NCBI RefSeq assembly: GCF_014646055.1
Contig: NZ_BMMS01000004.1
Location: 1-64,000, forward strand
Reading direction: 5' to 3'
DNA: 64,000 nt
Origin: Wenjunlia tyrosinilytica
GTDB taxonomy: Bacteria; Actinomycetota; Actinomycetes; Streptomycetales; Streptomycetaceae
In this document: piece by piece, positions 1-64,000 of the stretch
Position numbering within the stretch: the stretch's first letter is position 1
How the letters are laid out: each line of letters opens with the position of its first letter
Notes under the pieces: generated by a model
Databases searched by the model: none
What the model was told of the DNA's origin: nothing
What the model saw: the letters and a program-made list of their open reading frames with translations, nothing else
Made by a program: the position numbers and the translations under genes

Positions 1-83
1 GGACGGTCCTACGGGCTCAGTCCAGGACGGTCAGTTGGACTCGGAACCGCCGGGGACGGTCCTACGGGCTCAGTCCAGGACGG
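1..83. repeat. 30-bp direct repeat at the 3' end of ridA
   Basis: The 30 bases at 1-30 recur exactly at 54-83, giving a period of 53 bp. The second copy covers the last codons and stop of the RidA gene, so the first copy is a duplicated gene tail. This looks like a local slippage or recombination duplication. What lies further left is outside the window. Confidence 0.85.
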
Positions 84-462
84 CCAGGGCGTCGATCTCG
101 ATCAGCAGGCCCGCGGGCAGGCCCACGTAGATGGTCGTCCGGGCCGGGAGCGGCCCCTCGATGCCCGAGAACCACTCGTCGTAGACCTTGTTGAGCTCGG
201 CGAAGTGGGCGGTGTCCGTGAGGTACACACGCATCATCACCACGTCGGCCCAGGAGGAGCCGCCCTCCTCGAGGACGGTCTGGACATTGCGCAGGGTCTG
301 GAGGGTCTGCTCGGCCAGCCCCGGGCCCACGGGCGTGCCGGTGGCCGGGTCGAAGCCGACCTGTCCGGCGACCTGGAGGATGTTCCCCTTGCGGACGCCT
401 TGCGAGAACCTCGCGGGCGGCTGCGGTGCCTTGTCGGTCGCGACGGCGGTCTTGTCGCTCAT
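70..462 (-). CDS. ridA: RidA/YjgF-family enamine/imine deaminase
   Basis: The 130-aa product has the usual length and pattern of the RidA (YjgF/YER057c/UK114) family, including the PARTTI segment whose Arg (about residue 108) corresponds to the substrate-binding Arg. Family members hydrolyse reactive enamines and imines released by PLP enzymes to ketoacid plus ammonia. The gene follows the IclR gene by 9 bp, in an operon with that regulator and a sugar-acid kinase. A PLP-dependent deaminase is divergently encoded nearby, so RidA probably clears its intermediates. The family call is secure; the precise substrate is inferred. Confidence 0.9.
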   Translation of the reverse strand: MSDKTAVATDKAPQPPARFSQGVRKGNILQVAGQVGFDPATGTPVGPGLAEQTLQTLRNVQTVLEEGGSSWADVVMMRVYLTDTAHFAELNKVYDEWFSGIEGPLPARTTIYVGLPAGLLIEIDALAVLD

Positions 463-471
463 GGTGCTTCC

Positions 472-1221
472 TTAACGTGAGGTGTATCCCGCGTAGTCGC
501 GGCTGATCGTCTGCGCGGTGCGGCGCACCAGCGGAAGGAGTGCGAGGAGCTCCTCGGCGGTGACGACGACGTTGGGCGCCGAGACCGACATGGCGGCGAC
601 GACCCGTCCGTCGTGTCCTCGGATCGGGGCGCCGACGCAGTTGATGGACTCCTCGTGCCCGCCGAAGTCGGTGGCCCAGCCCTGCTCGCGCACCTTGGCC
701 AGTTCGGCGAGGAACGCCTCGGGGCCGATGATCGAACGGGCGGTGTAGCGCGGGTAGTCGAGCTTCCGGGCGAGCGTGCGCAACTCGTCCCCGGGCAGGT
801 CGGCCAGGAGGATTTTGGCGACCGCGGCCACGGTGATGGCGACCGGCTTGCCGATGCGCGAGTACATCCGTACCGGGTAGCGGCTGTCGACCTTGTCGAC
901 GTAGATCACCTCGCCCTCCTCGTGGACGGCGAGGTGGACGGTGTGGCCGCAGTTCTCGTTCAGGGCGACCAGATGCGGATGCGCCGTGGCACGGATGTCG
1001 ATGTTCTCCATCGCCTCCTGCGCGAGGGCGAACAGTCGGCCGCCGAGCCGGTACCGCTGGTCGCCCTGCCGGTAGACCAGGCCGTGCTCGTGGAGAGTGC
1101 GCAGCAGGCGCAGCGCGGTGGACTTGTGGACGTCCAGGCGGGTGGCGACCTGTTCGAGATTGGCCGGGCCCTCGGCCAGGAGGGGCAGGATCCGCAGTGC
1201 GCGGTCGACGGTCTGGCTCAT
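472..1221 (-). CDS. IclR-family transcriptional regulator
   Basis: This 249-aa protein has an N-terminal winged helix-turn-helix (about residues 1-60, with the HKSTALRLL recognition helix) and a C-terminal IclR effector domain. I start at ATG 1221 because it overlaps the stop of the upstream kinase gene as ATGA (1218-1221), which indicates translational coupling. IclR proteins control sugar-acid and aromatic catabolism by binding a small effector. The likely target is the divergent promoter region at 2247-2390. It sits between the kinase and RidA genes, so it is probably autoregulated with the cluster. Confidence 0.9.
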   Translation of the reverse strand: MSQTVDRALRILPLLAEGPANLEQVATRLDVHKSTALRLLRTLHEHGLVYRQGDQRYRLGGRLFALAQEAMENIDIRATAHPHLVALNENCGHTVHLAVHEEGEVIYVDKVDSRYPVRMYSRIGKPVAITVAAVAKILLADLPGDELRTLARKLDYPRYTARSIIGPEAFLAELAKVREQGWATDFGGHEESINCVGAPIRGHDGRVVAAMSVSAPNVVVTAEELLALLPLVRRTAQTISRDYAGYTSR

Positions 1222-2246
1222 CGCGGTTCGTCCTTCTCCGTCCATCCCTGGCCCAGGACCAGACTGTCCCATGTGGCGTCGTCCAGGCCCACGAGGTGTG
1301 CGACACGGGCATGCGGTGGCGGGCAGCCGAGGTCACCGGGAACGGTGAGGGCGACGGCGGCCAGGACATGCCCGTACCGCAGCCGCGCGGGCAGGGGCAG
1401 TCCGCGCAGCGTCGCCGACAGGAAGCCGGCCGCGAAGGCGTCCCCCGCCCCGACCGGATCCACGACGTCCACGGTGAGCGCGGGTTCGAAGTGGGCGGTG
1501 TCGGTGCCGTCCGGCTGCCGGGAGTAGACGGTGGCCCCGCGGGCTCCCTGCTTGACGACGAGCGTGCCCGGCTCGGGGAGGGCGGCTCGCACACCGTTCG
1601 CCGAGGCCAGTCCCCACGCGGCCTCGGCCTCGTCCTCTCCTACGAGGACGGTGTCGCAGCGGCGGGCGATGCCGATGAGCTGGGCGGGGTCTCGTCCGTT
1701 CCACAGCGCCGGGCGGTGGTTGAGGTCGAACGAGATGTGCGGGCGGCCCGGGACGCGCTCGGTGAGCGCGCGGACCAGATCGCGGCAGGAGTCGGACAGC
1801 GCGGCGGTGATCCCGGACAGGTGCAGGACCCGGCCGGACCAGGCCTTCTCACGCCCGACCAGGTCGGCGGACATGGCCGAGGCCGCGGACCCGCCGCGGT
1901 AGTAGGTGACCGCGGTGTGCCCGTCGAGCCGCTCCTTGAAGTAGACGCCGGTGGGCCGGGCCGCGTCTCGCTGGACCTCGCCGACGTCCACTCCCGCGGC
2001 GGCCATCTCCTGGAGGATGCGGTCGCCGAAGCCGTCGGCGCCGACGCGGCTGATCCAGCGGACGCGGTGCCCGAGGCGGGCGAGGTAGCAGGCGACATTG
2101 GACTCGGCGCCGCCGATGCCCCGGTGGAACGTCGGGACGTCGGCCAGCGGGCCCGGGCGGTCGGGGTGGAACGTGACCATCGATTCCCCCAGGCACACCG
2201 CGTCGACGGTGGTGGCGGTGGTGGTTCGGGCCGCGCTGCTGGTCAC
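1218..2246 (-). CDS. kdgK: PfkB-family sugar kinase, 2-keto-3-deoxygluconate kinase-like
   Basis: The 342-aa product shows the PfkB pattern: an N-terminal LGESMVTF strand, the GGAESNVA substrate-binding motif, a YYRGGSAAS segment typical of KDG kinases, and the C-terminal DPVGAGDAF signature with the catalytic Asp. The expected reaction is ATP-dependent phosphorylation of 2-keto-3-deoxygluconate (KDG) to KDPG. A GTG start at 2246 is chosen from a GAGGA ribosome site about 10 nt upstream and from family alignment. The open frame continues far upstream but there lies antisense to the deaminase gene. The 3' end overlaps the IclR start by 4 nt. The kinase fold is certain; KDG specificity is inferred from motifs and context. 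Confidence 0.85.
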   Translation of the reverse strand: MTSSAARTTTATTVDAVCLGESMVTFHPDRPGPLADVPTFHRGIGGAESNVACYLARLGHRVRWISRVGADGFGDRILQEMAAAGVDVGEVQRDAARPTGVYFKERLDGHTAVTYYRGGSAASAMSADLVGREKAWSGRVLHLSGITAALSDSCRDLVRALTERVPGRPHISFDLNHRPALWNGRDPAQLIGIARRCDTVLVGEDEAEAAWGLASANGVRAALPEPGTLVVKQGARGATVYSRQPDGTDTAHFEPALTVDVVDPVGAGDAFAAGFLSATLRGLPLPARLRYGHVLAAVALTVPGDLGCPPPHARVAHLVGLDDATWDSLVLGQGWTEKDEPR

Positions 2247-2390
2247 GTCGGCGATTCCTCGGGTCGGTGTTCCGGGGCGGATCTGGGACTGCTGCGACAG
2301 GCGTTGACCGGTCGCTTGCCGGGATGTTAGACAGCAGCCGCAGGACTTGCAATGGATGTTGCACATGTTGCAACGAGCTGAGGAGAGTCC
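2247..2390. promoter_or_regulatory. Divergent promoter region with TTGCA repeats, candidate IclR operator
   Basis: This 144-bp gap separates the kinase-IclR-RidA operon from the deaminase-deacylase operon. It holds three TTGCA boxes at 2347, 2359 and 2368, spaced 12 and 9 bp, and the segment is visibly AT-richer than its surroundings. The boxes lie 20-45 bp upstream of the plus-strand ATG, a position suited to repression or activation. IclR proteins often bind short repeated or palindromic boxes in divergent promoters. The assignment to this IclR is inference. Confidence 0.5.
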
Positions 2391-3671
2391 ATGGGTGTGG
2401 AAGGTGCGGACGCGCTGAAGGCTCTGGCCGAAGAGCGTGTGGACTGGCGGTTCAAGGGGCTCCCCCCGGACGCCGAGGGCCGACGGGTCGGCGAACTGGC
2501 GGGGCAGCGGCGTTCGCTGTTCACCGGAGGGTTCACCACCCCCGTCCTGGCGCTGTCCGAGGAGGCGCTGGAGCACAACCTCGCGCTCATGGAGACCTGG
2601 TCGGCCCGGCACGGCCTGGCCTTCGCCCCGCACGGCAAGACGTCGATGGCGCCTCAGCTGTTCGCCCGTCAACTCGAGCGCGGGGCCTGGGGGATCACGG
2701 CCGCCGTGCCCACTCAGGTGCGGGTGTACCGGGCGTTCGGTGTACCCCGGATCTTCCTCGCCAATGAGCTGGTGGACCCCGCCGCCCTGGCCTGGCTGGC
2801 CGCGGAGCTGGACGCCGACCCCGGCTTCGTCTTCACCGCCTGTGTCGACTCGGTGCGCGGTGCCGGGCTGATGGACGAGGCGCTTCGGGCGGCGGGGGCC
2901 CGGCGGCCGGTGGACGTGGTGGTCGAGTTCGGCTGCGACGGCGGGCGGACGGGGGTGCGCGACGAGGCCGCCGCCGACGCGGTGGCCGACGCCGTGGCCC
3001 GGGTGGACACCCTGCGGCTGGTGGGAGTGGCGGGCTACGAGGGCGAGTTGCGGGAGAAGACGCCGCGGAGCGTACGGGCCTGGCTGGAGCGCCTGGTGGC
3101 GCTGGCCGGGCGCTTCGACGGCGCGGGGCGGTTCGACGGGGCGGACGAGATCGTGCTCAGCGCGGGCGGCAGCGCGTGGTTCGACGCGGTGGCGGAGGTC
3201 TTCGAGTCCGTCCCCGCGTACTCCAAGCCGGTCCTGAAGCTGCTGCGGTCCGGCGCCTATGTCGCCCACGACGACGGGCACTACCGCAGGCTCACCCCGT
3301 TCAACCGGCTCCCGGGCGAGGAGGCGCTCCTGCCCGCCTTCCGGCTCTGGGCACAGGTGGTCTCCCGTCCCGAGCCCGGACTCGCCTTCCTCAACGCGGG
3401 CAAGCGCGACGCCGCCTACGATCTGGACCTGCCGCAGGCGCAGTTGGTGCGCGGCGCGGACGGGACGGTCCGCGCCGCGGAGGGACTGCGGGTGACCGCG
3501 CTGGCCGACCAGCACACGTTCGTCGAGGTGGCCGACGGAGCCGCTGTCGAGGTCGGCGACTGGGTGGCACTGGGCCTGTCGCACCCGTGCACGGTCTTCG
3601 ACAAGTGGCAGCTGATCCCCCAGGTGAGGGCGGACGGCACGGTCACCGACCTGATCCGCACCTTCTTCTGA
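2391..3671 (+). CDS. DSD-family PLP-dependent amino acid deaminase (D-threonine aldolase/D-serine dehydratase fold)
   Basis: This 426-aa protein has an alanine-racemase-type N-terminal barrel with the PLP lysine in the APHGKTSM motif (about residue 80). The C-terminal LSHPC motif supplies the His and Cys metal ligands of the D-threonine aldolase/D-serine dehydratase family. Relatives cleave or deaminate D-3-hydroxy amino acids, and some act on D-glucosaminate to give KDG. A GGAGA ribosome site precedes ATG 2391. It lies 11 bp upstream of the deacylase gene and divergent from a KDG-kinase-like gene, which favours a 2-amino-sugar-acid substrate; ordinary D-amino acids remain possible. Confidence 0.8.
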   Translation: MGVEGADALKALAEERVDWRFKGLPPDAEGRRVGELAGQRRSLFTGGFTTPVLALSEEALEHNLALMETWSARHGLAFAPHGKTSMAPQLFARQLERGAWGITAAVPTQVRVYRAFGVPRIFLANELVDPAALAWLAAELDADPGFVFTACVDSVRGAGLMDEALRAAGARRPVDVVVEFGCDGGRTGVRDEAAADAVADAVARVDTLRLVGVAGYEGELREKTPRSVRAWLERLVALAGRFDGAGRFDGADEIVLSAGGSAWFDAVAEVFESVPAYSKPVLKLLRSGAYVAHDDGHYRRLTPFNRLPGEEALLPAFRLWAQVVSRPEPGLAFLNAGKRDAAYDLDLPQAQLVRGADGTVRAAEGLRVTALADQHTFVEVADGAAVEVGDWVALGLSHPCTVFDKWQLIPQVRADGTVTDLIRTFF

Positions 3672-3682
3672 GGGGCGCTGCC

Positions 3683-5296
3683 ATGGACCTGGTCTTCCGC
3701 GACGCGCTGGTCGTCGACGGCTCGGGCGGCCCCTCGTACCGGGCCGATGTCGGCGTCGACGGCGGCCGGATCGCGGCGATCGCGCGGGAGGGATCGCGGC
3801 GTCCGTCCGGGCGCCGGAGCCTCGACGCGGGCGGTCTCGCCCTGTGCCCCGGCTTCATCGACATGCACGCGCACTCCGATCTCGCCCTGCTGACCGACCC
3901 GCTCCACGAGGCCAAGGCGTCGCAGGGCGTGACCCTGGAGGTGATCGGACAGGACGGCCTGTCGTACGCGCCCGTGGACGACAGGACGCTGGCCGAGATC
4001 CGCCGCCAGATCACCGGCTGGAACGGCGACCCGCCGGACCTGGAATGGAACTGGCGCGGCGTCGGTGAGTACCTGGACCGGCTCGACGCGGGCTTCGACG
4101 GCCGTGGCATCGCGGTCAACGCCGCCTATCTCGTCCCCCAGGGCACCGTGCGCATGCTCGTCGTCGGCTGGGAGGACCGGCCGGCGACGGAGGCCGAGAT
4201 CGAGGCGATGAAACGCCTGGTCGCGCGGGGACTGGAGGAGGGCGCGGTCGGCATGTCGTCCGGGCTGACCTACTCACCCGGGATGTACGCCGACGACGCG
4301 GAGCTGACCCGGCTGTGCCGGGTCGTGGCCGACCACGGCGGCTACTACTGCCCGCACCACCGCTCCTACGGGGCGGGGGCGCTGGAGGCGTACGCGCAGA
4401 TGGTGGAGGTCACCAGGTCCGCCGGCTGCGCGCTGCACCTGGCGCACGCGACGATGAACTTCGGCGTCAACGAGGGCCGCGCCCCCGAACTGCTCGCCCT
4501 CCTCGACCGCGCCCTCGACCGGGGCGCCGACATCTCCCTCGACACCTATCCCTACCTGCCCGGCTGCACCACGCTCGCCGCCCTGCTGCCCGGCTGGGCC
4601 ACGGAGGGCGGGCCGGAGGCGACGCTGCGGCGGCTGGGGGATCCGGCGACGTGCGCGAGGATCCGCGAGGTGATGGAGGTCGAGGGCTCCGACGGCTGCC
4701 ACGGGGTGGCGATCGACTGGGACACGATCGAGGTCTCCGGGGTGGCCCACCCCTGCCTGTCCCGGTACTCCGGGGCGACCGTGCGCCGATCCGCCCTGCG
4801 GGAGGGCGTGGAACCGTTCGACATCGCGCTGCGCCTGCTGGTGGAGGACCGGCTGGGCACCACGGTCCTCCAGCACGTCGGGCACGAGGAGAACGTGCGG
4901 ACGATCATGCGTCACCGGGTGCACACCGGCGGCAGCGACGGTCTGCTCGTCGGGGACAAGCCGCACCCGCGGGCGTACGGGACGTTCCCCCGCTACCTGG
5001 GGACCTACGTGCGGGAGCTGGGTGTGCTCGGGCTCGAGGAGTGTGTGGCCCATCTGACCTCGCGGCCCGCGGCCCGGCTGCGGCTGCCCGACCGGGGGCT
5101 GGTGCGGGAGGGGTACCGGGCGGACCTGGTGCTCTTCGATCCGCGGACGGTGGCGGCGGGAGCGACGTTCGAGGCGCCGCGCACCGCGCCGACCGGGCTG
5201 CCCCATGTGCTGATCGACGGGCGTTTCGTTGTGCGAGACGGCCATCGGACGGATGAACTGGCGGGGCGGTCCATCCGCCGGACACCACCGCGCTGA
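3683..5296 (+). CDS. N-acyl-D-amino-acid deacylase-like amidohydrolase
   Basis: This 537-aa product belongs to the D-aminoacylase branch of the amidohydrolase superfamily. It has the HAHSD metal motif near residues 62-66, a central TIM-barrel with the LHLAHATM segment, and the late VHTGGSDG motif carrying the catalytic Asp near residue 413. The region that reads GNCG in many characterised D-aminoacylases reads GQDG here, so the bridging Cys is replaced by Asp. The ATG at 3683 follows the deaminase stop by 11 bp, implying co-transcription. It should remove an N-acyl (probably acetyl) group to supply the deaminase with free amino substrate. Confidence 0.8.
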   Translation: MDLVFRDALVVDGSGGPSYRADVGVDGGRIAAIAREGSRRPSGRRSLDAGGLALCPGFIDMHAHSDLALLTDPLHEAKASQGVTLEVIGQDGLSYAPVDDRTLAEIRRQITGWNGDPPDLEWNWRGVGEYLDRLDAGFDGRGIAVNAAYLVPQGTVRMLVVGWEDRPATEAEIEAMKRLVARGLEEGAVGMSSGLTYSPGMYADDAELTRLCRVVADHGGYYCPHHRSYGAGALEAYAQMVEVTRSAGCALHLAHATMNFGVNEGRAPELLALLDRALDRGADISLDTYPYLPGCTTLAALLPGWATEGGPEATLRRLGDPATCARIREVMEVEGSDGCHGVAIDWDTIEVSGVAHPCLSRYSGATVRRSALREGVEPFDIALRLLVEDRLGTTVLQHVGHEENVRTIMRHRVHTGGSDGLLVGDKPHPRAYGTFPRYLGTYVRELGVLGLEECVAHLTSRPAARLRLPDRGLVREGYRADLVLFDPRTVAAGATFEAPRTAPTGLPHVLIDGRFVVRDGHRTDELAGRSIRRTPPR

Positions 5297-5377
5297 CGTG
5301 CGCTTTCGCCCTCCGGGCCGGTCGACGTGGCGAAAAACACCAGGCGGGCCCGGAAACGCGCCCGTAAGGTGACCGGC

Positions 5378-6589
5378 ATGCAGGTGATCCAGTCCACGAA
5401 GCTCGCCAACGTCTGCTACGAGATCCGCGGTCCGGTACTCGAGGAGGCGATGCGACTCGAGGCCGAGGGCCATCGCATCCTCAAGCTCAACACCGGCAAC
5501 CCGGCGCCGTTCGGGTTCGACTGCCCGCCGGAGATCCTCGAGGACATGCTGCGCAACCTCGGGAACGCGCACGGGTACGGCGACGCCAAGGGGCTGCTGT
5601 CCGCACGGCGGGCGGTGATGCAGCACTACCAGACCAAGGGCATCCCGCTGGACGTCGAGGACGTCTACATCGGCAACGGGGTCTCCGAGCTGATCCAGAT
5701 GTCGATGCAGGCCCTGCTCGACGACGGGGACGAGGTCCTGGTGCCCGCGCCGGACTACCCGCTGTGGACCGCCGCGGTCTCCCTGTCGGGCGGCACCGCC
5801 GTGCACTACCGCTGCGACGAGCAGGCCGACTGGATGCCGGACCTCGCCGACATCGAGCGCAGGGTCACCGACCGCACCAAGGCCATCGTCGTGATCAACC
5901 CGAACAACCCCACGGGCGCGGTCTACGACGACGAGCTGCTGCGCGGGATCGCCGACATCGCCCGTCGCCACAGCCTGATCGTCTGCTCGGACGAGATCTA
6001 CGACAAGATCCTCTACGACGGCGCCACCCACACCCCGACCGCCGCCCTCGCGCCGGACCTGCTGACCCTGACGTTCAACGGGCTGTCGAAGGCCTACCGC
6101 GTCGCCGGATACCGCTCGGGCTGGCTGGCCGTGTGCGGACCGAAGACGCATGCCTCGAGCTACATCGAGGGGCTGACGATCCTGGCCAATATGCGGCTCT
6201 GCGCCAATATGCCGGCGCAGCACGCCATCGCCACCGCGCTCGGCGGCCGCCAGTCGATCAATGACCTGGTCCTTCCGGGCGGGCGGCTGCTCGCGCAGCG
6301 CGACGCGGCCCTCGACCTGCTCACGCAGATCCCCGGTGTGACGTGTGTGAAGCCGAAGGGGGCGCTCTACCTCTTCCCGCGGCTCGACCCGAATGTGTAC
6401 AAGATCAAGGACGACCGGCAGATGGTCCTCGACCTGCTGCGGGCGGAGAAGATCATGATTGTGCACGGTACGGGGTTCAACTGGCCCGAGCCGGACCACT
6501 TCCGCCTGGTCACGCTGCCGTGGGCGGAGGATCTGGTGGACGCGGTCGGCCGCATCGGACGCTTCCTGGACGGCTACAGCCAGCCCTGA
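5378..6589 (+). CDS. PLP-dependent aminotransferase, AlaA-type alanine transaminase
   Basis: The 403-aa product is a class I/II fold-type I aminotransferase with the NPNNPTGAVY motif, the SDEIYDKI segment and the PLP lysine in GLSKAYRVAGYRSGW (about residue 238). It closely resembles AlaA-type enzymes that interconvert alanine and pyruvate using 2-oxoglutarate/glutamate. The ATG at 5378 begins the conserved region; an in-frame ATG 17 codons earlier encodes only a basic non-conserved stretch. It stands about 80 bp after the deacylase and may have its own promoter. This looks like the start of the conserved chromosome backbone. Confidence 0.85.
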   Translation: MQVIQSTKLANVCYEIRGPVLEEAMRLEAEGHRILKLNTGNPAPFGFDCPPEILEDMLRNLGNAHGYGDAKGLLSARRAVMQHYQTKGIPLDVEDVYIGNGVSELIQMSMQALLDDGDEVLVPAPDYPLWTAAVSLSGGTAVHYRCDEQADWMPDLADIERRVTDRTKAIVVINPNNPTGAVYDDELLRGIADIARRHSLIVCSDEIYDKILYDGATHTPTAALAPDLLTLTFNGLSKAYRVAGYRSGWLAVCGPKTHASSYIEGLTILANMRLCANMPAQHAIATALGGRQSINDLVLPGGRLLAQRDAALDLLTQIPGVTCVKPKGALYLFPRLDPNVYKIKDDRQMVLDLLRAEKIMIVHGTGFNWPEPDHFRLVTLPWAEDLVDAVGRIGRFLDGYSQP

Positions 6590-6732
6590 CCGGGGGCTGC
6601 GACCGCCGCGGCGAGGCCCCCGCATCGCTCGTTTCACCGGCGCCTCGAGCACAGATCTATCCTCACTCGCTTTTTAGACGCTGTCCAAGTTAGGATGGCT
6701 TCAACAAGCGATCCTGCGTTTGGGAGGTCACC

Positions 6733-7188
6733 GTGTACGAGCCGAGTCGCCAGCCGGTGCGTACCCCGCGCCCGGCCGCGGGCAGGCGGACCCGCACCGC
6801 CGAGCCGGCCGCCGAGCGCGGCGCCTCGCAGCCGTCGCGCACGGACCACCTGCAGGCGCAGTTGGCAGGGCACCTCGCGGCCCTGCTCGCCGTCACCGAC
6901 GAGTTGCGCGGCGCCGGGCCGTCCGAGGAACTGGACGAGGCCGCCCGCGAGATCGCCGAGCGGGTCACCGAGCTGAGCCCCACCGGCGCCCCCGTGCGCA
7001 TCTGGGAGGGCAGCCGCCCCGGCGCCGGGCACGCCCGGGTCGCCGCCCTGCACCAGCACGCGCACACCATCGCCGGCCGGGTGCTCGTCGTGGCCGCGTC
7101 CCGCCAGGACACCGCCACCGCGATGCTGGCCTGCCGTCGCATGGACGCGCACGCCCTGGCTCTCAACAGCCCCCCGGTCCCCGCCTGA
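6733..7188 (+). CDS. Conserved hypothetical protein
   Basis: This 151-aa protein of unknown function has a disordered Arg/Pro-rich N-terminus (about residues 1-40) and then a largely helical part with LAGHLAALLAVTDELR and a final RRMDAHALAL helix. There is no signal peptide, membrane span or catalytic motif. The GTG start at 6733 is supported by a GGAGG ribosome site. It is convergent with the PEP carboxykinase gene and shares a bidirectional terminator with it. I recognise it only as a typical streptomycete neighbour of pckG. Confidence 0.75.
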   Translation: MYEPSRQPVRTPRPAAGRRTRTAEPAAERGASQPSRTDHLQAQLAGHLAALLAVTDELRGAGPSEELDEAAREIAERVTELSPTGAPVRIWEGSRPGAGHARVAALHQHAHTIAGRVLVVAASRQDTATAMLACRRMDAHALALNSPPVPA

Positions 7189-7209
7189 CGGGCGCCGCCC
7201 CCGAGAACG

Positions 7210-7247
7210 CGCCGGGGCCGCGCCTGAAAGAAGGCGCGGCCCCGGCG
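7210..7247. terminator. Bidirectional terminator hairpin
   Basis: A perfect 16-bp stem (7210-7225 with 7232-7247) closes a six-base loop. It is centred between two convergent genes, so it can end transcription in both directions. Like many streptomycete terminators it lacks a U-tract. Confidence 0.85.
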
Positions 7248-7268
7248 TAACCCCAGGTGTCGAGGGCG

Positions 7269-9071
7269 TCAGCCCAGACGCTCCACCAGCTTGCGGTACT
7301 CGTCCCACAGCGCCTTCGGCGTGTGGTCACCGAAGGTGTTCAGGTGCTCGGGAACGAGCGCCGCCTCCTCGCGCCACACATCGGCGTCCACGGACAGCAG
7401 CAGATCGAGGTCGGCCTCCGGGATGTCCAGGCCGTCCGTGTCCAGCGCGTCCTTCGTCGGCAGGATGCCGATCGGGGTCTCGACGCCGTCCGCCTCGCCG
7501 CTGAGCCGCTCGACGATCCACTTGAGCACGCGGCTGTTCTCGCCGAAGCCCGGCCACACGAAGCGGCCGTCGGTGTCCTTGCGGAACCAGTTGACGTAGA
7601 AGATCTTCGGCAGCTTCTCCGCGTCGGCCTTCTCGCCGACCCGCAGCCAGTGCGCGAAGTAGTCGCCCATGTTGTAGCCGCAGAACGGCAGCATGGCGAA
7701 GGGGTCGCGGCGCAGCTCGCCGACCTTGCCCTCTGCGGCGGCGGTCTTCTCACTGGCCACGTTGGCGCCGAGGAAGACGCCGTGCTGCCAGTCGAAGGAC
7801 TCCGTCACCAGCGGGACGGCGCTGGCGCGGCGGCCGCCGAACAGGATCGCCGAGATCGGCACGCCCTTGGGGTCCTCCCACTCGGGCGCGATGATCGGGC
7901 ACTGCGACGCGGGCACGGTGAAGCGGGCGTTGGGGTGCGCCGCCGGGGTGTCCGACGCCGGCGTCCAGTCGTTGCCCCGCCAGTCGGTCAGGTGGGCCGG
8001 AGCCTCCTGCGTCATGCCCTCCCACCACACATCGCCGTCGTCGGTCAGCGCGACGTTGGTGAAGACCGAGTTGCCCCAAAGGGTCTTCATCGCATTGGCG
8101 TTGGTGTGCTCGCCGGTGCCGGGCGCCACACCGAAGAAGCCCGCCTCGGGGTTGATCGCGTAGAGGCGGCCGTCCTCGCCGAAGCGCATCCAGGCGATGT
8201 CGTCGCCGATGGTCTCCACGGTCCAGCCGCGGGTGGTCGGCTCGAGCATCGCCAGGTTGGTCTTGCCGCACGCCGAGGGGAAGGCCGCGGCGACGTACTT
8301 GGCCTCGCCGCGCGGCGGGGTGAGCTTGAGGATGAGCATGTGCTCGGCCAGCCAGCCCTCGTCACGGGCCATCACGGACGCGATGCGCAGCGCGTAGCAC
8401 TTCTTGCCCAGCAGGGCGTTGCCGCCGTAGCCGGAGCCGAAGGACCAGATCTCACGGGTCTCGGGGAAGTGGGAGATGTACTTGGTGGAGTTGCAGGGCC
8501 ACGGCACATCGGCCTGGCCGGGCTCGAGCGGGGCGCCGAGGGAGTGCACCGCCTTGACGAAGAAGCCGTCGTCGCCGAGCTCGTCGAGCACCGCCTGGCC
8601 CATCCGGGTCATCGTGCGCATGGAGACCGCGACGTACGCGGAGTCGGTGATCTCCACACCCAGCGCGGACAGCGGCGACCCGAGGGGGCCCATGCAGAAG
8701 GGGACGACGTACATCGTCCGGCCGCGCATGGAGCCCTTGAAGATGTCGCCGAAGACGGCGCGCATCTCGTCGGGGTGCTTCCAGTGGTTCGTCGGACCGG
8801 CGTCCTCCTCCTTCTCGGAGCAGATGAACGTACGGTCCTCGACACGGGCCACGTCGGAGGGGTCCGAGGCCGCGTAGTACGAGTTGGGGCGCTGCACGGG
8901 GTCGAGCCGCTTGAAGGTGCCGTTCTCGACCAGCAGGTCGCACAGGCGGCGGTACTCCTCCTCGGAGCCGTCGCACCACACGATCTCGTCGGGCTGGGTG
9001 AGGGCGGCGATCTCGCCGACCCATTCGAGGAGGTCTTTATGACTGGTGGGAGCCGCAATATCGCGCGCCAC
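7269..9071 (-). CDS. pckG: Phosphoenolpyruvate carboxykinase (GTP)
   Basis: This 600-aa protein is the GTP-dependent PEP carboxykinase, converting oxaloacetate plus GTP to phosphoenolpyruvate, CO2 and GDP, the gluconeogenic entry step in the cytosol. The [10 protein letters not shown]-loop (about residue 270) carries the hyper-reactive Cys of the GTP class, and [10 protein letters not shown] and the NWFRKD region near the C-terminus are also typical. A GTG at 9071 is chosen because homology begins with [14 protein letters not shown] and a GGAG ribosome site precedes it; the frame stays open another 41 codons upstream. Confidence 0.95.
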
Positions 9072-9328
9072 GATTGCTCCGTTCCGCCGATTCCGCACCG
9101 AATCGGCGTCAAGGTTGAGGGTTTTGCGGACTCTACCTCGTATGTCCGCATGGTGGAACAGTGCCCCTTGGGGGCGACGACCCGGGCGCTTCATGGCAAT
9201 CGTCCGGTGCCGTAGCTGATGAAGATCAGCATTTAAGGCGGGGGCGACTTTTGTCCAGTGAATCCGAGGTGAGCATCACCACTCTATACTAACAAGTAAC
9301 TTACGGGACCGTAGGTACAGTGGTTGGT

Positions 9329-10030
9329 ATGACAGCCGAGGAGTCTGCTTCGACCGCGATGTCCGAGGGTGCCATCGGCACCTCCCCACTCCACATGAGC
9401 AAGCCGAAGCTGCGCGGCTGGCTGCACGCAGGCATGTTCCCCACGACGTTCGTCGCGGGGGTCGCCCTCATCGCCTTCACCGGCAGCGCGCGCGGACGCG
9501 TCGCCTGCGCCGTGTACACGGTCACCGCCTGCCTGCTCTTCGGCGTCAGCGCCCTCTATCATCGCGGCAACTGGGGACCCAGGGCCACCGCGATCCTGCG
9601 ACGCCTGGACCATGCCAACATTTTCCTCATCATCGCCGGCACGTACACCCCGCTGACCATCCTGCTCATGCCAAATGGCCGTGGAGCGCTGCTTCTCTGG
9701 CTGGTCTGGGCCGGGGCTCTGGCCGGTATCGCCTTCCGCGTCTTCTGGGTGGGAGCCCCGCGCTGGCTCTACACACCGTGCTACATCGCCCTCGGCTGGG
9801 CGGCGGTGTTCTTCCTGCCGGACTTCATGCGCACCGGCGGTATCGCGGTGATGGTCCTCGTGATCGTCGGTGGGCTGCTCTACAGCGCCGGAGGCATCAT
9901 CTACGGCATAAAGCGCCCGAACCCGTCACCGCGGTGGTTCGGCTTCCACGAGGTGTTCCATTCCCTGACCGTCGGCGCGTTCGTGGTCCACTACGTGGGC
10001 ATCTCGCTCGTGGCCTATTCGCACGCCTGA
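9329..10030 (+). CDS. Hemolysin III-family (PAQR/YqfA) membrane protein
   Basis: This 233-aa integral membrane protein has about seven transmembrane segments and the family hallmarks: YHRGNW after the second helix, LDHANIFLIIAGTYTPL, and the C-terminal FHEVFHSLTVGAFVVH histidines of the PAQR/hemolysin III group. Bacterial members are membrane hydrolase-like proteins of uncertain role, and the name hemolysin is historical. ATG 9329 is preferred over an in-frame GTG nine bases earlier. A TATACT sequence at 9285-9290 is a plausible -10 element. Confidence 0.9.
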   Translation: MTAEESASTAMSEGAIGTSPLHMSKPKLRGWLHAGMFPTTFVAGVALIAFTGSARGRVACAVYTVTACLLFGVSALYHRGNWGPRATAILRRLDHANIFLIIAGTYTPLTILLMPNGRGALLLWLVWAGALAGIAFRVFWVGAPRWLYTPCYIALGWAAVFFLPDFMRTGGIAVMVLVIVGGLLYSAGGIIYGIKRPNPSPRWFGFHEVFHSLTVGAFVVHYVGISLVAYSHA

Positions 10031-10237
10031 CCAGACCGGAAGGCTCACCCCCGTCCGCGGCCGCGCCCCGGCCACCAGCCGGTGCGTGGCTCTCCACGAG
10101 GGCGACCAGCTGTAGCCCGCGACCACGGCCGCCGCGACGAGCGCCAGGCCGAGCACGGCCGGTCCTCCCCCCAGCAGATAGCCGCCGGCGAAGAGCGCCA
10201 CGCACAGCGCCCCCCCGACACGCAGATTCCCCGTCAT
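9926..10237 (-). CDS. Small predicted membrane protein, tail overlaps hemolysin III gene
   Basis: This 103-aa reading frame starts with two close hydrophobic segments (GGALCVALFAGGYLLGG and AVLGLALVAAAVVAGYSW), followed by a basic tail. A strong GAGGGGG ribosome site stands 6 nt before ATG 10237, which is why I accept it as a gene. Its last third runs antisense across the final 105 bp of the hemolysin III gene, so the conserved protein may be shorter and the tail extended by a lost stop. No function can be assigned. Confidence 0.5.
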   Translation of the reverse strand: MTGNLRVGGALCVALFAGGYLLGGGPAVLGLALVAAAVVAGYSWSPSWRATHRLVAGARPRTGVSLPVWSGVRIGHERDAHVVDHERADGQGMEHLVEAEPPR

Positions 10238-10407
10238 ACGTTCCCCCTCGGTCACGCACGCGTCCCCTGGCGCGGCCCACCCTCTCTCCTGCCCCCGTCC
10301 CGCATCGGTCACTCCGGCGGACCGCCACAGAACCCACAGTGACACACACCACTGACATTCCGTCGGGAGATCCGGAGGCAGGTCCGCCGCAAGTACGGTT
10401 CCGGGGG

Positions 10408-12441
10408 TCAGCGCACCTTCTCCGCCAGGGTCCGGGGGTCCGTCGTGGGGGCGTCGCAGGTGAAGTGGCGGCAGACATAGGCCGCGGGCCGCCCGTCCAC
10501 GAGGACGCGGTCGCGAAGCACCGGGGCGACGTCCCCGGGGTCCGCGGCGTCCCCGGCATCCGGCTCGCCCACGGCCACCACGGCGCCGGGAGCCGTCCCC
10601 AGCAAGGCCGTCCGGTGGAGTTCAGCCGTGGCCGGGTCCTCGGGCGGGCCGACGACCGCGACCTCCCGAGGACCGTCCAGATACGCCTCCGCCACCGCCA
10701 GCCCCCAGCCGATGAACCTCGGGGCACGGCCGCCGAGGGCGCGCACGATCCCGAGGGCCTTCCCCGCCTCCTCGCGGTGGCGGGCGGAGCCGGTCAGCGC
10801 CGCATGGCTGAGCAGGGCGCCGGCCGCGGCGGTCCACCCGGACGGGGCCGCGTTGTCCGTCGGGTCCTGGGGGCGGCGGATCAGCTTCTCGGCGTCGTCC
10901 GCGGTGTCGAAGAGCGTCCCGTCCTGCCCGGCGAAGCGGTCGAGGACGGTGTCCAGAACAAGCTCCGCGAAGGTCAGCCACGAGGTGTCGCCGGTGACGG
11001 AGTACAGCGCGATGAAGCCCTCGGCAACGTCCCCGTAGTCCTCCAGCACCCCGGCGCTGGGGCCCGCGTGGCCGTCCCGCGAGGTGCGGACCAGGCCGCT
11101 GCCCCGCAGATGGACCGAGACGAGCAGGTCGCCGGCGGCCGCGGCCGCCTCGACGAGGTCCGGGCGGTCGAGGAGGGCTCCGGCCTCGGCGAGCGCGGCG
11201 ACGGCCAGCCCGTTCCAGGCAGCGACCACCTTGTCGTCCCGGGCGGGGCGGGGGCGCCGCTCGCGGGCGGCCAGGAGAGCGGCACGGATCTCGGGGTCGG
11301 GCTCCGCCTCGGGCAGCCGCAGGACCGAGGCGCCGTGCTCGAACGTGCCCTCCTCGGTGACGCCGTGGAGGGCGGCGGCGACCGCCCCGCGCTCCGGTCC
11401 CAGCACCTCGGCGAGCTGCCCCGGCGTCCAGACGTAGTACGCGCCCTCCACCGGCTTCCCCTCGGCGTCCGGGCTGTCCGCGTCGAGCGCCGAGGCGAAC
11501 CCGCCCTGCGGGGTGCGCAGCTCGCGGACCATGAAGTCCGCGGTCTCCAGGGCGACCCGGCGGGCGAGCTCCGAGCCGGTCGCCCGCCACAGATGGGTGT
11601 AGACCCTCAGCAGCAGGGCGTTGTCGTACAGCATCTTCTCGAAGTGGGGTACCAAAGGCCCACCAACCCTCGGCGTGAGCACGTACCGGTGGAACCCGCC
11701 TCCCACCTGGTCGTACAGGCTCGAACGAGCCATCGCGCCGCACAGCCCTTCCGCCATCTCCAGCGCGGCCACGGAACCGGCCCGCGCATGGTGGCGCAAC
11801 AGGAACTCGATCACCATCGACGGCGGGAACTTGGTGTCTCCTTTGAACCAGCCACTCGCGGGGTCGATGTCCCGGGTCAGTCGGAGGAGGGCCAGAGCCT
11901 GGGTCTCCTCGGTGGGCGTCCCGGCGTCCCCGGTGCTCAGCTCCCGCTTGGCAAGGTCCCGAGTGAGCTTCCCCGCGACTTCCCCCACCTCGTCCCGTCG
12001 GCTCGTCCAGGCGTCGTGCACGCCTTCGAGCACCTGACGGAAGGACGGCATGCCATGGCGAGCCTCGGGCGGGAAGTAGGTGCCGAAGTAGAAGGGCTCC
12101 CCATCCGGCGTCATGAACACGGACATGGGCCAGCCGCCCTGCCCAGTGGCGGCTTGCACCGCCTCCATGTAGACCGCGTCCACGTCGGGCCGCTCCTCAC
12201 GGTCCACCTTGACGGACACGAAGTGCTCGTTCATGTACGCAGCGGTGTCGTCCTCCTCGAAGGACTCGTGCGCCATGACGTGACACCAGTGGCAGGCGCT
12301 GTAGCCGACGCTCAAGAACACGGGGACATCGCGCCGCCGGGCTTCTTCGAACGCACCGGCCTCCCATGGCCACCAGTCAACGGGGTTGTCCGCGTGCTGG
12401 AGGAGGTACGGGGACGTGGCCTGGGCAAGTCGGTTGGGCAT
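10408..12441 (-). CDS. DUF255/YyaL-type thioredoxin-domain protein
   Basis: This 677-aa protein has an N-terminal thioredoxin-like domain of the DUF255 (Spermatogenesis-associated protein 20/YyaL) family, with the active-site CHWC (Cys50, Cys53) and the EERPDVD and GQGGWPM motifs. It is followed by a long alpha/alpha-barrel region resembling N-acylglucosamine 2-epimerases. The start at ATG 12441 ([16 protein letters not shown]) matches the family start; the frame continues 58 codons upstream without conserved sequence. The biochemical role of the family is unsettled. A truncated relative lies immediately upstream. Confidence 0.9.
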
Positions 12442-12548
12442 ACCCCCATCCTTGCGCACCCGCCGACGCCCGCCCATGCGCCACGGGGACAGCGTACGAA
12501 CGAACGGGGCCGGGGCCGAGCCGCTGGAACTGTCTTGCTCGCCGTCGC

Positions 12549-12923
12549 TCAGCGGGTCGGGGTCGCGAAGTAGAACGGGGCGCCGTCCGGGGTCATGAAG
12601 ACCGTCATCGGCCAACCGCCTTGCCCGGTCGCCGCCTGCACTGCTTCCATGTAGACGGCGTCGACGTCCGGTCGCTCCTCGCGGTCCACCTTGACCGCGA
12701 CGAAGTGCTCATTGACGTAGGCGGCGATCCGCTCGTCCTCGAACGACTCGTGCGCCATCACATGGCACCGATGGCAGGCCGCGTACCCCACGCCCAGCAG
12801 GATCGGCACCTCCCGCCTCTTGGCCTCCGCGAATGCCTCCTCGCCCCAGGGCCACCAGTCGACCGGATCGCCGGCGTGCTGGAGCAGGTACGGGGACGTG
12901 GCGGCGATGAGCCGGTTGGCCAA
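12549..12923 (-). pseudogene. Truncated copy of the DUF255 thioredoxin domain
   Basis: This 124-codon frame repeats only the N-terminal thioredoxin domain of the neighbouring 677-aa protein. Homology runs from [16 protein letters not shown] to PDGAPFYF, then breaks off into four unrelated residues and a stop. Its active site reads CHRC instead of CHWC. The start is TTG at 12923 with AGGA upstream, where the full gene has ATG. Many substitutions separate the two copies, so the duplication is not recent. It may be a remnant left when the peptide locus was inserted, or a still-translated single-domain oxidoreductase. Confidence 0.7.
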
Positions 12924-12931
12924 GTCACCAT

Positions 12932-12966
12932 CCTGTCAGTCTCCTGCCGTGCAGGAGGCTGACAGG
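12932..12966. other. Long hairpin between the DUF255 fragment and the peptide gene
   Basis: A 16-bp stem (12932-12947 with 12951-12966, one T.G pair) closes a three-base loop. It lies about 100 nt upstream of the peptide ATG and just upstream of the truncated gene's start. It could be a leader attenuator of the peptide operon or a recombination scar. There is no gene upstream in the plus direction for it to terminate. Confidence 0.7.
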
Positions 12967-13064
12967 GCCAGCGGATGACACGGATGCCCCGCTCGGCCAA
13001 AGATGGAGCTCAGCGCAGCAAGCAGAACAAGAGTTCACACTCTTCAGCCGAGGAGAGCCACACC

Positions 13065-13223
13065 ATGTCCACAAAGCGCGCTTTCAAGCGCCTCGCGATC
13101 GTCATAGTCACGGCGCTTGCTCTGTCCACCGGGTTCTCGGCTGCAGCCCACGCCACTGGCTGGCAGAAGACCGACGACGTCTCGATCTCCCAAAGCGCTG
13201 CTCCCGACACCGGCTGGCAGTAA
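13065..13223 (+). CDS. Small secreted peptide precursor with duplicated TGWQ motif
   Basis: This 52-aa precursor has a textbook Sec signal peptide: a basic N-region (STKRAFKRL), a hydrophobic core (about residues 10-24) and an AHA cleavage site at residues 28-30. Cleavage would release a 22-residue peptide that begins with TGWQ (31-34) and ends with TGWQ (49-52), joined by a polar acidic linker. There is no Cys, so no disulfides. An AGGAG ribosome site precedes the ATG. It is followed after 34 bp by an RmlC-like gene. A secreted signal or a precursor modified by neighbouring enzymes are both possible; I know no named family for it. Confidence 0.8.
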   Translation: MSTKRAFKRLAIVIVTALALSTGFSAAAHATGWQKTDDVSISQSAAPDTGWQ

Positions 13224-13257
13224 TCCTGGCGGCGTTCGACAAGGATGAGGACCAGGC

Positions 13258-13872
13258 ATGGGCCAGAGGAGCATTCTCGGGTTGCACTGGGAGGCCAACT
13301 ACTGCGCTGAGACGGCTGACGGCAGCTACACCCTCGTGACCAACCCCAGTCCTCTGGTGAGTGACGTCCACTTCTTCCAGCGGGACACCTACGACGACTA
13401 CGTCGTGCATGTCGGACACAGCACTCGCTTCACCTTCCTCGGCGCACCGGAACAACTGCTCGTCGGCGACTTCGTGGACTGTCGCCGCGGCTCACCCTCG
13501 CTCCGCCAATCGGTTCGGCTCGAATTCACCCCTGATCCGCGCAGGGCGCTGCACGTGGGCCAGGGAATCGCGATGCGATTCCAGGGTCTGACGAACATCA
13601 CCGTGCGCACCGAACCGACCTGGTTCGACTCCTCAAGACCGGACAGCCACTACGACGTCGGAAATGACCAGATCCGAGTCCCGACCGACACCCCAACGAG
13701 CAGCTTCCCTTCGCTCAGCGTCAACGACCTGCCGCTTCCCCCGCATGTGCTGCAGATCCTGATGCAACGCCAGCTCGAGATCCTCCGCAACGGGGGCTCC
13801 TACGACACGACATTCGACGTGGCGGTGGGCGGCGAAATGAGCGCGAGGGACCGCAGGGCAGCAGCCGTGTAG
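13258..13872 (+). CDS. Divergent RmlC-like cupin protein of unknown function
   Basis: This 204-aa protein has no certain family. Several stretches line up with dTDP-4-dehydrorhamnose 3,5-epimerase (RmlC): VHFFQ (37-41) with the RmlC HFQ motif, VDCRRGSPSLRQ (73-84) with VD-R-GSPT, ALHVGQGIAMRF (97-108) with the P-GFAHGF strand, and a GNDQIRVP near 135-142. In RmlC the second motif carries a conserved His, which is Met-Arg here, so an ordinary epimerase activity is doubtful. The C-terminal 60 residues are unrelated. A GGATGAGGA ribosome site precedes ATG 13258, 34 bp after the peptide gene, so both are probably one transcript. The fold call is my inference from pattern alone. Confidence 0.6.
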   Translation: MGQRSILGLHWEANYCAETADGSYTLVTNPSPLVSDVHFFQRDTYDDYVVHVGHSTRFTFLGAPEQLLVGDFVDCRRGSPSLRQSVRLEFTPDPRRALHVGQGIAMRFQGLTNITVRTEPTWFDSSRPDSHYDVGNDQIRVPTDTPTSSFPSLSVNDLPLPPHVLQILMQRQLEILRNGGSYDTTFDVAVGGEMSARDRRAAAV

Positions 13873-13892
13873 CCGCGGCAGAACCCTGCGCC

Positions 13893-13933
13893 CAGGAGCG
13901 GGGCCGGCGTGCCACCCGCCGGCCCCGCTCCTG
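13893..13933. terminator. Strong hairpin between cupin-like and oxygenase genes
   Basis: A perfect 17-bp GC-rich stem (13893-13909 with 13917-13933) closes a seven-base loop, 20 bp after the cupin-like stop and 33 bp before the oxygenase start. It should terminate or attenuate transcription. The oxygenase ribosome site begins about 17 nt beyond it, leaving almost no room for a separate promoter, so read-through or processing may set the ratio of the two products. Confidence 0.85.
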
Positions 13934-13966
13934 CCATCTGCTCAGCCAGAAGGAGCTTCCACCGCG

Positions 13967-15034
13967 ATGCTGACCGAGCCGCACATCTTCCCCCGTGAGG
14001 CGCCGCCAGGTTACTCCTACCTGGACGACGAGCCTACGTTTGAACCGGACAAAGATCTGCGGCTCGAACAGCCCAAGGACGTCACCAGCCTGAGCGACCT
14101 CGGCTACGACGACGAGTTCCGCTCCGACTTCCCCTCCCCCGTGGCCGTCACCTCTCCCCTGCGTGTGCTCTCCGACACCGGGGTCGAGAAGGTGCGCGCG
14201 GTGATCAAACGTCTCTGGCCGTACGCGGTGCACAGCCCGGACCCGCGGGTGGCCCCCGTGCTGCGCGGCGCGGTCTACCGCTCCCGCTTCCTGCGCGACC
14301 TGTCGCTGTCGCCCGACGTGAGCGCCTTCTTCAGCGAGATCACCCGCACGGAACTGGTGCCGACCGCCTTCCCGTTCAACCTCGCGCACATCAACTACAA
14401 CCAGCCCGAGGCGGTGGAGTCCAACGACGGCTGGCACCGCGACGACAACGGCTTCGTGATGACGCTGGTGGTGCACGACCCCAACGACTGCGACGGGGGC
14501 CGCTTCCAGCACTTCCACGGCACACGGCACGAGGCCGACGCCCTGCTCTCCCGCAGCCGGCCGCTGCCCGAGGAACGGATCGTCTCGCCGGAGTTCCCCG
14601 GACCGGGCCACGCCGTCCTTCTGCAGGGTTCGGCGGTGGTCCACCGCGCCGAGCCGCTGCGCTCGCAGAGTGAGCGCTTCACCCTCGGCACGTGCTACGA
14701 CTCCCGCGACCTGCGGCATCCGGACCCCAACCGCACGTACTTCCTGCGCAGTTCCAGCGACGAACAGCAGGACCCCGAGGCCGAGGTGGAGGAGTTCTGC
14801 CGCTACGTCGACTACGCGCGCCACAAGGCCTGGCGGGCCCGCGGCCATCTCGACGACTTCCTGCGGGACGTGCCCTGGACCGACGACCGCGAACTGATTG
14901 TCCGTCAGCTCGCCGAGTCGGTGCGGGAGATCGTCGAGGCCGTTGACGTGCTGCGGCGGGGAGACGTGACCAAGCGGGAGGTTCAACGGCTGCGCGCGGC
15001 CGACGAAACCCGGAGGAAGCGGAAGGTGGACTGA
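13967..15034 (+). CDS. Fe(II)/2-oxoglutarate-dependent oxygenase-like protein
   Basis: This 355-aa product has a double-stranded beta-helix oxygenase pattern: GWHRDD supplies His157 and Asp159, VVHRAEP supplies the distal His226, and SERFTL gives Arg237 for 2-oxoglutarate binding 11 residues later. The Asp in the facial triad argues for hydroxylation rather than halogenation. The N-terminal 60 and C-terminal 80 residues are helical and charged, beyond the minimal domain. AAGGAG stands before ATG 13967. It ends the plus-strand peptide locus and is convergent with the LuxR/TrmB-type regulator. The substrate is unknown; the peptide or its cupin-processed product are candidates by neighbourhood only. 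Confidence 0.7.
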   Translation: MLTEPHIFPREAPPGYSYLDDEPTFEPDKDLRLEQPKDVTSLSDLGYDDEFRSDFPSPVAVTSPLRVLSDTGVEKVRAVIKRLWPYAVHSPDPRVAPVLRGAVYRSRFLRDLSLSPDVSAFFSEITRTELVPTAFPFNLAHINYNQPEAVESNDGWHRDDNGFVMTLVVHDPNDCDGGRFQHFHGTRHEADALLSRSRPLPEERIVSPEFPGPGHAVLLQGSAVVHRAEPLRSQSERFTLGTCYDSRDLRHPDPNRTYFLRSSSDEQQDPEAEVEEFCRYVDYARHKAWRARGHLDDFLRDVPWTDDRELIVRQLAESVREIVEAVDVLRRGDVTKREVQRLRAADETRRKRKVD

Positions 15035-15080
15035 ATGGCGGCGCCCGCGTCCGGACCTCGTACCTCCGTGCGTGCCGCCT

Positions 15081-15185
15081 CAGTCCGGTTCGACCCAGTC
15101 CGGTTCGTCCCAGCCCGATTTGATCCGGCCCGGTTTGATCCGCCCCGGTTCGATCCGGCGCGGTTCGGCTCAGTCCGGTTCGACC
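15081..15185. repeat. Seven imperfect 15-nt tandem repeats
   Basis: Seven contiguous 15-nt units built on CGGTTCGA(C/T)C run from 15081 to 15185, between the convergent oxygenase and regulator genes. The regulator stop at 15170 lies inside the array, so its last residues (WVEPD) are repeat-encoded. The repeats can form no long hairpin. Similar 15-nt arrays occur at 20101, 27931 and inside the gene ending at 47529. Confidence 0.8.
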
Positions 15186-16174
15186 CAGCCCCTCGCCATG
15201 GCCAGCGCACCGGCCTGGAAGCGGCTGCGCGCCCCGAGCCTTTCCATGAGGTCGGCGGCCACACGGCGCATGGTCCGCACCGACACCCCCAGTCTTCGGG
15301 CCACCAACTCGTCGGTCAGTCCCTGGAAGAGCAGCCGCAGCAGCTCCCGCTCCTGCGCTGTCGGGGTGTCCTCCCGGCCCTTCGCCCGATGCCTCCTGGC
15401 CTCACCGAGCGGCGAAGCTGTCGCCCACACCAGGTCGAACAGCGACGTGAGCGCGGCGATCAGCCCGGGGCCCTGGATAAGGACCGCCCCCGCGCTGCTG
15501 TCCTCCGGGTCGATGGGCACGATCCCCAGCTCCCGGTCGAAGACGATCAGCCGCATGGGGAGTGCGGGCACGGTACGGCACTCGCCGCCAAGCTCGGTGA
15601 GCCATCTGGCGTAGGCGACGGTACGGGCATCGTTGCGGATGCTGTCGAGGTAGACATTGCGCATCCGCACCCCGCGCTCCAGCAGCTGCCGGTCGACCGG
15701 GGATCTGGCGTCCAGGGTGTCGGGGTACTGGGCTCCGTCCGGGGCGAAGTGGAGGACCTCCGTGTGGACTTTGGGAGTGAGTTCCTCGATGCGCTCGCGG
15801 ACGGCGGCGACTCCGACGAGCTGCTCGACCTCGGCGTACTGCCAGCCCGGCCGCAGCTTGGTGTACTCGGCCATGAGGGCAGCGGCCGCGGCACGGGCCT
15901 CCTCTATGCGGTTCTGCTGCTGTACCAGCTCGGCCTGCTGACGCGACAACACGGCCTCGAGGCCGGCCTCCGGACTCACCGGACGCCACTGGTCAGGGGT
16001 TTTGAGCGACGGACGCAGCAGCGCGGCACGCGCCAGCTCGTCGAACGCCGACCTCACCTCATCGTGTTCGATCGCCAGACGTTTCGCCAGGTCACCTACC
16101 CCAAGACTGGGATCGGACAGCATCACCCGGTAGACCGCTTCCGCCCGTTCACTTATCCCGAACACGTGCAGCAC
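15170..16174 (-). CDS. TrmB/LuxR-type transcriptional regulator
   Basis: This 334-aa regulator has an N-terminal TrmB-like winged helix (about residues 5-65), a coiled stretch rich in Gln and Ala (75-105), a phospholipase-D-like effector region (about 110-250, with HTEVLHFAPDG), and a C-terminal LuxR-type helix-turn-helix (about 275-325, GLTDELVARRLGVSVRTMRR). There is no receiver or kinase domain, so it probably binds a ligand directly. The GTG at 16174 has GGAGG seven bases upstream. It faces the peptide/cupin/oxygenase genes and is the obvious candidate regulator for them. Confidence 0.85.
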   Translation of the reverse strand: MLHVFGISERAEAVYRVMLSDPSLGVGDLAKRLAIEHDEVRSAFDELARAALLRPSLKTPDQWRPVSPEAGLEAVLSRQQAELVQQQNRIEEARAAAAALMAEYTKLRPGWQYAEVEQLVGVAAVRERIEELTPKVHTEVLHFAPDGAQYPDTLDARSPVDRQLLERGVRMRNVYLDSIRNDARTVAYARWLTELGGECRTVPALPMRLIVFDRELGIVPIDPEDSSAGAVLIQGPGLIAALTSLFDLVWATASPLGEARRHRAKGREDTPTAQERELLRLLFQGLTDELVARRLGVSVRTMRRVAADLMERLGARSRFQAGALAMARGWVEPD

Positions 16175-16302
16175 TCTGGCCTCCCCAACCTCATGCCGGA
16201 CGACTCCGAGGTCTCCGCATCGTAGGCTCCCCGCTCGTCCGTTGCCCAGCCCGCATTCAGTCCCTAAGACTCCGCCATCTCACATCACGGGGGATGACCG
16301 CA

Positions 16303-16596
16303 ATGTACGCCTTTACAGCCCGCTTCCACTCCTTTGACGGTACGGGAGCACCGCCCGACATCGCACGCCATGTGCAATCGACGGCCGATCCCGATGACGG
16401 GCTCGAGCATATTTACACCGAATCCACCCCCTTCGGTGTCTACGCGGTCCTGTTCATGAACGCCCCGGGCGCCCAGGCGGCGGAGAGCGCGGCGGTCGGA
16501 GTGTGCCGGGAGGCGCTGAGGCGCACGGAGTTGAGGGGCTGGAACTTCACCTGGCAGGGACCGGAACGGGAACTCAACGCGATGGCGTCCTGGTAG
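16303..16596 (+). CDS. Small conserved hypothetical protein
   Basis: This is a 97-aa soluble protein with an alpha/beta ferredoxin-like layout (MYAFTARFHSFDG, then two helices and YAVLFMNAPG). I prefer ATG 16303 because a GGGGGA ribosome site lies 9 bases before it; another in-frame ATG at 16294 abuts that site. It stands 101 bp upstream of the NB-ARC/TPR gene on the same strand and is probably its operon partner. No function is recognised. Confidence 0.7.
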   Translation: MYAFTARFHSFDGTGAPPDIARHVQSTADPDDGLEHIYTESTPFGVYAVLFMNAPGAQAAESAAVGVCREALRRTELRGWNFTWQGPERELNAMASW

Positions 16597-16697
16597 TGGG
16601 GCGGTCCGGAAGGCGTGCCGCCCGAGCTCCTCTCGACGGGGGAACGAGCCCATTGGGAGACTGGCCTCGCCCGGCAGCGGGCATGGAGGGGGCGCCG

Positions 16698-19600
16698 ATG
16701 TCCGGCCGGATGGTGCGAGTGGACGCGAAGAAGGGGGCGCGCGCGGGCGCGCCGCAGTTGCGGGACGTGGACCGGGTCGAATTCGAACAAGTTGTGCGGC
16801 GGGTGGCCGGGGACGGGGCGCGCGGGGACCGCGTCCTGGAGGCCGGGGAACGCATCGGATCAGGGGCCGCCGCGGAGTACGCCGAGTATCTGCGGGCAGT
16901 GCGCGAGCGCCGGGGGCGGGGCGGGCCTCCGGTGCGCGGGGCGGGGTTGTGCGCGGGCTTGTTCGGGGCGGCGGGTTTCGGTCTGGCGCGGGTGACGGTT
17001 GGGGGCGGCGGCGCGGCCGCGGCCATCGGACTGTTCGTGGTGGTGGCCGCGTTGGCCACCTCGTTCGTCACGTTTCCGGCCAAGGCGCTGGCACGAGCGG
17101 CGCTCGAGCGGGAGGAGCGGCGCAGGAGGCAGTGGCTGGCGGCGCTGGAGCGGGAGGCACGGGCGGTCACGCAGGAGTACCACGAGTCCGCGGAGCACGC
17201 GCCCGGCGGTGCCCAGGTGGGCGGGGGCGCCGCCGCGCACGAGAACGATGCCGGGGGCGCCGGCGCGGGCGATACCGGAGCCGGTTCCGCCGTCGGCGCC
17301 GTTTCCGGCGCGGGAGCCGTAAACGATCCCGCGAGCCCCAACGCGGAGGCGCCCGTGGCGATCGGCGGCGGCCCCGTTGGCGACCGGACCCCCGTCACGG
17401 CGGATCCCCCGACGCCGACCTCCGCTCATGTGGAGAGCGCACTGGTACGAGCCTCGGCCCGACTTCCGCTCCAGGACGGCCCGTTCCTGGGCCGCGACCA
17501 AGCACTTTCGGCCATCGCGCGATGGGCCGACGGGCCCCGCCCCGACGGGCGCGGCGGCCCCTGCGTCGTCGTCCTGCACGGCCCTCCCGGTGCCGGGCGG
17601 ACCGCACTGGCCGTGCGGGCGGCGGAGATGCTGCGCGAGCGGTTCCGCGTCTCGTGCCTGGTCAACCTGCGGGGCAGGCCGTCGGATTCGGCGACATCGC
17701 CGCCCGAGACCGCCCTGTCCACCCGCGACGCGCTCCTGCACCTGCTCAACCGGCTCGGCGCGCCCAAGCAGGACCTGCTCTTCCGCGACCCCGCCTCCCG
17801 CGACACCCATCTGCGGCGGCTGCGCCAGCAGTACCAGGAGCACGTGGCGGCCCTGAGCACCGTCCTCATCCTGGACGACGCGGCCGACGCCAAGCAGGTG
17901 AGACCGCTGATCCCCGAGAACTCCGCGAGCCTGGTGCTGGTGACCAGCCGTGAGCCACTGGAGCTCACGGGCCTCGGCAACGGCATCGAGACGCACAGCG
18001 TCGCGGTCGGGCCCCTCGGCGCTCCGGACGCCGACAGCCTGTTCGACGCGATCGCCGGGGCCGGACCGCACTCCGCCGGTGACGAAGCGCTGCTGCGGGC
18101 CGCCCAGGGACTGCCGCTGGCGGTGTGCATGGCGGGCGCGGCCGTCGCCCGAGGCTCGATCGGCTCTCGACTGCACGGCGAGGCGGTCCCCGAGACGGTG
18201 ATGGGCGTCAGCTACCTCGCGCTGGACCCCGCCGCCGCCCGCCTGTTCCGCAGGCTCGTCCTCGTCGGCCGGGCGAGCCTCGGCCCCGCCGCGGCGGCCG
18301 CGCTGCTGGGTGAGGACGAGAGCACCGCCGGGGCACGGCTGGCCGTGCTCGACCGGGCCCACATGGTCGAGCAGGTGCACAGCGGCCGCTACCGGCTGCA
18401 CGACATGCTGCGCGGCTTCGCCCGGCAGTGCCTGGAGGAGGAGGACGACGCCAGGGAGCGGGCCGCCGCCCAGGAACGGCTGATCAAGGACTACGCGGAG
18501 CTCGCCGAGTCGGTGATCCACCGGGTGGAGGGCGCCTCGTCTTCCCGCTCGGTGCGCACGGTGCTGCGCGGAGCGGCGTCGCCGCACGGGTTCGAGACGC
18601 TGGACGCGGCACTTCGCTGGCTCGACGAGGAGAGCAGCTTCATCACCGCGACGCTGCGGCACACCGACGACGTCGACCCGCAGGCGGTGCAGCGGCTCGT
18701 CGAGGCGCTGTGCGACTACTGCCTGCTGCGCGGTGACCTGTACCGGCTGGGTGAGATCGCTGAGCTGGTGCAGACCCTCGGCAGGGATTCGCTGATCCGC
18801 TCGGTGAAGCTGCGCACGGGCATCGCGGCCCGCCAGCTGGGCCAGTTGGACCGGGCGCGCACGACGCTGAGCTCGCTGGTCAGCATGTACCGCGAGGGGC
18901 ACAACGAGGCCGGGGCCGCGCGGGCGCTGTGCAGCCTCGGCATCACGCTGCACCACCGCGGCAATCTGCCGGAGGCGGCGGCGAAGCTGCGCGAGGCGCT
19001 GGATCTGCAGCGGCCGGACGAACAGCGCGGCGACCGCGCCTGGACGTTGCACGCGCTCGGAGCGGTGCTGCGGGACCAGGGCGAGCTGGACGAGGCATGG
19101 GAGTTGCTGCACACCGCGCGGGCGCTGCACGAGGAGACGGAGAGCCTGCACGGGCAGGCATGGACGTGCCTTCAGCTCGGCCAGGTCCATCTGCGGCTCG
19201 GCGAGGTCGACGAGGCCGAGGAGCAACTGTGGCTGAGCCAGGAGCTGTACCGGAAGACCAAGGACGGGCGCGGTGAGGCCTGGGCGATGACCCAGCTCGG
19301 CCGCACCCGGCTCCTGCGCGGGGAGGCGGATGCGGCGGTGCGGGAGCTGAACGAGGCCCGTGGCCGGCACCGCCGCCACGAGGACGCGCGCGGCGAGGCT
19401 TGGACGCTGTACTACCTCGGGCAGGCGCTGGAGGACGCGGGGCGCCTGGACCGGGCGGAGGACGCGCTCAGCCGCGCCAGGCACATGTTCAGCACCATGG
19501 GCGACCGCTACGGCCACGCGTGCGCGCGGCACCACTTCGGGCGGGTGGCCAGGGACCGGCTCGCGGGGCGGTCGGGCTCACTGAAGAACAGCGGATTCGC

Positions 19601-20054
19601 GAGGCAGCTGCTGCACGAGGCGCGGCAGGACTTCCGGACGGTGGGGCTGCCTCACGGGGAGGCATGGTCGTGCGTGGAGCTCGCGGTGATCGACGCGGGC
19701 TGCGGGCGGATCGCGAGGGCGGTGGATCTGCTGGAGGACGCGCGGGAGCTGTTCGGGTCCCTGGGCGACCGCAGCGGCGGCTCCTGGGCGACCTTCCTGT
19801 ACTGCACCCTGCTCCCGCTGTCCTCGGACGACGGCGGCAGGGTGGCCCGGGAGACCCTGGACCGCCTCCTGAACGACACGGAGGCGGGCGTCCATCCTCT
19901 GGCGAGGGAGAACGCCCTGCGCTGGCTCGAATCCCCCTGGATCGACACCCAACCGGACGGCCCCTGGCCAGTCTGGCGCCAGGGCCTGGCCCCCACCCGC
20001 ACCGCAAGGGACGTCCTGGGTGTAACCGTCCGCAGAACCGACTCAGCGGCGTGA
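16698..20054 (+). CDS. NB-ARC/TPR protein with N-terminal membrane anchor
   Basis: This 1118-aa STAND-type protein begins with a soluble segment, two adjacent hydrophobic helices (about residues 80-98 and 104-128) and an Ala/Gly-rich linker to about 235. The NTPase has a P-loop near residue 293 reading GPPGAGRT, where the usual Lys is Arg, a Walker B LILDDA near 389 and a VTSRE sensor. A winged-helix-like region (LHDMLRGFARQ) follows, then roughly ten tetratricopeptide repeats (about 675-1080). The start at ATG 16698 is set by GGAGGGGG. Such proteins act as regulated molecular switches; the loss of the Lys questions nucleotide hydrolysis here. The ligand is unknown. Confidence 0.85.
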   Translation: MSGRMVRVDAKKGARAGAPQLRDVDRVEFEQVVRRVAGDGARGDRVLEAGERIGSGAAAEYAEYLRAVRERRGRGGPPVRGAGLCAGLFGAAGFGLARVTVGGGGAAAAIGLFVVVAALATSFVTFPAKALARAALEREERRRRQWLAALEREARAVTQEYHESAEHAPGGAQVGGGAAAHENDAGGAGAGDTGAGSAVGAVSGAGAVNDPASPNAEAPVAIGGGPVGDRTPVTADPPTPTSAHVESALVRASARLPLQDGPFLGRDQALSAIARWADGPRPDGRGGPCVVVLHGPPGAGRTALAVRAAEMLRERFRVSCLVNLRGRPSDSATSPPETALSTRDALLHLLNRLGAPKQDLLFRDPASRDTHLRRLRQQYQEHVAALSTVLILDDAADAKQVRPLIPENSASLVLVTSREPLELTGLGNGIETHSVAVGPLGAPDADSLFDAIAGAGPHSAGDEALLRAAQGLPLAVCMAGAAVARGSIGSRLHGEAVPETVMGVSYLALDPAAARLFRRLVLVGRASLGPAAAAALLGEDESTAGARLAVLDRAHMVEQVHSGRYRLHDMLRGFARQCLEEEDDARERAAAQERLIKDYAELAESVIHRVEGASSSRSVRTVLRGAASPHGFETLDAALRWLDEESSFITATLRHTDDVDPQAVQRLVEALCDYCLLRGDLYRLGEIAELVQTLGRDSLIRSVKLRTGIAARQLGQLDRARTTLSSLVSMYREGHNEAGAARALCSLGITLHHRGNLPEAAAKLREALDLQRPDEQRGDRAWTLHALGAVLRDQGELDEAWELLHTARALHEETESLHGQAWTCLQLGQVHLRLGEVDEAEEQLWLSQELYRKTKDGRGEAWAMTQLGRTRLLRGEADAAVRELNEARGRHRRHEDARGEAWTLYYLGQALEDAGRLDRAEDALSRARHMFSTMGDRYGHACARHHFGRVARDRLAGRSGSLKNSGFARQLLHEARQDFRTVGLPHGEAWSCVELAVIDAGCGRIARAVDLLEDARELFGSLGDRSGGSWATFLYCTLLPLSSDDGGRVARETLDRLLNDTEAGVHPLARENALRWLESPWIDTQPDGPWPVWRQGLAPTRTARDVLGVTVRRTDSAA

Positions 20055-20100
20055 GCGCCCCCGCCGGGGACGCCGAGGACCCTCCTGACGCGGCCGTCGG

Positions 20101-20160
20101 GCCGTCGCCGAGGAAGCCGTGGCCGAGGAAGCCGTCGCTGGGGAAGCCGTGGCCGAGGAG
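20101..20160. repeat. Four 15-nt tandem repeats
   Basis: Four contiguous 15-nt units of the form GCCGT(C/G)GCCGAGGAA cover 20101-20160, just after the NB-ARC gene stop, with a weaker fifth unit following. The stretch is open in several frames but no ribosome site marks a gene. Confidence 0.75.
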
Positions 20161-20239
20161 GCTGCGCCGGGGAGTTGCCGCCCGGGCTCGTAGGTCCAGG
20201 CTCCGGCATCGGCCGTCGGGCCGCGCCCCGCTTTGACGG

Positions 20240-20300
20240 CCGCAGGCCGCCGGGTGACCGCAGGCCGCCGGCTGACCGCCGACCGCAGGCCGCTGGGTGA
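20240..20300. repeat. 18-nt repeats in the convergent intergenic region
   Basis: Three near-identical 18-nt units (CCGCAGGCCGC-type) occur at 20240-20257, 20258-20275 and 20283-20300. They sit between the NB-ARC gene and the small membrane protein gene. I see no gene in 20055-20336. Confidence 0.7.
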
Positions 20301-20336
20301 CCGCCGAGGCGGGTGCCCCGCCCGGCGACGCGGCCG

Positions 20337-20573
20337 TCAGGCCGTCGCTGAGTTCTTCTTCGGGCTCACGCCCGTGGGCGGGGTCTCGGTGGCCGGGGCT
20401 TCCGGCTCCTCTTCGAAGTTCACCTTCGTGAACTGCTTGTTCATGCTCTTCATCAGGAACCACACCGCGGCGCCGATCACCGCGAAGACGATGAAGCCCA
20501 GAACTCCGGGCGTCACCTTGTTCTGGTCGAGGTCGCCGGCCAGGGCAACGAGGTGGGCCGTCGAGGTAGTCAC
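20337..20573 (-). CDS. Small single-span membrane protein
   Basis: This 78-aa protein has one transmembrane helix (GVLGFIVFAVIGAAVWFLM) followed by a basic-acidic cytoplasmic tail containing NKQFTKVNFEEE. I place the start at GTG 20573, with GAGGTGA upstream; an in-frame GTG at 20585 adds four residues but has no ribosome site. It lies just downstream of mca on the same strand, a common streptomycete arrangement. The function is unknown. Confidence 0.75.
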   Translation of the reverse strand: MTTSTAHLVALAGDLDQNKVTPGVLGFIVFAVIGAAVWFLMKSMNKQFTKVNFEEEPEAPATETPPTGVSPKKNSATA

Positions 20574-20662
20574 AGTTCCATTCACCTCACTAGTGTCGCC
20601 CCGCCACCGAACGGCGGGGCGACCGGGTACCGCGAACCGGCCGGTTCAGCCGGTCCGGGGGG

Positions 20663-21529
20663 TCAGCGGATGCCCGCGAACAGGTCGTCCTCGGGCAGCG
20701 TGGTGTCCACCAGCGACTTCGCCAGCTCGAAGTCCTCCGTCGGCCAGATGTCCCGCTGGATCTCCAGCGGGATCCTGAACCACGGCCCGTCCGGGTCGAT
20801 CTGGGTGGCGTGCGCGATCAGCGCCTTGTCCCGCACCTCGAAGTACTCACCGCACGGCACCTGCGTGGTCAGGACCCGCTCCGGGCGGTCGCTCTCGTCC
20901 CATCGCTTCAGCCACTCACCGTACGGCGACTCCATACCGCGTTCCAGCAGCGCGTGGTGCATCGCCTCGGTGCGCGCGCGGTTGAAGCCCTGGTTGTAGT
21001 AGAGCTTCTGCGGCTGCCACGGCTCGCCGGTGCCCGGGTACCGGTCGGGGTCGCCGGCGGCGTCGAAGGCCAGCATCGAGATCGTGTGGGTCATGATGTG
21101 GTCCGGGTGCGGATAGCCCCCGTTCTCGTCGTACGTGGTGATCACATGCGGACGGAACTCACGGATGAGCCGCACCAGCGTGCCCGCCGCCTCGTCGACG
21201 TCCGCCAGGGCGAAACAGCCCTCGGGCAGCGGGGGCAGGGGATCGCCCTCGGGGAGTCCGGAGTCGACGTAGCCCAGCCACGCCTGCTTGACGCCGAGGA
21301 TCTGCCGGGCCTCCTCCATCTCCTTGGCCCGCACCTCGTGGATGTGCTCCTCGATGTACGGGTCGCCCTGGAGCTTGGGATTGAGGATGGAGCCCCGCTC
21401 ACCGCCCGTGCATGTGGCAACGAGCACGTCCACGCCCTCGGCCACGTACTTCGCCATCGTCGCCGCGCCCTTGCTGGACTCGTCATCGGGGTGCGCGTGC
21501 ACTGCCATCAGTCGCAACTGCTCAGTCAA
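20663..21529 (-). CDS. mca: Mycothiol S-conjugate amidase
   Basis: This 288-aa zinc amidase cleaves mycothiol S-conjugates to a mercapturic acid, for export, and GlcN-inositol, for recycling, and so detoxifies electrophiles and antibiotics in the cytosol. It has the AHPDDE zinc motif near the N-terminus, the GGERGS segment and YPHPDHIMTH. Its length and the C-terminal DDLFAGIR fit Mca rather than the shorter deacetylase MshB. The start is TTG 21529, matching the conserved first residues (TEQLRLMAVHAHPDD). It is divergent from a DUF4307 gene. Confidence 0.93.
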   Translation of the reverse strand: MTEQLRLMAVHAHPDDESSKGAATMAKYVAEGVDVLVATCTGGERGSILNPKLQGDPYIEEHIHEVRAKEMEEARQILGVKQAWLGYVDSGLPEGDPLPPLPEGCFALADVDEAAGTLVRLIREFRPHVITTYDENGGYPHPDHIMTHTISMLAFDAAGDPDRYPGTGEPWQPQKLYYNQGFNRARTEAMHHALLERGMESPYGEWLKRWDESDRPERVLTTQVPCGEYFEVRDKALIAHATQIDPDGPWFRIPLEIQRDIWPTEDFELAKSLVDTTLPEDDLFAGIR

Positions 21530-21660
21530 CGCAAGATCCTTAAGAATCGGTACCGTGCGGCCCGGACCGGCCTGGGCCGGGGGCGTGTGACAACGCCTTC
21601 TATAGTGACGGACGGAGAGTCCTGATTAGTCCCAGGCTCCCGGAATCCGAAGGGAACACG

Positions 21661-22065
21661 ATGAGTGCGCCGCGCAGCCGCCCGCCCGAGGGGCGGTACG
21701 GGCGCCGCACCCCCGAGTCGACCACCCGGCGCCTGCGGACCGTGGGAGCGGTGCTCGCGGTGGCCTTCCTCGGCATGGTGGGCTGGCTCGGCTGGTCCTA
21801 CATCGACGAGCAGGACGTCTCCGGCGAGCTCATCCGCTACAAGGTCGTCTCCGACGACACCGTCGAGGTGCACCTCGAGGTGCGCAAGCCCAAGGACGTG
21901 ACAGGCGTGTGCACCCTGCGTTCGCGCAGCGCGGACGGCGACGAGGTGGGTCTGAAGGACGTCCGTGTCGAGCAGCGCTCCGGTGTGGTGAACACGCTCG
22001 TGGAACTGCACACGACCGGCCGGGCGACAAACGCCGAGCTGGTGAGCTGCAAGAAAGCGGACTGA
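21661..22065 (+). CDS. DUF4307 membrane-anchored protein
   Basis: The 134-aa product has a disordered basic N-terminus, one transmembrane helix (about residues 27-47, VGAVLAVAFLGMVGWLGW) and an extracytoplasmic beta domain of the actinobacterial DUF4307 family. AAGGGA precedes ATG 21661. It is consistently found beside mca and greA in streptomycetes. The function is unknown. Confidence 0.85.
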   Translation: MSAPRSRPPEGRYGRRTPESTTRRLRTVGAVLAVAFLGMVGWLGWSYIDEQDVSGELIRYKVVSDDTVEVHLEVRKPKDVTGVCTLRSRSADGDEVGLKDVRVEQRSGVVNTLVELHTTGRATNAELVSCKKAD

Positions 22066-22312
22066 CCCTTCTGCCGTACCCGTCCGAGACCGCTTCCGCC
22101 CTTCTCCTCCACCTCTCGTATCCCTGGCCTCACCTCCGTCTCACCGCTCTCGTACGCCTCGCGCGTCGATTCCTGACGGTTTACCTGCTCCCGTCCTGGA
22201 CAGGGAATTGTTAGGCTCGTGGTTTCGCCCGTCCCTGGAGGCGCAGTCTTCTGGATGGGCGTTCATTTATAAGATCAGCGCCATTCAAGTGCCATTCATT
22301 CGAGGAGCACCT

Positions 22313-22810
22313 GTGACCCAGACCAGCGACAACGTCACCTGGCTGACCCAGGAGGCGTACGACCAGCTCAAGGCCGAGCTGGACCACCTGTCGGGGCCTG
22401 GCCGCATTGCGATCGCCACGAAGATCGAGGAAGCCCGCCAGGAAGGTGACCTCAAGGAGAACGCGGGCTACCACGCGGCCAAGGAGGAGCAGGGCAAGCA
22501 GGAAGCCCGCATCCGCCAGCTCTCGCAGCTGCTCGAGCACGCCAAGGTGGGCGAGGCACCCGCGGACACGGGCATCGTCGCCCCCGGCATGGTCGTCACC
22601 ATCGCCTTCGACGGCGACCCGGACGACACGGTGACGTTCCTGCTGGGCTCCCGCGAGTACGTGACCTCCGGCATGGAGATCTACTCGCCGCAGTCCCCGC
22701 TGGGCTCCGCTGTGAACGGCAAGAAGGTCGGCGAGGACGCCGACTACGAGCTGCCGAACGGCAACAAGGCCGCCGTGAAGATCCTGGAGGCCAAGCCGCA
22801 CGCCGGCTGA
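22313..22810 (+). CDS. greA: Transcription elongation factor GreA
   Basis: This 165-aa protein has the GreA/GreB pattern: an N-terminal coiled coil with EARQEGDLKENAGYHAAKEEQ, whose tip acidic residues enter the RNA polymerase secondary channel, and a C-terminal FKBP-like domain ending YELPNGNKAAVKI. It stimulates cleavage of backtracked RNA. The GTG at 22313 is set by GAGGAG. A direct GCCATTCA repeat lies in the leader at about 22280-22300. Confidence 0.95.
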   Translation: MTQTSDNVTWLTQEAYDQLKAELDHLSGPGRIAIATKIEEARQEGDLKENAGYHAAKEEQGKQEARIRQLSQLLEHAKVGEAPADTGIVAPGMVVTIAFDGDPDDTVTFLLGSREYVTSGMEIYSPQSPLGSAVNGKKVGEDADYELPNGNKAAVKILEAKPHAG

Positions 22811-22830
22811 CCCGAGCCGCACGACGCCGA

Positions 22831-22860
22831 CGGCCCGCCCCCGCGAAGGGGAGCGGGCCG
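22831..22860. terminator. Terminator downstream of greA
   Basis: A GC-rich stem with arms of about 12 bp and one bulged base spans 22831-22860. It sits 20 bp after the greA stop and faces the convergent ABC permease gene, so it probably serves both. Confidence 0.7.
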
Positions 22861-22927
22861 CTGCCGTTCCGTCTGCGGCCGTCCGACCCCCGGGGGAGTC
22901 GGCCCCCAGGGAGTCGGCCCCCGACGA

Positions 22928-23785
22928 TCAGGCCGCCGAGCGGTACTTGCGCACCGAGAGCGTCCGGAAGATCACGATGATCAGGAGCGAGTACAGCAGC
23001 GAGGCCCACGCGGGGTGCTGCATCGGCCAGGCGTCGGAGGGCACCGGCGCGAGCTGGTTCCCGAACAGCTCCCGGCAGGCCTGGACGGTCGCGCTGAACG
23101 GGTTCCAGTCCGCCACGTGCTGCAAGAACGTCGGCAGCGAGTCGGTGGGCACGAACGCGTTCGACAGGAATGTCAGCGGGAACAGCCAGATCAGGCCGCC
23201 CGAGGTGGCCGCCTCCGGGGTGCGCACGGACAGGCCGATGAGCGCGCCGATCCAGGAGAAGGCGTAGCCGAGCAGGAGCAGCAGGCCGAGCCCCGCGAGC
23301 GCCTTGATCAGCCCGTCGTGGATCCGCCATCCCACGATGAGCGCGCAGACGATCATCACGACCATGACGAGCGCGGTCTGCACCAGATCGGCGAGGGTGC
23401 GTCCCGTCAGCACCGCCCCACGGGCCATCGGCAGGGAGCGGAAGCGGTCGATCAGACCCTTGTGCATGTCGTCCGCGATACCGGCTCCCGCGCCGGCCGT
23501 CGCGAACGTCACCGTCTGGGCGAAGATGCCCGCCATCATGAACTCGCGGTACGCCGTCTTGTCTCCTCCGGCGCCCGGCACCCCGATCGCCCCGCCGAAG
23601 ACGTAGGCGAACAGCAGGACGAACATCACCGGCTGGATCATGCCGAAGATGACCATCTCGGGGATGCGGGCCATCCGGATCAGATTGCGTCGCGCCATGA
23701 CGAGCGAGTCGTGGACCGACTGGACGATCCCGCCCTTGGGGACCGGGGCGTCACTGAGTTTGGGGGCCGCGCTGGTCGCCGCCAT
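22928..23785 (-). CDS. ABC-2 type transporter permease, DrrB-like
   Basis: This 285-aa membrane protein has six transmembrane helices and the ABC-2 pattern, including the FLSNAFVPTDSLP loop typical of daunorubicin-exporter-like permeases. Its ATG overlaps the ATPase stop by one base (TGATG at 23783-23787), so the two are translationally coupled. It should form a homodimeric channel with the ATPase for export of a hydrophobic compound. The substrate is unknown. Confidence 0.9.
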   Translation of the reverse strand: MAATSAAPKLSDAPVPKGGIVQSVHDSLVMARRNLIRMARIPEMVIFGMIQPVMFVLLFAYVFGGAIGVPGAGGDKTAYREFMMAGIFAQTVTFATAGAGAGIADDMHKGLIDRFRSLPMARGAVLTGRTLADLVQTALVMVVMIVCALIVGWRIHDGLIKALAGLGLLLLLGYAFSWIGALIGLSVRTPEAATSGGLIWLFPLTFLSNAFVPTDSLPTFLQHVADWNPFSATVQACRELFGNQLAPVPSDAWPMQHPAWASLLYSLLIIVIFRTLSVRKYRSAA

Positions 23786-24828
23786 CACTTGTTCTCCTCT
23801 CCAGCGGTGCCGACAACACCGACACCGGCACCGGCGCTCGCGCCGGGCTTGGCGGCTTCGGAAGCCTCCCCCTCGACCGCCTGGTCGGCCTCCGCCGCGT
23901 GGCCGGTCAGGGAGAGGAAGACGTCGTCCAGCGTCGGGCGCCGCAGGCCGATGTCGTCGATCTCGATGCCGCGGCTGTCGAGCTCGCGGATGACCTCGGC
24001 GAGCAGCTTCGCGCCGCCCGCCACCGGCACCGTGATCCTCCGGGTGTGCTTGTCGACGGTGGAGCCGCCCTTGCTGAACGCGGTGAGGATCTCCGTGGCC
24101 GTGCCGAGCAGGGCGGGGTCGTGCACGACGACCTCGACGCGCTCCCCGCCGGTCTGCGCCTTGAGCTGGTCGGCGGTACCGCGGGCGATGACCTTGCCGT
24201 GGTCCACGACAGCGATGTCATGGGCGAGCCGGTCGGCCTCTTCGAGGTACTGGGTGGTCAGCAGAAGGGTCGTCCCTCCCGCGACCAGGGACTCGATGAC
24301 CTCCCACAGCATCATGCGGTTGCGCGGGTCCAGGCCGGTGGTGGGCTCGTCCATGAACATCACGGGCGGCCGCACGATGAGGGCCGCGGCGAGGTCGAGG
24401 CGGCGGCGCATACCGCCGGAATAGGTCTTGGCGGACCGGTCGCCCGCCTCGGTGAGGTTGAACTGCTCCAGCAGCTCCACCGCTCGCGCCTTGGCGCTCC
24501 GTGAGCTCATCTGGTAGAGCTCACCGACCATCTGGAGGTTCTCGCGGCCCGTGAGGTACTCGTCGACCGCCGCGAACTGGCCGGACAGGCCGATCGAGCG
24601 GCGCACCTGCACCGGCGCCTTCAGCACATCGTGCCCGGCCACGACGGCCCGGCCGCTGTCGGGCTGCAGCAGGGTGGTGAGCACCCGCACCGCCGTGGTC
24701 TTCCCCGCCCCGTTCGGGCCGAGCAGGCCCAGGACACTTCCCTCCGGTACGTCGAGGTCCACTCCGTCCAGAGCCCTTACATCACCGAAGGTCTTCACCA
24801 GACCCTCGGCGTAAATGGCACCCGGCAT
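23785..24828 (-). CDS. ABC transporter ATP-binding protein, DrrA-like
   Basis: The 347-aa ATPase has Walker A GPNGAGKTT (about residue 38), the YSGGMRRRLDLA signature, Walker B MFMDEPTTGLDP and LTTQYLEEAD, where the switch His is Gln as in DrrA proteins. The C-terminal extension with LRRPTLDDVFLSLTGH is diagnostic of the DrrA/daunorubicin-resistance type. The last 40 residues are Ala/Gly-rich. It is first in a two-gene operon with the DrrB-like permease. The promoter region upstream carries two matched palindromes. Confidence 0.93.
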   Translation of the reverse strand: MPGAIYAEGLVKTFGDVRALDGVDLDVPEGSVLGLLGPNGAGKTTAVRVLTTLLQPDSGRAVVAGHDVLKAPVQVRRSIGLSGQFAAVDEYLTGRENLQMVGELYQMSSRSAKARAVELLEQFNLTEAGDRSAKTYSGGMRRRLDLAAALIVRPPVMFMDEPTTGLDPRNRMMLWEVIESLVAGGTTLLLTTQYLEEADRLAHDIAVVDHGKVIARGTADQLKAQTGGERVEVVVHDPALLGTATEILTAFSKGGSTVDKHTRRITVPVAGGAKLLAEVIRELDSRGIEIDDIGLRRPTLDDVFLSLTGHAAEADQAVEGEASEAAKPGASAGAGVGVVGTAGEENK

Positions 24829-24905
24829 TGACTTCTCCCACTGTCGTCAGGTGTTGGTGTTGTGGTCGGAGGGCCCCGCTTGTACTGCCCCCGTACGGAA
24901 GGCAT

Positions 24906-24965
24906 GACGCGATGTATCGCGTCTTTACCGCCGCGTCGCGAGTATGAACCCATGCGATATATCGC
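24906..24965. promoter_or_regulatory. Paired palindromic operators upstream of the DrrAB-like operon
   Basis: An 18-bp palindrome GACGCGAT-GT-ATCGCGTC lies at 24906-24923 and a second, with perfect core GCGATATATCGC, at 24954-24965. Both share GCGAT-N2-ATCGC and lie 48 bp apart, 80-140 bp upstream of the ATPase start. This suits a dimeric repressor of the TetR, PadR or similar kind that releases on drug binding. No such regulator gene adjoins the operon. The rest of 24829-25034 holds no gene. Confidence 0.75.
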
Positions 24966-25034
24966 GTCAACCGCTACGAGTGGATCCCTACGGCGTGGAC
25001 ACCCGACGGCACCCCTGAAGTCGTCCGCAGCCAC

Positions 25035-26258
25035 TCAGGACTGCGGCCGGAGCACCGTGTAGCCGGCCTCTCGCAGCGCCTTGACCACCGAAGCGCAGTG
25101 GCCCGGGCCCTTGGTCTCCAGATGCAGTTCCACCTCCGCCTCGGTGACCCCCAGCCGAGGGTCGGTGCGCGCATGACCTACGTCCAACACATTCGCATCC
25201 ACCTCTGACAACACGGCCAGGAGGTTCGCCAGCGCGCCCGGCCGGTCGGACAGCCGAAGCCGCAGCGACAGATAGCGTCCCGCGGCGGCCATGCCGTGCC
25301 GCAGAACCCGCTGCAGGAGCAGCGGATCGACGTTGCCCCCGGAGAGCACCGCCACGACCGGGCCTTCGAACGCCTTCGGATCGCTCTGCAACGCCGCCAC
25401 CGGGGCGGCCCCGGCCGGTTCGACCACGAGCTTGGCCCGCTCCAGGCACAGCAGCAGAGCACTGGAGAGCGCGTCCTCGGAAACCGTACGGACCTCGTCC
25501 ACCAGTTCGCCAATGATTTTGAACGGAACGTCTCCGGGACGGCCGACCGCGATGCCGTCGGCCATGGTCGACACCGACTCCAACTCGACCGGGCGCCTCA
25601 CGGCCAGCGAGGGCGGATACGCGGCCGCCCCCTCGGCCTGCACCCCGATCACCCTCACATCCGGGCGCAGCGACTTCACCGCGATCGCGATCCCGGCGAT
25701 CAGCCCTCCCCCGCCGACGCCGACCACGATCGTGCGCACCTCGGGGCACTGTTCGAGGATCTCCAGACCCACGGTGCCCTGCCCGGTGACGACGTCCGGG
25801 TGGTCGAAGGGGTGGATGAAGACCGCGCCCGTCTCCTCCGCGTACCGCCGCGCGGCCGCCAGCGCCTCGTCCACGACCTGTCCGTGCAGCCGCACCTCGG
25901 CCCCGTACTCACGGGTGGCGGCCACCTTCGGCAGGGGCGCGCCCACCGGCATGAACACGGTGGAGTGCACCCCGAGCAGCGAGGCGGCCAGCGCCACTCC
26001 CTGCGCGTGGTTGCCGGCGCTCGCCGCGACCACACCGACCGCCCGCTCCACCTGGCTGAGCCCGGCGATGCGCACGTAGGCGCCGCGGACCTTGAACGAG
26101 CCGGTCCGCTGGAGGTTCTCGCACTTGAGGTGGACCGGGGCTCCCACCAGGCCCGACAGATGGCGGCTGCCCTCCATGGCCGTCACCCGGGCCACACCCG
26201 AAAGCATTTTGTGCGCACCGCGCACGTCGTCCAAAGTGATCGCTGAGCGGTCGTTCAT
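25035..26258 (-). CDS. Threonine ammonia-lyase (threonine dehydratase) with ACT domain
   Basis: This 407-aa fold-type II PLP enzyme deaminates threonine, and probably serine, to 2-oxobutyrate plus ammonia. The PLP lysine is Lys56 in RTGSFKVRGA; SAGNHAQG and the phosphate-binding GGGGLIAG are intact. The C-terminal 75 residues form a single ACT domain, which in this short class usually mediates allosteric control rather than the double isoleucine-feedback domain of biosynthetic IlvA. It has its own transcription unit upstream of the ABC operon. Confidence 0.9.
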   Translation of the reverse strand: MNDRSAITLDDVRGAHKMLSGVARVTAMEGSRHLSGLVGAPVHLKCENLQRTGSFKVRGAYVRIAGLSQVERAVGVVAASAGNHAQGVALAASLLGVHSTVFMPVGAPLPKVAATREYGAEVRLHGQVVDEALAAARRYAEETGAVFIHPFDHPDVVTGQGTVGLEILEQCPEVRTIVVGVGGGGLIAGIAIAVKSLRPDVRVIGVQAEGAAAYPPSLAVRRPVELESVSTMADGIAVGRPGDVPFKIIGELVDEVRTVSEDALSSALLLCLERAKLVVEPAGAAPVAALQSDPKAFEGPVVAVLSGGNVDPLLLQRVLRHGMAAAGRYLSLRLRLSDRPGALANLLAVLSEVDANVLDVGHARTDPRLGVTEAEVELHLETKGPGHCASVVKALREAGYTVLRPQS

Positions 26259-26500
26259 GGGCCAAGTCTGTCAGCGTCCCGTACATCGTCCGTCGTTGTC
26301 CGGCGCTCACCCCGTTCCCCAGGGCTCCCGGGCCGTTCCGAGCCCGCCCCCGACGCGGTCCACGGCGCGCCCCTGACGCCCCGCTGGTCACCCCTGGCTC
26401 ATTCGTCGGCCCATTCCCCGGCTCAGGGACACGGTGCCGACCGGTCCGACTACTCTTCTCCCAACTGCCGAAAGACCGACAGAACGCGAGCATCCAGGCC

Positions 26501-27013
26501 ATGGCCTCTCCGAACACGGTCACCCGGGACGCGGCGGCGGACTCCGCTGACGAACCGACCCTCTACGACCGCCTCCAGCACCAGGTTGCGCTGTTCGCCC
26601 GTCGAGCGGAGCAGACCCGGCTCGGCGGCGTGGGCAAGGCGCGCAACTCGATGGACCGCGCCGCCTACCTGCTGCTCAACCGGCTCGACCGCGAAGGTCC
26701 GATGGGCGTCAAGGCCCTCGCCGAGGGCATGGGCATCGACTCGTCCACGGTGACCCGACAGGTCGCCCCGCTGGTGGAATCCGGCCTGGTCAAACGTGCC
26801 TCGCACCCCGAGGACGGCCGTGCCGTCGTCCTCGCGCTCACCCATGACGGGAAGGAGCGCCTGGAGGAGGTGCGCCAGTCGCGCCGCGATCTGATGGCCC
26901 TGGTCACCGACGGCTGGAGCGAGCACGAGCGGGAGGTCTTCTGCGACCTGCTCGACCGGTTCAACATCGCACTGTCCGACTACCACGCCACGATCAACCG
27001 CCCCGCCGACTGA
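26501..27013 (+). CDS. MarR-family transcriptional regulator
   Basis: This 170-aa winged-helix protein has the MarR layout: an N-terminal dimerisation helix, a recognition helix at GIDSSTVTRQVAPLVESGLV and the wing motif RASHPEDGRAVVLALT. It is monocistronic and divergent from the threonine dehydratase gene across about 240 bp. Members respond to phenolics or oxidants. Its targets cannot be read from the sequence, although the palindromes upstream of the nearby ABC operon are one possibility. Confidence 0.88.
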   Translation: MASPNTVTRDAAADSADEPTLYDRLQHQVALFARRAEQTRLGGVGKARNSMDRAAYLLLNRLDREGPMGVKALAEGMGIDSSTVTRQVAPLVESGLVKRASHPEDGRAVVLALTHDGKERLEEVRQSRRDLMALVTDGWSEHEREVFCDLLDRFNIALSDYHATINRPAD

Positions 27014-27108
27014 GCGTCCACACCCCTTGACGCGCCGGTCCCCATGGACTCCCATGAACACACGCGGTCTGTGACCGCCTTGGCCGCAGGGGCCGCGGGG
27101 GAGGCGCC

Positions 27109-27597
27109 GTGCGCAGTGGGCACGAGGAATCGGAGCGCCGCCGCTCCTACGAGTTCGAAGCGTTCGTGGGTGGAGCGGCGGGGCGGCTTCTGCATGTCGC
27201 CGCGCTCCTGACCTGCGAGGACGCCAAGGCCTGCGACCAACTCCTGTGCCATGCGCTCTCGCGCGCCTATCTGAACTGGACCCGGCTGCGCGGCGAGGAC
27301 CCCTACGCCTACGCCCGCCAGGAACTCGTTCTCGCCTACGCGCGGCGGGCGGGGGCGCGCTGGCTGCACCGCGAGCCCAGGGACGGGAGGCTGTCGCGCC
27401 TCACCGCGCAGGAACGCCTCGTGCTCGTCCTGCGTCTGTACGAGGGCGTCGACGAAGAGCAGGTAGCCGCACTGCTGGGAATGCCGGTGGACCGGGTGCG
27501 CGCGGTGTGCGCCCGCGCCTGCAACACCCTGCGCAGCACACCGCCGGCCGCAGCCGCCCCCGTCGCCGTTCCGGCCGTGGCGGGAGGTGCGCGATGA
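27109..27597 (+). CDS. Sigma-70 family (ECF-like) region 4 protein
   Basis: This 162-aa protein resembles the SigE-type ECF sigma factors of actinobacteria, with a weak region 2 (FEAFVGGAAGRLLHVAALLT) and a clear region 4 helix-turn-helix (LTAQERLVLVLRLYEGVDEEQVAALLGMPVDRV). The core-binding DLVQE-type segment is degenerate (ACDQLLCHAL), so it may be a sigma-like regulator. The GTG at 27109 has GGGGGAGG five bases before it. The next gene overlaps it as ATGA and encodes a membrane protein that could be its partner. Confidence 0.75.
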   Translation: MRSGHEESERRRSYEFEAFVGGAAGRLLHVAALLTCEDAKACDQLLCHALSRAYLNWTRLRGEDPYAYARQELVLAYARRAGARWLHREPRDGRLSRLTAQERLVLVLRLYEGVDEEQVAALLGMPVDRVRAVCARACNTLRSTPPAAAAPVAVPAVAGGAR

Positions 27598-27875
27598 GCC
27601 GGTGCACCGTCGACGACTGGGCCTCGGACGTCCCCGACCGCAAGCTCGACGAGGTGCGGCGGACCCTCGGCGGGCCGCACCCCGCCGTTCCCGCCGACCT
27701 CTCCCGCCGCGCCGAGGAGCGCGGTCGGCGGCTGCTGCACCGGCGCCGAGTCCTGCACGGTGTCCTGCTGGCGCTGGCCGTGGCGGCACTGATCGCCTTC
27801 ACCGTCCTCGCAATCCTCACGTGGCCGTGGAACGGGGCGACGCCACCGGAGACCGCGCCTCCGGTGACGTGGTGA
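27594..27875 (+). CDS. Single-span membrane protein, possible anti-sigma partner
   Basis: This 93-aa protein has a cytoplasmic N-terminus of about 58 residues and one transmembrane helix (VLLALAVAALIAFTVLAIL) near the C-terminus. Its start overlaps the sigma-like gene stop by 4 nt (ATGA), which implies coupled translation. It has no zinc anti-sigma motif. An anti-sigma-like role is suggested only by the arrangement. Confidence 0.7.
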   Translation: MSRCTVDDWASDVPDRKLDEVRRTLGGPHPAVPADLSRRAEERGRRLLHRRRVLHGVLLALAVAALIAFTVLAILTWPWNGATPPETAPPVTW

Positions 27876-27930
27876 CGTCGTCGTACCGTGCCCGTGCCGC
27901 GATGGCCGCCCGCCCGAAAGCCGAGCGCGT

Positions 27931-28035
27931 GGAGGCCGAGCGAATGGAGGCCGAGCGAATGGAGGCCGAGCGAATGGAGGCCGAGCGAATGGAGGCCGAG
28001 CGAGTGGAGGCCGAGCGAGTGGAGGCCGACCGCGT
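27931..28035. repeat. Seven 15-nt tandem repeats (GGAGGCCGAGCGAAT unit)
   Basis: Seven contiguous 15-nt units run from 27931 to 28035; the first four are identical and the last three vary at one to three bases. A partial unit precedes them. The array lies between the membrane protein gene and the convergent cystathionine synthase gene. It is open on both strands (EAERM-type pentapeptides on plus), and a 73-codon frame from 27902 has no ribosome site, so I treat it as non-coding. Confidence 0.9.
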
Positions 28036-28091
28036 GAAGACTTGCCTCAACGCCGCTCGTACGGCCGCCGGCAGGGGGGAGGACACGACAA

Positions 28092-29249
28092 CTAGCCGAG
28101 AGCCTGCGCCAGGTCCCCGATGAGGTCGTTCGCCGACTCGATGCCGACCGACAGGCGCACCAGGTCCGCCGGGACCTCGAGCGCGGAGCCCGCGACCGAC
28201 GCGTGCGTCATCCGCCCCGGGTGCTCGATCAGCGACTCGACACCGCCCAGGGACTCGCCGAGGGTGAACAGCTTGGCGCGGTTGCACACCTCGACCGCCG
28301 CCTGCTCGCCGTCGACGTGCCGGAACGAGATCATCCCGCCGAAGGCCCGCATCTGCTTGGCCGCGATCTCGTGGCCCGGGTGCTCGGCCAGCCCCGGGTA
28401 GTACACCTGCGCCACCTTCGCGTGACCGGTGAGGAACTCCGCGACCTCGGCGGCGTTGGCGCTGTGGCGGTCCATCCGCACGCCCAGCGTCTTGATGCCG
28501 CGCAGCACCAGCCACGAGTCGAACGGGCCCGCCACCGCGCCCATCGCGTTCTGGTGGTAGGCCAGTTCCTCGCCGAGGGTCTCGTCGGCGGTCACCAGGG
28601 CGCCGCCGACCACGTCGGAGTGGCCGCCCATGTACTTGGTGAGCGAGTGCACCACCACATCCGCGCCGAGCGCGATCGGCTGCTGGAGGTAGGGGCTGGC
28701 GAAGGTGTTGTCCACGACCAGCCGCACCCCCGCCTCACGGGCGATCTGGGCGGTGGCGGCGATGTCGGTGATGCCGAGCAGCGGGTTCGACGGCGTCTCC
28801 ACCCAGATCATCTTGGTGCTGGGGCGGATCGCGTCCCGCACCGCGGCCGGGTCCGAGGTGTCGGCGACGCTCCACTCCACGCCCCAGCGCTGCACCACCT
28901 TGGCGAACAGGCGGAAGGTGCCGCCGTAGGCGTCGTCGGGGATGACCACGTGGTCGCCGGGCGCGCACACCGTCCGCAGCAGGCAGTCCTCGGCGGCCAG
29001 GCCCGAGGCGAACGCCAGGCCCCGCCGGCCACCCTCGACCACGGCGAGGTTCTCCTCCAGCGCCGTACGCGTCGGGTTCGCCGACCGGCTGTACTCGTAC
29101 CCGTTGCGCAGGCCGCCGACGCCGTCCTGCTTGTAGGTGGAGACCTGGTAGATGGGCGGCACGACCGCGCCGGTCTGCGGATCCGCGGTGTTCCCCGCGT
29201 GGATGGCGAGGGTGTCGAAGGCGTAGCTGTCGAGGTGCTCGTGACTCAT
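28092..29249 (-). CDS. Cystathionine gamma-synthase/lyase family PLP enzyme
   Basis: The 385-aa protein is a Cys/Met metabolism PLP enzyme with YSRSANPTR, the VVDNTFASPYLQQP strand and the PLP lysine in HSLTKYMGGHSD (about residue 198). Streptomycete orthologues are annotated either as cystathionine gamma-synthase or gamma-lyase, acting in transsulfuration between homocysteine and cysteine. Sequence alone does not settle the direction. It is monocistronic. Confidence 0.9.
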   Translation of the reverse strand: MSHEHLDSYAFDTLAIHAGNTADPQTGAVVPPIYQVSTYKQDGVGGLRNGYEYSRSANPTRTALEENLAVVEGGRRGLAFASGLAAEDCLLRTVCAPGDHVVIPDDAYGGTFRLFAKVVQRWGVEWSVADTSDPAAVRDAIRPSTKMIWVETPSNPLLGITDIAATAQIAREAGVRLVVDNTFASPYLQQPIALGADVVVHSLTKYMGGHSDVVGGALVTADETLGEELAYHQNAMGAVAGPFDSWLVLRGIKTLGVRMDRHSANAAEVAEFLTGHAKVAQVYYPGLAEHPGHEIAAKQMRAFGGMISFRHVDGEQAAVEVCNRAKLFTLGESLGGVESLIEHPGRMTHASVAGSALEVPADLVRLSVGIESANDLIGDLAQALG

Positions 29250-29342
29250 GTGCCCGAGCGTAGCCCGACGCGCGGCGGCGGGCGGAGTCGGTGGTCAGGC
29301 TGTCCGGATCACGTAGTCGGCGGGGCGTACGCCGCGGGCACG

Positions 29343-29782
29343 GCCCGCTCGGCCGACTCGTCTCCTGAGCGCCATCGGGGCCGACGAAGTGGTCGACCAC
29401 ACCGCGCAGCGCTTCGAGGAAGTACTGCCGAAGGCGTCGTTCGACACGGTGCTCGACCGCGTGGGCACGGAGGACTACGCGCGGCGCTCGCTGCCCCTGC
29501 TCGAGCCGGGCGGCACTTCGGTGGTCGTCCCGTTGGTGGTCGTCCCGTCCGCCGCCCCGCGCCCGGCCGCCCCGGCCGGGACACGGATGCGGGCCTCATG
29601 GTCGAGCCGGACCGGGCCGACCTGGAATCGATCGCCGCTCTCCCGGCGGACCGCAGGCTGCGGGTCCGCTCCCGACGGCCTTCCCGCTCAAGGAAGCATC
29701 CGAGGCCCATCGAGCGTTGGAATCCAAAGAGATCCGATCCAAGGCCGCCATGATCCCCGTGGGCCGACCACCGAATCTTTGA
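29343..29782 (+). pseudogene. Decayed zinc-type/quinone oxidoreductase (MDR family) C-terminal remnant
   Basis: Three fragments of an NADP-dependent medium-chain dehydrogenase remain in different frames. The first, from about 29343, reads [19 protein letters not shown] and continues to LLEPGG. The second, from about 29597, reads [23 protein letters not shown]. The third, from about 29676, reads [18 protein letters not shown] and ends at a stop at 29782. The N-terminal half is absent. At least two frameshifts make it non-functional. Confidence 0.75.
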
Positions 29783-29791
29783 CCACCGAGC

Positions 29792-29838
29792 CCGAACGCC
29801 GACCCTGAACCCGAACGCCGACCCTGAACCCGAACGCC
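29792..29838. repeat. 19-nt tandem repeat upstream of msrA
   Basis: Two exact 19-nt units (CCGAACGCCGACCCTGAAC) at 29792-29810 and 29811-29829 are followed by a partial third. They lie 30 bp upstream of the msrA ribosome site and could affect its leader. Confidence 0.75.
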
Positions 29839-29869
29839 CGGCGTGAACCCGACCGCTAAGGAGCCCGAC

Positions 29870-30529
29870 GTGCTCTTCAATCGCCACAAGAACCACCTCC
29901 CCACCCCCGACGAGGCCCTGCGCGGCCGCGCCGAGCTCCCCTTCGCGGTCCCGGAGCGCCACGAGGTTCTCGGCAACCCCCTGCTGGGGCCGTACCCGAA
30001 GGGCCTCGAGGTCGCGGACTTCGGCCTGGGGTGCTTCTGGGGCGCCGAGCGCAAGTTCTGGCAGACGCCCGGCGTGTGGACGACGCTGGTCGGCTACCAG
30101 GGCGGCCACACCCCGAACCCGACCTACGAAGAGGTCTGCAGCGGCCGGACCGGCCACACCGAGGCCGTCCGCGTCGTCTTCGACCCGGCCGAGGTGACGT
30201 ACGAGCAGTTGCTGAAGGTCTTCTGGGAGTCCCACGACCCCACCCAGGGCTTCCGTCAGGGCAATGACACGGGCACCCAGTACCGCTCGGCGATCCACAC
30301 CCACTCCCCGGAACAGCAGAAGGCAGCGGAGACGTCCCGCGACACGTACCAGCGCATCCTGACGAAGGCCGGCTACCCGGCGATCACCACCGAGATCCTC
30401 CCGGCCGCGGCCTTCTACCCGGCCGAGCCGTACCACCAGCAGTACCTGTGGAAGACCCCCGACGGCTACTGCGGCATCGGCGGGACGGGCCAGAGCTGCC
30501 CGATCGGGGTGGCTCCTGCGGGTGACTGA
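29870..30529 (+). CDS. msrA: Peptide-methionine (S)-S-oxide reductase
   Basis: The 219-aa enzyme reduces methionine-S-sulfoxide in proteins. The catalytic Cys lies in [13 protein letters not shown] (about residue 54), and GYQGG, GHTEAV and the YHQQYL segment are intact. The C-terminal [12 protein letters not shown] supplies possible resolving cysteines. A GTG at 29870 is chosen because AAGGAG stands 7 bases upstream; an earlier in-frame ATG at 29843 lacks a site. Confidence 0.93.
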
Positions 30530-30544
30530 ACAGGGGCTGAGCGA

Positions 30545-30566
30545 GGGCCCCGCGGTCCGCGGGCCC
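30545..30566. terminator. Putative terminator between msrA and the flavoprotein gene
   Basis: A GC-rich inverted repeat (GGGCCCCGCGG with CCGCGGGCCC) occupies 30545-30566, with one bulged base and a very short loop. It lies 16 bp past msrA, between convergent genes. Confidence 0.5.
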
Positions 30567-30605
30567 ACTCGGGGCAACGCCCGCGTCGCACGTGGAGCGG
30601 CGCAC

Positions 30606-31166
30606 TCACGCAGCTCTGACCTGCGTGAACATGCGTCGCACCTCGGCTGTCAGATCATCCCAGGGGAATGACGCCACTGCGGGGGCACCCGAGTCCGGGG
30701 CAGGGAGGTCGGCGGCGTTCAAGACGAACCGAACGCCGCAGCTCTCCAGCTCTCGCACGCTGCGCGGAAAAGCGGGGTGCCTGGCGAGGGCCACGTTCGG
30801 CCACGGTACGGCGACAATGGGCAGGCCCAGCCCGACGGCCTCGTTGATCAGCCCCAACGCGAGGGTGTCACTGATTCCGGCAGCCCACTTGTTCACGGTG
30901 TTGAAGGTGGCGGGGGCAACGACGAACGCGTCGGCGGGCGGGAGGACGTCCGGATCCTCGGGGCGCTTGTACTCGCTGCGCACGGGATGGCCGGTCAACC
31001 TCGAAAGCTGCTCGGTGTCGACGAACTTGGCCCCGCTGGGGGTGGTGATGGCACAGACGTCCCACCCGTCCTCCTGAGCTGTCCTGACGAACGTGGGGAG
31101 ATCGGCGCCGGGGCGCCCTCCGCACGCGATGACATAGAGGACCGGGTCCGGTGTCGCAGCTCCCAT
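30606..31166 (-). CDS. HFCD-type flavoprotein
   Basis: This 186-aa flavoprotein has the homo-oligomeric flavin-containing Cys decarboxylase fold, with the [17 protein letters not shown] flavin/active-site motif and an early [12 protein letters not shown] strand. Family members include PPC decarboxylase, EpiD-like peptide decarboxylases and stand-alone proteins of unknown role. It lacks the PASANT motif of the phosphopantothenoylcysteine enzymes. A close paralogue is encoded at 35575-36132. The ATG at 31166 begins the conserved part. Confidence 0.8.
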
Positions 31167-31577
31167 GCGGGTGCTCCTGCCGACTCGCGTTGAGGCGAGC
31201 AAAGCCCCGCAGACACGGTGACGCCGCGTCACAAGGCGTGGCCCCAACTGGGTGGATGCGTCGATGATTGTTCCATCACCGTAAGCCGCGAGTCAGAGAG
31301 CCAGTCGGGCGGTGGCGACGTGGATGTTCCGGGGTGCGGCCGCTCACAGGGGTGATTGCCTGTGCTCCGGCGAAGGACGACCTGCGCAGTGATTCGGCGA
31401 CGTCCGGACCCAGGTCGTACATTGACGCAACGGTGGCTCGAGGGAACGGCCCCCACCGCATCCGAAGGCACCGCCGGATGCTCGGCAGGGAAGGCCCGCA
31501 CGAACGCGTGGTGCCGTCGGCGCGCCGGGAGTTGCACCGCGGTCGCGTTGTCAGACCCCGGAAGTACGGTCGCGGGC
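31167..31577. other. Intergenic stretch without a supported gene
   Basis: This 411-bp stretch between the flavoprotein start and a methyltransferase remnant contains only unsupported frames. A 48-codon minus-strand frame (31423-31276, beginning MYDLGPDVAESLRRS) has no ribosome site and is not called. Confidence 0.5.
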
Positions 31578-31751
31578 ATGACCGAACCGTCATTCGTGAG
31601 CGTTGTGCGCGCCTCCTACGACGGTGACGCAATGCGGGCCTTTGTCGAGAGTATTCGGGACAGGCTCCTTCGTGAACAGGAAAGAGACTGGATTCACCCG
31701 TGTCACGGCCCCAATCTCTTCGGCTGCCGAGCGTCTGGGATGGGGAGGTGA
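31578..31751 (+). pseudogene. N-terminal remnant of a SAM-dependent methyltransferase
   Basis: Fifty-seven codons begin TEPSFVSVVRASYDGDA, which looks like the start of streptomycete class I methyltransferases (TRASYDAVA pattern). Nothing resembling the SAM-binding glycine motif follows before the stop. It appears to be a broken gene end. The identification rests on a short match. Confidence 0.4.
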
Positions 31752-31865
31752 TGTGACTCTCGGCTTCTACCTCGCCCGCCCCATGTTCCTCAGCGTTTCT
31801 CTCGTGACCTGCTCTCCCAATCGGGCAGCCCCTGAGCCGAGGTGTCCCGCCCGTGAGGGCGGGGC

Positions 31866-32243
31866 TCACGGGGCCGGGCCGTCCAGTTCTCGGGTGATCC
31901 AGCGGGTGATCACTTCCACGGCGTAGGCCCGCTCCTCGCGGGTCAGGGGGTGGCCCTTCGGGATTTGGTGGAAGCGCTGGAGGCAGGTGCGGCAGCACGT
32001 GGCCGTGGCGTGCTGGGCCACGAAGACCGGGTGGCCGCGGTACGGGGTCTGCTTGCCGTCCTTGTACGGCTCGGCGGGCGCCAGGCGTTCGGTGATGATC
32101 TCGTACGCGTGCCACCGCATCGTCGAGGAGCCGCCGAGCTCGGCCTTCGCTCGTTCGGGGCCGCGCAGGTGGAACTTCGCGCGGAACGGGTGCCGGGCGA
32201 TCGAGTCCAGTCGGCGGCCCAGGGCGTCGGGCGTCTCATCCAT
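31866..32243 (-). CDS. DUF4186-family protein
   Basis: This 125-aa protein has the DUF4186 pattern HPFRAKFHL, a middle PYRGHPVFVAQHATATCCRTCL with a CCRTC cluster that could bind metal, and a terminal helix. It starts at ATG 32243; the frame extends 13 codons further without conservation. It lies downstream of the roadblock genes on the same strand, separated by 102 bp. The function is unknown. Confidence 0.75.
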   Translation of the reverse strand: MDETPDALGRRLDSIARHPFRAKFHLRGPERAKAELGGSSTMRWHAYEIITERLAPAEPYKDGKQTPYRGHPVFVAQHATATCCRTCLQRFHQIPKGHPLTREERAYAVEVITRWITRELDGPAP

Positions 32244-32345
32244 ACCCTTCGAGCGTATCCAGGGGCGGGAATCCCCGACCACCGCGTCCGCGGGAAGCTC
32301 ACGGGTATGCCTCCCCGGCGGCTCCCCGCGGGCGCGGCGCGGGGC

Positions 32346-32720
32346 TCACAGCTCCAGGTCGGCTTCGATCTTCCGCAGCTGGTGGCGGGCCATCGCCAGG
32401 TTCGCCCGGCCCTTGTCCAGGGCCAGGTAGAGGAAGAGGCCGGTGTGGCCGCGGCCCTTCAGCAGGCGGATCAGGTGGTACTGGCTGCCCAGGGTGATCA
32501 GGACGTCCTCGATCTCGTCCTTGAGGCCGAGCATCTCCATGGTGCGCACCTTGGCGCGGACCACGTCGGTGTTGCCGGCCGCCGCGACCGCCAGGTCCAG
32601 GTCCTTGCCGCCGCCGAGGGTGCCGAGGGCCATACCGCTGGTGTAGTCGACGAGGGCCACGCCCAGGGCGCCGTCTATGGAGGTGACGGCTTCCTTCAGA
32701 GCGGTTTCGGTGTTGGCCAT
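32346..32720 (-). CDS. Roadblock/LC7-like domain protein
   Basis: This 124-aa protein has a roadblock/LC7-like alpha/beta domain: a leading helix, then GALGVALVDYTSGMALGTLGGG and a C-terminal LITLGSQYHLIRLL strand. It resembles the first protein of this cluster (33981-34403), so the two are probably paralogues. Roadblock proteins regulate small GTPases and polarity in bacteria. It is the last of four co-directional genes, 27 bp after the second roadblock gene. Confidence 0.8.
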   Translation of the reverse strand: MANTETALKEAVTSIDGALGVALVDYTSGMALGTLGGGKDLDLAVAAAGNTDVVRAKVRTMEMLGLKDEIEDVLITLGSQYHLIRLLKGRGHTGLFLYLALDKGRANLAMARHQLRKIEADLEL

Positions 32721-32747
32721 GTTCGTCGCTTCCTTTCCGTTGATGTA

Positions 32748-33140
32748 TCAGGTGATGTCGGGCCGGTCGAGCGCTTCGTCGACCAGTTCCGCTATCCGCG
32801 CGCTGGAGCGGCGGGCTTCCATGTGCAGCCGGCCCACATTGGTGCGCGCTCCCGCCAGCACCGTGAGGATGGCCGCGGACCCCGCCGCGTATGTCGCGAT
32901 GTAGCCCTGCTCGCCTCGCACGAGCAGTTCGCGGAAGTCGCCCCGCCCGGTGGCGTCCGCCATCCGCAGCGCCACTCCGAGAGCGGCCGCGGTGAGTGCG
33001 GCGACTCCTTCGGCCTCCACGCTCGCCGCGTCCTGGGCCAGGACCAGGCCGTCGGTACTGGCCGCGAGCGCCCCGGTCAGGTGCGGGACGCGTGCCCGCA
33101 ACCGCCGCAGTTCGTCAAGGACTTCGGGTTCCGCCGCCAT
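32748..33140 (-). CDS. Roadblock/LC7 domain protein
   Basis: This 130-aa protein is a more classical roadblock/LC7 domain (LTGALAASTDGLVLAQDAASVEAEGVAALTAAALG, then YIATYAAGSAAILTVLAG). The ATG at 33140 follows GAGGCAG-type sequence and fits the family start. It sits between the DUF4388-like gene and another roadblock gene. No nearby Ras-like or MglA-type GTPase is visible. Confidence 0.82.
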   Translation of the reverse strand: MAAEPEVLDELRRLRARVPHLTGALAASTDGLVLAQDAASVEAEGVAALTAAALGVALRMADATGRGDFRELLVRGEQGYIATYAAGSAAILTVLAGARTNVGRLHMEARRSSARIAELVDEALDRPDIT

Positions 33141-33219
33141 CAGCTGCCTCCTCTCGGCGCGCTGTCTCAATGCACGCCTCATGACGGCGCGTACGGGGCC
33201 TCATGGGCGGACCGGGGAA

Positions 33220-33984
33220 TCACAGGCTTGCCTCCAAAGCGTCACGAAGTCGGCGCAGCAGGGCGATGTCCGGGTCCGCGGAGACATCCGCGACCCAGGC
33301 GGGAACGGGGGCGGGTGCGGGCGGTGCCGACGCGCGGGGCGTCTCGATGTGCCCGGCGGCGGCGAGTCGCCGTATGTCGATCAGGGTGTGGAACCCCGGG
33401 CGGCCCAGCAGCCGGGCGATCCCGGCGGGGGTGCGCACCCCGTCGGCGAGGTCCAGCACGGCTCGCTGGCGTGAGGTGATGTCCGCGGTGCCCGCGGCCG
33501 TGCGCGGCGTCACGGGTGCGCTGTCGACCTCCGGGCGCGGCCAGAGGTTGTCCAGCAGTTCCCTGCGGCGCCGGGTCTCGCGCTCGACGGCCTCGGCCCG
33601 GACGGGCTTGACGGGGCCCAGCCAGTGGGCGGCGCCCCGGCGGAAGCGGGTCGGCCCGCCGCCCGGGGCGAGTGCGAAGAAGGCGGCGTCGAACAGGGCG
33701 CCCAGGTGGCAGATCTCCAGCTCGCCGCTGGCCAGACGTCCGCTGTCGACGAGGAAGCGTCCCACGCGGTGGTGGGCGCCGGCCCGGTCGACTGCCTCCT
33801 GCCACCGCTCGGTCGGAAGGCGCCCGCCCTTGGCGAGCAGGATGTCGATACCGGGGGCGGCGGGGCTCTCGGCGTGCACGACCTCGCCGTCGACGAGGTA
33901 GAGGGCCCCGGCGTCACGCAGGAGCGCGCCGGTGGCACGCTGGGCGGCCAGGCGGACGAGCATGGGGGAGACCGTCGTGCTCAT
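33220..33984 (-). CDS. DUF4388-like (PATAN) regulatory protein
   Basis: This 254-aa protein begins with a DUF4388-like fold (RATGALLRDAGALYLVDGEVVHAES, about residues 15-45) as found in PATAN-domain signalling proteins. A C-terminal winged-helix-like region follows (ADITSRQRAVLDLADGVRTPAGIARLLGRPGFHTLIDIRRLAAAGHI). Its ATG overlaps the preceding roadblock stop as ATGA (33981-33984), so the two are translationally coupled. It may be an adaptor that links roadblock partners to transcription; this is inference. Confidence 0.7.
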   Translation of the reverse strand: MSTTVSPMLVRLAAQRATGALLRDAGALYLVDGEVVHAESPAAPGIDILLAKGGRLPTERWQEAVDRAGAHHRVGRFLVDSGRLASGELEICHLGALFDAAFFALAPGGGPTRFRRGAAHWLGPVKPVRAEAVERETRRRRELLDNLWPRPEVDSAPVTPRTAAGTADITSRQRAVLDLADGVRTPAGIARLLGRPGFHTLIDIRRLAAAGHIETPRASAPPAPAPVPAWVADVSADPDIALLRRLRDALEASL

Positions 33985-34403
33985 ATGAGCGCCAGACGCT
34001 CGGCCAGGTCCTGGAGCCGTATTCGGGCGAGGGCGAGATTCCCCTCCTCGCGGTCGAGCCACAGATGGACGAAGACGCTGCTGTCGAAGGTCGTCTCTAC
34101 GAATCGCAGCAAGTGGTAGCCGGTGCGGGTGGTGATGATGACATCCTCGACGGGTATGCCCTTGCCGGCGTCGCCCTGTTGGGTCGGACCGGTGGGGCCG
34201 TTGGTCTCGGGGGGAGCGAACGCCGTGTGCTCGGCGGCCATGCGCGCGAGTTCGGCGGTCTCGGCGGCGGTGACCTCGTGGTCGCCGTTCGGCGAGTCGC
34301 CGACTGTGCCGAGCGCGAGCCCGCTGGTCCATTCGACGACGGCGGCGCCGCGGGCGCCCGGCAGGACCATGGCTTCGAGCAGGCACTCGTCGATTCCGGG
34401 CAC
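33981..34403 (-). CDS. Roadblock/LC7-like domain protein
   Basis: This 140-aa protein leads the four-gene cluster. It has the GARGAAVVEWTSGLALGTVGDSP segment shared with the 32346-32720 paralogue and the C-terminal IITTRTGYHLLRFVE and LALARIRLQDLAE helices. A polar insertion (about residues 65-85) separates the halves. The GTG at 34403 has AGGAGGGG upstream. It is coupled to the DUF4388-like gene by a 4-nt overlap. Confidence 0.75.
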   Translation of the reverse strand: MPGIDECLLEAMVLPGARGAAVVEWTSGLALGTVGDSPNGDHEVTAAETAELARMAAEHTAFAPPETNGPTGPTQQGDAGKGIPVEDVIITTRTGYHLLRFVETTFDSSVFVHLWLDREEGNLALARIRLQDLAERLALI

Positions 34404-34714
34404 GCGAACTCCCCTCCTGCACGGCGTTCCGGCGCACCGGCGGTGCGTCAGTGACCGTGAGGTTACGCAACGTGCCACCCGCGTGGGTGAACACTGGCAA
34501 TTTCCAAAGGAATATGCCCGAAACTCATCAGGGTCCACGCTCATGCCGGGCCGATTCAGGCAGGAGACGTCACCGGAACGGAACGAATCGCGCCACTTCG
34601 AAACATGCTCCGGTGCCCGCACACGGCCGTGGGCGCCGCCACACGGTCCGGCCGGGCCCGCCGGCACACCGTCCGGTCCGGCGCGCGGCGGCACCCGGCC
34701 CGTCCCGTCCCCGT
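34404..34714. other. Promoter region of the roadblock cluster and 3' flank of the DUF1330 gene
   Basis: This 311-bp gap holds no supported gene. The part at 34440-34540 is AT-richer (AATTTCCAAAGGAATAT) and is the likely promoter of the minus-strand roadblock operon. The distal half is GC-rich, with repeated CCGG-type sequence after the DUF1330 stop. Confidence 0.5.
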
Positions 34715-35059
34715 CTACGGGGCCGAGTCCGCCCGCAACCCTTCGGCCAGCGCCGCCGAGTCGTGGTCGGGGCCGACACCCTGGACGATGATCGCCTCTC
34801 CCTCGATGTGGTCCGTCCGCAGACGGAGGATCTCCTGATAGGCGGGCGAGGCGTACCAGTCGTGGGCCTGCTCCGCTCCGGGGAACTCGAGCACCACCAC
34901 CGTGCCCGGCCACTCCCCCTCGATGACGTCCACGTCGGCCCCATGGACGAGGAAACGGCCGTCGAAGGGGTCGAGCGTCGACTGGATCCTCTCCAGGTAC
35001 TCCAGGACCTCGGGGTGGGGGTTGGGAGTGCGCAGGTGGGCGATGGCGTACGCGGGCAT
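34715..35059 (-). CDS. DUF1330-family protein
   Basis: This 114-aa protein has a dimeric alpha/beta-barrel (ferredoxin-like) fold of the DUF1330 family, seen from PAYAIAHLRTPNP, FLVHGADVDVIEGEWPGTVVVLEFP and the WYASPAYQEILRLR helix. GAGGAGAG precedes ATG 35059. Members are small enzymes or binding proteins of unknown role. It stands alone. Confidence 0.85.
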   Translation of the reverse strand: MPAYAIAHLRTPNPHPEVLEYLERIQSTLDPFDGRFLVHGADVDVIEGEWPGTVVVLEFPGAEQAHDWYASPAYQEILRLRTDHIEGEAIIVQGVGPDHDSAALAEGLRADSAP

Positions 35060-35574
35060 GGTCTCTCCTCGGATACGGGCCTCGGATACGGGATTGCCGG
35101 ACCTGGGCCGCGAAAGGGCAGCCAGGGCCGAACAGCCTCTGCAGGAATACTTCCGCCCCGCGCGGACCGCGTCGATTACCCGCCAGGTAAGGCACTCATA
35201 CGACGGTCGGGCGAGGCACTCGGGCACGGCGCTCAGCAAGGCGCTCGGCCCAGACGCTCCCGCCCAGACGCTCCCGCCCAGACGCTGTACGCGCACCCGG
35301 CGCGGCCGCCCCCGGCAGCGCTGGTGAAGGCCACCCGGGCGCGTACGGTCATGGCGGGAGCGCGGTCCTCGGCCCCGGGTGAGGCCGTACAGGGCGCTTC
35401 CGGCGCGTGCGAGGTCGCGGTGGGCGGACGGCGGGGAGAACGCCGCCGCCGAGTTGGCGATATGACGCATCGTCGGACGAAGACCCGTCGCCTCGGCGAC
35501 GTCCGATCGTCCCGCCCTCGCCCCCAGCGTGGTGACGTCCTTGGACCAGGGCGGGTACGGCCCCGGGCGAGCCG
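35060..35574. other. Long intergenic stretch with short CAGACGCTC repeats
   Basis: No supported gene is present in these 515 bp. At 35249-35287 the unit CCCAGACGCTCCCG occurs about three times, and GGCACTC/GGCGCTC boxes recur just before it. Frames through the stretch lack ribosome sites and conserved patterns. Confidence 0.55.
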
Positions 35575-36132
35575 TCAGTGGGCCGTCTCGACCGCGTCCA
35601 GGGCCAGGCCCCAGGGGAAGGACGGCAGCAGCTGCCCACCCGCACCCGGGGGATGCGGCTCGGGGCCGTGGCCGTCGCCCTGGAGGACGCAGACGCCCTC
35701 GCCGCGCAACAGCTCCACATTGCGCAGGTACGCCGGGTGCGCGGACAGGGCGGCGTTCATGAAGGGGAGGACGGCGATCGGTGTGCCGAGGGCCAGGGCC
35801 TCGGCGAGGATGCCGAGGGCGTAGTTGTCGCTGACGCCCAGAGCCCATTTGTTGATCGTGTTGTACGTGGCCGGGGCGACGACGATGGCGGCGGCCTCGG
35901 GCAGCGAGCGGCCTCCCGCGTGACCGGGCCGGTGGTAGTCCGAGCGGACCGGGTGGCCGGTCATCTTCTCCAGCACCTCGACGTCGACGAAGTCCCTGCC
36001 GACCGGGGTGGTGATGACATGGACGTCCCACTGGCGCTTGTGCGCTTCAGCGACCAGCTGGTCCGCGTGGACCGCCGGCCCCGCCCCGCAGATGATCACA
36101 TGCAGGGTGCTTCTGGCTGCTGAAGTGGTCAC
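35575..36132 (-). CDS. HFCD-type flavoprotein, second paralogue
   Basis: The 185-aa product is a clear paralogue of the flavoprotein at 30606-31166, sharing VITTPVGRDFVD, MTGHPVRSDYHRP and VVAPATYNTINKWALGVSDNYALG. It therefore has the flavin-binding Rossmann-like HFCD fold. The start is probably GTG 36132, but the ribosome site (GGAG) is very close and an upstream in-frame start is possible. It is third in a row of minus-strand genes with the PPOX-like and O-methyltransferase genes. Confidence 0.78.
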   Translation of the reverse strand: MTTSAARSTLHVIICGAGPAVHADQLVAEAHKRQWDVHVITTPVGRDFVDVEVLEKMTGHPVRSDYHRPGHAGGRSLPEAAAIVVAPATYNTINKWALGVSDNYALGILAEALALGTPIAVLPFMNAALSAHPAYLRNVELLRGEGVCVLQGDGHGPEPHPPGAGGQLLPSFPWGLALDAVETAH

Positions 36133-36208
36133 ATCTCCATGGAATCGCAGAAGGAGTACTCGCGCACGGCAGGGATGCCCCGGCGGCCACCGAGGCCGTC
36201 GGTCCCGG

Positions 36209-36793
36209 CTACGAGGGGCGCGCAGGCAGCGGCAGGGGCAGTGCCGGAAGGCCGTCGAGGCTGGTGCCGACATGGGGCTTCTGCTCGCAGTAGTCGGCGA
36301 ACCCCTCCTCGCCCTTGCGGGCGAAGTGCTCGCGGTGCAGGGTGCGTTCCTCGCGGAAGTCCATGAACGGCACGGCGTAGCCGCAGGTGTCGCTGATCCG
36401 CAGGGCGGACACGACGATGACCGCGCGCAGGTCACTGGCGTCGGCGGCCTCCCCGAAGCGGGCGGCGAGCTCGGGGAAGCGCGGGTCGTCGCGGAAGACG
36501 GGCTCGCCCCGCCCATGGACCCGCACGATCTTCGGCGGGCCGGTGAAGGCGCACCACATCAGTGTGACGCGGCCGTTCTCCCTGAGGTGGGCGATGGTCT
36601 CGGCTCCGCTGCCGCCGAAGTCGAGGTAGCCGACCTGGAGTTCGTCGAGGACCAGGAACGAGCCGGAGCGGCCCTTCGGAGAGACGTTGACATGGCCGTC
36701 GGCGGCGAGGGGCGCGGTCGCCACGAAGAAGACGGGCTGTTCCTCGATGAAGGTGCGCAGACGGCCGTCCATGCGGTCGTAGAGCTTTCCCAT
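36209..36793 (-). CDS. Pyridoxamine 5'-phosphate oxidase-family flavin-binding protein
   Basis: This 194-aa protein has the PPOX split-barrel pattern: FVATAPLAADGHVNVSPKGR, then YLDFGGSGAETIAHLRENGRVTLMWCAF and VRVHGRGEP. This subgroup binds FMN, F420 or heme rather than acting in B6 synthesis. ATG 36793 starts the conserved domain. It lies between the O-methyltransferase and the flavoprotein genes, suggesting a redox operon. Confidence 0.85.
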   Translation of the reverse strand: MGKLYDRMDGRLRTFIEEQPVFFVATAPLAADGHVNVSPKGRSGSFLVLDELQVGYLDFGGSGAETIAHLRENGRVTLMWCAFTGPPKIVRVHGRGEPVFRDDPRFPELAARFGEAADASDLRAVIVVSALRISDTCGYAVPFMDFREERTLHREHFARKGEEGFADYCEQKPHVGTSLDGLPALPLPLPARPS

Positions 36794-36897
36794 GCTGTCG
36801 TCCGGCTCCTGTGGGTCGGTGTGGCGGGTGGGTGGGGCGGGTGGGTGCGGCGGGTGGGTGCGGCGCGTCGGCTCCTGATCGGTGACGGGGCTGGGGG

Positions 36898-37566
36898 TCA
36901 GCCGGTGACGAGGGCGAGCGCGAAGCCGTCCCAGCCCTTGGCGCCCACGGTCTGGATCGCGGTCGCGGTGACGCGGGGCTCCTCGGCGAGCAGCTCGGTG
37001 AAGCGGCGCACGCCCCGGACCCCGGGGTCGGCGCTGTCCGCGTCGGTGACCCGGCCGTCGCGGACGACGTTGTCGCCGATGATGAGGCTGCCGGGGCGGG
37101 TGAGCTCCAGCGCCCACTTCAGATACTCGGGGTTGCTGGGCTTGTCCGCGTCGATGAAGACCAGGTCGAAGGGGCCGTGGCCCTCGGCGGCCAGCCGCGG
37201 CAGGGTGTCCAGGGCGGGTCCCTCGCGGACCTCGGCCCGGTGGGAGAGCCCCGCGCGGGCGAGGTTGCCGCGGGCGACTTCCGCGCGGCGCTGGTCGGCC
37301 TCCAGCGTGATGAGGCGGCCGTCCTCGGGCAGCGCCCGGGCGAGCCAGATGGTGCTGTAGCCGCCGAGGGTGCCGATCTCCAGGACCGTGGCGGCGCCCT
37401 GGATACGGGCCAGGAGGTGGAGGAGCTTGCCCTGGTTGGGGGCGACACCGTGGGGCGGGAGCCCGGCCCGGTCACTGCTCTCCAGCGCCGCGTCGAGCTC
37501 GGGGTCCGACGGCACCAGCAGGGCATTGAAGTACTCGTCGACCTCGGTCCATTTGTCGATGTTCAC
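36898..37566 (-). CDS. O-methyltransferase family 3 (catechol/caffeoyl-CoA type)
   Basis: This 222-aa SAM-dependent enzyme has the family motif VLEIGTLGGYSTIWLARALP, the acidic LITLEAD, the metal-binding DLVFIDADKPSN and IIGDNVVRDG. Members methylate catechol-like hydroxyls with a divalent metal. GTG 37566 is set by AGGAGG upstream. It is divergent from the HxlR-peroxiredoxin gene, whose operator-like palindromes lie 40-60 bp upstream of this start. Confidence 0.9.
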   Translation of the reverse strand: MNIDKWTEVDEYFNALLVPSDPELDAALESSDRAGLPPHGVAPNQGKLLHLLARIQGAATVLEIGTLGGYSTIWLARALPEDGRLITLEADQRRAEVARGNLARAGLSHRAEVREGPALDTLPRLAAEGHGPFDLVFIDADKPSNPEYLKWALELTRPGSLIIGDNVVRDGRVTDADSADPGVRGVRRFTELLAEEPRVTATAIQTVGAKGWDGFALALVTG

Positions 37567-37605
37567 GCCGTTCGGCCTCCTGAACCTCTTCTCGGAGCCG
37601 GAGAG

Positions 37606-37629
37606 TTCCCATAGGGAACTTACTATGGG
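37606..37629. promoter_or_regulatory. Nested palindromes, candidate HxlR operator
   Basis: TTCCCATAGGGAA at 37606-37618 is a perfect inverted repeat, and CCCATAG (37608-37614) pairs with CTATGGG (37623-37629) as a second, wider one. The second overlaps the ATG of the HxlR-fusion gene. Binding there would block both that gene and the divergent O-methyltransferase promoter, so autorepression is likely. Confidence 0.7.
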
Positions 37630-38575
37630 CACCATGGACACGCATCCCCGTTCCAGGAGTCGCAACGTCGACGAGGAGTGCGGTATCGCCCAGGCGGCGG
37701 CCGTGCTCGGCGACTGGTGGAACCTCCTCGTGCTGCGCGAGGTCGCCCGAGGCCATGTGCGCTTCGATGTGCTCGCCTCCGAGCTGTCCGTCTCCCGCAA
37801 GGTGCTCAATGAACGGCTCCGGCACCTGGTCGAGCAGGAGGTGCTGTGGCGGAGCCGCTACCTGGACCGACCACCGCGGTATGAGTATCTGCTGACCGGA
37901 CGGGGCAAGGCGCTCCTGCACGTGCTGGTCGCCATGCAGGACTGGGCCGACCGCTGGCTGCTCGGTGACGGGACACTGACCGCGACGGCCGACGGCGAAA
38001 GCGGCGAGGCGGCGCGGGTGCGGGCGCTGGTCGGCACGGCGGTCCCCGGAGACCTGTGGCTGACGGACATGCGGGGCGGGGAACGGGATGTGGTCGCCCC
38101 AGGCGCCACCGCGACCGTTCTGTTCACCTTTCCGGCCACGGGGATCACCCTCGATGTGCCCGGCGCGGCGGGCTGCACACTGGAGAACCGGCTGTTCAGA
38201 GATGCCTGGCCGACGTTCGAACGGGTGGGCGCGGCCGTGGTCGGGGTTAGCACCCAGGAGCCCGCCGAGCAGGCCGCGTTCGCCGCCGCCGAGTGCGTTC
38301 CCTTCCCCCTGCTGTCCGACGAGCACCTGCGGCTGGCCGCCGCGCTGCGCCTGCCGACGTTCCGGGCGGGACAGCGGTTCCGGCTGAAGCGGCTGGTCCT
38401 CGTGATCGATTCCGAGCGGGTGGTGCGGCGGGCGCTCTACCCCGTGATGGACATTCCGTCGGCCGTGGACGAGGCACTGCGGACGGCGGTGGAGCTGGGC
38501 GGCAAGCCGGGCGCGAGGCCGGGTGGGAAGCCGGATGGGAGGCCGAAAGGAAGGACGGCAACGAGGCCGGGGTGA
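37625..38575 (+). CDS. HxlR-type regulator fused to a peroxiredoxin-like domain
   Basis: This 316-aa protein combines an N-terminal HxlR winged helix (about residues 12-110; EECGIAQAAAVLGDWWNLLVLREVARG carries the usual sensor Cys) with a C-terminal AhpC/TSA-type domain (about 135-290). The peroxidatic Cys is present in AAGCTLENRLFRD, but the Thr normally three residues before it is Ala. The last 25 residues are basic repeats of GGKP/GRPK type. AGGGAAC precedes ATG 37625. It looks like a redox sensor whose ligand domain is a modified peroxiredoxin. Confidence 0.85.
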   Translation: MGTMDTHPRSRSRNVDEECGIAQAAAVLGDWWNLLVLREVARGHVRFDVLASELSVSRKVLNERLRHLVEQEVLWRSRYLDRPPRYEYLLTGRGKALLHVLVAMQDWADRWLLGDGTLTATADGESGEAARVRALVGTAVPGDLWLTDMRGGERDVVAPGATATVLFTFPATGITLDVPGAAGCTLENRLFRDAWPTFERVGAAVVGVSTQEPAEQAAFAAAECVPFPLLSDEHLRLAAALRLPTFRAGQRFRLKRLVLVIDSERVVRRALYPVMDIPSAVDEALRTAVELGGKPGARPGGKPDGRPKGRTATRPG

Positions 38576-38646
38576 GCGCGGCGATTGGCGGCGGCGGTTC
38601 GGGCAAGGCTAACCATGTCCCTCTCCCGGCGAACAGGAGTGCTGCC

Positions 38647-38964
38647 ATGGCACGTAAGTTCGAGTTTCGCATCATTGGCGACGCCCCGGCGGCGTTCGCG
38701 GCAGCCCGTGGGGCACTGGTCGAGCGCGGGCTGACCTGGCAGGACACCGGGGACCTGGCAGCCGTCGCCGAGGACGAGGAGGGCGCCAGGATCGCGGTGC
38801 GGCTGGACGGCGTCGGCGAGGGCATACCGATGCTGCGACTGGAGCGCGCGGCGGACGGGGCCGGGCAGGGGCCGATCGCGCGGGTGCGGGCCGGGAGCCG
38901 CTACAAGAAGGCGGTGCGGGCGGTGGAGGGGCAGCTCGTCGCCGGAGGCTTCTTGACGCACTGA
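38647..38964 (+). CDS. Small conserved hypothetical protein
   Basis: This 105-aa soluble protein begins ARKFEFRIIGDAPAAFAAARGALVERGLTW, suggesting a ferredoxin-like alpha/beta fold. ACAGGAG stands before ATG 38647. It follows the HxlR-fusion gene by 71 bp on the same strand. No family or function is recognised. Confidence 0.65.
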   Translation: MARKFEFRIIGDAPAAFAAARGALVERGLTWQDTGDLAAVAEDEEGARIAVRLDGVGEGIPMLRLERAADGAGQGPIARVRAGSRYKKAVRAVEGQLVAGGFLTH

Positions 38965-39538
38965 GCGCAGGTGTTGGCGCATTCAGCCGCAGGCTCCCCG
39001 ACCCGCTGAACCAGGGTCCTGCCTGACGCGCTTCGCCGGGCCGGGCGGGCGGATGAGCACCCGCCCCTGACCGGCACATACGGGGGAATAGCGACGGCCA
39101 GGGGCGTGAGCGTCTAGGTAGTTTACATCTGAACGAAGATCGTTGGCCATAGGATAACTGACGGCAGTTTAAACGTTTCTGCAGAACGTGCCGCCCCTCC
39201 TCCGCCCCACTTTTCGAGCTCATCCCGGCTCGCCAACACCCCGGCGCCTGACCTCGCCGGCGCGGATCCTGGGGTGGGGGAGCCGCGCCCTCCCCCGAGT
39301 GACCGGGAGTCAAGCCGCCGGGGCAGCAAGCACATCCTCGCGCGGACGGGCGACGCCCGCGAGGTTCACTGTGCACAGACAACCGCCGCCCGGGTTTCAA
39401 AGTGCAGCGCCTGCCCCGTCCATTCGCGCGCACGGCCAGCCACAGATCGCATTTGGCGCTCGGCGCCCGCAGGAGCGAGCGCCGCAGGACCTCGGAAATC
39501 GTATGGAGATCACTCGTGGCGACTGCGAGCGTGACCCC
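38965..39538. other. Intergenic region with an AT-rich island
   Basis: These 574 bp contain no supported gene. The part at 39113-39185 is strikingly AT-rich for this genome (TAGTTTACATC, AGTTTAAACG) and may be a promoter or a scar of a lost element; no terminal repeats or transposase remnants are visible. Downstream sequence up to the methyltransferase start is open in several frames without ribosome sites. Confidence 0.55.
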
Positions 39539-40921
39539 ATGACGGACATCGCCATCACCGCGCTCGCCCACCGCGACCTCGACTTCAACTCCCCTCTCTC
39601 GGACGTCCGGGCCGTGGGACTCATCCACTCGCTGCGTCCCTTGGCCGGTGCCCGGATCCTGGATCTGGGCTGCGGCTGGGCGGAGTTGCTGCTGCGGCTG
39701 CTCGAGGCGGAGCCGACCGCGACGGGCGTCGGAGTGGACACCCATGAGGCCGCGCTGGAGCGGGGGCGGGCCAACGCGGCCGCACGAGGGCTCTCCGACC
39801 GTGTCCGCCTGGAGGCCGCCGACGCGGTCGCCACGGCGGCGAACGGGACCGGTGGCCCCGTGGACGTGGTCACGGCCATCGGCGTCACCCACGCCTGGGG
39901 CGGCGCCCGTCACACCCTTGAGGCGGTGCGTCCCCTGCTGCGGCCGGGCGGGCGGTTCCTGTTCGGGGAGGGCTTCTGGGAGCGGCCCCCGACCGCGCGG
40001 GCGTCGGCGGGGCTGAAGGCGCGGCCGGAGGACTTCCTGTCGCTGAGCGAGCTGGTGGACCTGGCCATCGGCTGCGGCTACCGGCCGCTGGCGGTGTCCG
40101 TGGCCAACGCCGACGAGTGGGACTCCTTCGAGTCCCGGTGGTGCGGCGGGCTGGAGCGGTGGCTGCTGGAGCATCCCGCGGACCCCGCGGCCGGGAAGGT
40201 GCGGGCAGTCGCCGACGAGCACCGCGACGGCTGGCTCGGTGGATACCGGGGCGTGCTCGGATTCGCCTACCTCACCCTGGCCGCATCCACGGCGCCCTCC
40301 GCCCCGTCCCGCTGGGTCCACCGCGGCTCCACCTCGGGAAGGGCCCTCGGGGCGGGCAACGAGGCGTCCGATTCCCGCCGGTCATGGACGGCGGACGCCC
40401 CCGACGATGGGGGCATGGAGACCGCGTACGAGATCCGGGCCATCGGGCCCGAGGCGCTCGAGCAACTGAGGGTGCGGGACGACGCCGGGCGGGTGCCCCG
40501 GCCGGTGCGGGACGACGAGGGCGGCAGCCCGTTGCGCTGCTGTCTGAAGCGGAGCCTGCCCGGTGAGGCGATCCTGCCGGTCGCCTACGCTCCCCTGCGG
40601 CGGTGGGCGGCGGCCACGGGCGCCGACCCTGGGCCGTACGAGGAGGTCGGGCCGGTGTTCATCCACCCGGGCCCGTGCTCGGGGCCCGACGGGGACGGGG
40701 TGCCCGAGCAGATCCGCGGGGAGCGTCGGGTGTGCCGGGCCTACACCGCCGACGGCCGGATCAAGGAAGGCGTACTGGTCGACCCGGGCCACCCCGAGGC
40801 GGCCGGCTCGATCGAGGAGGCGCTCGCCGAGCTGTTCGCGAGCCCGGACACCGCGCTGGCGCATGTGAGGGCCGTGGAGTTCGGCTGCTTCACCTACGAG
40901 GCGCGCCGCCGCGAGGGCTGA
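39539..40921 (+). CDS. SAM-dependent methyltransferase fused in frame to a DUF1203 domain
   Basis: One uninterrupted frame of 460 codons holds two normally separate proteins. Residues 1-245 are a class I methyltransferase (ILDLGCGWAELLLRLLEAEP, GVGVDTHEAAL, VDVVTAIGVTHAW). After a polar linker of about 45 residues comes a complete DUF1203 domain (about 293-460, starting ETAYEIRAIGPEALEQL). The start may be ATG 39539 or an in-frame ATG at 39503. An internal ATG at 40415 could begin the DUF1203 part separately but has only a weak G-rich site. Both functions are unknown. Confidence 0.75.
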   Translation: MTDIAITALAHRDLDFNSPLSDVRAVGLIHSLRPLAGARILDLGCGWAELLLRLLEAEPTATGVGVDTHEAALERGRANAAARGLSDRVRLEAADAVATAANGTGGPVDVVTAIGVTHAWGGARHTLEAVRPLLRPGGRFLFGEGFWERPPTARASAGLKARPEDFLSLSELVDLAIGCGYRPLAVSVANADEWDSFESRWCGGLERWLLEHPADPAAGKVRAVADEHRDGWLGGYRGVLGFAYLTLAASTAPSAPSRWVHRGSTSGRALGAGNEASDSRRSWTADAPDDGGMETAYEIRAIGPEALEQLRVRDDAGRVPRPVRDDEGGSPLRCCLKRSLPGEAILPVAYAPLRRWAAATGADPGPYEEVGPVFIHPGPCSGPDGDGVPEQIRGERRVCRAYTADGRIKEGVLVDPGHPEAAGSIEEALAELFASPDTALAHVRAVEFGCFTYEARRREG

Positions 40922-40943
40922 ACGCAATGGTCGAGGAAGAGCG

Positions 40944-40971
40944 GCGGGCCCCGGCTCGTGCCGGGGCCCGC
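40944..40971. terminator. Bidirectional terminator hairpin
   Basis: A perfect 12-bp stem (40944-40955 with 40960-40971) closes a TCGT tetraloop. It lies midway between the DUF1203 fusion gene and the convergent S8 protease gene. Confidence 0.85.
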
Positions 40972-40995
40972 GTTCGTGCGGGTGCTCTCGGACGG

Positions 40996-43900
40996 TTACT
41001 TCACGAGGCCGTAGGCCTTGTAGATCGTCTGGTTGGTGACATTGCCGTCCTTGTCGTCCAGCTTGACCTTGAACGAGACAGAGGTCGCGTTCTCGGGGTG
41101 GCTGAGCTTGAGGACCCGGTTGCCCTGGTCCATCGTGACCGGGGCCTTCTTCCACGTGGTGCCCGCGTCGTAGGAGACCCGCACGTCGAGGGTCTTGAGG
41201 TTGGAGCCCGCAGCCGGGCCCTGGATCCGCAGCGGGACGGTCAGCTTCTTGCCCGCCTTGGCGGTGCTGGCCAGGGTCAGCTTCGGGGTGAAGCGGACCG
41301 TGGACAGCGGGAGCTTGACGGGGCCGTCACCATCGGGGCGGGACGAGGAGAACGTCCAGTCCGCCACGACCCGGGTGCTGACGGCCGAGACCGCGCTGCC
41401 GCGGCTGACATCGGTGCTGATCTTGTACGTGGTCTTGGCGTCCGGCAGTTCCGCGGTGAGCGGGCACGGCGTGGACTTCTCGTTCAGGATCGTCCTGCCG
41501 TCGCCGGTGACGACGGTCTTGGCCTTGCTGAACACCGAGCCACCGACGTGACCGGACCCATCGGTGAACATCGGGATGCACAGGCGCAGTTCGTCCTTGG
41601 TCCGAAAGGCACCGCTGTCGTCCGACGCCTTGCCGACGCTGGGGCCGAACACGCCCTGGTTGAACGTGGTGCGGTAGACCTTGCCCGCCTCGTAGGTGCG
41701 GGCAGGGCCCTCCTGGGCGGTCTCGTCCTCGCCCTTGCTGTCCTCCTGGGAGAAGAAGAAGGCCCAGGCCACACCGGGCAGGATGTTGACGTAGTGCTTG
41801 GCGGTTCCGGGGATGGCGGAGGTGCCCACGGCGCCGCCGACGATGCCGCCCTCGTCCCCGCCCGCCCATTGAGCGCCGACGAGGCCCTTCTTGCCCTTGG
41901 CGGCCGATCCGGCGATGACATCGACCTGGGCGAGTTCGTCCTTGGTCGTCTTGTGGCGGTACCCGGTGTAGAAGGAGCCGTGACGCTGGTACACCAGGTT
42001 CCACCGGGTGCTGCCCTTGCCCCAGATGCCTCCGATGGAGCCGGTGAACTGCTTGGCGGTCAGCTTCGGACCGAAGTGTGCGGTGGTGACGCCCTTGAAG
42101 TCGGGGGACAGCCAGGAACTGCCGGCGCCCTCTCCGATGGCGACGTTCCAGTTGACGTAGCCGAAGAGCTGCTTCGCGGCGCTGTCCGGCAAGGTGATCT
42201 TGATCGGCTTGGTCTTGCGGGCGTCGATGGTGAGCGAGGTGTCCTTGGTCACGGACAGCTTCGGCCGCAGGATGAGCGCGACGTCGGCGTCGTCGCCCCC
42301 GCGCGGGGTGAGGACGGGTGTGTCGACGGCGTAGATGCCCTTGGGCACACGCACCTTGATGGTGCCCTTGCCGGACAGTTCCCAGTAGACCGGCCGGTCC
42401 AGGCCCTTCACGAGGCCGTAGTGGGCCTCGGCGGGCTTGCCCTTGGCGTCGATGAGCTTGAGCGTGAGGTTGTAGGACTCGGCCTCGCGCTCGACGGCGA
42501 GCGAGGTGCGGACCGTCTGGCCCTCGGCCTTGGCCACGAGGGCGCCGGTGTACGCGCCGTCCTTGGCGTCCACCCTGGTGTCGGCGGTCACCTTCACGTC
42601 CGCGGTCTTGCCCGCGGGCACGGTGACCTTGTCGACATCGGCCTTGAACAGTCCCTCGGGAGCGGGCTTGCCGTCGGGGCCGAGGGTCTGCACGGCGAGG
42701 TCGAGGGTGACGTCGGCGTTACCGGTGTTGCGGTAGGTGATCTTCTTCGTCACCGGCTTGTCGTCGTCGTGCGGCCACTGCTGGGTGCCGAACCCGACCG
42801 AGGTCTGGTCGGTGGCCACGGACTGCTTGATGGCCGTGGTCAGGTTCACCCGGCCGGTGCCCTGCTGGAAGGCCGACAGACCGTCACCGGGCTTGGCCGA
42901 GGCGGTCAGTGCCCGCTTGATCTGCCGGCCGCTCCAGTCCGGGTGCTGCGAGGCGATCAGCGCGGCGGCACCGGCGACATGCGGAGTCGCCATGGAGGTG
43001 CCCGACAGCTTGACGTACCCGGGTGCGGCCGGGGTGCCGATGACGCCCTTGGCCGCCTTGGCCGCGACGATGTTCACCCCGGGGGCGGTGATGTCGGGCT
43101 TGAGCGAGCCGTCGGCGGTGGGGCCGACACTGGAGAACTCGGCGAGCTTGTCCGACTTGTCCACGGCGCCCACGGTCAGCGCCTCGGCCGCGCTGCCGGG
43201 CGAGCCCACGGTCCTGTCGCCGGGGCCCGCGTTGCCCGCGGCGATGGCGAACAGCACGCCCTTGGTGGTCGACAGCTTGTCGACCGCGGCCTCGAGCGGG
43301 TCCACCTCGGGGGTGTCGTCACCGCCGAGGCTGAGGTTGACCACCTTCGCGCCCTGGTCGACGGCCCACTGCGCGCCCGCGATGATCCCGGAGTCGCCGC
43401 CCGAGCCCGAGTCGTCGAGGACCTTGGCCGACAGCAGCTTGGCGTCGGGGGCGACACCCTTGTACTTGAACTTCGACTTCTTGCCCGAGCCCGCAATGGT
43501 GGAGGCGACGTGCGTGCCGTGGCCGACGTGGTCGACATTGTTCTTGGAGTCGGAGAAGTTCTTCTTCGCCACGACCCGGTCCGACAGGTCCGGGTGGGTG
43601 TCGTCGACGCCGGTGTCGAGCACGGCGACCTTGACGCCCTTGCCGGTGTAGCCGGCCTTCCACGCGTCCGGCGCGCCGATCTGCGGGACGGACTTGTCCA
43701 GGCTCGCCCGGCGCACGCCGTCCAGCCAGACCTTGGCGATCCCGGCGGCCGCGCCGCGGGAGACACCGGAGCCGTCGGTCAGCGCGTCCCACACCTTCGA
43801 GGAGGCGGACTTCCTGGCGGTCAGCGCCTGCCCGCCGACCACGGGCAGGTCGCGCTTCACGGTCAGCCCGGCGGAGCGCAGCGCGGCCTTGGCCTGCGCC

Positions 43901-44334
43901 TTGTGCGCGGTGTAGGCGACGATCAGCGGCAGCGTGCCGCGGTGCTGGTCGTCGTACTTCGACTTCAGCAGCTCGGTGACGTCGAACAGACGCCGATCGA
44001 GCCTGCCCTGCGAGACCAACTTCGCGGCGTCCACGGGGATCACATACGAGTGCCCCTTCAACCGCCTGACGGAGACAGCCGTCCCCTTGCGGCCCTTGCC
44101 GGGCGTGACCGACGTGACCCGTCCCTTGGCATCGACACGGACCCGGTCACCCGTGATGAGCGTGACGGTCCGGCCGGCCTTGTTGGCCACCGTTTCACCG
44201 CTCTTCCACTGATCGGGCCACTGATCGTGCTTGAGCGTGGGCGCGCCCTGAGCGCCCGACGCCATTCCCAGCGACAATGCTGTCGCCAGTGCGGCGGCCA
44301 GGATCGCCCCGGCCCTGTTCCTGGATCGCAACAA
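40996..44334 (-). CDS. Secreted S8 (subtilisin-like) serine protease
   Basis: This 1112-aa exported protease has a signal peptide (about residues 1-30, ending SGAQGA), a long propeptide with inhibitor-like sequence, and the S8 triad: Asp in AVLDTGVDDTHPDL (about 238), His in VGHGTHVASTIAG (about 273) and Ser in LSGTSMATPHVAGAA (about 443). Beyond about residue 550 lie beta-sandwich regions with no named domain. The start is TTG 44334, set by GAGGTGAAG. It is convergent with the DUF1203 fusion gene. It resembles the large vesicular or extracellular subtilisins of streptomycetes. Confidence 0.92.
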   Translation of the reverse strand: MLRSRNRAGAILAAALATALSLGMASGAQGAPTLKHDQWPDQWKSGETVANKAGRTVTLITGDRVRVDAKGRVTSVTPGKGRKGTAVSVRRLKGHSYVIPVDAAKLVSQGRLDRRLFDVTELLKSKYDDQHRGTLPLIVAYTAHKAQAKAALRSAGLTVKRDLPVVGGQALTARKSASSKVWDALTDGSGVSRGAAAGIAKVWLDGVRRASLDKSVPQIGAPDAWKAGYTGKGVKVAVLDTGVDDTHPDLSDRVVAKKNFSDSKNNVDHVGHGTHVASTIAGSGKKSKFKYKGVAPDAKLLSAKVLDDSGSGGDSGIIAGAQWAVDQGAKVVNLSLGGDDTPEVDPLEAAVDKLSTTKGVLFAIAAGNAGPGDRTVGSPGSAAEALTVGAVDKSDKLAEFSSVGPTADGSLKPDITAPGVNIVAAKAAKGVIGTPAAPGYVKLSGTSMATPHVAGAAALIASQHPDWSGRQIKRALTASAKPGDGLSAFQQGTGRVNLTTAIKQSVATDQTSVGFGTQQWPHDDDKPVTKKITYRNTGNADVTLDLAVQTLGPDGKPAPEGLFKADVDKVTVPAGKTADVKVTADTRVDAKDGAYTGALVAKAEGQTVRTSLAVEREAESYNLTLKLIDAKGKPAEAHYGLVKGLDRPVYWELSGKGTIKVRVPKGIYAVDTPVLTPRGGDDADVALILRPKLSVTKDTSLTIDARKTKPIKITLPDSAAKQLFGYVNWNVAIGEGAGSSWLSPDFKGVTTAHFGPKLTAKQFTGSIGGIWGKGSTRWNLVYQRHGSFYTGYRHKTTKDELAQVDVIAGSAAKGKKGLVGAQWAGGDEGGIVGGAVGTSAIPGTAKHYVNILPGVAWAFFFSQEDSKGEDETAQEGPARTYEAGKVYRTTFNQGVFGPSVGKASDDSGAFRTKDELRLCIPMFTDGSGHVGGSVFSKAKTVVTGDGRTILNEKSTPCPLTAELPDAKTTYKISTDVSRGSAVSAVSTRVVADWTFSSSRPDGDGPVKLPLSTVRFTPKLTLASTAKAGKKLTVPLRIQGPAAGSNLKTLDVRVSYDAGTTWKKAPVTMDQGNRVLKLSHPENATSVSFKVKLDDKDGNVTNQTIYKAYGLVK

Positions 44335-44728
44335 CTCTTCACCTCGAATCGCCTTGCGATATGCGGGTGAACGGCAGGCGGCAAGAAGAGCTGGTGTATT
44401 CCTTGGAAGCCCTTATGGCCCACCGCGCTCCGCCTGAGGGGCCCATGCTTCCTTTCCCTCGCTTCACGAAACAAGGGAGTTTTCCTGGCAGTTGTGTAAC
44501 AGCGGCGGCATTCTGGGAGGTGTCCGAATTACGGACGGAACGGAAGCGCCCCGGCCGCCCTGCGCCGCCGCCGGTGGCCTTCACATGGATCGTGGAGATC
44601 TGGTTCCTCATGCCGATGCCGGACCGCGCCCGGGACGCGCCGCAGCTCCGAAGAACATGTGGCTGGACGTCAGGCGGCACGGACGGGTGGAGCCTGAAAC
44701 ATTGTTGAGAGCGTGACGAGAATGCGCG
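44335..44728. other. Upstream region of the S8 protease gene
   Basis: This gap of about 390 bp between the protease start and the terminator of the next gene is AT-richer than its surroundings at 44380-44540 and presumably holds the protease promoter. Short frames through it have no ribosome sites. No operator palindrome stands out. Confidence 0.5.
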
Positions 44729-44761
44729 AGGGCGCGCCCGGCGGTGTGCCGGACGCGCCCT
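44729..44761. terminator. Terminator downstream of the small L,D-transpeptidase gene
   Basis: An 8-bp stem, a C-A mismatch and a further 5-bp stem (44729-44742 with 44748-44761) close a five-base loop. It lies 32 bp past the 3' end of the minus-strand L,D-transpeptidase gene. Confidence 0.75.
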
Positions 44762-44793
44762 GCGGCAGTGCGAGCGGGGCGATTGCCTGCCGG

Positions 44794-45495
44794 TCAGGTG
44801 CCCCGCTTGCGACCGTAGACAAATACATCGTCGCCGTTCCTCAGCATGTCCCAATATTTGGCGGCGTCGCCCTTGCGCATATTCACGCAGCCGTGGGATC
44901 CGGGAGGCGACCACACGTCACCGGCGATGGAGTGGAAGGCCTGGCCACCGTCGAAGAATTGACTGTAGGGCATCGCCACGTCGTAGAGGTCGGACCAGTG
45001 GTCCTTGTCCCTCCAGTAGATCTTCTTGGCGCCGGTACGGGTCTCGTAGTGGTCCCGCCCGGTGCGCACCGGCACGGGCCCGAACTTCAGCGTCTTGCCG
45101 TCCTGGATCCAGCTCAATTGCCGGGTCAGGTCCACACAGGCGATCCGCCCCTTGTTGGTCGGGCATCGGCCGGCCTTGTTCGGGTTCTTGCCCGCGGCCT
45201 TCTGCTGGAGCATCAGGTCCATCACCCCCCAGGTGATGGGACCCGCGTAGCCGATGTTGGGGCTTATCCCGTGCTTGGTCTGAAAGGCCTGGATGGCCTT
45301 GCAGTCGGCCGGTGACTGCCTGCCGTCGACCGGGCGGCCGAGGAACTTCTCGACCTCCTTCTGGTACGGGCCGGTCCGCGTCGTACAGGACGCCGCCTGG
45401 GCGGGCGCGCCGAACGCGACCGTCAGCGGCACGACCATCCCCGCGACGCCGAGCGCCGCGCCAAGTCTGCGGCGTACCGCCGCGCTTGCTCCCAT
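44794..45495 (-). CDS. Secreted L,D-transpeptidase with peptidoglycan-binding domain
   Basis: This 233-aa protein has a signal peptide (about residues 1-34, ending APAQA), a PGB1-like peptidoglycan-binding region (DCKAIQAFQTKHGI) and a C-terminal YkuD domain with the catalytic Cys in SPPGSHGCVNMRKGDA. Such enzymes form 3-3 cross-links between diaminopimelate residues in the wall. ATG 45495 is chosen as the signal peptide start. It is followed upstream by a second, larger L,D-transpeptidase gene. Confidence 0.92.
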   Translation of the reverse strand: MGASAAVRRRLGAALGVAGMVVPLTVAFGAPAQAASCTTRTGPYQKEVEKFLGRPVDGRQSPADCKAIQAFQTKHGISPNIGYAGPITWGVMDLMLQQKAAGKNPNKAGRCPTNKGRIACVDLTRQLSWIQDGKTLKFGPVPVRTGRDHYETRTGAKKIYWRDKDHWSDLYDVAMPYSQFFDGGQAFHSIAGDVWSPPGSHGCVNMRKGDAAKYWDMLRNGDDVFVYGRKRGT

Positions 45496-45569
45496 TTTCT
45501 TTTGTCTCCCCTCGGCACACCCCCCGTGGGCTGTGACGCCGCACGGTACCTGTCGCCGATTAGGACATC

Positions 45570-45600
45570 CGACGGCCACCCGTGGTTGCGATGGCCGTCG
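45570..45600. terminator. Putative terminator of the large L,D-transpeptidase gene
   Basis: A 9-bp stem (45570-45578 with 45592-45600) closes a 13-base loop, about 34 bp past the stop of the gene at 45634-46953. The loop is long, so the call is moderate. Confidence 0.45.
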
Positions 45601-45633
45601 AGGGGATCGGGGCAGTGGGAGTGAGGGGCGCGA

Positions 45634-46953
45634 TCAGGCGGCGCTTCCGGCCTTCCACTGCGCCCAGGAGAGGTTCCATCCGTTGAGGCCGTTGTCCGGA
45701 GAAACAGTCCGGTCGGGTGAGTGCACGACGTTGACGACGTCCCCGGTGATGGAGTTGTCGAAGAACCAGGCGGCGTCGGTGGCGCTGTCGCCCCCGCCCT
45801 TGACGTCCTGCACGCCGATGCAGCCGTGGCTGGTGTTGACCTTGCCGAAGACGCCCTTGCCCCAGTAGTTGCCGTGGACGAACGTGCCCGTGTTGGTCAG
45901 GCGCATCGCGTGGGGCACGTCGGGGATGTCGTACTCGCCCTTGCCGTCGTCCTTGACGAAGCCGACCGTGGCCCCGTTCATCCGGGTCTGCTTGAACTTC
46001 TCGGCGATCACCATCTGCCCGTTGTACGTGGGGTTGTCCGGGCCGCCCGCGGAGATCGGCAGGGTCTTGATCACCTTGCCGTCGCGGGTGACGGTCATCC
46101 GATGGGTCTTGGTGTCGACCGTGCTGACCTGGGAGCGGCCGACGGTGAAGGTGACGTCCTTGGACTGGACGCCGTAGACCCCGGCGGAGCCCTGGACGCC
46201 CTTGAGGCGCAGCTTCAGGGTCACCTTGGAGCCACTCTTCCAGTACTCCTGCGGGCGGAAGTCGAGGCGGGTGCCGCTGAACCAGTGCCCGACGACCTGC
46301 TGGCCGCTGGTCGAGGTGACGGTGATCGCCTTCTGGATCCGGGCGCGGTTCTGGATCGCCTTGTTGAAGTTGATCGACACCGGCATCCCGACGCCCACGG
46401 TGGAGCCGTCCTCGGGGGTGAAGAAGCCGATGACGGTGTTCGCCGCGGACAGGGTCGCGAACGAGGCGTTCTTGGTCTCCTGACGGCCCTTGGGGTCCTT
46501 GGCGACGGCCGTGAGCCGGTACTTCATGGCCTGGTCGAGCCTGACCGAGGGCTCCCAGGAGGTGCCGTCGGGCGAGATCGCGCCGGTGACCGGCTTCCCG
46601 GTCTCGACGGCGGTCATGGAGACGGCGGTGAGCTTGCCGCCCGCGACACGCACCTTGACATCACCTTCGCGATTGACGTTGTTCGCGCCGTTCTTCGGGG
46701 TGATCGTTATGGACGCGTCCGAGGCCTGCCTGGCCGCGGCCTGGTCGGCCTTGGCCTGGGCGGAGCCGGCCTTGCCGGAGTCGGCGGAACCGGAGCCGCT
46801 GGTGGTGCAGGCGGTCAGCGACAGGGCAGCGCCGACCACGACGGCGGCGCTCGCCAGGCCGGGGCGCAGACGTCGCGTTCCCGGGGCGGGGCGGTTCCCG
46901 CCCTCCCGGTCGCCGGTACGGCTGGCGCTGGTCGGAACGACCTTCACTCGCAT
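45634..46953 (-). CDS. Lipoprotein L,D-transpeptidase with Ig-like domains
   Basis: This 439-aa protein has a lipoprotein signal with lipobox LTAC (Cys near residue 50), two Ig-like domains (about 75-250) and a YkuD domain with the catalytic HGNYWGKGVFG and NTSHGCIGV motifs. This layout matches LdtMt2-type enzymes, which make 3-3 cross-links. ATG 46953 has GGAG only two bases before it; GTG 46947, two codons later, has better spacing and may be the true start. It stands just upstream of the smaller transpeptidase gene but with its own terminator. Confidence 0.92.
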   Translation of the reverse strand: MRVKVVPTSASRTGDREGGNRPAPGTRRLRPGLASAAVVVGAALSLTACTTSGSGSADSGKAGSAQAKADQAAARQASDASITITPKNGANNVNREGDVKVRVAGGKLTAVSMTAVETGKPVTGAISPDGTSWEPSVRLDQAMKYRLTAVAKDPKGRQETKNASFATLSAANTVIGFFTPEDGSTVGVGMPVSINFNKAIQNRARIQKAITVTSTSGQQVVGHWFSGTRLDFRPQEYWKSGSKVTLKLRLKGVQGSAGVYGVQSKDVTFTVGRSQVSTVDTKTHRMTVTRDGKVIKTLPISAGGPDNPTYNGQMVIAEKFKQTRMNGATVGFVKDDGKGEYDIPDVPHAMRLTNTGTFVHGNYWGKGVFGKVNTSHGCIGVQDVKGGGDSATDAAWFFDNSITGDVVNVVHSPDRTVSPDNGLNGWNLSWAQWKAGSAA

Positions 46954-47166
46954 CTCCACTACTTCTGCTGGGTCGGTTCGCGGGGTCCCATCGGCAGAGC
47001 CCCTGGGGCGGCGAGGCCTCGGGGGCTCCACATGTGGAACAAACACTTCCCATAGGAACACTCGCTACACCGTTCCGGTTGCCGCCCGCGGCGAAATGTG
47101 GGAAAGCCCACTCAACGCCCCGTTTCGACCGTGACCACGGGCAATGGGGTCCGTACCCTCCGTTCC

Positions 47167-47529
47167 ATGAGCGAAGAATCCGCCCCCCGGTTCGCCCGCC
47201 TCCAGGTGGAGCTGGTCGTCGAGATCACCGACCCCGACGAGCTGGCCTCAGCGGCGCTGGCGGAGGTGGCGAGCGACGAGTACATGACCGACGAGGAGCG
47301 CAGGCACGCGGTGTCGGCGATCAAGGAGGACGACACCGAGGCGCTGGCCTACCTCATCGACCCCTTCGACCTGCTCAACACGGTGCCGGGCATCGAGCTC
47401 GCGCAGGCCTCGTGGCAGTGCTCCAAGGCCGACTACGACCCCGACAGCGAGGACTGGGCCCTGGGCGAGGACGAAGGGGACGGTGACGAAGGGGACGGTG
47501 ACGAGGGGGACGGCCGCGAGGTGAGGTAG
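47167..47529 (+). CDS. Conserved acidic hypothetical protein
   Basis: This 120-aa soluble acidic protein has a central helical domain (ELASAALAEVASDEYMTDEERRHAVSAI and ALAYLIDPFDLLNTVPGIEL). Its C-terminus has a DEGDG pentapeptide about three times, encoded by a 15-nt repeat. It is divergent from the L,D-transpeptidase gene. Close relatives are common in streptomycetes without assigned function. Confidence 0.75.
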   Translation: MSEESAPRFARLQVELVVEITDPDELASAALAEVASDEYMTDEERRHAVSAIKEDDTEALAYLIDPFDLLNTVPGIELAQASWQCSKADYDPDSEDWALGEDEGDGDEGDGDEGDGREVR

Positions 47530-47665
47530 GCGACGGGAGCGCGGGCGCCGCGCGGGCGGGAAGAGCGGGCGGAAGCATCAGGAAGCCGACGTCGAACTTC
47601 CCGCCGCGAGCTTCCTGTCAGTAGCATCGGGCAACGTCAACACGCCGCTCCCGCAGGGGGATCCG

Positions 47666-47848
47666 TTGGACATACGCCGTCTGCTCATCGCCACCGCGGC
47701 CGCCGCGGTCCTCATCGCGCTGATGTTCGTCCCCTCGGCGACAGCCTCGGGCCGGCAGCCCCACAAGGGGTCGGCGGGCGAGACCCGGACGGTGGTCTCG
47801 GACGCGGCGGGCCGTGCGGTCGGCGCCGCGCTGACGGCCGAACGCTGA
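47666..47848 (+). CDS. Small secreted or membrane-associated peptide
   Basis: This 60-aa protein has a hydrophobic N-terminus (RRLLIATAAAAVLIALMFVPSATA) that is either a signal peptide or an anchor, followed by a 30-residue polar part. It begins at TTG 47666 with CAGGGGG upstream. No family is recognised. Confidence 0.6.
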   Translation: MDIRRLLIATAAAAVLIALMFVPSATASGRQPHKGSAGETRTVVSDAAGRAVGAALTAER

Positions 47849-47907
47849 GCCGGACGGACGCAGGGCCTGGACGGACGCAGGGCGTCCCGGAGAGGGGGCG
47901 GACGACT

Positions 47908-47938
47908 TCAGGGGCCGGGCAGATACCCGGCCCCCTGA
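47908..47938. terminator. Terminator between the small-peptide gene and hutH
   Basis: A 12-bp GC-rich stem with one bulged C (47908-47919 with 47926-47938) closes a six-base loop between convergent genes. Confidence 0.8.
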
Positions 47939-47993
47939 GTTGCGCGGTCCGCCGCACCGCTCTCGCGTCCGCGGCGGCCGGCGCCCGGCGCCG

Positions 47994-49571
47994 TCAGGCG
48001 AGCAGGCCCGTGGCCGACTCGGCGGCGTCGACCAGGCCGCCGGAGCGGACGAAGGCCTCGGCCTCGGCCAGGTCGGGGGCGAGGAAGCGGTCCGTGCCCG
48101 GGCCCTGGACGCCCGCCTCGCGGGTGGCCTTCAGGATCTCCCGAGTGGCCTGCGCGGGTGAGGCGTTGGGGTTGCCCCACTGCCGCATCTCGATGGCGCG
48201 GGAGGCGGCCACCAGCTCGACGGCGATGATGCGGGCCAGGTTGTCGACGGCCGTGCGCAGTTTGCGCGCCGCCGACCAGCCCATGGACACGTGGTCCTCC
48301 TGCATCGCGGAGGAGGGGATGGAGTCCACCGAGGCGGGGACGGCCAGCCGCTTGTTCTCCGAGACCAGGGCGGCCTGGGTGTACTGGGCGATCATCAGAC
48401 CCGAGTCCACGCCGGGGTCGTCGGCGAGGAACGGCGGCAGGCCGTGGGAACGGTTCTTGTCCAGCAGCCGGTCGGTGCGCCGCTCGGCGATGGAGCCGAG
48501 GTCGGCGACGGCGACGGCGAGGAAGTCCAGGACATAGGCCACGGGGGCGCCGTGGAAGTTGCCGTTGGACTCGACCCGGCCGTCGGGCAGGACGACGGGG
48601 TTGTCCACGGCCGCGGCGAGCTCGCGCTCGGCGACCAGCCGGGCATGGGCGAGGGTGTCCCGTCCGGCGCCCGCGACCTGCGGGGCGCAGCGGATGGAGT
48701 AGGCGTCCTGGACACGGGGGGCGTCGTCCTGGTGGTGGCCGGTCAGCTCGGACCCGGCGAGCACCCGCCGCATGTTCTCCGCGCTCGCGGCCTGGCCGGG
48801 ATGCGGCCGGATGGCGTGCAGCTCGGGGGCGAGGACGCGGTCGGTGCCGAGCAGTGCCTCGAGGGAGAGGGCCGCGGTGATGTCGGCGGAGGTGAACAGG
48901 CGGGCGAGGTCGGCGCAGGCCATGACCAGCATGCCGAGCATGCCGTCGGTGCCGTTGATGAGGGCGAGGCCCTCCTTCTCGCGCAGCTCGACGGGGGTGA
49001 TCCCGGCCTCGGCGAGCAGCTCGGCGGCGGGGCGAATCGTTCCCTCCGAGCCTTCCTCGCCGGTGCCCGGGCCTTCCGCAAGGCCCTCGCCCATGAGCAC
49101 CTGCGCGCAGTGGGCGAGCGGGGCCAGGTCGCCGGAGCAGCCGAGGGACCCGTACTCGTGGACGACCGGGGTGATCCCGGCGTTGAGCAGCTCGGCCATG
49201 GTCTCGACGACCACCGGGCGCACCCCGGTCCGGCCGGAGGCGAGGGTCTTCAGCCGCAGGAACATCAGCGCGCGCACGACCTCGCGCTCGACCCGGGGGC
49301 CCATGCCCGCGGCGTGGGAGCGGACCAGGGAGCGCTGGAGCTGGGCACGCAGCTCCGGGCTGATGTGGCGCACCGCGAGGGCGCCGAACCCCGTGGAGAC
49401 GCCGTAGACCGGCTCGGGCTTGGCCGCGAGGGCGTCGATGACTTCACGGGAGGCGGCGACGGCTTCCACCGCGCTCGGGGAGAGCTCTACCCGCGCCCCA
49501 CCCCTTGCGACGGCCAGCACGTCGTCGGCATTCACGTCGGACGGGCCGACCACCACAGTGTGCAGATTCAT
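47994..49571 (-). CDS. hutH: Histidine ammonia-lyase
   Basis: This 525-aa enzyme converts L-histidine to urocanate and ammonia, the first step of histidine catabolism. The MIO-forming segment GSLGCSGDLAPLAH (Ser near residue 146) has Cys-Ser-Gly where most HutH have Ala-Ser-Gly. YGVSTGFGAL and QEDHVSMGW are intact. ATG 49571 or the in-frame GTG 49577 may be the start. No other hut gene lies near, which agrees with the dispersed hut genes of streptomycetes. Confidence 0.93.
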   Translation of the reverse strand: MNLHTVVVGPSDVNADDVLAVARGGARVELSPSAVEAVAASREVIDALAAKPEPVYGVSTGFGALAVRHISPELRAQLQRSLVRSHAAGMGPRVEREVVRALMFLRLKTLASGRTGVRPVVVETMAELLNAGITPVVHEYGSLGCSGDLAPLAHCAQVLMGEGLAEGPGTGEEGSEGTIRPAAELLAEAGITPVELREKEGLALINGTDGMLGMLVMACADLARLFTSADITAALSLEALLGTDRVLAPELHAIRPHPGQAASAENMRRVLAGSELTGHHQDDAPRVQDAYSIRCAPQVAGAGRDTLAHARLVAERELAAAVDNPVVLPDGRVESNGNFHGAPVAYVLDFLAVAVADLGSIAERRTDRLLDKNRSHGLPPFLADDPGVDSGLMIAQYTQAALVSENKRLAVPASVDSIPSSAMQEDHVSMGWSAARKLRTAVDNLARIIAVELVAASRAIEMRQWGNPNASPAQATREILKATREAGVQGPGTDRFLAPDLAEAEAFVRSGGLVDAAESATGLLA

Positions 49572-49631
49572 ATTCACGCAGCCTAGGGACTGAATCGGTT
49601 TCTGTCATCACCTGTCCCGTAGGGTCATGGC

Positions 49632-50447
49632 ATGGGACGGGTCACCACGCGGCGCAGGGTCGTGCGCCTCAACGGAGACACAGTCGGCGCGCGCCCCGAC
49701 ACTCTTGCGGGCGAAGAGCCGCTGGAGATCAGGGTCAACGGCGAGCGGCTGACCGTGACCATGCGCACCCCGGGCCACGACTTCGATCTCGTGGCCGGAT
49801 TCCTGGCCACCGAGGGCGTCATCGGATCGCCGGACGAGCTCATCGCACTGCGCTACTGCGCGGACGGAGAGAACACCTACAACCTGCTCGACGCCGCCCT
49901 CGTGCCGGGCGTGGCACTGCCGGCCTCGCTGAACCGCAACCTGCTCACCACCAGCGCCTGCGGCATCTGCGGACGCGACAGCATCGACGCGGTGCGCACC
50001 CGCACCCGCTGGCCGGTGGCGGGCGACCCGGTGCGGATGACCCCCGAGGTGCTCTACACCCTGCCGGAGACGCTGCGGGCGGCGCAGCGCACCTTCTCCT
50101 CCACGGGCGGGCTGCACGCGGCCGGGCTGTTCACGGCCGACGGCGAACTGCTGTGCGCGCGCGAGGACGTGGGGCGGCACAACGCCGTGGACAAGGTCGT
50201 CGGCTGGGCGCTGCGCGAGGGGCGGCTGCCGATGCGCGGGGGCGTGCTGATGGTGAGCGGACGGGCCTCGTTCGAGCTGACGCAGAAGGCGGCGATGGCC
50301 GGGATCCCGGTGCTGGCCGCGGTCTCGGCGCCCTCCAGCCTGGCCGCCGACCTCGCCGAGGAGCTGGGACTGACCCTCGTGGGCTTCCTGCGCGGGCGCT
50401 CGGCCAATGTGTACACGGGCGCGGAGCGGATCGCGGTGGGCGACTGA
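49632..50447 (+). CDS. fdhD: Formate dehydrogenase accessory sulfurtransferase FdhD
   Basis: This 271-aa protein transfers sulfur to the molybdenum cofactor of formate dehydrogenases. The mobile-loop CxxC is present in TTSACGICGRDS (about residue 118), and REDVGRHNAVDKVVG and VSGRASFELTQKA are conserved. It is divergent from hutH across 60 bp. No formate dehydrogenase gene lies in the window. Confidence 0.93.
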   Translation: MGRVTTRRRVVRLNGDTVGARPDTLAGEEPLEIRVNGERLTVTMRTPGHDFDLVAGFLATEGVIGSPDELIALRYCADGENTYNLLDAALVPGVALPASLNRNLLTTSACGICGRDSIDAVRTRTRWPVAGDPVRMTPEVLYTLPETLRAAQRTFSSTGGLHAAGLFTADGELLCAREDVGRHNAVDKVVGWALREGRLPMRGGVLMVSGRASFELTQKAAMAGIPVLAAVSAPSSLAADLAEELGLTLVGFLRGRSANVYTGAERIAVGD

Positions 50448-50568
50448 GGCGCGCCGGGCCGCACCGGGGCCGCGATCTCGGACGGCGAGGCCGGGGCGTG
50501 CGGGCCGTGCGGGACCGGACCGGGGGTAGGCGGCCGGGCGGTCGACGGGCCCCGGCGGACGGGTCACC

Positions 50569-51753
50569 TCACCCCTCCCGTGCACCGCGGAAGCGGCGGC
50601 GCTCGGCGGCCTGGACGGGCGGCAGCACCGCGGCGCCGGTGCGCCCCGCGGCCACCGGGCCCAGCGAGTCCGCCGCCTTCGCCCGGTACTGGGCGGCGTC
50701 GGCGAGCCTGAAGAGCGTGGCCGGGGTGGTGACCGGGCCGATGGGGTCCCCGGTGGAGGCGACCCCGCAGGCCACCCCGTCGCCGTAGGGCAGCAACCGC
50801 GACCTGCGGCACACCTCCTCGGCGACGCGCAGGACCTCGTCGGCGCCGCTGCCCTCGACGACCAGGCAGAACTCGTCCCCGCCCAGCCGGGCCGCGATGG
50901 CCCCGGGCAGTGTGGCGGCGCACATGGCCAGCTCATTGGCGAAGCTGGTCAGCAGCTGATCGCCGAGGTCGTGGCCGTACTCGTCGTTGACCCGCTTGAG
51001 ACCGTTGACGTCGCACATCGCGAGGGTCACCACCGTTCCGTCGCGGCGGTGGTGCTCCAGTGCCTCGTCCAGGCGGGCGTCCACCGCCCGGCGGTTGGCG
51101 AGTCCCGTGAGCGGATCGGTGAACGCGAGCCTGCGCACCTGCTCCAGTTGCTCCGTCTGGGCGATCCCCGCCCCGATCAGCGAGGCCAGGACGGTCGCGA
51201 ACTCCTCGTCGTGCGCGTCGAACCGCGGCTCGCCGGGGCCCCGCGCCACATACAGCTCGCCCCAGGCCCGCCCGTGCAGAAGGACCGGCGCCACCACACA
51301 GCTGGAGCGGCCCCGGCGGCGCAGCGCGCCCACCCTCCCCGGCGGCTGTTCCGCCCGCCGGTCGGCACCGGCCGCCGCACCGGGCCCTTCGGCGGTCTCC
51401 ACCCAGGCGCGCGGCTCGCCGCCCTCGGTCCAGCGCTCGTGGAGGAACCGGACGATCTCCGGGAAGTCGGCGACGGCATAGGCCTCGTCCTTGGGCAGCT
51501 CCTCCTCGCCGGGGGCGAGATCACCGCTGTTGACGAGCACCCGCAGTTGCCCCCGCTCGCGCTCCCACCGCGAGATCGCGGCCATCGATCCGCCGAGGGC
51601 GCGCCTGGCCAGGTCGGCGGCGGCCCGCACGGCGTCCATCGGCTCGTGGGCGGAAGCCAGGGCACGGGCCAGCCCGACCACGGCCTGCACACGTTCCTCG
51701 GCCCGTTGGTGCGGTGGCTGGTTTCCGTGCCCCAGTCCTATCGCGTCGTCCAC
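50569..51753 (-). CDS. GAF-GGDEF diguanylate cyclase
   Basis: This 394-aa protein has an N-terminal GAF-like sensor (about residues 20-205) and a C-terminal GGDEF domain (about 215-370) with intact DPLTGLANRR, the active-site LGGDEF (about 291) and GVAST. It should make cyclic di-GMP, which in Streptomyces controls the vegetative-to-reproductive switch through BldD. The position next to fdhD/hutH matches the conserved GAF-GGDEF protein known as CdgE in this gene neighbourhood, but I give no symbol. The start is GTG 51753. Confidence 0.88.
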   Translation of the reverse strand: MDDAIGLGHGNQPPHQRAEERVQAVVGLARALASAHEPMDAVRAAADLARRALGGSMAAISRWERERGQLRVLVNSGDLAPGEEELPKDEAYAVADFPEIVRFLHERWTEGGEPRAWVETAEGPGAAAGADRRAEQPPGRVGALRRRGRSSCVVAPVLLHGRAWGELYVARGPGEPRFDAHDEEFATVLASLIGAGIAQTEQLEQVRRLAFTDPLTGLANRRAVDARLDEALEHHRRDGTVVTLAMCDVNGLKRVNDEYGHDLGDQLLTSFANELAMCAATLPGAIAARLGGDEFCLVVEGSGADEVLRVAEEVCRRSRLLPYGDGVACGVASTGDPIGPVTTPATLFRLADAAQYRAKAADSLGPVAAGRTGAAVLPPVQAAERRRFRGAREG

Positions 51754-51891
51754 AGATGGTGCCTCTCGCTCCTCCCAAGCATGCCCGGGTCACCCCAGGC
51801 TAGGAAGGTTTGCCGAGTTCTGAGACATCGGTGGGCCGCAAGTGGCGCAACGGTCCGCCGCGCCCGTCGGCACCGCCCGGGCGGGCTGGGG

Positions 51892-52689
51892 CTACTGTCC
51901 CGGCCACCGCGGCTCGCGCTTCTCGTTGAACGCCCTGACGCCCTCGGCGCGGTCCCCGGAGAAGGCCACCGTCCGCCAGGCGGCGTCCTCCACCTCGAGA
52001 CCGGTCCGCAGATCCAGGCCGTGGCCCAGGCGCAGGGCGCGCTTGGCCGCCCGCAGGCCCACGGGGGAGTTCGCGGCGATCCGCTCGCCCATCGCCAGGG
52101 CCTCCTCGCGGTCCCTGCCCTCCTCCACGAGGAAGTCCACCAGGCCCAGCTCTCGGGCCTCGGCCGCCTCCACCCGCCGTGCGGTGAAGATGAGCTCGGC
52201 GGCGCGCGCCGAGCCCACCCGGCGGGGCAGCAGCTGCGTTCCCCCGCCGCCCGGGATGACGCCGACCGACACCTCGGGCAGGCCCACCACGGCGGTCGGG
52301 TCCGCCACGATCACATCGCAGGACAGCGCGATCTCGAAGCCGCCGCCGAGGGCGAAGCCGTGCACCGCGGCGACCGTCGGCACGGGGATCTCCAGCACCG
52401 AGGTGTAGGCCGCACGGGTGAATGGGCGCTGCCGGGACAGGTCGGCGTCCGTGAAGTCGTTGCGCTCCTTCAGATCCGCGCCGACGCAGAACGCCCGCTC
52501 GTGCGAGGAGGTCACCACGACCGCCCGGACATCGCGGTCCGCCCCCAGCTCGTGGCATGCCTGCGCCAGGGCCTTCGCCATCGCCGTCGACATCGCGTTC
52601 ATGGCCTTGGGCCGGTCGAGCACCAGTTCCGCCACGAATCCCTGCCTGCGTACCGCGATCCACTCGCCGTAGCGCTGCTCGTCGCCCAT
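51892..52689 (-). CDS. Enoyl-CoA hydratase/isomerase family protein
   Basis: This 265-aa crotonase-fold protein has the oxyanion-hole segments AFCVGADLKER and HGFALGGGFEIALSCD, and the catalytic Glu region GLPEVSVGVIPGGGGTQLLPR. It probably hydrates short or medium enoyl-CoA in fatty-acid or branched-chain catabolism. ATG 52689 starts the conserved domain. It lies between two second-messenger enzyme genes on the same strand but is probably independent. Confidence 0.9.
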   Translation of the reverse strand: MGDEQRYGEWIAVRRQGFVAELVLDRPKAMNAMSTAMAKALAQACHELGADRDVRAVVVTSSHERAFCVGADLKERNDFTDADLSRQRPFTRAAYTSVLEIPVPTVAAVHGFALGGGFEIALSCDVIVADPTAVVGLPEVSVGVIPGGGGTQLLPRRVGSARAAELIFTARRVEAAEARELGLVDFLVEEGRDREEALAMGERIAANSPVGLRAAKRALRLGHGLDLRTGLEVEDAAWRTVAFSGDRAEGVRAFNEKREPRWPGQ

Positions 52690-52788
52690 GCCGCTGCCCC
52701 GCCTTCGCCTGTGAAGCCGCCGATTGAGTGACCACGTCGTCGCGGTCACCGCCGGGGCCGCAGCTTAGGGCCTCAGTGGCTCAGGGCC

Positions 52789-54144
52789 TCAGTGGGCGGG
52801 CCGCTGAGGCGGCTTCCTGCGGGTCAGCAGCCAGGGCTCCACCAGGCCCAGTCCGCGCACGGGCCGACGCCACATCGGCTGGACGGCGAACCGGTAGCCG
52901 GTGTTCTCGTCCTCCTTCTCCGCCTCGGCCTCCGAGACGGGGGCGTCGCCGGAGCGGCCGAGCGCGGCGACCATCTCGCCGTCCACGAGGACATTGTCCT
53001 TGGGGGCTATCGAGGTCAGACGGCTGGCGAGGTTGACGGTCGTGCCGAAGACGTCGCCCATCCGCGTCGTCACCGCGCCGAACGCCATCCCGACGCGCAG
53101 GGCGGGCATCGTCTCGTCGTTGCCCATGGTCTCTATCAGCCGCAGCCCGATGTCGGCGGCGGTGCCCGCGTCGTCGGCGACGAAGAGCACCTCGTCCCCG
53201 AGGGTCTTGATCAGCCGGCCGCCGTGCGCGGCCACGAGGTCGGCGGAGGTCGTCTCGAACGCCTCGACGAGTTCGCCGAGCTCCTCCTCCTCCAGGCGCT
53301 TGGACAGCCGGGTGAAGCCCACGAGATCGGCGAAACCGACGGCCAGACGGCGGTTGACGGTCTCCTCGTCGTCGGCGGCCTGCACCACCCGGCCGGTGAC
53401 GGCGGCGAGCTGGCGCCGCCAGACGTAGTTGAGGAACTCCTCCAGCTCGGGGAGGAGCAGCTCGACGAGCGGGTAGGCCATCTCGGCCCGGCTCATGCCC
53501 AGCTCACCGGGGTCGGTGAGCCCCTCCAGGAAGGAGTCGATCTGCCACTCCGCCAGCCGGGCGGTGGTCTGCCCGGTGGAGCGGGCCACCTGCACCGCCA
53601 TCGGCTCGCTCAGCAGCCCCGCCTCGACCAGACCGGCCAGACGGCGCAGCGCGATGACGTCGGCCTCGGTGAGCGCCCTCGCCTGCCCGATGTCGGCGAA
53701 GCCCATCGCCCTCCAGAACCGGGCGGCCATGTCCATGGGCACTCCGGCGGCCCGGGCCGCCTGGAAGGGGGTGTAGCGGCGGTCGGCGCCCATGATCAAC
53801 TGCTCGAGGCGCAGCGCGATCGGGTCCTCGCCCTCGGTGGCGGGGGCGGGGGCGGCCCCGGAGTAGTCCTCTGTGTCGGCGCCGGTCTCGGTGCCGGAGG
53901 CGGCGGCCCGCTCCGTCTGCCGATGTCGGGGCGCGGCCTCGAAGCGATCGGCCCGGCCATTGTCCACCGCGGGCCGGTCCGGCTGATCCCGCCGGTCCTG
54001 CCCGTCCTGCCCGTCCCCCCGGTCCGGCTGACTCCGCCCGTCCCACCGGTCCCGTTCGTTCCGCACGGCGTGCTCTTCCCGCCCGGCGCCCCGGGCGGAC
54101 CCACCGCCCGGCACCGGGCCGAAGTCCGCGTCGTCCGCTGTCAC
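52789..54144 (-). CDS. cya: Class III adenylate cyclase
   Basis: This 451-aa protein has a disordered Arg/Asp-rich N-terminus (about 1-110), a central helical region with PFQAARAAGVPMDMAARFWRAMG, and a class III catalytic domain (about 265-430) with VGFADLVGFTRLSKRLEE and LIKTLGDEVLFVADD. It matches the single cytosolic adenylate cyclase of streptomycetes in this neighbourhood, which makes cAMP for Crp and supports germination and development. The start GTG 54144 is from the conserved acidic N-terminus and is moderately certain. Confidence 0.88.
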   Translation of the reverse strand: MTADDADFGPVPGGGSARGAGREEHAVRNERDRWDGRSQPDRGDGQDGQDRRDQPDRPAVDNGRADRFEAAPRHRQTERAAASGTETGADTEDYSGAAPAPATEGEDPIALRLEQLIMGADRRYTPFQAARAAGVPMDMAARFWRAMGFADIGQARALTEADVIALRRLAGLVEAGLLSEPMAVQVARSTGQTTARLAEWQIDSFLEGLTDPGELGMSRAEMAYPLVELLLPELEEFLNYVWRRQLAAVTGRVVQAADDEETVNRRLAVGFADLVGFTRLSKRLEEEELGELVEAFETTSADLVAAHGGRLIKTLGDEVLFVADDAGTAADIGLRLIETMGNDETMPALRVGMAFGAVTTRMGDVFGTTVNLASRLTSIAPKDNVLVDGEMVAALGRSGDAPVSEAEAEKEDENTGYRFAVQPMWRRPVRGLGLVEPWLLTRRKPPQRPAH

Positions 54145-54205
54145 CGCACGCCCCCCGCGGTCGGCTGCCGCACAGCCGCACCGTCGTTCCCGTAGTGCCC
54201 GCTGC

Positions 54206-54727
54206 TCATCCTCTTCCGCCCGGACGAGCCGCCGCCCTTTCCACCACCAGCCGGTACAGGTCCCGCTGCGCCGCCTCCACCTGCGGCAGGCCCACCAGCA
54301 CGACCCGCCCGCGCTGCTCGCTCGACTCCACGACGAGCGTCCCGCAGCCGAGCAGCCGCTCCAGCGGCGAGCACTGGCGGAACGAGACGTCGTCCACCCG
54401 CACCAGCGGCATGTCCCGGCCGTCCCGAGCCAGCAGACCGCTGCGCACGATGAGCCTCTGACTGGTGACTACGTATCGCGTGGACAGCCAGTTCAGCCAT
54501 GGCAGTACCGCCCACCGGACGATCGCGGCGAGCGCGAGCAGGGCGACGGCCCAACGCAGCCAAGGCTTCGACTCCCCCTCCGGCACCAGGGCCATGGAGA
54601 ACCCCGCCGCGCCGCATGCCGCGACGAGCGCGGCGGCCGGGGCGGCCAGGACCTTCCAGTGCGGATGCACATCCAGCTCGATCTCCTCGTCGGCGGCGAG
54701 GAGCTTGGCGGGAAAGCCCATGAGCAT
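54206..54727 (-). CDS. PH-domain (bPH2) membrane protein
   Basis: This 173-aa protein has two transmembrane helices (about residues 24-42 and 57-75) and then a bacterial pleckstrin-homology domain (TSQRLIVRSGLLARDGRDMPLVRVDDVSF). The start is ATG 54727 with GGAAGGA just before; ATG 54721 is also possible. It lies 61 bp upstream of the cyclase gene on the same strand. It may be co-transcribed with the cyclase; the function is unknown. Confidence 0.82.
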   Translation of the reverse strand: MLMGFPAKLLAADEEIELDVHPHWKVLAAPAAALVAACGAAGFSMALVPEGESKPWLRWAVALLALAAIVRWAVLPWLNWLSTRYVVTSQRLIVRSGLLARDGRDMPLVRVDDVSFRQCSPLERLLGCGTLVVESSEQRGRVVLVGLPQVEAAQRDLYRLVVERAAARPGGRG

Positions 54728-54917
54728 GTCCTTCCTCACACCAGCCAATGGCGGAAGGATGCCCGCAGGATCGCCGCGCGTCGCCGCATGTGCGGCTCAA
54801 CGATACGGCAGATGTGCCGCAGCTCACTCTTGACGGGGAACGATCGCTCACATACACGCTCCAAACCGGCTTTCGAGCCAGCGCCGCGCCGGACCCGGGA
54901 AGAGCCGGGGACCGGGC

Positions 54918-55778
54918 TCAGGATCGGGGCCGCACGTGCACCACGTCCCCGGCCCCCACCGCCTGCCGGCCCTCGTCCGTTGCCAGCACCAGCCGCCCGT
55001 CCCCATCGACGGCGACGGCCTCGCCGACCAGCTCCCGTCCGCCGGGCAGCTGCGCCAGGACGGTCCGCCCGAGTGTGGAGCACCCCGCGGTGTACGCCTC
55101 CTGGAGCCGGGAGGCCGCGGGGTCGCCCTCGGCGTCCCGCCACAGGGTGTACCAGTCGCCGAGCTCGCGCAGCACCGCCCGCAGCAGGGGGTCCCGGTCG
55201 CTCACCGGGGAGCCAGCCAGCGCCAGTGACCCGGCCGTGGGGACGGGCAGCTCGTCGGCGCTCAGCGACACATTGATCCCTATGCCGACGACGACGGTGT
55301 CGCCGATCCGTTCCGCCAGGATCCCGCCGGTCTTGCGCTCCTCGCCGTCCACGGTGACCAGCAGGTCGTTGGGCCACTTCAGCGCGGTGTCCACGCCCGC
55401 CGTGCGGGCCAGCGCCGAGGCCGTGGCCACCCCGGCGAGCAGCGGCAGCCAGCTCCAGCGGCTGACCGGTACCGCCGTTGGAGCAAGGGCGACCGAGAAA
55501 AACAGTCCCGATCGGGCGGGGGCGCTCCAGTCGCGCCCGAGGCGGCCCCGCCCCGCCGACTGCTCCTCGGCGACCAGGACGGACCCCTCGGCCGCGGTGC
55601 CCTCGCGCAGCCGGGCGGCCAGATCACTGTTGGTGGAACCAGTGACCTCCACCACACCGAGATCCTTCCAGACCGCGTCCGAGGTCAGCAGCGCCCGGCG
55701 CAGCGCGGCCTCACTCAAGGGGGGTCTGTCCAGGTCGGACCAGCGTGAACGGCCTTCTCCGCGCTTCTGGGCACTCAT
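54918..55778 (-). CDS. birA: Biotin--[acetyl-CoA-carboxylase] ligase
   Basis: This 286-aa single-domain biotin protein ligase has no N-terminal DNA-binding domain. It has the biotinyl-AMP loop SAGRGRLGRDW, the KWPNDLLV lysine and KTGGILAE. It attaches biotin to the carrier Lys of acyl-CoA carboxylases. Its gene is divergent from pccB, whose partner AccA2 carries the target Lys at 59513-61285. Confidence 0.93.
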   Translation of the reverse strand: MSAQKRGEGRSRWSDLDRPPLSEAALRRALLTSDAVWKDLGVVEVTGSTNSDLAARLREGTAAEGSVLVAEEQSAGRGRLGRDWSAPARSGLFFSVALAPTAVPVSRWSWLPLLAGVATASALARTAGVDTALKWPNDLLVTVDGEERKTGGILAERIGDTVVVGIGINVSLSADELPVPTAGSLALAGSPVSDRDPLLRAVLRELGDWYTLWRDAEGDPAASRLQEAYTAGCSTLGRTVLAQLPGGRELVGEAVAVDGDGRLVLATDEGRQAVGAGDVVHVRPRS

Positions 55779-55944
55779 CGTTCCACCCTATTCCCCATCT
55801 GGTGGAACCCCACAAATCGGCGGGCTCACCACTGTGGCCGACGCCGCAGTGGCGAGCGGCGACGTGATGGATACGCTACGAACGGGGAAACATCACCGCG
55901 CAAGCTTGACGATCAAGCTTTCCTAGGGCAGGAGAACCGCTTCG

Positions 55945-57534
55945 ATGGCCGAGTCGGAAATCGACATCCACACCACCGCGGGCAAGCTCGCGGACCTGCG
56001 GCGGCGCATCGAGGAGGCCACCCACGCCGGGTCCGCCCGAGCGGTCGAAAAGCAGCACGCGAAGGGGAAGATGACCGCGCGTGAGCGGGTCCACCTCCTC
56101 CTGGACGAGGGCTCCTTCGTCGAGCTGGACGAATTCGCCCGCCACCGCTCCACCAACTTCGGCATCGAGAAGAACCGCCCGTACGGCGACGGCGTCGTCA
56201 CCGGCTACGGCACCATCGACGGCCGCCCGGTGTGCGTGTACTCCCAGGACTTCACCGTCTTCGGCGGCTCCCTCGGAGAGGTCTACGGCGAGAAGATCGT
56301 CAAGATCATGGACTTCGCCCTGAAGACCGGCCGCCCGATCATCGGCATCAACGACGGCGGCGGTGCCCGTATCCAGGAAGGCGTGGTCGCCCTCGGCCTG
56401 TTCGGCGAGATCTTCCGCCGCAACACCCACGCCTCCGGTGTGATCCCGCAGATCTCCCTGATCATGGGCCCCTGCGCGGGCGGCGCGGTGTACTCCCCCG
56501 CGATCACCGACTTCATCGTGATGGTCGACCGGACCTCGCACATGTTCATCACCGGCCCCGACGTCATCAAGACCGTCACGGGCGAGGACGTGGGCTTCGA
56601 GGAACTCGGCGGCGCCCGCACCCACAACGCGACCGCGGGCAACGCCCACCACATGGCCCCCGACGAGAAGGAGGCCGTGGAGTACGTCAAGGCGCTCCTG
56701 TCCTACCTCCCGTCGAACAACCTCGAGGAGCCCCCGGCCTTCCCGGACGAGGCGGACCTCGAGGTCTCGGCCGAGGACCTGGAGCTGGACGCCCTCATCC
56801 CGGACTCGCCCAACCAGCCCTACGACATGCACAAGGTCGTGGAGCACATCCTGGACGACAACGAGTTCCTGGAGACCCAGGAGCTGTTCGCGCCGAACAT
56901 CATCACCGGCTTCGGCCGGGTCGAGGGCCACCCGGTCGGCATCGTGGCCAACCAGCCGATGCAGTTCGCGGGCACCCTCGACATCGACGCGTCCGAGAAG
57001 GCCGCGCGGTTCGTGCGCACCTGCGACTCGTTCAACGTCCCCGTGCTGACCTTCGTGGACGTACCCGGCTTCCTGCCCGGCACCGACCAGGAGTGGAACG
57101 GCATCATCCGCCGCGGCGCCAAGCTCATCTACGCCTACGCCGAGGCCACCGTCCCGCTCATCACGGTCATCACCCGGAAGGCCTACGGCGGCGCCTACGA
57201 CGTCATGGGGTCCAAGCACCTCGGCGCCGACCTCAACCTCGCCTGGCCCACCGCCCAGATCGCCGTCATGGGCGCGCAGGGCGCGGTCAACATCCTGCAC
57301 CGCCGCACCCTCGCCGAGGCCAATACCCCGGAGGAGGCGGAGGAGCTGCGCCTGCGGCTCATCGCCGAGTACGAGGACACCCTCCTCAACCCCTACGAGG
57401 CGGCCGAGCGCGGGTACGTCGACGCGGTGGTCATGCCGTCGGAGACCCGTTCCAACCTCGTCAAGGCGCTGCGGACCCTGCGCAACAAGCGTGAGTCCCT
57501 GCCCCCGAAGAAGCACGGCAACATCCCGCTCTAG
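55945..57534 (+). CDS. pccB: Acyl-CoA carboxylase beta (carboxyltransferase) subunit, propionyl-CoA type
   Basis: The 529-aa carboxyltransferase subunit transfers CO2 from carboxybiotin to acyl-CoA, most likely propionyl-CoA to methylmalonyl-CoA. The oxyanion [14 protein letters not shown] and [17 protein letters not shown] segments are intact. GGCAGGAG precedes ATG 55945. The epsilon subunit gene follows after 19 bp and AccA2 lies 1.8 kb downstream. This order matches the streptomycete PccB-AccE locus. Confidence 0.95.
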
Positions 57535-57553
57535 GGCTCGAGGAGTGTCTTTC

Positions 57554-57748
57554 GTGAACGTCGTACGGGGCAACCCCACCCCCGAGGAACTGGCCGCGGT
57601 GGTCGCAGTGGTGGCGGCCTCGCGTGCCTGCGGCACCGCGGCCCCGGCCGAGGGCCCGGTCTCGGTCTGGTCCGACCGCGCCCGCAACATCCACCGGATG
57701 CCGTACCCGGGCCCCAGCGCCTGGCGCTCGTCCGCCTGGCCGCTTTGA
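57554..57748 (+). CDS. Acyl-CoA carboxylase epsilon subunit
   Basis: This 64-aa epsilon subunit (VVRGNPTPEELAAVVAVVAA at the N-terminus and a tryptophan-bearing basic tail WRSSAWPL) strengthens association of alpha and beta subunits in actinobacterial acyl-CoA carboxylases. A GTG at 57554 is preferred because GAGGAG lies 9 bases upstream; an in-frame GTG at 57545 is too close to it. It forms an operon with pccB. Confidence 0.88.
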   Translation: MNVVRGNPTPEELAAVVAVVAASRACGTAAPAEGPVSVWSDRARNIHRMPYPGPSAWRSSAWPL

Positions 57749-57817
57749 ACCCCGGCCCGTACGGCCACCCGGCCGGCCCGGGCCCATGGTTCACCCGGCC
57801 GACCGATCCGGTCACCT

Positions 57818-57858
57818 TGCCGTCGGCGCCTGAGTACCCGTACTCAGGCGCCGACGGC
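57818..57858. terminator. Long perfect hairpin after the epsilon-subunit gene
   Basis: An 18-bp perfect stem plus one G.T pair (57818-57836 with 57841-57858) closes a CCCG tetraloop. It ends the pccB-epsilon transcript and stands 23 bp before the small membrane peptide gene. Confidence 0.85.
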
Positions 57859-57881
57859 GTTGCCGGAGGACCATCTTCAGC

Positions 57882-58013
57882 ATGCTGTGGTCCGACCGCC
57901 AACGAGACCAGGAGCCGCCGGAGACGCGGCACGCCCAGGCGATGCTGCGCCGAGCCGGCCTGCTGCTGGCGATCGCCGCCGTACTCCTGATGGCCCTCGT
58001 TGTCGCCCGTTAG
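57882..58013 (+). CDS. Small single-span membrane protein (43 aa)
   Basis: A 43-residue frame (LWSDRQRDQEPPETRHAQAM followed by the hydrophobic helix LLLAIAAVLLMALVVAR) begins at ATG 57882 with GGAGGA upstream, and ends 24 bp before maf. A charged half and one C-terminal membrane helix suggest a tail-anchored peptide. It is too short for most gene finders. Its function is unknown. Confidence 0.65.
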   Translation: MLWSDRQRDQEPPETRHAQAMLRRAGLLLAIAAVLLMALVVAR

Positions 58014-58037
58014 CGCTCCTCTCCTACCCTGAGCGGC

Positions 58038-58637
58038 ATGACCGATCAGCGCACCGTCGTCCTGGCATCCGCCTCCCCCGCCCGGCTGAACCTGCTGCGG
58101 CAGGCGGGACTCGTCCCCGAGGTCGTCGTCAGCGGAGTGGACGAGGACGCGATCACCGCGGACTCCCCCGCCGATCTGGCCCGCGTGCTCGCCGAGGCCA
58201 AGGCCGACGCCGTGGCACGGCGCCTGGAGGACGGTCAGCTGGTCATCGGCTGCGACTCCGTCCTCGACCTGGACGGACAGGCGTTCGGCAAGCCGCGTGA
58301 CGCCGACGACGCCACGGCCCGCTGGGAGGCCATGCGCGGCCGCCAGGGCGTGCTGCGCACCGGCCACTGCGTGATCGACACGGCGAACGGGAAACGGGCC
58401 TCGGCCACCGCCTCCACGACCGTGCGCTTCGGCACCCCCAGCGACGCCGAGGTCGCCGCCTATGTGGCGAGCGGTGAACCCCTCCATGTGGCGGGCGCGT
58501 TCACCCTCGACGGCCTGGCCGCCCCGTTCATCGACGGCATCGACGGCGACCACGGCAATGTCATCGGCCTCTCGCTGCCGCTGCTGCGCCGCCTGCTCGC
58601 GGAGGTGGATGTGGCGATCACGGACCTGTGGCGCTGA
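58038..58637 (+). CDS. Maf-family nucleoside triphosphate pyrophosphatase
   Basis: This 199-aa protein has the Maf/Ham1 pattern: [16 protein letters not shown], the acidic [13 protein letters not shown] and GKPRDADDA, and a C-terminal [20 protein letters not shown]. Family members hydrolyse non-canonical or modified NTPs and also affect septation. It follows the small membrane gene by 24 bp. Confidence 0.92.
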
Positions 58638-58690
58638 CGCAGTCGGACGCCTCGCGCCGGGGGACGGCGGCCGGGCGCGGCCGCGGCGGC

Positions 58691-59143
58691 CTACGCGGCG
58701 GCGTCGGCCGCGGGGCCGGGCGGGGCCGAGGAGTCCAGGGGTTCCACGGGGGCCTCGTCCTCACCGGCCACCATCAGGCTCAGCACCAGCAGGCCCAGTT
58801 CCACCATCGCGAACGCGAACACCTCCCAGCCGATGATCCCGACCGCGATCATGCCCACGACGGCGTTGACGAAGATGCCCGTGATGACCAGCGCCCGTCC
58901 CAGCCGTCCGAGGGCGCGCTCCCGGAAGGCCGCGAGGAACAGCCGCACGCAGATGGCCACGAGGAAGAGGCCGAACACCCCTCCGGCGATCCAGGTGCCG
59001 AGCGACATCAGATCGGGGTCGGCGCCGCCGAGCGACATGTTCTGGTGGTCGACGACGATGCCCATCACCCAGTTGACGGCAGCTATGGCCACCGCCTCCA
59101 GCAGCAGCAGTACGGCCGCCGAGATCAACACCGCCTTGCGCAC
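58691..59143 (-). CDS. Four-span integral membrane protein
   Basis: This 150-aa protein has four predicted transmembrane helices (AVLISAAVLLLLEAVAIAA, WIAGGVFGLFLVAICV, ALVITGIFVNAVVGMIAVG, FAMVELGLLVLSLMV) and an acidic C-terminal tail. I start at GTG 59143, which has GGAGG 8 bases upstream; the GTG at 59176 adds 11 residues. It is convergent with maf and divergent from accA2. No function is recognised. Confidence 0.75.
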   Translation of the reverse strand: MRKAVLISAAVLLLLEAVAIAAVNWVMGIVVDHQNMSLGGADPDLMSLGTWIAGGVFGLFLVAICVRLFLAAFRERALGRLGRALVITGIFVNAVVGMIAVGIIGWEVFAFAMVELGLLVLSLMVAGEDEAPVEPLDSSAPPGPAADAAA

Positions 59144-59512
59144 CGCGCCCACCTCCGCTGGATCCTTCCCGGACACGCCGAACCTACTAACGGGTAATCC
59201 ACGTCACAAGAGGCGTGCGCACACCACTCGTTCGGATGGACCGATCGGCAAAGTTTGTGGACTTCATCAGTAGGAAGCCAACAAAGACCGCGTCGGTCGA
59301 GAGATGCACGAGACTCGCCGGGTAGACAAGAACCAGGCATGGGCCGTTGCGAAGTGGGCCCGAGGGCCGGGCGTACCCTGATAAAACTGGGCAGTCGGGC
59401 TCTCGCGCACCAGTTGTGTCACCGAACGTGTGTGCAAGGTCACCTACGGGGGCGGCTCGGCAACACATGTCGCCAGTACCTAAACTCACGTAGGTTCAAG
59501 AAGGGAGCCATC
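59144..59512. other. Divergent intergenic region upstream of accA2
   Basis: These 369 bp lie between the four-span membrane protein gene and accA2. They hold no supported gene. The stretch at 59460-59505 (CAGTACCTAAACTCACGTAGG) just before the accA2 ribosome site is AT-richer and is the likely promoter. Confidence 0.5.
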
Positions 59513-61285
59513 GTGCGCAAGGTGCTCATCGCCAACCGCGGAGAGATCGCAGTCCGCGTCGCCCGCGCCTGTCGGGACGCCGGTATCGCCAGCGTGGCCG
59601 TCTACGCGGATCCGGACCGGGATGCGCTGCACGTCCGCGCGGCCGACGAGGCCTTCGCGCTGGGCGGCGACACCCCGGCGAGCAGCTATCTCGACATCGC
59701 CAAGGTCCTCAAGGCCGCCGCCGACTCCGGCGCGGACGCCATCCACCCGGGCTACGGATTCCTCTCCGAGAACGCCGAGTTCGCCCAGGCCGTCATCGAC
59801 GCCGGGCTGACCTGGATCGGCCCGCCGCCGCAGGCCATCCGCGACCTCGGCGACAAGGTCGCCGCCCGCCACATCGCCCAGCGCGCCGGCGCCCCCCTGG
59901 TGGCGGGCACCCCCGACCCGGTCAGCGGCGCCGAGGAGGTCGTCGCCTTCGCCGAGCAGCACGGCCTGCCGATCGCCATCAAGGCCGCCTTCGGCGGCGG
60001 CGGCCGCGGCCTGAAGGTCGCCCGCACCCTCGAAGAGGTCCCCGAGCTCTACGAGTCCGCGGTCCGCGAGGCCGTGGCCGCGTTCGGGCGCGGCGAGTGC
60101 TTCGTCGAGCGCTACCTCGACCGCCCCCGGCACGTCGAGACCCAGTGCCTGGCCGACCAGCACGGCAATGTCGTGGTGGTCTCCACCCGCGACTGCTCGC
60201 TCCAGCGCCGCCACCAGAAGCTGGTGGAGGAGGCCCCGGCCCCGTTCCTGACCCCCGAGCAGAACGAGCAGCTCTACCGGGCGTCCAAGGCCATCCTCAA
60301 GGAGGCCGGATACGTCGGGGCGGGCACCTGCGAGTTCCTGGTCGGCCAGGACGGCACGATCTCCTTCCTCGAGGTCAACACCCGCCTCCAGGTCGAGCAC
60401 CCGGTCACCGAAGAGGTCACCGGCATCGACCTGGTCCGCGAGATGTTCCGCGTCGCCGACGGCGAGAAGCTCGGCTACGACGACCCGCCGCTGCGCGGAC
60501 ACTCCATCGAGTTCCGTATCAACGGCGAGGACCCGGGCCGCAACTTCCTGCCCGCCCCCGGCAGCGTGACCGCCTGGAAGCCCCCGACCGGTCCGGGCGT
60601 GCGCCTGGACGCGGGTGTCGAGGCCGGCTCGGTCATCGGCCCGGCCTGGGACTCGCTGCTGGCCAAGCTGATCGTGACCGGCGCCGACCGCAAGCAGGCC
60701 CTCCAGCGGGCCCGCCGCGCGCTGGCGGAGTTCGAGGTCGACGGCATGGCCACCGCCATCCCGTTCCACCAGGCCGTCGTCGAGGACCAGGCGTACGCCC
60801 CCGAGGTGCACGGCTCCTCCGACGCGTTCACCGTCCACACCCGGTGGATCGAGACCGAGTTCGACAACACCATCACCCCGTTCGCGGGCGGCGCCCCCGC
60901 CGAGGAGGACGAGGACACCGGTCGCGAGACCGTGGTGGTCGAGGTCGGCGGCAAGCGCCTGGAGGTCACCCTCCCGGCCGGTCTCGGCGCCTCCGCCGCG
61001 GCGGCCGCGGCGCCCGCGGGCAAGAAGCCCAAGCGCAAGGCGGCGAAGAAGGCCGGCGCGGCGGCGTCCGGTGACTCCCTCGCCTCCCCGATGCAGGGCA
61101 CGATCGTGAAGGTCGCGGTCGAGGAGGGCCAGCAGGTCAACGAGGGCGACCTGATCGTGGTCCTCGAGGCCATGAAGATGGAGCAGCCCCTGAACGCCCA
61201 CCGCTCCGGCACGGTCAAGGGCCTGGCCGCCGAGGTCGGCGCCACCGTCTCCTCCGGCGCCGTCCTCTGCGAGATCAAGGACTGA
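59513..61285 (+). CDS. accA2: Acyl-CoA carboxylase alpha subunit (biotin carboxylase/BCCP)
   Basis: This 590-aa protein fuses an ATP-grasp biotin carboxylase (about residues 1-450, with [12 protein letters not shown] and [14 protein letters not shown]) to a C-terminal biotin carrier domain whose target Lys is in [11 protein letters not shown] (about residue 555). It carboxylates its own biotin and serves several beta subunits in actinobacteria, here PccB and other AccB-type proteins. The GTG at 59513 has AAGGGAG upstream. An alanine-rich, lysine-rich linker ([15 protein letters not shown]) separates the domains. BirA lies 4 kb away. Confidence 0.95.
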
Positions 61286-61377
61286 GCCGTCCTCCGAGAC
61301 TTCACGGCCGTGTCTTTGACGGCCTGATATCGAGGTCCGGGAGATCCGAGACCGACACCCGTTCACTCGAACGGCAC

Positions 61378-61409
61378 AAGGCCCCGGCGGGTTCCACCGC
61401 CGGGGCCTT
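61378..61409. terminator. Terminator downstream of accA2
   Basis: A perfect 13-bp stem (61378-61390 with 61397-61409) closes a six-base loop, 93 bp past accA2 and 26 bp before the 3' end of the convergent DeoR gene. It can serve both directions. Confidence 0.85.
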
Positions 61410-61434
61410 CGCGCGCCCCGGTTCACCGCGCGGC

Positions 61435-62331
61435 TCAGCGCCTCGGGGCGAAGTCGGCCACCCTGGCGCCGTGCTGGAGCGCCTGGCGCCGCTGTCCCGG
61501 GACGGGGAGGTCTCTACGGCGGCCCGGGCCCGCCTCGACCCCGCTAGGGCCTGCGGGGGCCACCGCCACCTGCACCCCTCGGTCGGCGAGGGCCTGGAGC
61601 TCGGTCGCCGCCCGGTCGTCGGCGGCGGACGGGTCGTCGGTGACCAGGTGCGTGATCAGGTCCGTGGGCACGGTCTGGAACATCGTGTCGGCCCCCAGCT
61701 TGGTGTGATCGGCGAGCACCACCACCTCCCCCGCCGCCTGCACCAGCGCCCGGTCCACGCTCGCGGAGAGCATGTTGGACGTCGACAGCCCCCGCTCCGC
61801 CGTGAGGCCGGCGCCGGACAGGAACGCCCGGGAGACCCGCAGCCCCTGGAGGGACTGCTCGGCCCCGCTGCCGACCAGCGCGTAGTTGGTGCCGCGCAGG
61901 GTGCCCCCGGTCATCACCACCTCGACGCGGTTGGCGTGCGCCAGGGCCTGGGCGACGAGCAGGGAGTTGGTGACCACGGTCAGCCCCGGCACCCTCGCGA
62001 GCCGGCGGGCCAGCTCCTGGGTGGTGGTGCCGGCCCCGACGACGATGGCCTCGCCCTCCTGGACGAGTCCCGCCGCGAGGTCGGCGATGGCCGTCTTCTC
62101 CGCGGTGGCCACATGGGCCTTCTGTGGATAGCCGGACTCCCGGGTGAACCCCCCCGGGAGTACCGCACCGCCGTGGCGGCGATCGAGCAGTCCTTCGGCC
62201 TCCAGCGCACGCACATCCCGCCGTACGGTCACTTCGGAGGTCTGGACGACGCGGGCGAGCTCCCGGAGCGACACCGCTCCATTGGCCCGCACCATTTCGA
62301 GGATCAGTTGACGACGCTCAGCTGCGAACAC
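61435..62331 (-). CDS. DeoR-family transcriptional regulator
   Basis: This 298-aa regulator has an N-terminal DeoR helix-turn-helix (FAAERRQLILEMVRANGAVSLRELARVVQTSEVTVRRD) and a C-terminal sugar-phosphate sensor domain with VVGAGTTTQELAR and TNSLLVAQAL. The last 30 residues are Arg/Gly-rich and exceed the family length. The start is GTG 62331. No carbohydrate genes adjoin it; the target may be itself and distant genes. Confidence 0.9.
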   Translation of the reverse strand: MFAAERRQLILEMVRANGAVSLRELARVVQTSEVTVRRDVRALEAEGLLDRRHGGAVLPGGFTRESGYPQKAHVATAEKTAIADLAAGLVQEGEAIVVGAGTTTQELARRLARVPGLTVVTNSLLVAQALAHANRVEVVMTGGTLRGTNYALVGSGAEQSLQGLRVSRAFLSGAGLTAERGLSTSNMLSASVDRALVQAAGEVVVLADHTKLGADTMFQTVPTDLITHLVTDDPSAADDRAATELQALADRGVQVAVAPAGPSGVEAGPGRRRDLPVPGQRRQALQHGARVADFAPRR

Positions 62332-62358
62332 GAAACTGACAGTAACGCGGATGACCGT

Positions 62359-62371
62359 CTGCTTTCAGCAG
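62359..62371. promoter_or_regulatory. Small palindrome upstream of the DeoR gene
   Basis: CTGCT-TTC-AGCAG lies 27 bp upstream of the DeoR start within an unusually AT-rich stretch (62335-62425). It may be an autoregulatory operator. This is a short match and is inference. Confidence 0.4.
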
Positions 62372-62680
62372 TTTGCACCTATTACCGGAAGTTGTTCGCA
62401 CAGGAGCCCCAAAGGTGCTAAGCACGTTGGTTGGGCACCTCGGACGGCGCCCGGCCCCCCGTCGGCGGCCACGAGGGGGCCGACGCCGGTGGTCGGCTGC
62501 GTACGCGGGGTCGTACCGATGAGGACGCCTCGGGGCGCGTCACGGGTGAGCCCCGCCGGGGAGCGGAGTCCCTCCCGGCACCTCTGCGGACGCGCACCTC
62601 TGCGGACGCCGACGGATGTCGGCGGACGGCCGGACCCGGTGGACCGGCGGACGGACGGACGGGCGGGCGGACCCGGCGGA
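62372..62680. other. Intergenic region between DeoR and the quinone dehydrogenase gene
   Basis: These 309 bp hold no supported gene. The left part is the AT-rich upstream region of the DeoR gene. The part at 62610-62680 is low-complexity GGACGGAC sequence after the stop of the dehydrogenase gene. Confidence 0.5.
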
Positions 62681-64000
62681 TCAGAGGTAGTCCTCCGCGG
62701 CCTTGCGCGTGTGCAGCTGCCGGGCGACCTCGGCGATCGAACCCGACAGGGACGGGTACACGGTGAAGGCGCTCGCGATCTGCTCCACCGTCAGATTGTT
62801 GTCGACCGCGATCGAGATGGGGTGGATGAGCTCGCTCGCCCTGGGCGACACGACCACACCGCCCACCACGATCCCCGTGCCGGGGCGGGCGAACAGCTTC
62901 ACGAAGCCGTCCCTGATGCCCTGCATCTTGGCGCGCGGGTTGCGCAGGAGGGGCAGTTTGACGTCCTTGGCGGCGATCTTGCCTGAGTCGACGTCCGCCT
63001 GCGTGTAGCCGACGGTGGCGATCTCGGGGTCGGTGAAGACGTTGGAGGCCACGGTCTTGAGGTTCAGCGGCGTCACCGCGTCGCCCAGGATGTGGTACAT
63101 CGCGATCCGGCCCTGCATGGCCGCCACCGAGGCGAGCATCAGCACACCGGTGCAGTCGCCGGCCGCGTAGATGCCGGGAGCCGTGGTCCGCGAGACCCGG
63201 TCGGTCCAGACGTGGCCGGAGTCCTTCAGCCGGACGCCCGCCTCCTCCAGGCCCATCCCCGCGGTGTTGGGGATCGAGCCGACCGCCATGAGGCAGTGGC
63301 TGCCGGTGATCACGCGTCCGTCGGACAGGGTCACCTCCACGCCGTCGCCGATCCGCTTGACCGACTCGGCACGCGAGCGCGCCATCACGTTCATGCCCCG
63401 GCGGCGGAAGACGTCCTCCAGGACGGCCGCGGCGTCGGGGTCCTCGCCGGGCAGCACCCGGTCGCGGCTGGAGACCAGGGTGACCTTGGAGCCGAGCGCC
63501 TGGTAGGCACCGGCGAACTCCGCGCCCGTCACACCCGATCCGACCACGATCAGCTCCTCCGGGAGCTCGTCGAGGTCGTAGACCTGGGTCCAGGTGAGGA
63601 TCCGCTCGCCGTCCGGCTGGGCGTCGGCCAGCTCACGGGGGTGGGCGCCGGTGGCGATCAGCACGGCGTCGGCGATGAGGGTCTCGGTCGAGCCGTCGAC
63701 CGCCTCCACGGCCACCCGGCGGACACCGTCGGTCTGCTGGGCGCCCGTCAGCCGGCCGCGGCCGCGCATGACACGCCCGCCCGCGCGGGTCACCGACTGG
63801 GTGATGTCGTGGGACTGGGCGAGCGCGAGGCGCTTGACGCGGCGGTTCACCTTGCCGAGGTCGACGCCCACGACACGGGCCGCCTGCTCTATCGGGGGGG
63901 TGTCGTCCGCGACGATGATCCCCAGCTCCTCGTACGAGGAGTCGAACGTCGTCATCACCTCGGCGGTGGCGATGAGAGTCTTGGACGGAACGCAGTCGGT
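62681..64000 (-). CDS. lpdA: NAD(P)H-quinone dehydrogenase / flavoprotein disulfide reductase, partial
   Basis: This minus-strand gene runs off the right edge; 440 codons are visible. The edge-proximal part, read through frame to position 64000, gives TDCVPSKTLIATAEVM, the second half of the redox-motif region, so the N-terminal FAD-binding strand lies outside the window. Inside are an ATGAHP motif, VVGSGVTGAEFAGAY for NAD(P)H, GIYAAGDCTG for FAD and a C-terminal dimerisation domain. It fits the LpdA-type quinone dehydrogenases of mycobacteria, which lack lipoamide activity. The first motif Cys cannot be checked here. Confidence 0.88.
   Translation of the reverse strand, partial: TDCVPSKTLIATAEVMTTFDSSYEELGIIVADDTPPIEQAARVVGVDLGKVNRRVKRLALAQSHDITQSVTRAGGRVMRGRGRLTGAQQTDGVRRVAVEAVDGSTETLIADAVLIATGAHPRELADAQPDGERILTWTQVYDLDELPEELIVVGSGVTGAEFAGAYQALGSKVTLVSSRDRVLPGEDPDAAAVLEDVFRRRGMNVMARSRAESVKRIGDGVEVTLSDGRVITGSHCLMAVGSIPNTAGMGLEEAGVRLKDSGHVWTDRVSRTTAPGIYAAGDCTGVLMLASVAAMQGRIAMYHILGDAVTPLNLKTVASNVFTDPEIATVGYTQADVDSGKIAAKDVKLPLLRNPRAKMQGIRDGFVKLFARPGTGIVVGGVVVSPRASELIHPISIAVDNNLTVEQIASAFTVYPSLSGSIAEVARQLHTRKAAEDYL

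Follow-up and report, generated by a model that had tools for sequence, protein, structure and literature searches.

More than 100 exported peptides with tryptophan tails beside TrmB/LuxR-type regulators suggest an undescribed peptide language for gene control in Streptomyces and its relatives

The window, the whole 64-kb stretch of DNA analyzed here, lies in contig C4 of a host genome of 8.49 Mb in 172 contigs and contains a small gene (13065 to 13223, + strand) that raises the question of what a peptide bracketed by two copies of TGWQ could be for. Its 52-aa product reads MSTKRAFKRLAIVIVTALALSTGFSAAAHA^TGWQKTDDVSISQSAAPDTGWQ, in which the caret marks cleavage after an AHA site, and by eye it has the basic n-region, hydrophobic core, and AHA site of a signal peptide of 30 aa (13065 to 13154, +). 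GAGGAG immediately 5' of the ATG at 13065 is a good ribosome-binding site; an alternative listed reading frame of 82 aa starts at an in-frame ATG farther upstream. The 52-aa frame has a GC3 of 0.79 compared to GC1 and GC2 values of 0.56 and 0.58, the pattern expected of coding DNA. An earlier note on this DNA had proposed a small exported peptide, which the predicted signal peptide supports, with TGWQ at the AHA site (13155 to 13166, +) and again at the C terminus (13209 to 13220, +). Both copies are real, and the second would end the probable mature signal (...PDTGWQ), consistent with the family logo described below. The codon sets, ACTGGCTGGCAG and ACCGGCTGGCAG, are indeed similar without being identical (11 of 12 bases alike), and the mature part contains neither Cys nor a dibasic site, as had been stated. 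When the 22-mer was shuffled, a repeated 4-mer of any kind arose in 0.24% of cases, and none of 200,000 shuffles placed TGWQ at each end.

No model in Pfam or NCBIfam matched the peptide, Rfam and tRNA scans of the 64-kb window returned no matches, and the peptide used as a query for homologues recovered no credible match. Only about five residues are conserved, which makes the family invisible to ordinary searches. The locus could be reached in a sister species, another member of the genus (genome G001, locus L006), by way of the neighboring oxygenase gene. The peptide at the syntenic position there, MSTKLVKRVAVTFAAAIAVGAGLSTAAQAATTPTSPNGNGWDSVVAANGWDSMNGNGWDSLSTNGNGWD, keeps a signal peptide, has an altered linker, and carries NGWD four times, indicating that repetition is a feature of the locus itself, with letters that can be altered across every copy at once. 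Both loci hold all three genes of a conserved module, encoding the peptide with its W-containing tail, a TrmB/LuxR-type regulator, and a protein of about 100 aa.

Relatives of the peptide were sought at 191 loci (including one on a plasmid) around homologues of the window regulator (15170 to 16174, −), with candidates defined by a simple rule as short open reading frames preceded by a ribosome-binding site and opening with a signal-peptide-like segment. This survey yielded 122 distinct peptides of predicted exported type, each having a short xxxW[Q/G/D/E] motif at its C terminus. Their hosts, where named, are mainly Streptomyces, Kitasatospora, and other Streptomycetaceae, Streptosporangium and Actinoplanes contributing one case each, and the two peptides whose public annotation was checked (WP_327348933.1 and WP_257858317.1) are listed as "hypothetical protein." In the usual gene order, the regulator gene diverges from the gene for the ~100-aa protein, which is followed by the peptide gene; the usual peptide site is on the opposite strand, 150 to 1,100 bp upstream of the regulator. 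Trp was found within the last three residues of 99 of 118 signal-peptide-like reading frames at this site compared to 13 of 121 at other positions within those loci (Fisher P = 2e-32), and 12 of those 13 have the same kind of terminal motif. Across 102 kb of unrelated loci, one of nine signal-peptide-like reading frames had Trp near its end. Conservation of the W itself follows from the way the set was constructed and is not counted as evidence; the comparison of the usual site with the remainder of the loci and the unrelated loci serve as unbiased controls. About one-third of the regulator loci yielded no such peptide under the filters used. The pairing of an exported W-tail peptide with a TrmB/LuxR regulator was not found described in the literature covered, chiefly openly accessible journal papers.

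The tail follows the logo D/G-[D/T/N]-[M/T/V/I/L]-[G/I/T]-W-[G/Q/D/E], with W penultimate in 101 of the 122 peptides and one residue further from the end in 21. Examples include GDMGWQ, SMGWQSMGWQ, DNMIWG, ANTIWD (three copies), TTAWE (three copies), GDVTWG, DTWGWG, PGIGWD (three copies), DSINWD (two copies), and KDTTGWQ. The window tail TTGWQ occurs exactly at five loci, once in L154, L158, and L227 and twice in L167 and L190. At three loci (L108, L130, and L111) the motif is followed by a longer tail, suggesting that proteolytic release, not a fixed C terminus, is needed. A paralogous regulator locus in the host genome itself (contig C18, L067, 4171 to 4238, +) has a short reading frame, MIRPAAAGFPTCSTETFTMGWQ, upstream of an acyl carrier protein gene and a thioesterase-like gene; it keeps an MGWQ tail without a signal peptide and may be a decayed or unusually exported signal.

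Exact repetition of the terminal 4-mer is widespread, with two to four copies in 33 of the 122 peptides (0.05 expected), and all copies switch together between clades (IGWD, TTAWE, NTIWD, and DVTWG, three copies each; NGWD, four copies). Concerted change together with repetition above chance is in keeping with a single signal unit present in multiple copies. The copy number ranges from one to four across the family, and the first copy need not open the mature peptide. The peptides of L044, L173, and L206 have internal copies in which W is replaced by R (GRQ for GWQ, as a change of TGG to CGG would give), and these resemble decaying copies beside intact ones. The earlier note had left it open whether the repeat was selected or an old duplication; the family comparison favors selection over accident. 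It had further imagined the two Trp-bearing ends acting together in dimerization, cross-linking, or receptor binding. That idea of paired Trp residues fails by the criterion that the note itself had set, since 89 of the 122 peptides carry a single copy, at the C terminus, and linker sequences lack conservation. Dimerization and cross-linking are thus unsupported; a receptor role stays in play as a possibility. The single-copy relatives do not make the duplication incidental, to judge from the peptide sequences, in which repeats are far above chance and copies change together.

The regulator was modeled by AlphaFold2 (pLDDT 88.9) as a winged helix-turn-helix (HTH), a long helix (coil), a phospholipase D (PLD)-like alpha/beta domain resembling TrmB_C, and a C-terminal HTH. 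Pfam matched the GerE/LuxR HTH (PF00196), and the TrmB-type HTH (PF01978) scored 19.9 bits, under the cutoff of 25.6; profile searches recovered archaeal TrmBL2 and a NarL-type HTH. Foldseek matches were to TrmB/TrmBL2 and PLD folds, among them 5bpd (E = 3e-12), TrmB (3qph; E = 1e-6), and a sugar-binding domain (2f5t; E = 2e-4). The combination of TrmB HTH and PLD-like C-terminal domain is thus present by the TrmBL2 profile and by fold, with Pfam below its cutoff. Across the phylum the regulator is concentrated in the host's family, which supplied 12 of the 19 genomes with a match at E = 1e-40 among the 396 compared. It also occurs in 62 plasmid records; phage records contained no homologue. 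In the window, the peptide and regulator genes belong to the same locus, about 1.9 to 2 kb apart in convergent orientation, which places the peptide on a noncanonical flank.

The peptide tails co-vary with this regulator. For regulators that are 50 to 80% identical, the identity of the five-residue tail is 0.41 (of which W supplies 0.2 by construction), compared to 0.12 for the preceding 8-aa linker. When mapped onto the regulator tree, the residue preceding W requires 22 changes and the one following it 20, compared to 60 and 62 with shuffled labels; linker positions require 63 to 67, compared to 82 to 84. Such tracking is partly expected of linked genes. Paralogues within one genome differ in tail (TTAWE, DTWGWG, and DVTWG in G104; MIWG and DIIWD in G076), indicating that the tail goes with the regulator and not with the organism. 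Regulator pairs of similar divergence were compared for columns that differ when the tail does; of the 25 highest ranked, 21 fall in the PLD-like domain, mostly at residues 129 to 160, 188 to 189, 210, and 219 to 223, whereas control labels drawn from random regulator columns placed an average of 13 to 14 of 25 there (maximum of 19 in 172 draws). The PLD-like domain is therefore the best candidate for the peptide site, a role that the sequence comparison supports and does not prove, the regulator pairs being nonindependent.

A shared DNA site also connects the genes. The motif TGG[AC]CGGAA, often present as an inverted pair (TGGACGGAAC...TTCCGTCCA), occurs at 2.14 per kb before peptide genes and 1.17 per kb before regulator genes, compared to 0.024 per kb elsewhere in these loci, enrichments of about 90-fold and 50-fold. 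Its presence before both types of gene suggests that one factor acts on both, most simply, it may be inferred, the regulator itself. The motif was looked for before the window peptide gene (as the TGGACGGAA site) and not found. A 33-bp palindrome, CTGTCAGTCTCCTGC-CGT-GCAGGAGGCTGACAG (12933 to 12965, unstranded), is a candidate operator located 100 to 132 bp upstream of the peptide start codon. At this locus it precedes the peptide gene alone. A genome search that tolerated three mismatches returned no second copy, and 32 of its 33 bases are kept in the sister species, where the flanks have diverged.

The reading preferred here, and considered quite likely, is that the peptide is a multicopy propheromone whose C-terminal pieces are reimported and bind the regulator. 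The propeptide would be exported by Sec and cut after AHA, and extracellular trimming would then release C-terminal motif peptides of about 5 to 8 residues (here ...DTGWQ), and a further TGWQ unit at the mature N terminus would increase the yield from each precursor. Reentry of the motif peptide would be through an oligopeptide (Opp/BldK-type) ABC transporter; PF00496, the oligopeptide-binding protein family, has 15 matches in the host genome, a presence that proves little because SBP_bac_5 proteins are common everywhere. Inside the cell, the peptide would bind the PLD-like middle domain of its cognate regulator, which would govern expression of the peptide gene, of the partner gene divergent from its own, and of output genes close by.

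It is also conceivable, although unlikely, that sensing of the peptide takes place extracellularly or at the envelope, by a surface receptor or as a ligand holding an envelope partner, and that the regulator answers indirectly to some other molecule. The export signal of the peptide would suit this arrangement, as would the predicted fold of the regulator, which is related to that of TrmB, a protein whose C-terminal domain binds sugars. However, no membrane or sensor-kinase gene was a constant neighbor in the loci examined, and most of the co-variation maps to the ligand-type domain of the regulator itself.

The neighboring genes bear on a different possibility. The third module gene (16294 to 16596, +), divergent from the regulator gene, encodes a 100-aa protein with homologues at 138 of the 191 regulator loci. 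It has no Pfam-A match and, by eye, no export signal; its AlphaFold2 model (pLDDT 91) has a beta-alpha-beta-beta-alpha-beta order, for which Foldseek returned weak matches alone, none at E ≤ 0.001. As a guess, it may modulate the regulator. Two further genes lie between the peptide and regulator genes, and neither is a constant partner. The first (13258 to 13872, +), outside the core module, encodes a 204-aa protein with a weak RmlC-like (cupin) match; in the sister species only its C-terminal part is recognizable (L006, about 1200 to 1420), so that the gene is eroded there, and it is a possible output gene of the locus. The second (13967 to 15034, +) encodes a HalD-like Fe(II)/2-oxoglutarate (2OG) oxygenase (E = 1e-11) that is probably an output gene; its HxD motif (WHRDD) presumably makes it a hydroxylase more likely than a halogenase. 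Directly downstream of the 100-aa gene is a gene for an AfsR-like NB-ARC/TPR protein (about 16699 to 20054, +). On the other side of the peptide gene, positions 12549 to 12923 (−) encode a 124-aa N-terminal fragment of a DUF255/thioredoxin-like protein, a truncated duplicate of the full-length copy at 10408 to 12465 (−).

The oxygenase adjoins the peptide gene and is kept in the sister species, and repeated core units are common in the precursors of ribosomally synthesized and posttranslationally modified peptides (RiPPs). The peptide might accordingly be a RiPP or antimicrobial precursor whose Trp motifs are core units modified by the nearby enzyme, with the regulator merely controlling a small biosynthetic locus. 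This explanation is improbable. The oxygenase was found in only 3 of the 298 genomes of the host's family (67% identity in the sister species and 27% in one other), whereas many regulator loci lack it and still encode a peptide bearing this motif. Annotation of the neighbors, drawn from Pfam, NCBIfam, and plasmid annotations, revealed no constant modification enzyme, and a constant partner besides the regulator is the 100-aa protein, itself lacking a Pfam-A match. Moreover, the peptide belongs to no peptide family in Pfam or NCBIfam, and the tails co-vary with a domain of the regulator. It is very improbable that the repeat reflects an old duplication of no consequence in a small secreted protein that is nonfunctional or structural, as the mere two copies in the window peptide, their almost identical codons, and the single copy of many relatives might suggest. 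This view is contradicted by the exact repeats and concerted changes among relatives and by family-wide conservation of the terminal motif, which exceeds that of every other part of the mature region.

Returning to the propheromone, it is probable that the window holds one instance of a widespread and undescribed peptide-pheromone system in which TrmB-PLD-LuxR receptors detect tandem W-motif signals. Each genome would have several orthogonal "dialects," some of them plasmid borne, and these would control local genes that include biosynthetic ones. If so, Streptomyces would possess an encoded peptide code with many parallel dialects, for which cheap synthetic keys (5- to 8-mers predicted from sequence) could be made and tried for switching on silent gene clusters, and the regulators would represent a new receptor class for peptide sensing.

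Among known systems, archaeal TrmB and TrmBL2 share with the regulator an N-terminal winged HTH and a PLD-like C-terminal domain; the regulator differs by its added C-terminal NarL/GerE-type HTH, its linked exported peptide, and a proposed ligand that is a peptide and not a sugar. LuxR solos and acyl-homoserine lactone (AHL) receptors have the GerE HTH (PF00196) in common with it, but a Pfam scan at E values up to 1 detected no AHL-binding domain in the regulator. Gamma-butyrolactone signaling (A-factor/ArpA) occurs in the same bacteria and likewise joins an intracellular receptor, here proposed, to a self-made signal; the signal there is a small molecule and the receptor is of the TetR-type class, to which ArpA belongs, whereas a ribosomal peptide and a TrmB/LuxR-type regulator are found here. 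In Streptomyces, that receptor is intracellular and the signal that it detects is diffusible and made by the organism itself (PMC4748050). Reviews describe actinobacterial signaling as typically using small molecules made by enzymes and genetically encoded oligopeptides as the mode of Firmicutes (PMC10075063).

In gene arrangement and in its proposed mode of action, though with an unrelated receptor, the module resembles the RRNPP systems (Rap-Phr, PlcR-PapR, NprR-NprX, Rgg-SHP, AloR-AloP, and arbitrium), in which a small exported propeptide gene lies beside the gene for an intracellular regulator. A propeptide gene with an export signal is adjacent to the regulator gene at most of the loci surveyed and 1.9 kb from it in the window. 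In both cases the signal is expected at the extreme C terminus, where it comprises 5 to 6 aa in Phr and AloP, and there are many paralogous pairs per genome, more than 25 RRNPP pairs in some Paenibacillaceae (PMC7425212). RRNPP receptors, however, carry TPR peptide-binding domains and belong to Firmicutes systems (PMC10075063, PMC7425212). The regulator described here consists of a TrmB HTH, a PLD-like domain, and a LuxR HTH, with no TPR domain detected by Pfam or Foldseek, and it is found in Actinomycetes, where a conserved third gene accompanies it and the signal is present in tandem copies. Because the defining TPR receptor is absent, the module is not a member of the RRNPP family.

Follow-up and report, generated by a model that had tools for sequence, protein, structure and literature searches.

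Fusion of an HxlR-type regulator to a PrxQ-like peroxiredoxin in actinomycetes: a family with a conserved operator and a putative role as redox-sensing repressors

The 64,000-nt stretch of the Wenjunlia tyrosinilytica genome analyzed here (contig NZ_BMMS01000004.1, positions 1 to 64,000; hereafter the window) encodes a protein in which an HxlR regulator and a PrxQ/BCP-type peroxiredoxin are genuinely fused in one chain. Both domains were already known; it is their combination into one regulator that is new, and a search of the open-access literature, which did not cover subscription papers, returned no account of an HxlR-peroxiredoxin fusion or of its operator. We lean modestly toward the view that the protein is an autoregulated local repressor whose 1-Cys peroxiredoxin domain would sense oxidants and derepress a detoxification gene. 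If this is true, actinomycetes have a regulator family in which a peroxiredoxin housed within a repressor has been turned from an enzyme into a sensor, and both the operator and the class of targets (exporters and an O-methyltransferase) of this family are defined.

The fusion gene is on the forward strand and its start is most likely the ATG at 37634 (37634..38575, 313 aa), based on sequence features described below; the alternative upstream ATG at 37625 would give a protein of 316 aa. The first-pass annotation had the end of this ORF, 38575, correct, while the beginning it gave, 37606, most likely gives way to 37634. Profile searches of the ORF identified HxlR (Pfam PF01638) at residues 27–112 of P0001 (E 2.5e-20; 72.6 bits against a curated cut-off of 20.8) and, in the same ORF, AhpC-TSA (PF00578) at residues 182–269 of P0001 (E 7.8e-12; 45.7 bits against a curated cut-off of 26), scores which place the protein in both families; PF08534 was also matched (28.6 bits). 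The AlphaFold model, for which the input was a 39-sequence alignment (A1), has two well-folded domains (mean pLDDT 86.7, pTM 0.80) and, together with the presence of PF01638 and PF00578 in one ORF, confirms the earlier proposal that an HxlR protein is joined to an AhpC/TSA-type domain. There are three cysteines in the 313-aa protein, at positions 16, 181, and 221. We rejected as vanishingly improbable the explanation that the fusion and its palindrome are an annotation accident, that is, a frame fusion next to a chance palindrome. The sole points found in its favor are the high GC content and the long overlapping ORFs, and against these stand the homologous fusions at 75 first-round loci (window included) in several actinomycete families, the conservation of the operator across loci, and the single confident model.

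Of the 75 first-round loci, 70 were parsed and aligned, and 17 more were fetched later. The counts based on 70 rows leave out L014 and L017 (start not located, although the tblastn text still shows both Cys), L087 and L088 (partial or frameshifted matches), and L093 (contig end). L004 is a duplicate of the window, and as the 70 loci include many close relatives all counts refer to loci and not to independent events. Sixteen loci beyond the window's own (L007–L022) were found among 60 relatives of its genome, and another 58 come from named genomes: Streptomyces, Kitasatospora, Asanoa, Nonomuraea, Phytohabitans, Hamadaea, Sphaerisporangium, and a single [Actinomadura]. At E 1e-60, full matches were present in 20 of 394 genomes representing an even draw of the class and in three of 396 drawn from the phylum; the distribution of the fusion in actinomycetes is therefore wide but patchy. 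Several Nonomuraea members (L091, L092, L062, L070, and L072) are longer than the others, at 346–399 aa, owing to extra sequence intervening between the helix-turn-helix (HTH) and peroxiredoxin domains.

The HxlR winged-helix domain comprises about residues 14–110 (37673..37963, forward strand). The predicted HTH fold of this N-terminal part is of the HxlR type, based on its sequence matches to HxlR-type structures (4gcv, 2f2e, YodB, and HxlR); our structural comparison covered mainly residues 128–297, so that the assignment rests on these sequence matches. Cys16 (codon 37679–37681), a sensing-type Cys of HxlR proteins, is invariant in the 70 fusions and corresponds by alignment to the sensing Cys in the HxlR structures 7bze and 7bzd. 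The same Cys is present in 12 of 12 HxlR-only proteins, and its conservation is therefore not specific to the fusion. In YodB and QsrR, the Cys forms a quinone or electrophile adduct. According to PMC7835342, the partner of the aligned Cys in HxlR is a Lys located two residues further on. This position is Ile in 67 of the 70 fusions (I18 in the window), Val in the other three, and Lys in none, and formaldehyde-type sensing by a Cys-x-Lys bridge was therefore excluded.

These observations bear on the possibility, in our estimation quite unlikely, that Cys16 is the sole sensor, via a quinone or electrophile adduct, and that the peroxiredoxin domain serves as a small peroxidase that protects or recycles it. 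Cys16 is invariant, it aligns with the HxlR sensing Cys, a residue whose conservation and reactivity in the MarR/DUF24 family are noted in PMC7835342, and the action of an O-methyltransferase on catechols would presumably suit quinone stress. However, Cys16 is likewise found in all 12 HxlR-only paralogs, an aldehyde-type Cys-Lys bridge is excluded by the Ile or Val at +2, and an enzymatic role ill suits an attached peroxiredoxin whose resolving Cys was lost repeatedly.

The peroxiredoxin domain comprises about residues 128–291 (38015..38506, forward strand). Its closest fold is that of Mycobacterium tuberculosis BcpB (5epf; Z 20.3, rmsd 2.2, 153 residues, 31% identity), which was also the first sequence match to structures for the C-terminal part (E 1.7e-11), and the 1-Cys peroxiredoxin AhpE is among the nearest folds (Z 18.9). 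The peroxidatic Cys, C181 (codon 38174–38176), is invariant in the 70 fusions, as are E184 and the active-site Arg, R253; Cys16 and Cys181 are the only invariant cysteines in the family. The resolving position, C+5 (residue 186), is occupied by Arg in the window, which has no resolving Cys. The residues found there are R (65), A (2), C (2), and S (1) in the 70 fusions and R (8), C (6), L (2), and T (1) in the 17 further ones, such that a resolving Cys is kept in eight of 87 fusions versus 15 of 17 distinct standalone relatives, the two remaining relatives being L136 (R) and L103 (L, with a Cys at +4).

In a tree of 76 peroxiredoxin domains, a 100/100 branch divides the standalone from the fused rows, and the fused domains are one clade with a single origin. 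Inside this clade, at least four changes are required for the label "fused with resolving Cys". The simplest story would be that a 2-Cys PrxQ-like domain was fused once and that its resolving Cys then disappeared several times, with the peroxidatic Cys never lost. The members that retain the resolving Cys (L021, L022, L117, L119, L120, L121, L123, and L127) look like natural intermediates between enzyme and sensor.

The first-pass annotation had correctly noted a peroxidatic Cys with Ala in place of Thr at position −3 and had treated the Ala as a special trait. This second point did not hold up. Position −3 is variable in the 70 fusions (A 35, T 18, G 9, and S 8) and is Ala in 17 of 17 distinct standalone relatives; the Ala is therefore a family habit and no mark of the fusion. 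The stronger oddity, overlooked in the first-pass annotation, is that the resolving Cys has been lost, with R in its place at C+5. The Thr or Ser typical of peroxiredoxins at −3 is present in 26 of the 70 fusions and absent in 44 (A 35, G 9), so that neither the window nor most of the family has the typical site, and a long insertion splits the PxxxTxxC motif. Given these two features, the peroxide reactivity of the fused domain may be weak. However, an Ala at −3 need not abolish reactivity, since the T44A variant of yeast Tsa1, according to PMC5024103, was only slightly less active with H2O2 and fourfold less active with cumene hydroperoxide.

The loss of the catalytic Thr/Ser is also relevant to a rival explanation that we consider fairly unlikely, in which the peroxiredoxin domain would be a redox-silent ligand-binding or dimerization module and the regulator would bind a toxic small molecule, namely a substrate of the exporter or O-methyltransferase, as in many efflux repressors. 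The active-site loop is extended, and the part before C181 varies in length and is modeled with low confidence (pLDDT 64 at residues 171–180), all of which would be compatible with such a module, as would the finding that the divergent partners at 63 of the 70 loci are exporters or O-methyltransferases and not antioxidant enzymes. On the other hand, the invariance of C181, E184, and R253 would be needless for a mere scaffold. A built-in redox sensor, as we prefer, would fit a domain in which the peroxidatic Cys and the Arg are invariant and the resolving Cys has been lost several times.

The proposed operator is a 25-bp dyad, GGAGAGTTCC-CATAG-GGAACTTACT (37600..37624), with a perfect 7-3-7 palindrome at 37604–37620 as its core, located between the fusion gene and a divergent O-methyltransferase gene. 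It agrees with the consensus AGTnAGTTCC-N5-GGAACTnACT at 16 of 19 positions. This consensus was drawn by eye from the 70 loci and then scored, over 19 fixed positions and with a threshold of 14, on those same loci, where 63 of the 70 upstream regions reached at least 14 versus two of 1259 control windows cut from those loci. The 17 later loci were not used for the consensus and represent an independent test; 15 of them reached 14 versus none of 577 controls, with L128, which has no alignable N-terminal Cys region, scored as a miss. The same fusion and operator, which the first-pass annotation had suggested be sought elsewhere, were thus both found. Of the two overlapping operator palindromes it described, the core above is conserved, whereas the second (arms 37605–37614 and 37623–37632) looks coincidental, since it depends on the spacer CATAG, which, of 70 sites aligned, is seen in the window alone.

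At 54 of the 70 loci there is a second operator 21–24 or 31–33 bp away, corresponding to two or three helical turns; the window, unlike most of its relatives, has a single operator. Weaker similar sites occur at HxlR-only paralogs (best score of 14, in one of 12), and the motif is therefore probably a specialized form of a broader HxlR operator. The conservation of a palindromic operator also provides indirect support for dimeric DNA binding by the HxlR part. The operator core without mismatch occurs at one site in the 8.49-Mb genome. Allowing one mismatch gave 14 forward sites (the exact one included) versus 10 for the reversed control, and hence no clear enrichment that would indicate a wider regulon.

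The sequence TACTAT (37621..37626, forward strand) is the probable −10 box of the fusion gene. It overlaps the operator and is situated 7 nt before the ATG at 37634, which suggests that the mRNA is probably leaderless and disfavors the ATG at 37625, as the latter would fall inside the box itself. TACTAT touches the operator nearest the fusion gene in 14 of 14 O-methyltransferase-type loci; a consensus promoter scan detected no sigma-70-type pair and no −35 match for the fusion gene. The position of the operator is pertinent to whether the fusion protein might instead be an activator of the divergent gene, which we think unlikely. HxlR itself is an activator; the Bacillus subtilis protein acquires DNA binding in response to formaldehyde and activates (PMC7835342), and in other clades the operators are 60–190 nt upstream of the fusion gene. 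Nevertheless, the operator in the window and in O-methyltransferase-type loci lies directly against the −10 box of the fusion gene or overlaps it, an arrangement that suits repression of that promoter.

The probable target in the window is the divergent gene for a SAM-dependent O-methyltransferase (36898..37566, reverse strand; GTG start with AGGAGG upstream; PF01596, E 3.3e-42), which is nearest to bacterial O-methyltransferases of solved structure (8c9s, E 2.8e-90). The O-methyltransferase is the conserved divergent partner in the clade nearest the window, occurring at 14 of the 70 loci (15 with L088), while an MFS transporter is found at 26 and an ABC-2 permease at 23. The divergent MFS and ABC-2 genes were assigned by tblastn, and the transporter families were determined for five representatives. 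None of these three gene types is divergent at L008, L011, L042, L054, L055, L062, or L071. In the clade with the resolving Cys (L117, L119, L120, L123, and L127), the upstream translations resemble, by eye, another MFS transporter.

In the repressor model we favor, the HxlR winged helix, presumably as a dimer, would bind the 25-bp dyad over its own −10 region, and operator occupancy would span the space before the divergent target, the O-methyltransferase here and an MFS or ABC-2 exporter in other clades. The peroxiredoxin domain would derive, by a single recruitment, from a standalone PrxQ-like family of actinobacteria and, having kept the peroxidatic Cys and the catalytic Arg without a resolving Cys, would act as a 1-Cys sensor and not as a turnover enzyme. 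Peroxides or redox-active aromatic compounds would oxidize C181 to a sulfenic acid, which would then be trapped as a mixed disulfide, the partner thiol being either mycothiol or the HTH-domain Cys16. The mixed disulfide would distort the dimer and release the operator, leading to induction of both the detoxifying gene and the regulator, and O-methylation of catechol-type compounds, or export, would remove the stress compound. The analysis establishes the domain architecture, its conservation, the single origin of the fused peroxiredoxin, its loss of the resolving Cys, the conserved operator, and the divergent partners, while the sign of regulation (repression as opposed to activation), the redox step, the composition of the mixed disulfide, and the inducer are the parts of this model that we infer. 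An actinomycete precedent is M. tuberculosis AhpE, a 1-Cys peroxiredoxin reported in PMC4360819 to be reduced via mycothiol/mycoredoxin, and this type of reduction serves as our model for the switch of the fusion protein. AhpE is similar in fold and likewise without a resolving Cys, but is an enzyme without a DNA-binding domain, and its loss of the resolving Cys presumably was separate from that of the fusion.

More tentatively, the two invariant cysteines could constitute a relay within one chain, a somewhat unlikely scheme in which Cys181, oxidized by peroxide or by redox-cycling natural products, would hand the oxidation to Cys16 of its own or the partner subunit, so that the sensing Cys of a transcription factor would have taken over from the lost resolving Cys. 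In yeast, the peroxidase Orp1 passes oxidation from its Cys to a Cys of the transcription factor Yap1. That relay involves two proteins, whereas in the fusion, if a relay exists, it would take place in one polypeptide. It would then be a natural example of peroxidase-to-regulator signaling in a single protein, distributed widely in actinomycetes and coupled to genes for drug exporters and an O-methyltransferase.

Other known systems resemble the fusion in one half or the other. HxlR, YodB, HypR/YybR, and QsrR share the winged helix with an N-terminal sensing Cys and gave significant sequence matches; however, their solved chains are single-domain proteins of about 110–131 residues, to which the fusion adds a peroxiredoxin, and the aldehyde-partner Lys of HxlR is replaced by Ile or Val. 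PrxQ/BCP proteins such as BcpB have the same fold, the peroxidatic Cys with CTxE, and the Arg, and relative to them the fusion has lost the resolving Cys, replaced the Thr, gained the Pro-Cys insertion, and acquired a DNA-binding domain. If the favored reading holds, the fusion family makes it possible to ask directly whether a bacterial transcription factor can incorporate peroxiredoxin-based sensing and whether redox-active antibiotics or quinones are the signals, and the operator consensus, together with the intermediates that keep the resolving Cys, offers a ready comparative series.

The first-pass annotation had also placed two further neighbors under the control of the fusion protein, and of its proposed targets only the O-methyltransferase is supported here. 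The genes for a PPOX/PNPOx-type flavoprotein (36209..36793, reverse strand) and a Flavoprotein-family protein (PF02441; 35575..36132, reverse strand) have no conserved association with the fusion; a match to either was found at none of the 13 O-methyltransferase-type loci whose flanking sequence on the PPOX side is at least 5 kb long, a count that leaves out L046 because of its short flank, and we rejected a conserved regulon containing them. Control of these genes is also not supported by the genome scan, which found no second exact operator. Similarly, the DUF1330 gene behind the O-methyltransferase is not conserved with the fusion. A hint to the contrary is that, by eye, one other direct adjacency of a PPOX-type flavoprotein gene, the sole one seen, is at L011 (1196–1834), where it overlaps the fusion stop codon. 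A small SMR-like multidrug transporter gene is convergent behind the fusion gene at L008 and L119, with traces at L116, L118, L120, and L121 (also by eye), in a clade related to the resolving-Cys members. At the Nonomuraea loci L062 (4326–5921) and L071 (3676–5259), which do not have the usual divergent transporter, inspection by eye found that the gene immediately upstream of the fusion gene resembles an FAD-dependent monooxygenase. Lastly, the window contains another putative fusion, an ORF at 39539–40921 (forward strand) that joins a SAM methyltransferase (Methyltransf_12/25) with DUF1203.
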